A stretch of DNA of 27,754 nt from a virus: positions 1 through 27,754 of the IMG/VR virus record IMGVR_UViG_3300031658_000084; one strand, 5' to 3'. Under the pieces are notes generated by a model, which searched no databases, was not told the DNA's origin, and was given only the letters and a program-made list of their open reading frames with translations. Shown here one piece after another: positions 1-27,754 of the stretch. Every line of letters starts with the position of its first letter. Within the stretch, counting starts at the first letter, position 1. The position numbers and the translations under genes were made by a program.

Positions 1-282
1 GAGTTGCTCGACACGCCCGAGATTAACAAGGAGTTTGCCAGCCGCTACATGGAGGCGTTGCTGGTAGAATTTGATGGCAACGTGGATCAGGCCGTCGCGG
101 CCTATACTGCCGGCCCCGGCGCGGTAAAAAGGGGCGGCGGTAAATACGATAACCTACCGCACAACGACGACCGTCAATACGTCGACAGCGTCCGCCAGTA
201 TTATAATCAAGCGACCGGAGACAATTACCCCGTCACCATGTCCCCGCGTCCACAAATGCGTCCGAAGGGGCTACTCAACTAA
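1..282 (+). CDS. Lytic transglycosylase, C-terminal fragment (cut by window edge)
   Basis: The frame is open from base 1, so the gene begins upstream. The visible 93 residues contain the C-terminal signature of the SLT/lysozyme-like transglycosylase fold: an alanine-rich helix, then AAYTAGPGAV, close to the AAYNAGPGAV consensus of the family. The catalytic Glu should lie upstream of the window. In phages such domains cut peptidoglycan during DNA entry, often as part of an ejected internal virion protein, or act in lysis. Its place next to the long unknown gene and the portal, far from the holin/endolysin pair on the other strand, favours a virion-associated entry role (inference). The stop overlaps the next start as TAATG, so the two are probably translationally coupled. 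Confidence 0.75.
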   Translation, partial: ELLDTPEINKEFASRYMEALLVEFDGNVDQAVAAYTAGPGAVKRGGGKYDNLPHNDDRQYVDSVRQYYNQATGDNYPVTMSPRPQMRPKGLLN

Positions 283-1955
283 TGGCAGGCTACGAGCAAT
301 ACGTTCCGCCGGGCCTACGCGGCCCGCTTAAAGACATATTCGGCATGGCCAGAGTAGCCGGCGAGGGCGGAGCCGGCTTGCTGCGCTCTATCCAGCAGGA
401 TCCGCTGGCAGTTAATCAGGCCATCGGCGACAGCATGGTGGGCGGCATCCAGAGCGCGGTCGCAGACCCAGTCGGCACCGCTCGAGGCATAATCAGTGAC
501 GCCGCCGGCACAGTGCAGCGCGCAGTGACGAATACGGCGGTAGATTACCTGCCGGATGGTGTGACGCTTCAAAGCGCGACAACGGACCAGCTCACGGAAG
601 CCAACGACGCCCGCTACGCCGACATGGCATCCACATTTGCCATGGCTGTACCAGCGGCTAAGGGCGCCAAAGCCGTTGCGAGGGCTGCCGCAGACGTGGA
701 CTACGGCGGTTTAGCCGCCGACGCTACATACGCCGGCCGTTCAATTGCTCAGGGCGATGCCCAAGGTATTCTCGAGGCGTTCCAGCGTGGCGGGGAGGGT
801 AGAGATCTCAGCGCGGCGCGTGCAGGCGACAGATTTGAAGTAAAAGGCTCCGATTTTTTCGCACAGGCGCGGGATGGTGGCAAAGGGAAAGACCCCGCAC
901 TTTATACACCATTTTCCGGCATTAAAGCCGCTACTCCGCCTGCTTTATGGGTCGCTGCTGGTGAGCGGCAGGGTGGTCTGTTAGACGCAACAATGCTCGA
1001 CCCCTCTGACTTCAAAAACAAAAGAATGTATTTTGCCACCGGAGATCGCACGACAAACCAAGATCTTGTCCAAGAGGTCAACGATTATTTGTTGAGAAAC
1101 GGCGGTCAACAAACATACGGCGGCCCAAGATATATGGATCAAGTTGACCGAGGCGTTTGGGCATCAGAGGCAAACCCAATGAAGGCAAAGTCAAACGCAT
1201 GGATTGAGGCTAATAAGCGCAACGAAGATTACATCGCGGCCTATATGCCAATGGGCGAAAGGTCTGGCGATTTTTCCAAACATATGTCTGACGTATATGG
1301 CGGTATGATTGCCACTGGGGCCAATACGGCTCGTTGGACCCGTAACGTCGGAAAGATTGATGAAGCAATCGCCAAAAAATTTCCAAAGATTAAAGATCGA
1401 CCTAGTTTTAGCTCTCCAGCGTTTCCAGAATGGCTGTCTGGCCAAAAAGGCGGCGTTCGTGCGTCTTTGATAAAATTCTTTGACAGCAGCCAGATGCAAA
1501 AACTTGGCGTACCGGAGGTTGGCCCAGCTCGCTTTGCGATTACGCAGCCCGAGCTTATGTTGTCAGACACTGCAAGTGTCGGCTATCGGTTTGGAACTCC
1601 AAAGCGCGGCGCTGTCTCTGAAAGAACAGACCTTCACCCATCATATAACGCAGAACTCGCAATGGAGCCTGGAACGACAAGCTCAACACTTGGCTTTGAT
1701 CTACCGTGGCTTATTGGAGCGCGCGACAGCGCACTCCCGAAAGCCGCATCGTTTGCTAAAGAAAAAGGCATACTCGATCTCAAGGCAAAACCAAAAGACG
1801 TCAAGTCATATATGGGCAACCCGAATATAAACCAGCTAGTCGACGACCAATGGGTTGACGAAGCTAGTTTATATAAAGATATTTTAAATTCACAGGGTAA
1901 ACCCGCCGCTGATAAATATGTAATGGGCTTACTGCAATCGTATATGTCTAAGTGA
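282..1955 (+). CDS. Unknown large protein, possible internal virion protein
   Basis: 557 residues with no family I can name. The start ATG overlaps the preceding stop (TAATG). The N-terminal ~190 residues are rich in Ala and Gly with small amphipathic helices (IGDSMVGGIQSAVADPVG, AMAVPAAKGAKAVARAAADV), a composition common in phage ejection proteins. From about residue 190 the protein becomes more polar and aromatic (SNAWIEANKRNEDYIAAY, SGDFSKHMSDVYGGM) and the DNA becomes visibly less GC-rich, so the gene looks like two joined parts. Its position directly after a transglycosylase and before the portal suggests a co-packaged protein, but this is inference. It could instead carry an enzyme-like C-terminal domain. 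The last bases overlap the end of a small gene on the other strand. Confidence 0.6.
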   Translation: MAGYEQYVPPGLRGPLKDIFGMARVAGEGGAGLLRSIQQDPLAVNQAIGDSMVGGIQSAVADPVGTARGIISDAAGTVQRAVTNTAVDYLPDGVTLQSATTDQLTEANDARYADMASTFAMAVPAAKGAKAVARAAADVDYGGLAADATYAGRSIAQGDAQGILEAFQRGGEGRDLSAARAGDRFEVKGSDFFAQARDGGKGKDPALYTPFSGIKAATPPALWVAAGERQGGLLDATMLDPSDFKNKRMYFATGDRTTNQDLVQEVNDYLLRNGGQQTYGGPRYMDQVDRGVWASEANPMKAKSNAWIEANKRNEDYIAAYMPMGERSGDFSKHMSDVYGGMIATGANTARWTRNVGKIDEAIAKKFPKIKDRPSFSSPAFPEWLSGQKGGVRASLIKFFDSSQMQKLGVPEVGPARFAITQPELMLSDTASVGYRFGTPKRGAVSERTDLHPSYNAELAMEPGTTSSTLGFDLPWLIGARDSALPKAASFAKEKGILDLKAKPKDVKSYMGNPNINQLVDDQWVDEASLYKDILNSQGKPAADKYVMGLLQSYMSK

Positions 1956-2088
1956 TGATGTCTTTAACTTCATTTACCACTTCGTCAATCATCTCGACAA
2001 TTTCGTCTGGAAGATCCTCTTGGCTTTTCCATAGCATCATAACAACAGCCTCAACGCTGCGGCGTATGGCTTCTAATTCGCTTTCCAT
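1948..2088 (-). CDS. Small helical protein encoded antisense between virion genes
   Basis: 46 residues starting MESELEAIRRSVEAV and ending VNEVKDIIT. It is strongly acidic and predicted to be helical with a coiled-coil-like pattern. The start was chosen because a clear ribosome binding site (GGAGGG) lies seven bases upstream of this ATG. A longer reading from 2136 lacks this. A TATTAT box at 2112-2117 (read on the minus strand) could be its -10 element, and a TGTTAACA palindrome lies just upstream of that. It overlaps the end of the long unknown gene tail to tail by eight bases. It is the only minus-strand gene in the left 20 kb, so it has its own promoter or is a late-inserted moron. No family recognised. 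Confidence 0.6.
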   Translation of the reverse strand: MESELEAIRRSVEAVVMMLWKSQEDLPDEIVEMIDEVVNEVKDIIT

Positions 2089-2107
2089 GTGCACACCCTC
2101 CATTTTA

Positions 2108-2137
2108 GTGCATAATACAGATGAACTTGTTAACACA
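2108..2137 (-). promoter_or_regulatory. Candidate promoter/operator for the small antisense gene
   Basis: On the minus strand TATTAT (2112-2117) has the form of a -10 box, about 24 bases before the ATG at 2088. A perfect 8-bp palindrome, TGTTAACA, lies at 2128-2135, between the presumed -35 and -10 positions, where a repressor would block polymerase. The same palindrome occurs in the two other divergent control regions of the window. It also lies 33 bases before the portal start, so it might act on both sides. Promoter assignment is by eye only. Confidence 0.35.
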
Positions 2138-2168
2138 ACCGCAACCGCGTTGCAAGAAGGGCCACAAG

Positions 2169-4292
2169 ATGGACTATGAACTGAACGAAGTGGCCTCCGA
2201 GCTTGAGGCTGAACTGAACCCAGACGTCATGGACGACACGGAGTTGCAGGGCATTGTCGGAGGCCAAATCGACGACGCGATCGACTTCATTGACAACTGG
2301 GTCTCCCCGATCCGCGCCACGGCGACGCAATACTACCGGGGCGAGCCGTTTGGCGACGAGGAGCAGGGCCGCAGCCAGGTGGTCAGCATGGATGTACGGG
2401 ATACTGTACAGGCTATCATCCCATCTCTGATGCGAATGTTCCACGGATCTGATCGCACGGTCGAGTACGTCCCACAGAACGCTGAAGACGTGCCGGCGGC
2501 CAAGCAGGCCACGGAGTACGCGAATTACATCATCAACCGCGACAATCGCGGCTTTTTGGAGATGCACAGCGCATTCATGGACGCGCTGGTCCGCAAGGTC
2601 GGCATTCTCAAGTGCTACTGGGAAGACAAGACCGACTTCGAGACGATCGAATACACCGGCGTCGACGACAACGCCCTGGCGGCCCTGATGGCCGACCCCG
2701 ACGCGGAAATCGACATCGACGACAGCACGCCAGTCGGAGATCCGCAGATCGACCCCATGACTGGCCAGATTATCATGCCGCCCATGGTGCACGATCTGCG
2801 CGTCACCTACACCCGCCCAGACGGCCGCGTGAAGCTGGAGGCCCTCCCGCCGGAGGAGTTTTTGATTTCGCGTGACGCAAAGTCCGTGGAGGACGCCGAC
2901 TACTGCGCGCACCGCCGCATTGTGACCGTGTCCGAGCTGGTGGCGATGGGCTACGACTACGACGAGGTCTATAAGATGTCGTCATCCAACGACGACATGG
3001 ACACCAACGTCGAGCGCAACACGCGCAACCCGGCTCTGTCCAGCGACATGAACTCCCGCAGCGACCCCGCCATGCGCAAGGTGCTGTACGTTGAGAACTA
3101 CATCCGCGTAGACTACGACGGAGACGGCATCGCCGAACTGCGCAAGATCTGCACCGGCGGAGACGGCAACAAGATCCTTAACAACGAGCCCTGCGCCATG
3201 GCGCCGTTCGCCACTATGTGCCCAGATCCAGAGCCGCACGACTTCTTCGGGATGAGCGTCGCGGACACCGTGATGGACATCCAGCGGATCAAGTCCGTCG
3301 TGATGCGCAACTCTCTGGACAGCCTAAGCCTCAGTATTCACCCAAGAATTTCTGTTGTCGAGGGGATGGTGAACATGGATGACGCCATGAACACAGAAAT
3401 GGGTTCAATCGTCCGCCAGCGGGCGCCGGGCAGCATCCAACAGCTTACCGTTCCATTTGTGGGCCAGCAGGCGTTTCCGGTCTTGCAGTACATGGACGAA
3501 GTCAAGGAGGCCCGCACCGGCATCTCCAAGGCGTCCATGGGCCTCGACGCCGGCGCACTTCAGTCAAGCACTGCAACGGCCGTGGCAGCCACGGTAAGCT
3601 CCGCACAGCAGCACATTGAGATGATAGCTCGTGTATTCGCTGAGACGGGCATAAAACGACTGTACGAGCTTGTATTATACAACATCACCACGCACCAAGA
3701 TAAGGCGCGCATGGTCCGCTTGAACAACGATTTCGTGGAAATGGACCCACGGGTCTGGAACGCGAATATGGACGTCTCAATCAACGTGGCGCTCGGGCGT
3801 GGATCTGACACCGAGCGTATGATGATGCTGCGCCAGATCGGAGAGATGCAGAAGGAGGCGATGTCGACAATGGGGCCACAGAACCCGCTGACCGACATCT
3901 CTAAGCTGAGCAACACGCTGAAGGAGATGACGTCTCTGGCCGGCTTCAAGGACACCTCGCAGTTCTGGAGCGACCCGGAGAAATTCCAGCCTCCGCCGCC
4001 TGACAACAAGCCAGACATCAACGAGCAACTTATCCAAGTGCAGATCCAGCAAATTCAAGCGGACATGCAGAAGAAGGCAGCCGAGCTACAACTGAAGCGC
4101 GAGCAGATGATTATGGAAGACGACCGCAAGCGCGACGAGCTGGAAGCTGACATCCGCGTCAAGGCCGAGGAGCTGAAGGCGAAATATGGCACGCAGCTTG
4201 ACGTAGCACAGATCAGGGCAGACATGGCTATCAATCGCGAAGTGATGAAGGCGCAGGCAGACATAATTACGGAGGCCGCGCGTGAAGACTAA
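2169..4292 (+). CDS. Portal protein
   Basis: 707 residues from the ATG at 2169, chosen because GAAGGG lies seven bases upstream; an in-frame ATG at 2121 has no comparable site. The protein forms the dodecameric ring at one capsid vertex through which DNA is packaged and ejected. Seen: an N-terminal segment with the pattern of podovirus portals (WVSPIRATATQYYRGEPFG, then a long helix around DTVQAIIPSLMRMFHGSD), a clip/stem region around GISKASMGLDAGALQSSTAT, and a long charged C-terminal coiled coil (roughly residues 615-700, rich in Gln, Lys, Glu) like the barrel tails of P22-type portals. Position before the scaffold and capsid genes fits. Its 3' end overlaps the next gene by eleven bases. 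Confidence 0.9.
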   Translation: MDYELNEVASELEAELNPDVMDDTELQGIVGGQIDDAIDFIDNWVSPIRATATQYYRGEPFGDEEQGRSQVVSMDVRDTVQAIIPSLMRMFHGSDRTVEYVPQNAEDVPAAKQATEYANYIINRDNRGFLEMHSAFMDALVRKVGILKCYWEDKTDFETIEYTGVDDNALAALMADPDAEIDIDDSTPVGDPQIDPMTGQIIMPPMVHDLRVTYTRPDGRVKLEALPPEEFLISRDAKSVEDADYCAHRRIVTVSELVAMGYDYDEVYKMSSSNDDMDTNVERNTRNPALSSDMNSRSDPAMRKVLYVENYIRVDYDGDGIAELRKICTGGDGNKILNNEPCAMAPFATMCPDPEPHDFFGMSVADTVMDIQRIKSVVMRNSLDSLSLSIHPRISVVEGMVNMDDAMNTEMGSIVRQRAPGSIQQLTVPFVGQQAFPVLQYMDEVKEARTGISKASMGLDAGALQSSTATAVAATVSSAQQHIEMIARVFAETGIKRLYELVLYNITTHQDKARMVRLNNDFVEMDPRVWNANMDVSINVALGRGSDTERMMMLRQIGEMQKEAMSTMGPQNPLTDISKLSNTLKEMTSLAGFKDTSQFWSDPEKFQPPPPDNKPDINEQLIQVQIQQIQADMQKKAAELQLKREQMIMEDDRKRDELEADIRVKAEELKAKYGTQLDVAQIRADMAINREVMKAQADIITEAARED

Positions 4293-4527
4293 GCAGCAAA
4301 TCATCACCGACGGCAATCAGGCGGAGCGTCTGCTCGCTGACACAGATTTGCTTCGGTTTCTTGAGGAGATCGAGGCGGATTGTTGGTCGCAGTTCAAGGC
4401 AACTGGCACCAGCGACACCGACGGCCGTGAGGCTGTTTACATGAGGCTTCGGGGAGTTGACCTGGTTCGCCAGTCTCTCCGTGGGATGGTTGATAACGCT
4501 ACTATTGAAATTAAGAGACAAAAGTAG
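4282..4527 (+). CDS. Small helical head-module protein of unknown function
   Basis: 81 residues with a GTG start inside the last codons of the portal gene, preceded by GGAGG at 4271-4275. The protein is mostly helical: an N-terminal helix with ERLLADTDLLRFLEEIEAD, a Trp-containing linker, DTDGREAVYMRLRGVDLV, then another helix. Short proteins of this shape (a first helix, a W..F.......D....RE..Y..L pattern, then a final helix) are often found between portal and scaffold genes in short-tailed phages and usually have no assigned function. Overlap with the portal suggests translational coupling and a role in head assembly or packaging (inference). Confidence 0.7.
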   Translation: MKTKQQIITDGNQAERLLADTDLLRFLEEIEADCWSQFKATGTSDTDGREAVYMRLRGVDLVRQSLRGMVDNATIEIKRQK

Positions 4528-4546
4528 CATAATAGAGGAATAAGAG

Positions 4547-5566
4547 ATGTCAGATAACAGCACCCCGCAAGGGACTGACCTGTACAGCGCTCAGAATGCA
4601 ATCAGAAGTATGCTTACGCCCCAAGAGGATAACGTAGCGACCGAAGATGCGCTTGAGGCCAACGCCACGCAAGTGGAGGAAGCCGAAATGCTGGACGACC
4701 AAGAGGACGGGTATGAGGCGCAAGCTGATAACTCTGCCGTTGAGGGGTCTGAGAGCGATCTGGACGACGATGAAGACGATGACGGCGACGGATATGGAAC
4801 CCTCGATTTATCCACGACCATAGAGGTCGACGGTGAGGAGAAAACCATTGAAGAGTTGCGCAGCGGATTTCTTCGGCAGAAGGACTACACGCGAAAAACT
4901 CAAGAACTCGCCGAGGGCCGCAAGGCTCAAGAACATGAGTTCCAGGAGATGCAGCGTGAACGTGCTGAATATGCGCAACTACTGCCAGCAATGGCGGAGC
5001 GCATTAAACAGACAGCAGAACAGGAGCCGGACTGGGATACTCTGTATGATGCAGACCCCGTAATGGCAGCGAAGGCAGAACGTCAGTGGCGGAAACAGCA
5101 AGAGGCCCGCGTGGGTCAACTGCAAGCCGTCCAAGCTGAACAGCAGCGGATGCAGCAAATTGCGCAGAACAAGCAGCAAGAAATGCAGCAAAGCTACCTG
5201 GAGCAGCAGCGCCATGTCTTGCCTGATATTATCCCTGAGTGGCGTGACAACAAAGTCGCCGCCAAGGAAGCAACCCAGATACGGGACTTCCTGCTTAACG
5301 AGGGGTTTACCGAGCAAGACGTAAGCGGAATGTCGAATGCAACGCTTGTGAAATTAGCGAGGAAAGCGATGTTATATGATCGTGGAGAAACGCGCGCCAA
5401 CGAGGTTAAAGCTAAACCTATGAAATCGCGCACCAAGACATTGAAGTCGGGTTCACGCCAGTCACAGCCTAAACGTGTCTCTTCAGTACAAGAAGCGCAA
5501 AACCGCGCACGTAAAACTGGCAGCGTCAACGATGCCGCAGCCGCAATCAAAGCTATATTGCTATAG
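4547..5566 (+). CDS. Capsid scaffolding protein
   Basis: 339 residues, start supported by AGAGGAATAAG upstream. Scaffolds guide coat protein into a closed procapsid and leave before DNA is packaged. Seen: a very acidic N-terminal region with a run of Asp/Glu around residues 65-78, a short EVDGEEKTIEELRSGFLRQ segment near residues 93-112, a long Gln/Glu/Ala/Arg coiled coil (about 115-230), and a basic C-terminal tail (KAKPMKSRTKTLKSGSRQ) ending in a helix AAAAIKAILL, as expected for a coat-binding tail. Placement directly before the capsid gene is typical. No sequence-specific catalytic motif is needed or seen, so the call rests on composition and order. Confidence 0.85.
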   Translation: MSDNSTPQGTDLYSAQNAIRSMLTPQEDNVATEDALEANATQVEEAEMLDDQEDGYEAQADNSAVEGSESDLDDDEDDDGDGYGTLDLSTTIEVDGEEKTIEELRSGFLRQKDYTRKTQELAEGRKAQEHEFQEMQRERAEYAQLLPAMAERIKQTAEQEPDWDTLYDADPVMAAKAERQWRKQQEARVGQLQAVQAEQQRMQQIAQNKQQEMQQSYLEQQRHVLPDIIPEWRDNKVAAKEATQIRDFLLNEGFTEQDVSGMSNATLVKLARKAMLYDRGETRANEVKAKPMKSRTKTLKSGSRQSQPKRVSSVQEAQNRARKTGSVNDAAAAIKAILL

Positions 5567-5578
5567 GAGCATAATACT

Positions 5579-6535
5579 ATGACTATCATTGCAAACACCT
5601 TTACGTCGTTTGACGCTAAGGGCATTCGTGAGTCACTCGCGAATGTGATCTCAAATATCGCGCCTGACGAAGTGCCCTTCACTTCTAACGTCGGCGCAGA
5701 AAACGTGTCCAACACATTCTTTGAATGGCAGACAGACAGCCTGTCAGACGTAGTTGTCACGCCAATAATCGACGGCGACGACGTTGCATCATTCGACGCG
5801 ACAACCCCGACTGTTCGCATCGGTAACTACACACAAATCCGCCGCCGGACTATGATCGTCGCGGACAACCTCGAGTTCCAAGATTTGGCCGGCCGAAATA
5901 ATGAGATAGCCTACCAACTCGCAAAGCGCGGCCGCGAAGTCCGTCGCGATTTAGAGACAATCTACACTGGAAACACAGCTCGCTCTGCCGGCTCTTCTAG
6001 TGCTGGTCGTGTGACTGCTGGACTGGGCGCGTGGGTATCAACCAACGTCAACAAAGCCGGAGACGGCACCAACCCAACCGCAGCCGACGGTTCCGACGCT
6101 CGTAACGACGGCACGCAGCGTGACTTCACAGAGCCAATGCTCAAGGACGTGATGCAGAAGGCATACACATCCGGCGGCAACCCATCCATCCTGATGGTCG
6201 GCCCTTACAATAAGACAGTCGTGTCCGGCTTCGCCGGCATTGCCGCCCAGCGCTACCAGGCGCCATCAGATGGCCCAACAACCATCATCGGTGCCGCTGA
6301 CGTGTATCTGAGCGATTTTGGCTCATTGACTGTTGTGCCTAACCGCTTCAGCCGCGAGCGTGACGCATGGTGCCTCGATCCTGAGTACGCATCAGTCGCG
6401 ACACTGCGACCTATACAGGCCGTGGATCTTGCCAAAACCGGTGACGCCGACAAAAAAATGTTAATTTGCGAGACCGGCGTGAAAATGTCTAATGAGGCCG
6501 CTCACGGTTTGATTGCTGACTTGAACGTAAGCTAA
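5579..6535 (+). CDS. Major capsid protein, SU10/DUF5309-like
   Basis: 318 residues starting MTIIANTFTSFDAKG, preceded by TAGGAGCATAATACT. This is the HK97-fold coat subunit that builds the icosahedral head. The N-terminal pattern (GIRESLANVISNIAPDEVPF, then NTFFEWQTDSL), the RRTMIVADNLEFQDLAGR stretch with EIAYQLAKRGREVRRDLE, and the ILMVGPYNKTVVSGF segment match what I know of the SU10-type major capsid family (DUF5309). Length is normal for the family. It lies directly after the scaffold and is followed by a strong hairpin, consistent with high expression and a processed or terminated transcript. Confidence 0.9.
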   Translation: MTIIANTFTSFDAKGIRESLANVISNIAPDEVPFTSNVGAENVSNTFFEWQTDSLSDVVVTPIIDGDDVASFDATTPTVRIGNYTQIRRRTMIVADNLEFQDLAGRNNEIAYQLAKRGREVRRDLETIYTGNTARSAGSSSAGRVTAGLGAWVSTNVNKAGDGTNPTAADGSDARNDGTQRDFTEPMLKDVMQKAYTSGGNPSILMVGPYNKTVVSGFAGIAAQRYQAPSDGPTTIIGAADVYLSDFGSLTVVPNRFSRERDAWCLDPEYASVATLRPIQAVDLAKTGDADKKMLICETGVKMSNEAAHGLIADLNVS

Positions 6536-6541
6536 AACGGT

Positions 6542-6561
6542 GGGGCGGCTTCGGTCGCCCC
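6542..6561 (+). terminator. GC-rich hairpin after the capsid gene
   Basis: An 8-bp stem (GGGGCGGC/GTCGCCCC, with one G-T pair) closes a TTCG tetraloop just after the capsid stop codon. Only a short ATTTACT follows, so it is a weak intrinsic terminator by the poly-T rule. It may give partial termination or protect the 3' end of the capsid mRNA, raising coat protein relative to the downstream tail genes. Confidence 0.65.
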
Positions 6562-6582
6562 ATTTACTATTGGAGGGTAAAA

Positions 6583-6882
6583 ATGAAGAGACTTTTCAGC
6601 CGAGACGATGCAACCGGGATCACTAGGTTTTGGCACGTCATGGGTAACGGCGAATTTGTCGTGGAGACGGTTCAAGATGCCACTAAAATCGTCGAGGCAA
6701 ACAAGCGGTCATACAACGATGTGTCGGGAAAATACGGCGACCAGCCAAAGGTGGCTTCCATCCCGCTTTCCGTGTATTATGAGCTAAAGAAGCAAGGCAT
6801 CGCAGACGATCCGAAAGCCCTCAAGAAGTGGCTTAACCAACCGGAGAACCGAGCGTTTCGCACCCGAGAAGGTACACTTTAA
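6583..6882 (+). CDS. Conserved small virion-module protein, function unknown
   Basis: 99 residues, start supported by TGGAGGGTAAAA. Seen: MKRLFSRDDATGITRFWHV, a short beta-rich start, then ETVQDATKIVEANKRSYND, and a C-terminal part with SIPLSVYYELKKQGI and a helix LKKWLNQPENRAFRTREG. I recall similar roughly 100-residue proteins directly after the coat gene in marine short-tailed phages, without a known role. It shares a one-base overlap (TAATG) with the adaptor gene, so a head-completion or packaging role is plausible, but this is inference from context. Confidence 0.75.
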   Translation: MKRLFSRDDATGITRFWHVMGNGEFVVETVQDATKIVEANKRSYNDVSGKYGDQPKVASIPLSVYYELKKQGIADDPKALKKWLNQPENRAFRTREGTL

Positions 6883-7502
6883 TGGCGATTACAACGTATG
6901 ACGAGCTAAAGGCATCAATCGCGACCTGGCTTAACCGTGACGATCTGACCGCAGTCATCCCTGACTTCATCACGCTGGCTGAGAGCAGCATCAATCGAGA
7001 CTTGCGACACTACAAGATGGTGCAGCGTTCAGATGCCACACTCGACAGCCGCTACATACAGACGCCGGAGGACTGGCTGGAGACTTTGCGTTTCAGCATT
7101 ACATCGGGCACCACGTTCCGAATTGAGCCCACGTCAATCGACGACTTGGTGCAGCTGCGAGCCGCCGCAAATAACATAAGTGGTCGCCCGCGCTTCTACG
7201 CAAACGCCGGCAACGAGCTCGAGGTATTCCCGACGCCGGACGCCGAATATACAATGCAGCTTATGTATTACGGAAAGACGCCGGAGCTGAGCGGCACAAA
7301 CACATATAACTGGCTTTTGCAGGACGCCCCCGACGCCTATCTATACGGCGCGCTGGTCCAGTCCGCCCCGTATCTAAACGATGACGCCAGGACATCGGTG
7401 TGGGCCTCGCTATACTCAAACGCAATACAATCACTTCAGAGGTCGTCTGACGAGACCCGTTTCGCGCGGTCTGGTCTACGGATGCGCGCCTCTGGCTATT
7501 AA
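6882..7502 (+). CDS. Head-tail adaptor (SU10/gp6-type connector)
   Basis: 206 residues. Adaptors of this type sit under the portal ring as a dodecamer and join it to the tail nozzle. Seen: TYDELKASIATWLNRDDL, then a helical block IPDFITLAESSINRDLRHY, a beta-rich centre (LPT/EVFPTPDAEYTMQLMYYG), and a C-terminal helical part with NWLLQDAPDAYLYGALVQSA and a final helix SNAIQSLQRSSDETR. This order (helices, beta domain, YLYGAL helix, terminal helix) is the pattern of SU10-like adaptor proteins. The start overlaps the stop of the preceding gene, and length is usual for the family. Confidence 0.8.
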   Translation: MAITTYDELKASIATWLNRDDLTAVIPDFITLAESSINRDLRHYKMVQRSDATLDSRYIQTPEDWLETLRFSITSGTTFRIEPTSIDDLVQLRAAANNISGRPRFYANAGNELEVFPTPDAEYTMQLMYYGKTPELSGTNTYNWLLQDAPDAYLYGALVQSAPYLNDDARTSVWASLYSNAIQSLQRSSDETRFARSGLRMRASGY

Positions 7503-7551
7503 AACCACATTGGTGTATGATCGCGCCAGATATATCTAACAGGAGAAATCC
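7503..7551 (+). promoter_or_regulatory. Short gap with a possible promoter
   Basis: The 49-base gap holds TATGAT (7516-7521) within GTGTATGATCGCG (7513-7525) and the ribosome binding site AGGAG (7541-7545) of the next gene. A nearly identical 13-mer, GTGTATAATCGCG, lies at 8430-8442 inside a downstream gene. No good -35 box is visible, so a promoter is only a weak suggestion. Confidence 0.2.
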
Positions 7552-7938
7552 ATGTCACTGACTAATCCATTCGAGACGCACACGCTCAAATACCTACTCA
7601 CCACAGGCAGCGTGACCCGTCCGACGACTTGGTACATCGGCCTATTCACGTCTGACCCCACCGACACCGGAGTTGCTGGCACTGAAGTGTCTGGCTTTTC
7701 ATACGCCCGAACCGCTGTAACATTTAGCGTCACTGCCGACGTTGCATCCAACACTGCCGGCGTTGAGTTCCCTGCGGCATCCGGCGGCAACTGGGGCACG
7801 ATCGGATGGATCGGCGTCATGGACGCGGCCTCCGGCGGCAACATGATTATTCACTCTGCGCTTACGACGGCCAAGGCGATTAACGCCGGAGACGTGTTCC
7901 GTATCCCAACGGGCGACCTAGACATCACGGCCAGCTAA
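7552..7938 (+). CDS. Tail-associated beta protein, Gp80-like
   Basis: 128 residues, start preceded by AGGAGAAATCC. The sequence opens with TNPFETHTLKYLLTTGSV and WYIGLFTSDPTD, then alternates short beta strands with Gly/Thr/Ala turns (SGFSYARTAVTFSV, GGNWGTIGWIGVMD). This WYIGLFTSDP pattern is familiar from small phage tail or fibre-associated proteins (Gp80-type). No membrane segment or catalytic motif. It begins a run of small beta-rich tail-associated genes joined by one-base overlaps; the exact place in the virion is not known to me. Confidence 0.65.
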   Translation: MSLTNPFETHTLKYLLTTGSVTRPTTWYIGLFTSDPTDTGVAGTEVSGFSYARTAVTFSVTADVASNTAGVEFPAASGGNWGTIGWIGVMDAASGGNMIIHSALTTAKAINAGDVFRIPTGDLDITAS

Positions 7939-8570
7939 TGGCTTTACGCTCAACATATGGCTCTGGGGTTTTTAACTCTGGGCTGTACGGAGAGCCGGAG
8001 ACGACGCAGGGCGCGGCCGCTGCGTCTATCGCCGTTTCCGCTACTGCGGCTGCGGTTACTGTTGTTAATGCTTCAGCGTCTGCGTCTATCGGAATTGTGG
8101 CAACGCCTCCGACTGCCGTTAGAGTTGCGGATGCGGCGGCAAACATAAGTCTAGGCGGCATCGCTTCGGTATCCTCCATCAAGTATGAAGTGATCCCAGG
8201 CTTCCGTCCCGGCTACGGCCTCAACACTTACGGCTCGTATCTGTACGGCAAAAATATTAGCATCGAAGAGGGCAGCGCTTCAACTACTATAGCTGTCAGC
8301 GCCACCGCGACGGCGCAAGTCACGCGAAATGTTTCGGCGTCTCCCGCCATTTCGATCGTGGCGACATCGAACGCGGTCATTGACGTGGTCGGAGCTGCAA
8401 GTCCCACCATTTCAATAACCACAGATATAGTGTATAATCGCGTAAGATTGATGGCGGCGTCGGATCAGTTTGGCTTTACAGCGACCGTGTTCGCACGTTA
8501 CAAGTGGCTTGAGGCGTCTAGTCCGACGACAAGCTGGACCGAGGCAGACTATTTAGAGAGGGCCGCGTAA
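7938..8570 (+). CDS. Repeat-containing tail-associated protein, unknown
   Basis: 210 residues with a TAATG start overlap. It contains two copies of one module: a Tyr/Gly motif (TYGSGVFNSGLYG near residues 6-18 and TYGSYLYG near 96-103), each followed by Ala/Ser/Val-rich alternating strands (SIAVSATAAAVTVVNASAS and TIAVSATATAQVTRNVSAS), each with an SI.IVAT segment. The C-terminal ~45 residues are different, with FGFTATVFARYKWLEAS. The composition suggests a beta-structured fibre or surface protein. A perfect TATAAT lies inside the gene at 8433-8438 and may be a promoter for downstream genes (weak). Confidence 0.6.
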   Translation: MALRSTYGSGVFNSGLYGEPETTQGAAAASIAVSATAAAVTVVNASASASIGIVATPPTAVRVADAAANISLGGIASVSSIKYEVIPGFRPGYGLNTYGSYLYGKNISIEEGSASTTIAVSATATAQVTRNVSASPAISIVATSNAVIDVVGAASPTISITTDIVYNRVRLMAASDQFGFTATVFARYKWLEASSPTTSWTEADYLERAA

Positions 8571-8842
8571 TGGCTGATGGCACTACACCAAACCAAGGGT
8601 TTACCCTACCAGAAGTCGGCGCGAGCGAGGACACCTGGGGGACAAAGATAAACGATAACTGGACCGAAACGGATACGCTTCTTGGGGCTGTAAGCGCCAC
8701 TGAGATTGCGATCCTTGACGGGGCCACTGTTTCAACCGCAGAACTTAATTACGTCGATGGTGTTACATCGGCTATTCAACCGCAGCTTAATGCTGCTGCA
8801 ACAACCGGAAAGGCAATCGCAATGGCGATTGTCTTCGGTTAA
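8570..8842 (+). CDS. Short tail-fibre-like protein
   Basis: 90 residues. The N-terminus, with GFTLPEVGASEDTWGTKINDNWTETDTL split over residues 11-38, and the TAELNYVDGVTSAIQPQL motif near 66-83 are both very common in phage tail-fibre proteins, where they precede long fibre shafts. Here the gene ends soon after with KAIAMAIVFG, so it is a much shortened fibre or a separate adaptor for one. The start overlaps the previous stop (TAATG). Function in host attachment is inferred from these motifs only. Confidence 0.65.
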   Translation: MADGTTPNQGFTLPEVGASEDTWGTKINDNWTETDTLLGAVSATEIAILDGATVSTAELNYVDGVTSAIQPQLNAAATTGKAIAMAIVFG

Positions 8843-8854
8843 AGGAGAAGCCAC

Positions 8855-9229
8855 ATGGCCGCACCAAACGTAGTAAATGTAGCCACGATCACCGCCAAGT
8901 CGGCGCTGGTGGCTTTAAGTTCAACATCCGCAACCGCGCTGGTCAGCAATGCTGCATCCAGTGGCAAGGTCTTTAAGATTAACATGATCCAAGTAGCTAA
9001 CGTAGATGGCACAAACGCCTGTGACGTTACAGTGGATGTACACAGTGCAGCCTCTGGCGGTGGCACGGCATACTCGCTTGTAAGCACTGTATCGGTTGCT
9101 GGTGACTCTTCCTTGATTGCTCTGGATAAAAATACAGCATTGTATCTTGAAGAAGATCGCTCAATCACAGCAACCGCTGGCACAGCCAACGACTTGGAAG
9201 TTATCGTAAGCTACGAAGAGATCAGCTAA
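8855..9229 (+). CDS. Small beta-rich virion protein, unknown
   Basis: 124 residues, start preceded by AAAGGAGAAGCCAC. The sequence alternates short strands and Ser/Ala/Thr turns (TSATALVSNAASSGKVFKI, VANVDGTNACDVTVDVHSA, LYLEEDRSITATAG) and reads as a small beta-sandwich. Proteins like it accompany fibre and propeller genes in marine phages and have no assigned role. Its stop overlaps the start of the first large repeat protein (TAATG), so the two are probably made together and may assemble together. Confidence 0.6.
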   Translation: MAAPNVVNVATITAKSALVALSSTSATALVSNAASSGKVFKINMIQVANVDGTNACDVTVDVHSAASGGGTAYSLVSTVSVAGDSSLIALDKNTALYLEEDRSITATAGTANDLEVIVSYEEIS

Positions 9230-10683
9230 TGCGGTCCCTTGGCAACACACCTGTAGATGGTGAAGTACGGGCGGTTGCCTCTGGTACACTGCCTAGTGGG
9301 CAACCTGTAATAGTTAATGCTAATGGGACTGTGAGTGTTGTTGGGGGTACACCTGTATCGCAAGCAGTCGGGTCTAACGCCGTGTTTGAGGCGGCAAGTA
9401 CTACAGTGACTTGTGCAGCGTATGATGCTTATTCAAATAAAATGGTCATTGTTTTTGCAGATCAGGATGACGGAAGTAAAGGTAAGGCCGTAGTCGGAAC
9501 TATATCTGGCACCAGCATAACTTTTGGGGCCACCGCAACTTGGCATCCTAACAGCACAGCTAGTGTTGCCATAGTATACCACGCCGCTGCACAAAAAGTT
9601 GTGATTGTGTATTATGACGGTGACAATTCTGGGTACGGCACTTCTGTTGTCGGAACTGTAAGCGGGACAACTATTTCTTTTGGCTCAACGGTTATCTTCA
9701 ATAGCTCAAATACAAATGGTATAGGTCTTGTCTACGACCCTATTGCGGAGAAAGTAGTTGTTGCATACCGAGATGCTGGTGCATTTAACCGTGGCACAGC
9801 AATCGTAGGGACTGTAAGCGGCACAAATATTAGCTGGGGAACCGCCGTAGTTTACAACGATGGAGCTACGGGTTCAACAGTGTCGTGCGCCTATGACATC
9901 AACGCCAACAAGACAGTATTGGCTTACAAGGCTGAAAACAATTCTAGTTACGGCACTGCTATTGTCGGGACAGTTAGTGGCACCTCAATCAGTTTTGGCT
10001 CTTCTGTTGTTTTTGAAACAGCAACCACAGATAATCTATGGGTAGGTTATGATTCGTCTTCTCAAAAAGTAGTGATATCTTACAGGGACCGGGGTAATTC
10101 GGACTTTGGTACAGCTATTGTCGGATCAGTGAGTGGTACCTCAATCAGTTTTGGCACTGCCGCAGTTTTTGAAGCAGCAGCTACTCAGCAAACTGTTGTA
10201 ATCGAAAATACTGCCGCTGGTTTTGTGAACATCTTTTATAGAGATGGGGGAGACTCTAACAAAGGGAAGTTTGTAACAGCTACTGTAAGCGGGACATCCC
10301 TTACGTTTAGTGCTGTAACCTCTTTGACTAGCGGCGGTTCTTCTAACCTAAGAGGAGCCTATGACAGCACCTCAGAACAAATGGTTTTTGTGTACAAAGA
10401 TCAGGCAAATTCTAGTTATGGTACGGCTGTTGTTGTGCGGAACGCCTACACCCCCACAAACCTCACCGCTGAGAACTACATAGGCATTGCCAAAGGCGCT
10501 GCTGCTGACGGAACATCTGCTGTTGTCCAGACGGGTTGCTCTATCAATGACGCACAGTCTAGCCTCACAGCAGGCCAGCAATACTTTGTACAAACAGACG
10601 GAACGCTTGGCCTAACGGCTGGTAGTCCTTCAGTAATCGCTGGGACTGCGATCTCAGCCACAGAAATCATCGTGAAGGGGTGA
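9229..10683 (+). CDS. Seven-repeat protein 1, predicted beta-propeller tail or fibre protein
   Basis: 484 residues. A conserved N-terminal cap (ASGTLPSGQPVIVNANGTV) is followed by seven repeats of about 52 residues with the pattern VVIxYxDxGNSxYGTAxVGTVSGTSISFGxxxVF then about 12 variable residues and (A/T)YDxxSxK. The first half-repeat stands alone near residues 50-70 and the last repeat is only a half (YKDQANSSYGTAVVV), so the two halves would complete one blade, the closure usual in circular propellers. A conserved C-terminal segment (NLTAENYIGIAKG, then SLTAGQQYFVQTDGTLG) follows. It is the first of three paralogs. A receptor-binding or fibre role is inferred from position after fibre-like genes. 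Confidence 0.75.
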   Translation: MRSLGNTPVDGEVRAVASGTLPSGQPVIVNANGTVSVVGGTPVSQAVGSNAVFEAASTTVTCAAYDAYSNKMVIVFADQDDGSKGKAVVGTISGTSITFGATATWHPNSTASVAIVYHAAAQKVVIVYYDGDNSGYGTSVVGTVSGTTISFGSTVIFNSSNTNGIGLVYDPIAEKVVVAYRDAGAFNRGTAIVGTVSGTNISWGTAVVYNDGATGSTVSCAYDINANKTVLAYKAENNSSYGTAIVGTVSGTSISFGSSVVFETATTDNLWVGYDSSSQKVVISYRDRGNSDFGTAIVGSVSGTSISFGTAAVFEAAATQQTVVIENTAAGFVNIFYRDGGDSNKGKFVTATVSGTSLTFSAVTSLTSGGSSNLRGAYDSTSEQMVFVYKDQANSSYGTAVVVRNAYTPTNLTAENYIGIAKGAAADGTSAVVQTGCSINDAQSSLTAGQQYFVQTDGTLGLTAGSPSVIAGTAISATEIIVKG

Positions 10684-10687
10684 CAAA

Positions 10688-10951
10688 ATGAAGACCATAG
10701 TTGAAACATCAAGCGGCTTGAGCAAGTACCTTCTTGCTGATGACGTAACAATCACAGCTACTGCTGACAATATCACTGTAGGCGACCCTGCGCAGTTCAT
10801 CATTGGTGATCTGAACAGCACCACAGTGACTGTCACGGACGGCGTGACCAACGCCCCTTCTGATTGGACTGGCAACAAGTATTTCTTTGACGGAACATCT
10901 TGGACTGCAAACTCTGATTGGGTAGACCCAACACTCGACGAAGAGGAATAA
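10688..10951 (+). CDS. Small acidic protein between two repeat-protein genes
   Basis: 87 residues, start preceded by AAGGGGTGACAAA. Seen: SGLSKYLLADDVTITATAD, beta-rich with IGDLNSTTVTVTDGVTNAP, then a Trp-rich stretch YFFDGTSWTANSDWVDPT and an acidic end LDEEE. I recall similar small proteins among tail genes of marine phages without known function. It separates the first and second repeat protein and is in the same transcription unit, so it may be a partner of one of them (inference). Confidence 0.6.
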   Translation: MKTIVETSSGLSKYLLADDVTITATADNITVGDPAQFIIGDLNSTTVTVTDGVTNAPSDWTGNKYFFDGTSWTANSDWVDPTLDEEE

Positions 10952-10955
10952 TCAT

Positions 10956-12422
10956 ATGCGCACCATTGGTACACCCAGCACACAAGTAAGAAAGCTGAAC
11001 GCCATTGCCAGTGGTACGTTGCCCAATGGGAAGCCTGTTGTGGTTAATGCTAATGGTACGGTTAGTGTTGTTAGCGGGAACGACGAAGGAGCGGGTACAG
11101 GCGCACAGATTTCAACTGATTCTAATCTAAGTCAGATACAAGCAATTTATGATCCTGATTCAGGAAAAGTTATTATTGCCTATCATAGAGATGCTAATTC
11201 ATACTATGGCGCAGCCGTTGTTGGAACAATAAGTGGAACTAATATTAGTTTTGGAAATATTACAAAATTTCAAGCTAACAATTCTTCTGGTATGCAAGGC
11301 TTGTCTATGGCATACGATACAAGCGAAGATAAAGTTTTAATTGTTTATGCGGATAAAAACAACTCTACCTATGGCACTGGAATTGTAGGTACAATATCAG
11401 GGACATCTATAAGTTTTGGAACTGCTGCTGTTTTTCAAAGTAGTTCTATAAATAAAATTCAAGTGGCGTTTGATAAAAACTCTAATAAATTTTTAGTTGT
11501 TTATATGAGAAATTTTCCACAATCTAGAGTGATTACTGTAAGTGGCACATCTATTAGTTCTGGTAATGAAACAAAATTAAGATCAGATACTGATGGAAAT
11601 ATGCAAAGAGCTGGTATTGCTTTTTCAACTTCGGCTAACAAGTTTGTTTTAGTGTATAGAGATCAGGATCAATCAAGCAAGGGTCAATATGTTGTTGGAA
11701 CAATTTCAGGCACAAGTGTTTCTTATGGCACAGCAGCCGACTTAAATAATGTTTCATCAGGTTTTCAAATGCGGATCGCTTATGACGCTACTTTAAATAA
11801 GTTTATAGCAGTCTACATAGACGCTGCTAATTCAAATTATGGTAAAGCACGGGTCGGAACTCTAAGTGGTACAACTGTTAGTTGGGGTTCTATTGCTGTA
11901 TTTAACAGTGCAGCCACTCTACTTCCTGACGTTTTATCAGACGGAAGCGGTAACTTTATTATAAGTTTTTGTGATGATGGTAATTCTGATCGTATGACTT
12001 TTGTTTCTGCGGTTGTATCCGATACAAGTGTCAGTTTTGGAAGTAAGGTCATTATAGAAGCTGTTGTTGCACAGTCAGGATCACAAATTGGCTTATCTCA
12101 AATGGCGTATGATAGTGCTAATAATAAATTTGTTATACCCTATAACGACATTACTAATGGTAATATAAAAGCAGCAGTCTTACAATTAGCTTCCACCAAC
12201 CTCACCTCAGAGAACTACGTTGGCCTAGCCAGCAACGGCTACCCTGACACCGCTGGGGCCACCATTGATGTGAAGGGTGCTATCAACAACAGGCAATCAG
12301 GTTTAACTGCGGGTCAGAGTTACTTTGTGCAGACGGATGGCACACTAGGTACAACCGCTGGAGACCCAAGTGTCTTCGCTGGCACAGCCGTATCGGCAAC
12401 AAAGATGATCGTGAAAGGCTAG
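10956..12422 (+). CDS. Seven-repeat protein 2, predicted beta-propeller, AT-rich core
   Basis: 488 residues, start preceded by GAGGAATAATCAT. Same plan as its two neighbours: N-terminal cap (ASGTLPNGKPVVVNANGTV), a lone half-repeat (QIQAIYDPDSGK), six full repeats and a final half-repeat (FVIPYNDITNGN), then a C-terminal cap (NLTSENYVGLASNG and SYFVQTDGTLGTTAGDP). The repeats are more diverged from the consensus than in the other two, and one (near residue 185) is short, VVYMRNFPQSRVITVSGTS. The DNA from about 11090 to 12190 is clearly AT-rich with many AAT, ATT and AAA codons, whereas both ends have the base composition of their surroundings, as if the core had been exchanged. Confidence 0.75.
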   Translation: MRTIGTPSTQVRKLNAIASGTLPNGKPVVVNANGTVSVVSGNDEGAGTGAQISTDSNLSQIQAIYDPDSGKVIIAYHRDANSYYGAAVVGTISGTNISFGNITKFQANNSSGMQGLSMAYDTSEDKVLIVYADKNNSTYGTGIVGTISGTSISFGTAAVFQSSSINKIQVAFDKNSNKFLVVYMRNFPQSRVITVSGTSISSGNETKLRSDTDGNMQRAGIAFSTSANKFVLVYRDQDQSSKGQYVVGTISGTSVSYGTAADLNNVSSGFQMRIAYDATLNKFIAVYIDAANSNYGKARVGTLSGTTVSWGSIAVFNSAATLLPDVLSDGSGNFIISFCDDGNSDRMTFVSAVVSDTSVSFGSKVIIEAVVAQSGSQIGLSQMAYDSANNKFVIPYNDITNGNIKAAVLQLASTNLTSENYVGLASNGYPDTAGATIDVKGAINNRQSGLTAGQSYFVQTDGTLGTTAGDPSVFAGTAVSATKMIVKG

Positions 12423-12425
12423 AGC

Positions 12426-13886
12426 ATGAGAACTATACCTGAACTTGAAGAGGGTACGCATAGGGCCAAGGCTTCTGGTACACTGCCGAATGGTAAGCCT
12501 GTTATTGTGAATGTAGATGGGACAGTTAGTGCTGTTGCTGAAACTGCTGTTAGTCAGGCTGTTGGTACCCCTGTTGTCTGGCAAAGTGCTAGAAAGGATT
12601 TTTGCTCCGCTACTTTTGATAGCAACTCCAATAAGGTTGTTATTGCTTACAAAGATAGGGCAAATTCTGACTACGGGACAGCTATTGTAGGAACAGTAGA
12701 CCCGTCTGACAATTCTATTAGCTACGGGACACCTGTGGTTTTTGAGAGTGCAAACTCTACTTACTTTTCGTCCACCTTTGATAGTTCCTCAAACAAAGTA
12801 GTTATTGCTTACATAGATAACGGAAACTCAAACTACGGCACAGCCATTGTAGGAACCGTAAGCGGTACGGGAATCAGCTTCGGTTCTGCGGCAGTCTTTG
12901 AGAGCGCAGATACATTTATACCTTCTGCTACTTTCGACAACAACTCTAATAAAGTGGTTATTGCATACTCAGATGTTGGTAATCAAGATAGAGGGACAGC
13001 CATTGTAGGAACCGTAAGTAATACTTCTATCAGCTTTGGTTCTGCTGTAGTCTTTGATAGCACTGGCCCGGCAAGCAGTATTTCGTCTACCTTTGATAGT
13101 GCCTCAAACAAGGTAGTTATTGCTTACAGTGATGCTGGTAGTTCTAATAAAGGGACAGCTATTGTCGGAACTGTTAGCTCAACTTCTATCAGCTTCGGAA
13201 GTGCTGTAGTCTTTGAGGAAGGCGCTACAACTTCAACTTCAAGTACTTTTGATAGCCTTAACAATAAAGTCGTTATTGCGTATAAAGATGGTGGTAATTC
13301 TAATAAAGGAACGGCAATCGTAGGTACAGTTAGCTCAACTTCTATCAGCTTCGGAAGTGCTGTAGTCTTTGAAGAGGGCGAGACAACTAACATTTCAAGT
13401 ACTTTTGATAGCAATGCTAATAAAGTGGTTATAGCATATCGAGACGGAGGAAACTCTAATCAAGGCACATTGTCTGTTGGGACGGTAAGTGAGACATCTA
13501 TCAGTTTTAGTTCTGCTGTAGTCTTTGAGGATTCTGCTTCTGAAGACTGTTCATCTACCTTTGACAGCAATGCTAATAAAGTAGTTATTGTTTACAAGAA
13601 TGATGGTAACTCTTCATACGGGACTGCTGTAGTGTTTCAACCCGCCTTCACCTCCATCAACCTCACCACTGAGAACTACATCGGCATGTCTCAGGGCGGT
13701 TCTGTAGCAAGCGGCAGCAGCGCAACGGTAGACATTATCGGCTCACTCAGCACAAACCAGTCTGGCCTCACCGCAGGGCAAAGCTACTTCGTTCAGACAG
13801 ACGGGACGATAGGCACAACCGCTGCTGATCCTAGCGTCTTTGCAGGGACGGCAATATCTGCTACAAGTTTAGTAGTGAAAACATAA
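12426..13886 (+). CDS. Seven-repeat protein 3, predicted beta-propeller, most regular copy
   Basis: 486 residues, starting four bases after the previous stop with AAAGG upstream. This is the most regular of the three paralogs: six complete repeats beginning VVIAY or VVIVY, with TAIVGTVSxTSISFGSAVVFE and SSTFDSxxNK, plus half-repeats at each end that would complete a seventh blade. Repeats four and five share an exact 44-base stretch (13173-13216 and 13329-13372), exactly 156 bases or 52 codons apart, showing recent duplication or gene conversion. The C-terminal cap (NLTTENYIGMSQG, GLTAGQSYFVQTDGT) matches the other two. It probably forms part of the host-contact apparatus (inference). Confidence 0.75.
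   Translation: MRTIPELEEGTHRAKASGTLPNGKPVIVNVDGTVSAVAETAVSQAVGTPVVWQSARKDFCSATFDSNSNKVVIAYKDRANSDYGTAIVGTVDPSDNSISYGTPVVFESANSTYFSSTFDSSSNKVVIAYIDNGNSNYGTAIVGTVSGTGISFGSAAVFESADTFIPSATFDNNSNKVVIAYSDVGNQDRGTAIVGTVSNTSISFGSAVVFDSTGPASSISSTFDSASNKVVIAYSDAGSSNKGTAIVGTVSSTSISFGSAVVFEEGATTSTSSTFDSLNNKVVIAYKDGGNSNKGTAIVGTVSSTSISFGSAVVFEEGETTNISSTFDSNANKVVIAYRDGGNSNQGTLSVGTVSETSISFSSAVVFEDSASEDCSSTFDSNANKVVIVYKNDGNSSYGTAVVFQPAFTSINLTTENYIGMSQGGSVASGSSATVDIIGSLSTNQSGLTAGQSYFVQTDGTIGTTAADPSVFAGTAISATSLVVKT
13173..13372 (+). repeat. Exact 44-base direct repeat inside propeller gene 3
   Basis: The same 44 bases occur at 13173-13216 and 13329-13372, starting GTTAGCTCAACTTCTATCAG and ending GTAGTCTTTGA. 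The offset of 156 bases equals one protein repeat, so recombination between the copies would add or delete one whole blade without breaking the frame. Confidence 0.9.
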
Positions 13887-13895
13887 GGCGAAGCC

Positions 13896-15374
13896 ATGCC
13901 GTTAATACCACTCAACATTCCAGCGGGACAATATCGCAACGGCACTGAGTATCAGTCCCAGGGCCGCTGGCGTGATGGCAACTTAATCCGCTGGCATGAG
14001 GGCGCACTGCGCCCCATTGGCGGCTGGCGTCAGCGCGGAACCGTTGACATAAACGGCGTGGCGCGGACGATGGTCGCGTGGGAAGACAACTCCAACAACC
14101 GCCGCGTGGCCTTTGGAACGTACAATAAGTTGTACGCCATGACCGCTGGCAACACTGTGGCGGACATTACGCCTGCTGGCTTTACCGCTGGGCGGGTGGA
14201 TGCCACGGCGTTTACTGGCTACAGCGCCAGCACATTCGGCAACGGCTTATACGGCCTACCCTCTGAAGACACTGGCAGCATTCTGCGTGCTACCACCTGG
14301 AGCTTAGAGAATTGGGGCGAGTATCTGCTCGGAACTACGGCTGACGACGGCAAGATTTACCAGTGGACACTTAATTCTGCCACGCCCGCCGCCGTTCTGT
14401 CCAACGCGCCGACTGGCTGCTCCAGCATGATGGTTACGGAAGAGCGCTTTGTTTTCGCATTCGGCGCCGGCGGCGACCCTCGGAAAGTCGCCTGGTCAGA
14501 CCGCGAGAATAATAACTTGTGGACGCCCGCGACGACAAACGAGGCCGGCGACATCCAGATCCAGACGAATGGCGTGATCCTCAAGGGCCTGCGCACGCGC
14601 GGCCAGACGCTAATCTTGACGACGCAAGACGCCCACACGGCCACATACTCTGGCCCACCATTTGTTTATGGGTTTAGTAGGGTTGGCACCAGCTGCGGCC
14701 TGATTGCGGCCAACGCCGCCGCATCCATCGACGAGGGCGTCGTGTGGATGGGCCAGCGCTCATTCTTTGTTTACTCTGGCGGAGCTGTGCAGGATCTATC
14801 ATGCGACGTGGCTGACTATGTGTTTAGCGACATGAACAACGACCAGAAGTCTAAGGTACACGCCGTCGTGAACAGCCGCTTCAACGAAATCTGGTGGTTC
14901 TACCCCAGCGCGAGCAGCACGGAATGCGACCGATATGCTGCTTTTGATTATGCAGAGAAGATTTGGACGACCGGATCAATCGATCGCACGGCCGGCGTAG
15001 ACCGTGGCGTTTTCCGCCAGCCGTTCTGGATTGCCGCCGACGGCACCCTGTACGAGCAGGAAATCGGCTTTAACTACGGAACCCAAACTCCATTCGCCGA
15101 GACCGGCCCGATCGCCATTGGCGTCGGCGAACAGGTTATGGCTGTGCGCGGCATGATCCCAGACGAAAAAACTTTGGGCGACGTGAACGCCACGTTTAAG
15201 ACGCGCTTCTATCCGACGGACACCGAGCGCGACTATGGGCCGTTTTCGATGGCCAACCCGACCAGCCTACGGTTTACCGGGCGTCAAATCAGAATGCGTG
15301 TCACGGGTGACGCCGCGTCGGATTGGCGCGTTGGCATCATGCGATTGGACGCAGTGGCGGGCGGCCGCAGATGA
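13896..15374 (+). CDS. Large tail protein, nozzle-like candidate
   Basis: 492 residues. Seen: a Pro/Arg/Trp-rich N-terminus (PLNIPAGQYRNGTEYQSQ, RWRDGNLIRWHEGALRPIGGW) that I recall in tail proteins of marine short-tailed phages, then many short beta segments with repeated Gly/Trp turns (AFGTYNKLYAMT, LLGTTADDGKIYQWTL, VAWSDRENNNLWTPATT, GLRTRGQTLILTTQDAHTA, EGVVWMGQRSFFVYSGG). The VAWSD...LW, GQTLILTTQDA and GSCG-like order resembles T7 gp12 and P22 gp10 nozzle proteins, which are propeller-based. That assignment is inference by pattern. If right, this protein closes the tail below the adaptor. Confidence 0.6.
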   Translation: MPLIPLNIPAGQYRNGTEYQSQGRWRDGNLIRWHEGALRPIGGWRQRGTVDINGVARTMVAWEDNSNNRRVAFGTYNKLYAMTAGNTVADITPAGFTAGRVDATAFTGYSASTFGNGLYGLPSEDTGSILRATTWSLENWGEYLLGTTADDGKIYQWTLNSATPAAVLSNAPTGCSSMMVTEERFVFAFGAGGDPRKVAWSDRENNNLWTPATTNEAGDIQIQTNGVILKGLRTRGQTLILTTQDAHTATYSGPPFVYGFSRVGTSCGLIAANAAASIDEGVVWMGQRSFFVYSGGAVQDLSCDVADYVFSDMNNDQKSKVHAVVNSRFNEIWWFYPSASSTECDRYAAFDYAEKIWTTGSIDRTAGVDRGVFRQPFWIAADGTLYEQEIGFNYGTQTPFAETGPIAIGVGEQVMAVRGMIPDEKTLGDVNATFKTRFYPTDTERDYGPFSMANPTSLRFTGRQIRMRVTGDAASDWRVGIMRLDAVAGGRR

Positions 15375-15724
15375 GCCGGATGCTGCCACCCATTACTATG
15401 GACATAAGCCAGTGGGCCGAGAATATGCGTCGCTACCTTGGGCTGGCGCTGGATCAGCTTGGCTTTAAGGAAACATATTCATCCGCCTCTCAAAACGGCG
15501 TCATCCTGTGGGATAATGTAAACGGGTATCCAATTGTAAGTAAGTCAGGAGCTTTTAAGGAAATCGTATTAAAAAGCACGGCACCAACTTCAAGCGTTGG
15601 CGTGGCTAGTGACAAGGCTGGGCTTATTAGCTGGGACGCTTCATATATTTATGTTTGCACTGGGGCTTACGACGCCTCTTCTCACATATGGTCCCGCGCG
15701 GCACTTACCGGTGGCAGTTGGTAG
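15371..15724 (+). CDS. Small tail-associated protein, unknown
   Basis: 117 residues from an ATG that overlaps the previous stop (ATGA), the reason for choosing it over an upstream start inside the previous gene. Seen: MDISQWAENMRRYLGLALDQ at the N-terminus and a C-terminal segment SDKAGLISWDASYIYVCTG with ASSHIWSRAALTGGSW. The DKAG.I.WD.SYIYVCT.AYD....IW.R pattern recurs at the ends of many phage tail and fibre proteins, so this is probably a tail component with a short helical stem and a beta-tip. The exact role is unknown. Confidence 0.65.
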   Translation: MSRMLPPITMDISQWAENMRRYLGLALDQLGFKETYSSASQNGVILWDNVNGYPIVSKSGAFKEIVLKSTAPTSSVGVASDKAGLISWDASYIYVCTGAYDASSHIWSRAALTGGSW

Positions 15725-16167
15725 TGGGCGAGGTCGTACACATAAAGCCGCAATTCAAATTGCTGTCAATCCTGCCCGATAAAGTTGAGAGCGTTTTGGA
15801 CGACGCCGTCCGATTACTGGAGCCGGCAGTCCGCCGCCAGAGCCACAACGTAACCATTGACCACATTGTCAATGACTTGCGTAACGGGCTGTCCCTATTG
15901 TGGTTGGCTTACGTTGACGGCAAGGCCATGGCAGCCGTCGTGACGTGCATTGTGAAGCAGCCCCTGCGTAAAAACATGAAGATCGAGTGGATGGGCGGAG
16001 AGAAGATGCACCTATGGGGCCAAGAGGTGTTCGCAATTTTGACAAAAGTGGCCAAAGAAGCTAAACTGGACGCCATAGAAGCTGACGGCCGCAAAGGTTT
16101 TCAGAGATACGCAGAAGCGGCCTCGTTCCGTGAAATGTACACGCATTATGAGATGGAGCTGACCTGA
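15724..16167 (+). CDS. GNAT-like acyltransferase-fold protein
   Basis: 147 residues from a GTG that overlaps the previous stop (TAGTG). An ATG at 15688 is the alternative and would overlap the preceding gene by 37 bases. Seen: a helical start, then LLWLAYVDGKAMAAVVTCIV, MKIEWMGGEKMHLWGQEVFA, a helix ILTKVAKEAKLDAIEADGR, and FQRYAEAASFREMYTHYEM. The order W-beta-(G)-beta-helix-(DAIEADGRKGF)-beta matches the GNAT N-acyltransferase fold seen in small proteins of short-tailed phage structural modules. I do not see a clear acetyl-CoA P-loop, so it may be a catalytically dead structural version. The fold call is inference from pattern. Confidence 0.55.
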   Translation: MGEVVHIKPQFKLLSILPDKVESVLDDAVRLLEPAVRRQSHNVTIDHIVNDLRNGLSLLWLAYVDGKAMAAVVTCIVKQPLRKNMKIEWMGGEKMHLWGQEVFAILTKVAKEAKLDAIEADGRKGFQRYAEAASFREMYTHYEMELT

Positions 16168-17312
16168 TGGGATCGACTACAACAGAGACAAGCAAGCTGC
16201 CGCAGTGGCAGGAAGATTTTATCCGCCAAAACATCTTGCCGAGCGGCGTTGCGATCGCAGACCAAGAGTACACGCCCTACACCGGCGAAATGGTCGCCGG
16301 CATGTCGGATCTGCAAAACCAGGCGCTGGCTGGATACGGTAATCTCAACATGGGCGGCCAGACATACGATCAGGCGATCGGCGTCCAGCAGGGCCTGAGT
16401 GGGTTCAGCCCGGCTGACATGGCGGCCGCACAACTCGGAGGCGCGCAGACAATGCAGGGCACTGGGGCGGTTAATGCGGCAATGGCGCCCGGCCAGATCG
16501 ACGTCAACCAGCTGGCCACAACAAATTTTGACCCGTATATGTCGCCCTACACTCAGAACGTAATTAGCCGCAGCTTGCAGACGCTGGGCGGCGCCCAAGA
16601 GCAGGCTCTGAACACCATGGGCGCACAGGCTACGGCCGCCGGCGCATTTGGCGGGTCACGCCAGGGCGTGGCAGAGGCGGCCACTCGCGAAGCATACGGC
16701 AAGCAGGCGGCAGACTTGATATCCGGATTGCAGGAAAAGGCATACACACAGGCGCTTCAGTCTGGACAGTTCGACATTGGCAACGTGCAGCAGGCGCGCG
16801 GCATGCAGTCGGGACAGCAGATGACGGCAAACACACTCGGGCAGCAGGCGCGCGAAGCGGCCGCCGCACGAGATCAGGCGGCACGCTCCGGCAACATGGC
16901 GGCGGCAAATCAGTTTGCCATCCAGCAGGCTCAATTCGAGCAGGCAGCCAACGCGGCCAACTACCAGGGCCAATTCGGTGCCGCAGACATCCAGGGACGC
17001 GCGGCGAACGCAATGGGCGCACTCGCCGGCGATCGTTTGCAATCGGAGCTGTCGGGCCTCGGGGCTCAAATGGCGGCGGGAGATCAGGTGCGCGCGCTTG
17101 AGCAGGCACAACTGCAATCCGACTACTCAGCGTTCGAGCAGGAGCAGGCTTACCCGCTCACGCAGCTCAACGCTCTTCTGGCGGCTGGCGCTGGCGTTCC
17201 GCAAGGGCTTGGCACCGTCACTTCTCGAGATCCTTTCGGCGGGCTGAAGGCAGTAGGTCAGGTAATGTCAGGGGCCGGATCTCTTGGCACTGGCTTTGGA
17301 TATGGAGGGTAA
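16167..17312 (+). CDS. Gln/Ala-rich internal virion protein, ejection-type
   Basis: 381 residues, start overlapping the previous stop (TGATG). Seen: an N-terminal segment with LPQWQEDFIRQNILPSGVAI and EYTPYTGEMVAGMSDLQNQA, an SPYTQNVISRSLQTLGGAQE region, then a long low-complexity helix run of Gln, Ala and Gly (residues ~130-330), ending in a Gly-rich tail GSLGTGFGYGG. This composition, the YTGEMVAGMSDLQ..A start, and the position before two other large proteins are typical of the internal proteins that short-tailed phages eject ahead of DNA. Function by composition and order, not by a catalytic motif. Confidence 0.65.
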   Translation: MGSTTTETSKLPQWQEDFIRQNILPSGVAIADQEYTPYTGEMVAGMSDLQNQALAGYGNLNMGGQTYDQAIGVQQGLSGFSPADMAAAQLGGAQTMQGTGAVNAAMAPGQIDVNQLATTNFDPYMSPYTQNVISRSLQTLGGAQEQALNTMGAQATAAGAFGGSRQGVAEAATREAYGKQAADLISGLQEKAYTQALQSGQFDIGNVQQARGMQSGQQMTANTLGQQAREAAAARDQAARSGNMAAANQFAIQQAQFEQAANAANYQGQFGAADIQGRAANAMGALAGDRLQSELSGLGAQMAAGDQVRALEQAQLQSDYSAFEQEQAYPLTQLNALLAAGAGVPQGLGTVTSRDPFGGLKAVGQVMSGAGSLGTGFGYGG

Positions 17313-17313
17313 C

Positions 17314-18450
17314 ATGGAACCGTATATCTTAACACAGGCAGACATTGACAAGCTCGTGGCCGCAGGCATTAGCAGCTCATTCGACGCCAACGTAGGCGAT
17401 CAGGCCTTAGAAAACGAGGTGGCTATCTTAAATAGCCCCTCGATTACGCCAGTATCCGCGACAGTCCAACCAGACGTCGGCCCCGACGTGCCAGCGAATG
17501 CTGTGCCAGCGGCAGCGCCCGCCGTGAACGCTCCGGCGCAGAACAACATGGCGCTGATCCAGCAGCTGATGGCGGCACAAGCGCCGGCGGTGCCAGCCGA
17601 TCCATACGAAAGCCTGTCCAAGACGCAGAGGCGAATGCTGGCGTTTGCCGGGCTGTCCGACGCCGGCGCGGCGTTGCAGGGCCAGCAGGGCGTAAGTATT
17701 AACAACATGATGACCCGCTTCAACGAGCAGGCCGACATGACGCGCAAGGCTACGGCCGCGCAGGCTCAGCGGCAGATGTTGCAGGGACTGATGGGCGGCG
17801 GTGCTGCGGGTGGCGGAGACCTTGACGCGCAGAGGAAACAGGCGATGGCGTTACTGCTTAACCCAGCCACCGTGGAGTATGGCAAGTCATTGTTGGCGGC
17901 GCTAGATGCTTCGGAAAAACAGGGGTCAAGCAATGAGCTACGCGGAAGGTCGGCAGTGTCAACGCTAAGGGACATCGACAGCATCATAAGCATGATTGAC
18001 CAAGATCCGAGCATGACAACTGGAGTTTGGGCCTGGATGACCAGAGGCGTCCCCATGACCCCAGCTGGGAAAACTCAGCAACTTGTCGACAGTGTTGTTT
18101 CGTCTCTTGCCCTTGACAGCTTGAAGGCACTGAAGGCAACCGGCGCTACTATGGGCGCGCTAAACCAGTCAGAGCTAGAAATACTCAAGACAGAGCTGGC
18201 AAAAATTGACCTTGCAGCCGGATCAGATGTCGTAAAGGCTAAATTAGGCGTGGTGCGTGGGCACTATCGCACGGTTCTTTCAGATCTGTATCGAGGCGCC
18301 AGTGACGAAGATGCAGCAAAAATTACTATGTTCTTGGGCTTGCAGGAGCGTCCAGCCTGGGCTGGAGGATCATCAAGCAGCACCGCCGCCCCGATCAGCG
18401 ACGAAGATTTCCTTGAGCAAGAGCGAAAGCGACGGGAGGGCGACGGTTAA
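17314..18450 (+). CDS. Internal virion or ejection protein candidate, unknown
   Basis: 378 residues from the ATG at 17314, supported by GGAGGG at 17304-17309; an in-frame upstream start has no such site. Seen: MEPYILTQADIDKLVAAGIS, a Pro/Ala-rich linker (PANAVPAAAPAVNAPAQN, about residues 60-90), a helical block SKTQRRMLAFAGLSDAGAAL and a Met/Gln/Ala stretch, then a C-terminal helical domain with SVVSSLALDSLKALKATG and TMGALNQSELEILKTELAKI. The ATGATMGALNQSE-type motif recurs in DNA-ejection proteins. It ends in a charged tail (EQERKRREGDG). It is likely the middle partner of three ejection-type proteins. Confidence 0.6.
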   Translation: MEPYILTQADIDKLVAAGISSSFDANVGDQALENEVAILNSPSITPVSATVQPDVGPDVPANAVPAAAPAVNAPAQNNMALIQQLMAAQAPAVPADPYESLSKTQRRMLAFAGLSDAGAALQGQQGVSINNMMTRFNEQADMTRKATAAQAQRQMLQGLMGGGAAGGGDLDAQRKQAMALLLNPATVEYGKSLLAALDASEKQGSSNELRGRSAVSTLRDIDSIISMIDQDPSMTTGVWAWMTRGVPMTPAGKTQQLVDSVVSSLALDSLKALKATGATMGALNQSELEILKTELAKIDLAAGSDVVKAKLGVVRGHYRTVLSDLYRGASDEDAAKITMFLGLQERPAWAGGSSSSTAAPISDEDFLEQERKRREGDG

Positions 18451-20750
18451 TGGATAAGCAAGAGATATTAGCGCTCGCCAAAGCAGCCGCAGCTGAGGGC
18501 AGGATCGCCGACAAAGACCGCTTAATGGATATGTATTTTTCGCAAGATGCGGGGCCGTCCGACCTACCAGAGGGTCTCAAAATTATTGCAGAATATGAGG
18601 GCGGCGGGCGTGTAACTGAAAACCCGCAGGGCGAGCTGTCGTACCGAGATAGCGGATATGTGGCATCTGACAACGAAAAGGTCAGGCAGATAATGCAGCT
18701 CAAGGGCGACGCTGGCTTGGTCGTCAAGGGGTCAATGGCGCAAGATATGATTGGCGGCCCCGCCGTGACTGCGGCTGCCTCCTCTTTGAAGGGCGTTCCG
18801 TTTGGCCGAGGCTATGTCGAAGAAGCTATGTCTTCCGTGGATCCGTTGATGCAGCGGATGCGTGCGATGTTTGGCGGAGAGGCGCAGGCCCCGGTCAGCG
18901 CCGACACAATCAGCAGCGCAATAGATTTGCAGTCAGCTCTTAACCCAAAGATGACCGCCGCATCCCGACTGTCTACCGGCCTGGCAACTGGTATAGCTGC
19001 TCGAGCCCCGAGCTTAATAACTGCGCAAACTCGCGCCGGACAAGCCTTACAAGGCGCGACCTATGGCGGCGCTGGTGGCGCTCTTGAGGGCGCCGTGGCC
19101 GGATATGGCGACGGCGGAGCAGAGACCGCGAAAAGGGAAATGACCACCGGCGCACTGTTTGGCGCCCCACTGGGAGCCGTCGCCCCATTCGCTGGCGAAA
19201 TTGTTGCATCCGGCATTGACTGGTTTAGCCAGCTGCCAATTCGCAAAGTTATCTCGGACATCGGGTTTAAGAAAGACGCGGCCAAGGTCGTGCGTGACGC
19301 CATCGAGGCTGACGCGCCGGTGGCTGCAATGAACGCAAACACGCCATTCGGCGCGGTTGGCGGTCTCGGACCAAACATGACAAATTTACTTGATGTCGTG
19401 GCCAACACTCCTGGCCCCGGCGCGTCCATCGTGCAGAAAAACTTGCGCGAGACTGCTTCGGCGGCGTCGGACGATCTTAGCGCTCGGCTTGATGACGTGC
19501 TTGGAAAAGTTACAGCCGGACGAATAGGGCAAAAATCCGACATAATGAAGGACACCGCCACAGCTAGAAGAGAAGCGTACGGCAGCGCTTACAGCTCAGA
19601 AGTCATCCCCGGTGACGAGGCGTCAGACGTGGTTCTTGATCTTTTTAAACGGGTTGACCCGTCTGACTTGAGCGGGGCTACAACTCTACTGCGCGAAGGC
19701 GGAGCGGAGTTTAACTACGTCATGCCGACGAAGGTCAGCGAAACAACAGCCAACGAGATATTAAGTTCGGGCACCAGCGGGATTAACGTAAGATCTACTC
19801 CTGACGGGTATGTGGCGTGGCGCACTCCGACAATTGAGACGCTGGACTACACAACCAGACGGCTGCACAGTCGCGCTCAAGAGCTTAAACGGTCTGGAGA
19901 CATTGAGGGGTATCGGTCAAAAACAGCTTTGGCGATACAGCTTCGCCGGGCCATGGACGAAGTCAGCCCAGATTATGGTAAAGCCAGAGCCGCCGGCAAG
20001 GACGCCATCGACCAGAAAATTGCGGCCGACCTCGGTAACGATTTGCTAAACCCGAGGATCACGCGCGAGGAAGTGTCGATCACCTTAGACCAGATGGGCC
20101 CGACTGAGCTGAAACAAGTCAGAACAGCTTTGCGCAATCGACTTGACGAAATCGCGGCGAACGCCAGGATGAGCCCGACGCAAGACAACACGATGGAAGT
20201 CGTCGAGGCACTGGCTCAGCTTAGAGTTATGAACAGCCGCGCCGTAGCCACCAAGATGAAGATGGTTCTCGGCGAACCAGGCTTTGAGGCCATATCGGAG
20301 AAAATCGGCCAAGCATCGCAGGCGCTGACAATGTCTGCGTCAATTGCTCAAAACTCCAAGACGGCCATTCGTCAGGCAGTTGAGGCGCGCTTTAAAGAGC
20401 TGATTGGCACCTCGATGGCGGAGACAATTGGTCAAGCAGGCTTGCTGCCTGCGGTTTCGCGCGGAGTTACTCAGGCAGTAATTGGAGGCCCAAGTCAGGC
20501 CCAACGCATCCAGGAAATCAGCCGAGAGCTGGCTCCGGTGCTATCTCAGAGACTGTCTCCAGAGGAGTTAATGCGTCAGGCGCAGCGCATGAGACAGGCT
20601 CAGCCTCTAATCTCAGGCGCGCGTGACAGGCGACAACTTGCCCAGCAAAACGTGACCGGTGGACTACTCAGCCTCGGCATGGGCGGCGCGCAGGGCGCTG
20701 AGCTGCCGGAAATGAACCCGCTCTTGCGGTTCATGCCCGGCCCCCGCTAA
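18450..20750 (+). CDS. Large internal virion or ejection protein
   Basis: 766 residues, starting at a TAATG overlap. The N-terminal ~130 residues have helices and an acidic SDLPEGLKIIAEYEGG segment. Residues ~170-260 are Gly/Ala-rich with repeated small-residue stretches (ALQGATYGGAGGALEGAVAG, GALFGAPLGAVAPFAGEIVA) that look suited to insert into or cross a membrane. The remainder is a long helical region with many charged and Ala residues, ending MNPLLRFMPGPR. This Gly/Ala core plus helical body is the usual shape of the largest DNA-ejection protein in short-tailed phages. It ends three bases before the end of a convergent gene. Confidence 0.65.
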   Translation: MDKQEILALAKAAAAEGRIADKDRLMDMYFSQDAGPSDLPEGLKIIAEYEGGGRVTENPQGELSYRDSGYVASDNEKVRQIMQLKGDAGLVVKGSMAQDMIGGPAVTAAASSLKGVPFGRGYVEEAMSSVDPLMQRMRAMFGGEAQAPVSADTISSAIDLQSALNPKMTAASRLSTGLATGIAARAPSLITAQTRAGQALQGATYGGAGGALEGAVAGYGDGGAETAKREMTTGALFGAPLGAVAPFAGEIVASGIDWFSQLPIRKVISDIGFKKDAAKVVRDAIEADAPVAAMNANTPFGAVGGLGPNMTNLLDVVANTPGPGASIVQKNLRETASAASDDLSARLDDVLGKVTAGRIGQKSDIMKDTATARREAYGSAYSSEVIPGDEASDVVLDLFKRVDPSDLSGATTLLREGGAEFNYVMPTKVSETTANEILSSGTSGINVRSTPDGYVAWRTPTIETLDYTTRRLHSRAQELKRSGDIEGYRSKTALAIQLRRAMDEVSPDYGKARAAGKDAIDQKIAADLGNDLLNPRITREEVSITLDQMGPTELKQVRTALRNRLDEIAANARMSPTQDNTMEVVEALAQLRVMNSRAVATKMKMVLGEPGFEAISEKIGQASQALTMSASIAQNSKTAIRQAVEARFKELIGTSMAETIGQAGLLPAVSRGVTQAVIGGPSQAQRIQEISRELAPVLSQRLSPEELMRQAQRMRQAQPLISGARDRRQLAQQNVTGGLLSLGMGGAQGAELPEMNPLLRFMPGPR

Positions 20751-20753
20751 CCG

Positions 20754-20954
20754 CTACTTCTTGGCAGCTTTTTTAGGCGCAGTCTTAGCGGGCTGCGCCC
20801 TTAACGTGTCTGCCGCAGCCTGATGCAGCTCCGCCGCCTGATCTTGTATGATCGTGGCCGCCCGCTCGCAGAACTTAAATAGAGCCATGATGTTTACCAC
20901 GCGGTGCGGATTGTTGAGATTTCGCACGAGCTCTTTTGTGTTGTCGTCTAACAT
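20754..20954 (-). CDS. Small protein with a Lys/Ala-rich tail
   Basis: 66 residues from the ATG at 20954, supported by GGAGGATCCACA just upstream; an upstream in-frame start has no ribosome binding site. Seen: DNTKELVRNLNNPHRVVNIM, a helical FKFCERAATIIQDQAAELHQ, and a basic tail AQPAKTAPKKAAKK resembling histone H1-like tails, which bind nucleic acid or packaged DNA non-specifically. It converges with the largest ejection protein gene (three-base gap) and is transcribed away from the early operon. A DNA-binding role is inference from the tail. Confidence 0.65.
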   Translation of the reverse strand: MLDDNTKELVRNLNNPHRVVNIMALFKFCERAATIIQDQAAELHQAAADTLRAQPAKTAPKKAAKK

Positions 20955-21089
20955 TGTGGATCCTCCATAAAATGTCACTAAAATACCGTATAACATTTTT
21001 TTGCTTATGTGAACATTTAGTGCTTGCAAAGGTATGATGTTAACATTAGGGTAACTTATATAGAGAGACACAAACAAAGGAATACGGAT
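20955..21089 (+). promoter_or_regulatory. Divergent control region with palindromic operator
   Basis: This 135-base AT-rich gap separates a minus-strand gene from the early-type operon. On the plus strand TGAACA (21010-21015) and TATGAT (21033-21038) are 17 bases apart and could be -35 and -10 boxes. The perfect palindrome ATGTTAACAT (21037-21046) overlaps the -10 and the presumed start, where a repressor would act. Its TGTTAACA core recurs in two other promoter-like gaps of the window. AAAGGA (21077-21082) is the ribosome binding site of the next gene. Promoter calls are by eye. Confidence 0.45.
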
Positions 21090-21356
21090 ATGACAACTTC
21101 AGCAATCGCCTACGGCTCAACAATCCGCGCATATGACTTCCAGCCAATGCCTGATCGCCCCGACCAGTTCATCGAGGGCGTTATCGTTGACGCGGGAATG
21201 ATTAAGCACCCCAAGTATGGCCACAATATGTTCAGCGGCTACACAATCCAAATAACAGGTGCTGCACGCGCAGACGACCCGCGCATTGGCGACATTGGAT
21301 ACGTCCCGTTCAAAATGGACTTCATGGACTTCGATGGCCGCATCCAAAAGGCTTAA
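21090..21356 (+). CDS. First gene of the early-type operon, unknown
   Basis: 88 residues from the ATG at 21090 with AAAGGAA upstream. The protein is beta-rich: SAIAYGSTIRAYDFQP, QFIEGVIVDAGMIKHPKYG, YTIQITGAARADDP, IGYVPFKMDFMDFDGRIQ. No named family recognised, though the layout (strands with a conserved Gly-Tyr pair, ending in a D.DGRI motif) could be a small OB- or SH3-like barrel. It is followed by a strong hairpin, so the transcript may end or be cut here. As first gene under a palindromic control region it is likely expressed early (inference). Confidence 0.65.
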   Translation: MTTSAIAYGSTIRAYDFQPMPDRPDQFIEGVIVDAGMIKHPKYGHNMFSGYTIQITGAARADDPRIGDIGYVPFKMDFMDFDGRIQKA

Positions 21357-21364
21357 CGCAACAC

Positions 21365-21382
21365 GGGGAGCTTCGGCTCCCC
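21365..21382 (+). terminator. TTCG-loop hairpin after the first early gene
   Basis: GGGGAGC and GCTCCCC form a perfect 7-bp stem with a TTCG tetraloop, eight bases after the stop codon. There is no T-run (ACAGGC follows), so it is more a transcript-end or processing structure than a classic intrinsic terminator. It is of the same type as the one after the capsid gene (6542-6561). Confidence 0.6.
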
Positions 21383-21384
21383 AC

Positions 21385-21444
21385 AGGCGCCTGCGTAAAG
21401 GGGTAACGACTTACCGAAGTTATTACCCCTTTAGAGAAGCGCCT
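21385..21444 (+). other. Long nested stem-loop in the leader of the winged-helix gene
   Basis: From outside in: AGGCGC (21385-21390) pairs with GCGCCT (21439-21444); a 5-by-5 internal loop follows; TAAAGGGGTAA (21396-21406) pairs with TTACCCCTTTA (21423-21433), eleven perfect pairs; one C-A mismatch; then GACTT/AAGTT with an ACCG tetraloop. That is 22 pairs in 60 bases. It ends 24 bases before the next ATG. No T-run follows, so it is not a standard terminator. It may be an RNA processing or translation control element, or a DNA cruciform or protein-binding site. CAGGCGCCTG (21384-21393) is also a perfect palindrome by itself. Confidence 0.55.
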
Positions 21445-21468
21445 AACAATCAAGATTGGAGAGACCAA

Positions 21469-22080
21469 ATGAAAAAAGAAATCCAAGTAACCTACGTCGG
21501 CGAGAACTACGCGTTCGCCATAACGCAGGATGACTTCCAGCAAGCGTACATCCCCAACTCGATCCTGACCCAGATGGGCGACGTCGAAGTCGGCGACCTG
21601 TTGGATGCGACGATGGTCGATAACGATCGAGACCCACGCGGCCGCACGCCGTGGTTTGTCACGCACGCCGTGGTCCACCTCAAAAAGTCTGACGCCTACG
21701 AAATTTCCGACGCAGTCCGAGCCGAAATCGACTGGGCGACGCTGATCGAAAGAATATCTCCCACGACTACGCCATTTGAGCCTGACCCGCGCGTCCCAGA
21801 CGAAGACGAGAAAATCGACTTATTCTCGTGGGATCCGTTTGCCGAGACGCCCAGCATGGGCGACAAGGTCCGCGCCGCGCTGGACGAGATGGGCGACCGC
21901 CCGTTCCGCACCTCAGAGATGGCGAAGGCCCTCGGCATATCGTCAAAGCGCGCCGGCAGCCTAATGCACATGATCTTCAAGCAAAACCTAGTGTCCGTGG
22001 CCAAGATATACGACCGGCCGGACCAAGTCAGCGCGTCCTGGTCGCTGTGGTGCAAAAACGTGTCGGGGTTCTTGAAATGA
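21469..22080 (+). CDS. Two-domain protein with C-terminal winged helix, putative regulator
   Basis: 203 residues from the ATG at 21469, supported by GGAGAG upstream; the frame is open further upstream but crosses the hairpin without a good start. N-terminal ~75 residues are beta-rich and OB/cold-shock-like (VTYVGENYAFAITQDDFQQA, EVGDLLDATMVDNDRDPRGR). Residues 75-125 form an acidic linker with many Asp and Glu. Residues 130-195 form a helix-turn-helix with wing: KVRAALDEMGDRPFRTSEMA, KALGISSKRAGSLMHMIFKQ, then SVSAKIY-like strand. It may bind DNA or RNA. A nested stem-loop in its own leader would suit autoregulation, though this is inference. ATGA overlap with the next gene. Confidence 0.65.
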   Translation: MKKEIQVTYVGENYAFAITQDDFQQAYIPNSILTQMGDVEVGDLLDATMVDNDRDPRGRTPWFVTHAVVHLKKSDAYEISDAVRAEIDWATLIERISPTTTPFEPDPRVPDEDEKIDLFSWDPFAETPSMGDKVRAALDEMGDRPFRTSEMAKALGISSKRAGSLMHMIFKQNLVSVAKIYDRPDQVSASWSLWCKNVSGFLK

Positions 22081-22220
22081 AAGCTGGCATGCAAGATCAC
22101 TTTATCCTCGCGACGACGCTGGCGCTGTGCGTCTTTCTGGTCGGGTGCACACTCCCAGATGCCTCTGAGAGCCACACAGACCGCCCACAGGCGCGTCCAA
22201 CACACTGGGAGGCACTCTGA
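22077..22220 (+). CDS. Small predicted lipoprotein (47 aa)
   Basis: The ATG at 22077 overlaps the stop of the preceding gene (ATGA), and the stop overlaps the next start (TGATG), so it is embedded in a tightly coupled run. Sequence: MKAGMQDHFILATTLALCVF, then LVGC, a signal peptide ending in a lipobox (LVG then C24) for signal peptidase II, followed by a mature part of only 24 residues, TLPDASESHTDRPQARPTHW and EAL. Small phage lipoproteins serve as outer-membrane spanins (Rz1-like) or as surface exclusion proteins. Here it lies in the early-type operon, not in the lysis cluster, so superinfection exclusion or an envelope effect is as plausible. No family assigned. Confidence 0.6.
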   Translation: MKAGMQDHFILATTLALCVFLVGCTLPDASESHTDRPQARPTHWEAL

Positions 22221-22519
22221 TGCCAAAACACACTAGAGCGTCTATTTTGGATACCGCCAAAGACTATGTCACGCGGGACCGGGCAGCCGACCACGGATCT
22301 ATGGAGGACAACTTCTCCACGATTGCCGCATATTGGAATATTCATCTCGGGGGAAACCACGTCGACGCCGTTGACGTCGGACTGATGATGGCCATGGTGA
22401 AGCTGGCCAGAGCAAAGTCGAACAAAACCCATTTAGATAACTTTGTGGACTTGGCTGGTTACGGCGCCTGCGCCGGAGAATTAGCAATGAAGGGAGACGA
22501 CAATGACCAAGAGGATTGA
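22220..22519 (+). CDS. DUF6378-type protein
   Basis: 99 residues, start overlapping the previous stop (TGATG). Seen: RASILDTAKDYVTRDRAADHG, MEDNFSTIAAYWNIHLGG, DAVDVGLMMAMVKLARAKSN and DNFVDLAGYGACAGELAMK. This order (ILD.A...V..DR...HG...ENF..IA..W..., DV..MM...K.AR, D..VDLAGY.A...E) is what I know as the DUF6378 family, common in phages and of unknown biochemical function. The protein is helical and acidic at the C-terminus. It overlaps the following zinc-knuckle gene by 17 bases. Confidence 0.8.
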   Translation: MPKHTRASILDTAKDYVTRDRAADHGSMEDNFSTIAAYWNIHLGGNHVDAVDVGLMMAMVKLARAKSNKTHLDNFVDLAGYGACAGELAMKGDDNDQED

Positions 22520-22685
22520 TTGCCCAGAATGTGATGGCACGGGCTCGATGACTTACGATCGGTTTGTGACGCAGGGACCGTCAGTGCCGTTTGGATACTT
22601 CGAGGACTACAGCGAGGAGTGCGATAACTGCGCGGGCCACGGCACGATACTGGCACTGGAAGACGAAACGGAGGAAGACGAATGA
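22503..22685 (+). CDS. Small protein with two CxxCxGxG zinc knuckles
   Basis: 60 residues. Two motifs of the DnaJ cysteine-rich type are visible: CPECDGTG (residues 7-14) and CDNCAGHG (residues 40-47), together four cysteines that would bind one zinc ion. Between them lies a Tyr/Phe-rich segment, and the C-terminus is acidic (LEDETEEDE). The gene overlaps the DUF6378 gene in front and the regulator gene behind (ATGA). In DnaJ these motifs bind unfolded protein; small phage versions have unknown partners and may bind nucleic acid or host proteins. Zinc binding is inferred from the motifs. Confidence 0.7.
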   Translation: MTKRIDCPECDGTGSMTYDRFVTQGPSVPFGYFEDYSEECDNCAGHGTILALEDETEEDE

Positions 22686-23437
22686 CACCCGTAAGTAAAT
22701 ACAACCGCGCGGCGGTAAAGATTTTGGCGGATCAGGGCATGTCCCAGATCGAAATCGCCGACAAGCTAAACATTGCAACGTCTACAGTTCACCGCATCAA
22801 GAACGAACTGGGCATCACACTAAAACGAAAGGGGCGGGAATTTGGAGCGAGGCACGCATATTATAGGGAGGCTAGAGAGAGTTTGCAGCTTAATTCTGAG
22901 CGAGCCGAGGACGGCTCTGGATCAGGGACTTCAGCAGAGGATACAGGAGATACTCTCGCTGATCGATTTGCTGAAGTCCGTAACAGCAGATCCCCCGAAG
23001 CCAGACTGAAGGCTAAACTCGAGAACATCACAGATCCATATATCCGGTGGGAGATTGAGCTGGGACACATTATGGTGGAACATGAAAACCTGGCGCGCAA
23101 AGGCGGTGCGCCGGGGCGAGTGTCAAACCGGGAAATCAAGCGAAGCGCAATGTCGCCCAGCGCTCGCACAGCGGCCGAAAACCGAAAAAAATTCGGCGAT
23201 GCACAGGCTCAAAAACTGCTAAAACTAATTGGACCAGAGGACGCACTGACGGCGTCACAGGCGGCGCCGCTAATTGATCAGAAAGTTCAGCGGGTGTCCA
23301 ACTACCTGGAGAAACTGTTCGAGCAGGGGTCGCTATATCGAGTGCGAATGCTGGTCCACATAGCGGAGCGAACGAAGCGCCAGTGGCGCTGGGTCTACAG
23401 CAAGTCTCCAATCGAAAATGAACACGAGTGGGATTAG
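22682..23437 (+). CDS. HTH protein, putative DNA-binding or replication-type protein
   Basis: 251 residues, start overlapping the previous stop (ATGA). The N-terminus contains a clear helix-turn-helix: ILADQGMSQIEIADKLNIAT and STVHRIKNELGI (about residues 14-45), like resolvase/sigma-type HTHs. The middle is charged and poorly ordered (residues 55-110 and 150-165). The C-terminal ~70 residues have a second winged-helix pattern, LLKLIGPEDALTASQAAPLI, QKVQRVSNYLEKLFEQGSLY, then RQWRWVYSK, similar in layout to the winged helix of the gene at 21469. This two-HTH build suits a regulator or an initiator protein. No specific family named. Confidence 0.65.
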   Translation: MTPVSKYNRAAVKILADQGMSQIEIADKLNIATSTVHRIKNELGITLKRKGREFGARHAYYREARESLQLNSERAEDGSGSGTSAEDTGDTLADRFAEVRNSRSPEARLKAKLENITDPYIRWEIELGHIMVEHENLARKGGAPGRVSNREIKRSAMSPSARTAAENRKKFGDAQAQKLLKLIGPEDALTASQAAPLIDQKVQRVSNYLEKLFEQGSLYRVRMLVHIAERTKRQWRWVYSKSPIENEHEWD

Positions 23438-23620
23438 GTTACTATCCGATAGTATGTGTATCGTGTGGGTGGCCGTTGATATGCAAGTCGTTTGGCGCAG
23501 TCTGGTAGCAACGCGACCAACAACAACAGCCCAAGCCCCGTGGCATCGAATGGTTGTGTGTTAGAAGAAAGCCACCCACATTCCGCTTGTAGCCGCCAGA
23601 CGCGGCGGTTGCCAGCGAAT
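23438..23620. other. Structured 183-base gap, possible small RNA region
   Basis: No ORF that I can support. Two convergent genes face each other across it. A perfect 10-bp inverted repeat, TGTGGGTGGC (23464-23473) and GCCACCCACA (23571-23580), encloses 97 bases. Inside it, GGCGCAGTCTGGTAGC (plus strand, 23502-23517) closely resembles a tRNA D-arm, flanked by GTCGTT and AACGCGAC, which can pair. No acceptor, anticodon or T-arm of normal form is visible, so it is not a regular tRNA. A second small hairpin (23591-23610) closes the region. It may be a small RNA or the shared 3' end of both genes. Confidence 0.35.
23591..23610. terminator. Possible bidirectional hairpin
   Basis: AGCCGCC (23591-23597) pairs with GGCGGTT (23604-23610), seven pairs including one G-T, with a six-base loop, between two convergent genes. 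No T-run on either side, so it is only a weak terminator candidate. Confidence 0.3.
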
Positions 23621-23995
23621 TTAACTAAACGACGCTAAAACTTTCTGAATGCTGCCCGACCCAAACAATTCAGTGTCCAAGTGCGTTGAGGTAGTTCTAA
23701 TTATCGGGTCATCTCCCCGGCAGAAGAAAATCTTATCTAGGTCGAGCGCGACAAATGCGTAGACGTCAGACCTCTGCCGACCCTTGCCGTGCTTGGTGTA
23801 AAACTGATATTTCCAATGCCTGATTTTTGATGACGTCTTGACTTGCAGCGTCAGAATGCGCGCGTCCGTTTGTATATACCCATCGTGGTCCTGCGATGGC
23901 GCAAGGGTGCAGAAATAACCAGCGAAGCTTAGTCGGCTTAGGGCGAGGTATTCCCCGGCCCGTCCGACATTTGCGCTGGCCTCTTGATCCTGCAT
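23621..23995 (-). CDS. PD-(D/E)XK nuclease-fold protein
   Basis: 124 residues. The core of the fold is visible: a first helix with GRAGEYLALSRLSFAGY holding Glu15, then QDHDGYI with Asp38, and RILTLQVKTSSK with Gln51 and Lys53 (the E...D...QxK pattern of Holliday-junction-resolvase-like and intron-encoded PD-(D/E)XK enzymes). A C-terminal half with SDVYAFVALDLDKIFF completes the sheet. It follows the endolysin by 14 bases and is the last gene of the minus-strand cluster. Its ATG has no clear ribosome binding site, so it may be expressed by re-initiation or was added recently. It could cut or nick foreign DNA, act as a free-standing homing enzyme, or help DNA processing. Confidence 0.7.
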   Translation of the reverse strand: MQDQEASANVGRAGEYLALSRLSFAGYFCTLAPSQDHDGYIQTDARILTLQVKTSSKIRHWKYQFYTKHGKGRQRSDVYAFVALDLDKIFFCRGDDPIIRTTSTHLDTELFGSGSIQKVLASFS

Positions 23996-24010
23996 GCTAG
24001 TTTAGCTAAT

Positions 24011-24634
24011 TTAGCTAAGCCAACCGTGTATTTCTTTGGTTTGCTCAATCCTATCATCCAACCCGTGATACCCTCCATTCACACGCTTGGTTATACTCTT
24101 GATTGTGCTTTCGTTGACGCCCTTGTCGGCAATATCAAACAGCTTATTCTTGTTGAAAAACCACAGCGCCGTTTCCATTGCGTATGTGCTGGCGACCAAA
24201 TCTGGGTCGGTCATAACCTCTGGGATACTCATGTCAGACGCAAAACTTCTGTAATTTGTTTTGCCGGTGAGCTGCAAAAATCCTCGACCACAATATAGTC
24301 TACCCTCTCCAGATGCCTCGTCGCCATTACCCATACGGTTGGCGTAGACCTTGTTGGCTAGTCCAGACGGGTTGCGAGAGTATGGCAGAGCGCTTTGAAC
24401 CGTAGGGAAGCGAGACGGCCACACAGCCATGATCCGCTCTGGCGTTGAGTAGTGCAGCCCCTCACGGGTGCGCTTAAAGCCACCGCTTTCGTGGTGGGCC
24501 TGACCCATTAGATGAGCGCCACGCTTCGGCGACAAGCCGAAGTGCTTGGCAATGGCTCTAGCCGTGTTGGGTCCAAACGCTCCATCAGCACCAACGCCGA
24601 TTTTGGTTTGCAGGTTTTTCATAGCTTCGCTCAT
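24011..24634 (-). CDS. Endolysin, GH19 chitinase-like lysozyme with peptidoglycan-binding N-terminus
   Basis: 207 residues. It cuts the glycan strands of peptidoglycan for host lysis. Residues ~5-35 form a short peptidoglycan-binding-like domain (NLQTKIGVGADGAFGPNTAR). The catalytic domain is clear: QAHHESGGF with Glu49, REGLHYS with Glu58 (the two acid residues of GH19), YCGRGFLQLTGKTNY (residues 114-128, substrate-binding), and SITKRVNGGYHGLDDR near 180-195. No signal peptide is visible, so it depends on the holin for access to the wall. The start overlaps the stop of the holin (ATGA), giving coupled lysis genes. Confidence 0.9.
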   Translation of the reverse strand: MSEAMKNLQTKIGVGADGAFGPNTARAIAKHFGLSPKRGAHLMGQAHHESGGFKRTREGLHYSTPERIMAVWPSRFPTVQSALPYSRNPSGLANKVYANRMGNGDEASGEGRLYCGRGFLQLTGKTNYRSFASDMSIPEVMTDPDLVASTYAMETALWFFNKNKLFDIADKGVNESTIKSITKRVNGGYHGLDDRIEQTKEIHGWLS

Positions 24635-25032
24635 TTTGTCAGCCCCTGTTTTTTCTCGTAACTGCGCAAACCACCGAGCCCGAGCATACCCATCATTACA
24701 GTCATTAGGCTGCCCATGTCAAAACTTGGCAGATCTGGGATCGTTACGCCGGCGGCCGCGACCACGAATACAATGAACGGCTGTAGCACGAAATGATACG
24801 CAAACGCGACGCCACACACCCAGCCAATGAATGGACGCCATCCGCCCTTGAACACTGACCCGCTGGCAGCTTCGGCCTTGTTGACTTCGATCTGCGCCAG
24901 CATGGCCTGCTGAGAATGCTTGTCGGCCATCGTGCTTAAATCATGCGCCAGCCGAGCGGCTTGATCTTTGTCTTGGATAAACCGGCCAGCAAGCTCAGTC
25001 GCTGGCCCTATCAGTGCGCTTAAAATACTCAT
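24631..25032 (-). CDS. Holin, GTA-type three-TM family
   Basis: 133 residues. Holins form holes in the inner membrane at a set time and release or activate the endolysin. Seen: an amphipathic N-terminal part (LIGPATELAGRFIQDKDQAA), a long coupling helix, then the motif SVFKGGWRPFIGWVCGVAFA at about residues 59-78 followed by hydrophobic segments (about 68-95 and 105-123), and a basic end SYEKKQGLTK. The GGWRPFIGWVC stretch is typical of the GTA holin family found widely in alphaproteobacterial phages. It overlaps its neighbours on both sides by ATGA. Confidence 0.85.
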   Translation of the reverse strand: MSILSALIGPATELAGRFIQDKDQAARLAHDLSTMADKHSQQAMLAQIEVNKAEAASGSVFKGGWRPFIGWVCGVAFAYHFVLQPFIVFVVAAAGVTIPDLPSFDMGSLMTVMMGMLGLGGLRSYEKKQGLTK

Positions 25033-25277
25033 GTTCCCACCTCATATTCGACCTTTGACGTTGAGCCAGTGGTCGTGACGCTGCTCTTGGACTCCTTACC
25101 CATCCAGATGCCGAAGCAACCTGTGAGAGCGCCCATGCAGACGCTGACAAGCCCTGACTGAGCTACGCTGGGGTCAGGTAAAGACATGAACCAGTGGACC
25201 GTCTGATAGCTCAGTATTGTGACCGCGAACATCATCAGTCTCGGTAAAACTTTCCATTCATCTAGACGTGTCGCCAT
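25029..25277 (-). CDS. Small two-TM membrane protein, holin partner candidate
   Basis: 82 residues. Two hydrophobic stretches are visible: RLMMFAVTILSYQTVHWF (about 13-30) and GLVSVCMGALTGCFGIWMG (about 42-60), joined by a short polar SLPDPSVAQS loop, and a soluble polar tail (KESKSSVTTTGSTSKVEYEV). The stop overlaps the holin start (ATGA). Small two-TM proteins next to holins often act as second holins, antiholins or pinholin-like partners; the sequence alone does not decide. It overlaps the gene before it by 20 bases. Confidence 0.7.
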   Translation of the reverse strand: MATRLDEWKVLPRLMMFAVTILSYQTVHWFMSLPDPSVAQSGLVSVCMGALTGCFGIWMGKESKSSVTTTGSTSKVEYEVGT

Positions 25278-25446
25278 CTTTATCTCCGAATGTTACTTCA
25301 AAACATTGCACCATAATTGTCGAACTTGTAACTAAAACTTTAGCATCGTCTCTAGCCTTCATGCATTCTATTTGGTTGTCGTGCTGAGAAAGCTGGTGGT
25401 ATCTGAGGTCATTATTAAAAAACTGCATCCATATTAAGAACCACAT
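25258..25446 (-). CDS. Small secreted or anchored protein with a cysteine pair
   Basis: 62 residues, start overlapping the previous stop (TGATG) with ATGGAGAAATTCTG upstream. A short hydrophobic N-terminus (MWFLIWMQFF) could be a weak signal anchor. Two cysteines (C28 and C48) are spaced as in small periplasmic phage proteins where they form one disulfide: NQIECMKARDDAKVLVTS and IMVQCFEV. The C-terminus is charged (GDKDGDTSR). Position inside the lysis cluster suggests an envelope role, such as a spanin-like or lysis-timing partner, but no family is recognised. Confidence 0.55.
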   Translation of the reverse strand: MWFLIWMQFFNNDLRYHQLSQHDNQIECMKARDDAKVLVTSSTIMVQCFEVTFGDKDGDTSR

Positions 25447-25913
25447 CAGAATTTCTCCATGTAGCGGCCAATCGAGAAGACAACTGCAACCATGCCAGTG
25501 ACCGCGAGAATGCCAGCCAAGCTATACATAATAATTTCCATTAGCTCCTCTCGTTCTTTTTCCTTTTGCTTTTGCGCTGCCCTGCGCGCTTTACGAGCTT
25601 CAGCCTGATATAACTGCCATTTGTCCCAAGTGCCGGGAGGTCCGTACAATCTGCACCAAGACTCAAGCTCGCGTCGCTTTTCTTTAATGTCTTCGAGCGC
25701 TTGAAACTCTTCCCAATCGCCCTCTGACCCACCAGTGAAAGCTGTGATCGGGTTCTTTTTCTTACGGCTTACGGCATCTTTAAGATCGTCTTCAGCATTT
25801 AGGAATTTGCCGACCTGACCGACTAACCCCTTGACCTCGTTTCCATTCTCTAAGCAGCGCTTAATGACGCCATACGCTGCGTTCGCTGCCATAATAGTTT
25901 CAATCACAGCCAT
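25446..25913 (-). CDS. Coiled-coil protein with C-terminal TM, lysis cluster
   Basis: 155 residues. The N-terminal half is helical, with MAANAAYGVIKRCLENGNEV and GLVGQVGKFLNAEDDLKDAV, the middle has a Trp-rich piece (ESWCRLYGPPGTWDKWQLYQ), then a strongly basic and acidic coiled coil (EARKARRAAQKQKEKEREEL, about 104-123) and a C-terminal membrane segment (MYSLAGILAVTGMVAVVFSI). This layout, cytoplasmic coiled coil plus C-terminal anchor, recurs in marine phage lysis regions. It could be part of a membrane-spanning lysis complex, but no spanin signature is clear. Start 4 bases after the previous stop. Confidence 0.6.
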   Translation of the reverse strand: MAVIETIMAANAAYGVIKRCLENGNEVKGLVGQVGKFLNAEDDLKDAVSRKKKNPITAFTGGSEGDWEEFQALEDIKEKRRELESWCRLYGPPGTWDKWQLYQAEARKARRAAQKQKEKEREELMEIIMYSLAGILAVTGMVAVVFSIGRYMEKF

Positions 25914-25917
25914 CGGC

Positions 25918-26151
25918 TTATCTGGCCATTAACTTGTCAATTTTCTCTTCCAACTTATCAAACTTGTTCATAATTTGAGAAAGAACTTGAGAGCTATCAT
26001 TTTTCGTAACGTACTCCTTCGCCATCTCTTCGCGGGTGCGGTTGAGTAGTATGCGTACTCGGTCCAGTTCTTCTTTTTGGCTTTTAATCAGCCAGCCGAG
26101 GCCGCTGATTACGACGGCAAAAAGTATATTCAAGATTGCGTCCATTTCCAT
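25918..26151 (-). CDS. TM plus coiled-coil protein, spanin- or XhlA-like candidate
   Basis: 77 residues, start preceded by AAAGGTCACCACT. The N-terminus (AILNILFAVVISGLGWLIKS, about 5-24) is a single membrane segment, followed by a long charged helix with heptad pattern (KEELDRVRILLNRTREEMAK, QVLSQIMNKFDKLEEKIDKL). An N-terminal inner-membrane anchor with a coiled-coil body is the shape of an inner-membrane spanin or of XhlA-like lysis accessory proteins. As first gene of the minus-strand cluster it is near the presumed promoter. No matching outer-membrane partner is seen in this cluster. Confidence 0.6.
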   Translation of the reverse strand: MEMDAILNILFAVVISGLGWLIKSQKEELDRVRILLNRTREEMAKEYVTKNDSSQVLSQIMNKFDKLEEKIDKLMAR

Positions 26152-26286
26152 AGTGGTGACCTTTAAAGTGCTGAACTTTTGTTAGTGGCGCATTTTACCA
26201 CATCGTAAACAAATTTAAAACATTTGCACGGGGCCTTGTGCATTCCTCCACACGCTGTTAACACTGCGTTAGAAGAGGAGGGCATC
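26152..26286 (+). promoter_or_regulatory. Divergent control region between lysis and recombination genes
   Basis: A 135-base gap between genes transcribed apart, like the gap at 20955-21089. The minus strand has a TAAAAT box (26192-26197), with only a poor -35 match. The perfect palindrome TGTTAACA lies at 26256-26263, 23 bases before the ATG of the RHH-like gene, an operator position for autoregulation. AGAGGAGGG (26274-26282) is the ribosome binding site of the next gene. Promoter calls are by eye only. Confidence 0.4.
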
Positions 26287-26454
26287 ATGTCTCGAGAATT
26301 GAAGCAAATCGGCCCGAGGATACGCGAAGACGTAGCCCTGGCACTAAAGGAACACAGTCGCAATACACGCATGAGCGTGTCACTGCTGGTCGAGATGGCC
26401 GTCATTGCAATGCTAGACGAGGTGGGGGCTGACGTTGATTACGATCGGAATTGA
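26287..26454 (+). CDS. Small ribbon-helix-helix-like DNA-binding protein
   Basis: 55 residues from the ATG at 26287, supported by the strong AGAGGAGGG upstream; a longer reading from 26224 lacks a ribosome binding site and would swallow the operator. Seen: LKQIGPRIREDVALALKEHS as the strand and first helix, RMSVSLLVEMAVIAMLDEVG as the second helix, the pattern of the Arc/CopG/omega family of dimeric repressors that bind short palindromes. It overlaps the resolvase gene by 20 bases. With a TGTTAACA palindrome in its own promoter, autoregulation through that site is a reasonable inference, not a demonstrated fact. Confidence 0.65.
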   Translation: MSRELKQIGPRIREDVALALKEHSRNTRMSVSLLVEMAVIAMLDEVGADVDYDRN

Positions 26455-26887
26455 TCCCGGCTACCGCACCGGCGGCGTGGCGCTAATAGGCGATGACTTC
26501 TACGAGGTCCACGACCTTCCGGTCTACTCAGAGGGCGGCGTGGACGTCGTGGCGCTGCTCGACATCATCAACAGCGCGGGGCCAGTCGACCACATATGGG
26601 TCGAGAAACAGCAGGCCATGCCCAAGCAGGGCGTCGTATCAGTGTTCAAGCTGGGCTTTGGCTACGGCCAGACGCTGACCACTGTAGCGCTGTCTGGGCA
26701 TCCGTACAGCGAAGTGCGGCCGGCAGTGTGGAAGAAGTCCATGAACCTACCACGCGACAAGGACAGCGCGCGGCGTCTGGCGCAGGCACATTTTCCAAAG
26801 CTGGCCAGCAGCCACTTGAAACGTAAGAAGGACGAGCACCGTTCGGAGGCGCTATTAATCGCCGCATTTGGGAGGGGGAAGATATGA
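26435..26887 (+). CDS. RuvC-like Holliday junction resolvase
   Basis: 150 residues from a TTG start, preceded by GGTGGGGG. Resolves branched DNA made during recombination and packaging. Catalytic pattern of the RuvC fold is visible: TIGIDPGYRTGGVALIG with Asp7 on the first strand, DHIWVEKQQAMP with Glu57 on the fourth, and a C-terminal helix with KKDEHRSEALLIAAFGRGK carrying Asp133 and Glu138. Length is normal. The stop overlaps the next start (ATGA). The neighbouring RecE-like exonuclease supports a recombination module. Confidence 0.8.
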   Translation: MITIGIDPGYRTGGVALIGDDFYEVHDLPVYSEGGVDVVALLDIINSAGPVDHIWVEKQQAMPKQGVVSVFKLGFGYGQTLTTVALSGHPYSEVRPAVWKKSMNLPRDKDSARRLAQAHFPKLASSHLKRKKDEHRSEALLIAAFGRGKI

Positions 26888-27678
26888 TAAATTTTGACAT
26901 GACTAACGAGGAATACCACGCGCACACCGACGTGCTGTCAGCGTCGGGCACCAAGACGATCGCGTTTGATGACTTGGCCACGTTTAAATACGCCGAGCGC
27001 AAGGAGAGCGCCGCGTTCGACGTGGGCACCGCTACCCACACACTCGTGCTTCAGCCAGAGCTGGCCGACACGATATGGATGGGCGCGGCGGATCGGCGCG
27101 GACTGGCGTGGAAGAAGACCAAGCTGGAGGCGGAGGAGGCGGGCGCACTACTACTCACCGAGGGCGACTACCAGTTGGCTCACGACATGGCGGAGGCCGT
27201 GCGCGCAAACAAGGCGGCGGCCGAGCTGCTCAGCGGTGACTTGGTGTGTGAAGCGTCAGTGTTTGCCAAGCACGAGCGCACCGGCATCGAGATCCGCTGT
27301 CGGCCAGACGGATGGCGCCGGGACATTGGGGCGTTGATAGACCTCAAGACGACTATCACCAGTGACCCAGCAGGATTTGCCAAGCAGTGCGCCAATTTCG
27401 GCTACCACGTTCAAGATCAACACTACCGAATGACAATGGAGGCAGCCGGTTTCGAGATCGACCGCTTCGTGTTTATTGCGGTGCAAAAGTCAAAACCCCA
27501 CCGCGTTGGGGTCTACGAATTGGATCACGACAGTCTCGTCGAGGGACGAGCCGCGTGCCAATATGCCTTCGAGAAATTCGCGAGGGCACAATCAACGAAT
27601 GAATGGGGCTACAATTTTGGTGACTTGCAAACGATCCAGATCCCGCGCTATTCATTTACATTCAGCCAAATCGGCTAG
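26884..27678 (+). CDS. RecE-like PD-(D/E)XK exonuclease
   Basis: 264 residues, start overlapping the resolvase stop (ATGA). It would process double-stranded ends to give single strands for annealing recombination. Motifs: LSASGTKTIAFDD near the start, FDVGTATHTLVLQPEL with His52, CEASVF with Glu123, RCRPDGWRRDIGALIDLKTT with Asp142, Asp153 and Lys155 (the PD-(D/E)XK core), and the QCANFGYHVQDQHYRM helix (residues 168-183) typical of RecE and the DUF3799-like family. Length is normal for the phage form, which lacks the long N-terminus of RecE. A single-strand annealing partner is expected just downstream, beyond the window. Confidence 0.85.
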   Translation: MINFDMTNEEYHAHTDVLSASGTKTIAFDDLATFKYAERKESAAFDVGTATHTLVLQPELADTIWMGAADRRGLAWKKTKLEAEEAGALLLTEGDYQLAHDMAEAVRANKAAAELLSGDLVCEASVFAKHERTGIEIRCRPDGWRRDIGALIDLKTTITSDPAGFAKQCANFGYHVQDQHYRMTMEAAGFEIDRFVFIAVQKSKPHRVGVYELDHDSLVEGRAACQYAFEKFARAQSTNEWGYNFGDLQTIQIPRYSFTFSQIG

Positions 27679-27701
27679 GCAATCAACGTCAGGAGACACA
27701 C

Positions 27702-27754
27702 ATGCCAATATCATTCGGAAGCTCAGAGGGTTCTGGAAACTCATTGTTTATTCG
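27702..27754 (+). CDS. Partial gene at window edge, unknown
   Basis: An ATG at 27702 follows AGGAGACACAC, a clear ribosome binding site, and opens a frame that runs off the window as MPISFGSSEGSGNSLFI. Too short to identify. Since it follows a RecE-like exonuclease it could be a single-strand DNA-binding or annealing protein, but this is inference. Confidence 0.5.
   Translation, partial: MPISFGSSEGSGNSLFI

Follow-up and report, generated by a model that had tools for sequence, protein, structure and literature searches.

The virus record analysed here, a window of 27,754 bases, carries at positions 21385-21444 of its + strand a nested stem-loop that is an optional, single-copy, sequence-conserved palindromic site between co-directional genes. 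The element is not particular to the window phage, as its core is common to two distant phage groups and in nearly all cases adjoins a gene of the family of P0001, the 203-aa protein encoded next to it in the window. We tentatively favour a reading that may well be wrong, in which the element is an optional recognition site for a sequence-specific nucleic-acid binder, the best candidate being the neighbouring P0001-type protein, and acts on the expression of the adjacent genes. From the sequence comparisons, it would be a structured intergenic control element that is unusual in two respects, the conservation of a protein partner and the repeated inversion of its apex. The features of the locus are as follows.

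21090..21356, + strand: upstream gene P0002, 88 aa, function not assigned; the slot is occupied by differing genes among element-bearing relatives
21365..21382, + strand: TTCG hairpin without T-run, 3' of the upstream gene; in this phage group, similar hairpins also occur after other genes, with no element present
21385..21444, + strand: nested palindromic element of 60 bases (lower stem 6, internal loop 5x5, upper stem 11 + 4/5, loop 4), from fold, shuffles and 61-base homologues in 13 public contigs
21396..21433, unstranded: core palindrome TAAAGGGGTAA-16-TTACCCCTTTA, the portion common to the second phage group
21407..21422, unstranded: 16-base apex CGACTTACCGAAGTTA, inverted in L043/L044; the equivalent apex is inverted in 5/40 group-2 loci
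21469..22080, + strand: gene of P0001, 203 aa, predicted cold-shock-domain + winged-helix protein, candidate element binder

Structure of the hairpin in the window

Recomputation of the sequence, fold and coordinates returned the hairpin that an earlier note on this DNA had described, with 22 pairs in stems of 6, 11 and 5, a 5x5 internal loop, one C.A mismatch and an ACCG loop. The folding energy of -30.9 kcal/mol compares with a shuffle mean of -13.7 (z -6.15), and none of 200 shuffles equalled it. With 22 arm matches, the element is the top inverted repeat of the window (28-base arms, 3-8 base loop); dinucleotide-preserving shuffles of the window (n=200) reached 21 at most, and the repeat search of the window returned just one further arm pair of at least 14 within 60 bases. 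By folding energy alone, the element does not rank among the top six 70-base stretches of the window. Conservation does not extend to the innermost G.U pair, which is G.A in three, C.U in one and T.C in one of ten sequences, and the stem common to relatives is therefore 6 + 11 + 4.

The TTCG hairpin of 7 pairs ends 2 bases 5' of the element, and the ATG at 21469 follows the element after 24 bases, a spacing already given in the earlier note. The earlier note had also seen no T-run after the stem, and this was borne out. An intrinsic terminator, in which a GC-rich stem is followed immediately by a T-run, was ruled out because AACAATCAAG follows the stem and the element is absent from the terminator scan. 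Rfam 15 gave 0 matches above the curated cut-off in the whole window, and of the sub-threshold matches over 21340-21480 (best E 0.08-5) none came close to it. Two other identities were rejected. The core boxes of an attC-like site, considered from the CCTAAC end, were in reversed order when compared by eye with the consensus, and in place of an anti-Shine-Dalgarno CCTCC in the internal loop the window, L033 and L057 read CCTGC. As a promoter there is only a weak consensus match at 21010-21038. The intergenic region ahead of the operon (20990-21090) closely matches genome G001 and contains GTTAACATTAGGG, a possible phage promoter motif that is also found near a palindrome of genome G008.

Relatives with the complete element

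Protein scans and three pattern scans found the element in 13 public virus contigs, which together with the window form the 14 records of group 1; one contig, L039, does not differ from the window in the element or its flanks. The group contains ten distinct 61-base sequences with a mean column identity of 93%, and the internal loop, 5x5 in the window, is 5/4 in L033 and L057. Recent exchange of a short segment could be a partial cause of this near-identity. Searched with a covariance model, 8 of 20 records gave exactly one element, hit on both strands at a single place, and the remaining 12 gave no hit. The position is constant, past the structural genes and the first gene(s) of a variable operon, with DUF6378/HTH genes coming after, and the gene upstream of the element differs among the element-bearing relatives.

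The 3' neighbour of the element is a P0001 homologue in 10 of the 14 records. L078, L087 and L091 have another gene in that place, and L083 has one for a small predicted membrane protein; a P0001 homologue was not found in these four fragments. When P0001-homologue loci were counted, the element was present at 9 of 31 and absent at 22, including one (L060) where the 27 bases available upstream are too few for a decision. Synteny and both neighbouring gene families are shared by G008 (37.8 kb), which carries no element. Since relatives keep the flanking genes in its absence, the element is dispensable.

In the annotated phage collection, no DNA match was found around the element, and the element of either group gave chance matches only. 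In the genome collection, a protein scan gave 30 candidates and 0 relatives, while a DNA pattern scan gave at least 119 stretches with no element among the matches listed, one having a coincidental CCCCTTT downstream. Literature searches on roseophage palindromes, flip/flop, and phage palindromes with inversions returned nothing on this element by title among the papers listed, which is not proof of its being unpublished.

A distant phage group with the same core

A scan for the core-only pattern GGGTNANNACTTNNNNAAGTNNTNACCC, made without any protein query, yielded 55 stretches. Of these, 13 are in the group-1 contigs, 40 are in contigs that form a second group, and two (L235 and L268) are chance matches in which the pattern falls inside one long coding frame. 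The group-2 core reads GTTAAGGGGGTAAC-A-ACTTCnCGAAGT-C-ATTACCCCCTTAAC, also written GTTAAGGGGGTAACAACTTCnCGAAGTCATTACCCCCTTAAC, and consists of the upper stem only, the lower stem and internal loop being missing. Core identity averages 85% per column over 24 aligned sequences from both groups; shared proteins of the two groups are about 24-42% identical among the matches listed. The gene order in group 2, all on one strand, is D2 - D1 - (D9) - element - exonuclease - D4 - primase-helicase-like.

D1 aligns over its full length with P0001 (22-25% identical, 17 invariant columns in 28 sequences). A P0001 homologue was matched beside the element in 39 of the 40 group-2 loci, and the 40th contig (L238) shows its homologue as L323. 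Because group 2 was retrieved by DNA pattern alone, the homologue there confirms, on independent evidence, that the site and the protein are linked. Starting from D1, 46 loci were found, 40 of which have the element 21-338 bases 3' of D1. It is missing from L295, L307 and L309 (flank of at least 582 bases), while the flanks of L294, L322 and L323, at most 85 bases, are too short to judge. The element lies between same-strand genes in both groups, upstream of the P0001-family gene in group 1 and downstream of it in group 2.

Inversions of the apex

The apex is exactly inverted in two of the 14 group-1 records (L043 and L044), where the 16 bases are the exact reverse complement of the L006 apex and all flanks are unchanged. 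This change is one inversion replacing six substitutions. Of the 40 group-2 loci, 5 (L238, L251, L271, L272 and L273) have an apex turned round against its flanks; in the protein-derived set the count is 4 of 40. Flank trees require a minimum of 3 and 2 orientation changes, with well-supported branches forcing at least 2 on either; the group-2 apex has flipped in at least two separate events. The majority orientation in both groups is TAAC-R-ACTT along the direction of transcription (12/14 and 35/40), which shared history explains as well as selection does, the flips being few. An assembly artefact is an unlikely cause of the flips, as judged from the contigs. The perfect arms are just 11-13 bases long, usual assembly k-mers are longer than this, and the same flip occurs in different samples (L043/L044; L251/L271).

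Most simply, the flips would be by-products of hairpin or cruciform formation at the palindrome, for which a dedicated recombinase is unneeded, and their recurrence would make them a natural record of such formation in phage DNA. Hairpin-associated small inversions were reportedly first described in chloroplast DNA by Kelchner and Wendel in 1996, and are there mostly tolerated changes in spacers. The apex flips resemble these events, chloroplast 'minute' inversions of 4-50 bases being attributed to hairpins in one report (PMC12371153), and are unlike them in their phage setting and in palindrome arms that are conserved across distant groups. Highly doubtful is a bolder idea, that the apex is a sixteen-base heritable two-state setting, flipped without a recombinase, with a P0001-type protein reading the extruded hairpin or cruciform form and the orientation altering the readout.

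Conservation of the arms and covariation

Pairing is kept in 94.1% of alignment cells in group 1 and in 96.2% in both groups together. Each alignment has just one pair in which both partners have changed, and of the 16 upper-helix pairs 13 are invariant in the group-1 alignment. The covariation score was matched by 227 of 500 shuffles for group 1 (alignment A2) and by 35 of 500 for both groups (alignment A6). One-sided arm changes, classified by eye, comprise four kinds that are wobble-compatible on the + strand, three on the - strand and one on neither; as the kinds are about equal on + and -, there is no transcript-strand bias. On the alignments at hand, the weak covariation and the lack of strand preference would describe a conserved palindrome, RNA structure not being proven. 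Pairing alone would not require so constant an arm sequence, and this surplus conservation points to sequence-specific recognition.

These results bear on several proposals of the earlier note. The covariation that it had named as a check does not exceed the control in either alignment. The case that it had named as refuting, relatives with the flanking genes but no pairing, gave a mixed outcome: pairing holds wherever the element is present, but L005, L295, L307, L309 and G008 keep the flanking genes without the element. The roles that it had listed (RNA control, cutting by RNase III, a site acting in DNA) gain from the conservation in relatives, but covariation proving RNA structure is absent. 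The proposal of a leader that might be bound by the protein encoded behind it survives in part: the P0001 family adjoins the element in two distant groups, but the element is 3' of that gene in group 2 and has a different downstream gene in 4 of 14 group-1 records.

A second long palindrome, located between convergent genes in L228 (G001), L229 (G003) and L231 (G008), has a conserved loop, CTATTGTATAG, and resembles a bidirectional terminator or part of an origin. In G003 its stems are replaced relative to G001 and G008 and are still paired, with the loop kept. Within the same lineage, the CTATTGTATAG-loop palindrome swaps its stems, whereas the focal element preserves its arm sequence.

Predicted fold and family of P0001

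P0001 has no Pfam or PHROG family match at the sequence level. An AlphaFold2 model built from 28 sequences has a mean pLDDT of 76.9 (80-89 for residues 1-70) and a pTM of 0.37, at which the relative placement of the domains is unreliable. The N-terminal part is modelled as a cold-shock/S1-type beta barrel that superposes on CspA (Z 9.2, rmsd 1.6 A, 63 residues), the YB-1 CSD (Z 8.9) and NusA (Z 8.6), and the C-terminal winged helix superposes on the archaeal regulator 3r0a (Z 8.8) and Z-alpha 1qbj (Z 8.7). A Foldseek search of the PDB with the model gave no match at E <=0.001, the best E being 0.0034. P0001 is thus predicted to consist of a cold-shock-type domain and a winged helix, and the predicted fold agrees with the OB-like part and winged helix that had been read from the sequence. 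While its parts resemble those of cold-shock-domain and winged-helix proteins, P0001 differs from these in having no sequence-level family match in Pfam or PHROGs. We know of no described protein with this pairing of domains that is encoded beside such a palindrome.

A tblastn search with P0001 gave no match in the annotated phage collection. The family profile found homologues in the cultured roseobacter phages CRP-811, 821, 822, 823 and 831, where they are annotated as hypothetical proteins and occur without the element. These homologues suggest roseobacter-like hosts for the group of the window. The main text of the CRP phage paper contains none of the terms palindrom, hairpin, intergenic and winged helix (PMC12629253). 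In L278:9595-10056 (CRP-811), L275:9607-10038 (CRP-823) and L325:3001-3432, the homologue is followed by a gene labelled dATP/dGTP diphosphohydrolase or phosphofructokinase, and the DUF6378 gene after P0001 in the window parallels this order.

Other palindromes were noted near some homologues. In CRP-811 (L278:8838-9010) and CRP-823 (L275:8888-8944), a palindrome lies 3' of the primase/helicase gene and about 640-720 bases 5' of the P0001 homologue; the CRP-811 palindrome lies among many CTACAAA copies and could be an iteron-type origin. L280:1921-1958, L295 and L307 have a perfect or near-perfect palindrome, GTGTGCCGGAACC...GGTTCCGGCACAC, about 580 bases 5' of the group-2 homologue, with stems that vary in L307. 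At 19 loci of element-less homologues, no other palindrome was found at the place of the element in a scan allowing up to 1 mismatch in 13-base arms, which recovered just 2 of 5 positive controls (L033 and L280) and so gives a weak negative.

Possible roles of the element

In the reading that we favour, a protein that binds nucleic acid sequence-specifically would recognise the element, and the likeliest candidate is the neighbouring protein with its predicted cold-shock domain and winged helix. The ligand of the P0001-type protein may be the hairpin in the polycistronic RNA or the palindrome in DNA, and binding would tune the expression of the gene(s) beside it. Counting against P0001 as the binder are the homologues without the element (22 of 31 loci including L060, three group-2 loci and the cultured CRP phages), the other downstream gene in 4 of 14 group-1 records, and the side of the element, which differs between the groups. 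Through this association, a protein family with neither name nor annotation is tied to a defined nucleic-acid site as a testable binding partner. If P0001 binds the element, abundant uncultured marine phages would possess a compact control pair of protein and RNA or of protein and DNA.

In T7-type RNase III sites, pairing is kept and the stem sequence is free to vary. A hairpin for mRNA processing or stability, be it an RNase III site or an end-protecting stem-loop between co-transcribed genes, would need no dedicated phage protein, and we regard it as unlikely. Like T7 R1.1, which is given as 60 nt with a 4/5 internal loop between genes 1.0 and 1.1 in PMC6121014, the element has about 60 bases, nested stems, an internal loop and co-directional genes, the last of these in both groups, and its pairing is kept in 94-96% of cells. 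Unlike R1.1, the element occurs in one copy per record, has only its upper stem in group 2, and has arms that are conserved across distant phages; the near-invariance of these arms (13 of 16 upper-helix pairs), with no compensated drift and no covariation above control, is not the stem variation of such sites. A site acting at the DNA level, as an operator, a replication or priming site or a recombination joint, in the form of a duplex palindrome or cruciform, is rather improbable in our estimate. The inversion of the apex is a DNA event, the wobble changes show no transcript-strand bias, the group-2 element precedes an exonuclease and primase-helicase operon, and flanks are reassorted around the element (A1/A2 with B1/B2/B3 in group 2, differing upstream and downstream genes in group 1). 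However, phage boundaries reassort anyway, a dispensable element is not the sole origin, and a symmetric duplex site would not need the mostly constant orientation of the apex relative to transcription (12/14; 35/40).

The presence or absence of the element between close relatives and its differing neighbours would also suit a mobile or selfish MITE-like palindrome with no function for the phage. This is quite improbable, because there is one copy per record (8/8 positive records) and one fixed genome position in group 1, and the empty sites (L295, L307, L309 and L005) show neither clean insertion nor target duplication, the flanking hairpins differing too. It is very improbable that the TTCG hairpin and the element jointly make up a put-like antitermination RNA. 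The two consecutive stem-loops span 80 bases in a predicted early operon, similar in total length and setting to the HK022 putRNA of about 70 nt with two stem-loops, as described in PMC9378689. Unlike put, the first hairpin is of the general end-of-gene type found here and is not constant in group 2, the second is palindromic with a flipping apex, and there is no promoter directly upstream, the element being one or more genes into the operon. A protelomerase (hairpin telomere) site is scarcely credible. The nested palindrome and flip/flop apex would fit, but the centre is not palindromic and the ResT-TelK catalytic family of a cognate protelomerase was matched in 0 of 12 records, several of which are fragments. 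A tyrosine integrase/recombinase was matched in 0 of 8 group-1 records, again with several fragments, which also argues against an integrase attachment site.

Surroundings of the element

The window encodes portal, scaffold and major head proteins, as well as an SU10-type adaptor, a GTA-type holin and an exonuclease VIII-like protein. The slot after the 88-aa gene is a cassette-like variable slot: 3' of near-identical copies of this gene (window 21090-21356 and L008-L017), the next gene varies from phage to phage, and a GC hairpin marks each junction. A TTCG-type hairpin without a T-run, resembling the one that precedes the element, is located at 6541-6562 of the window, directly 3' of the major head protein gene.
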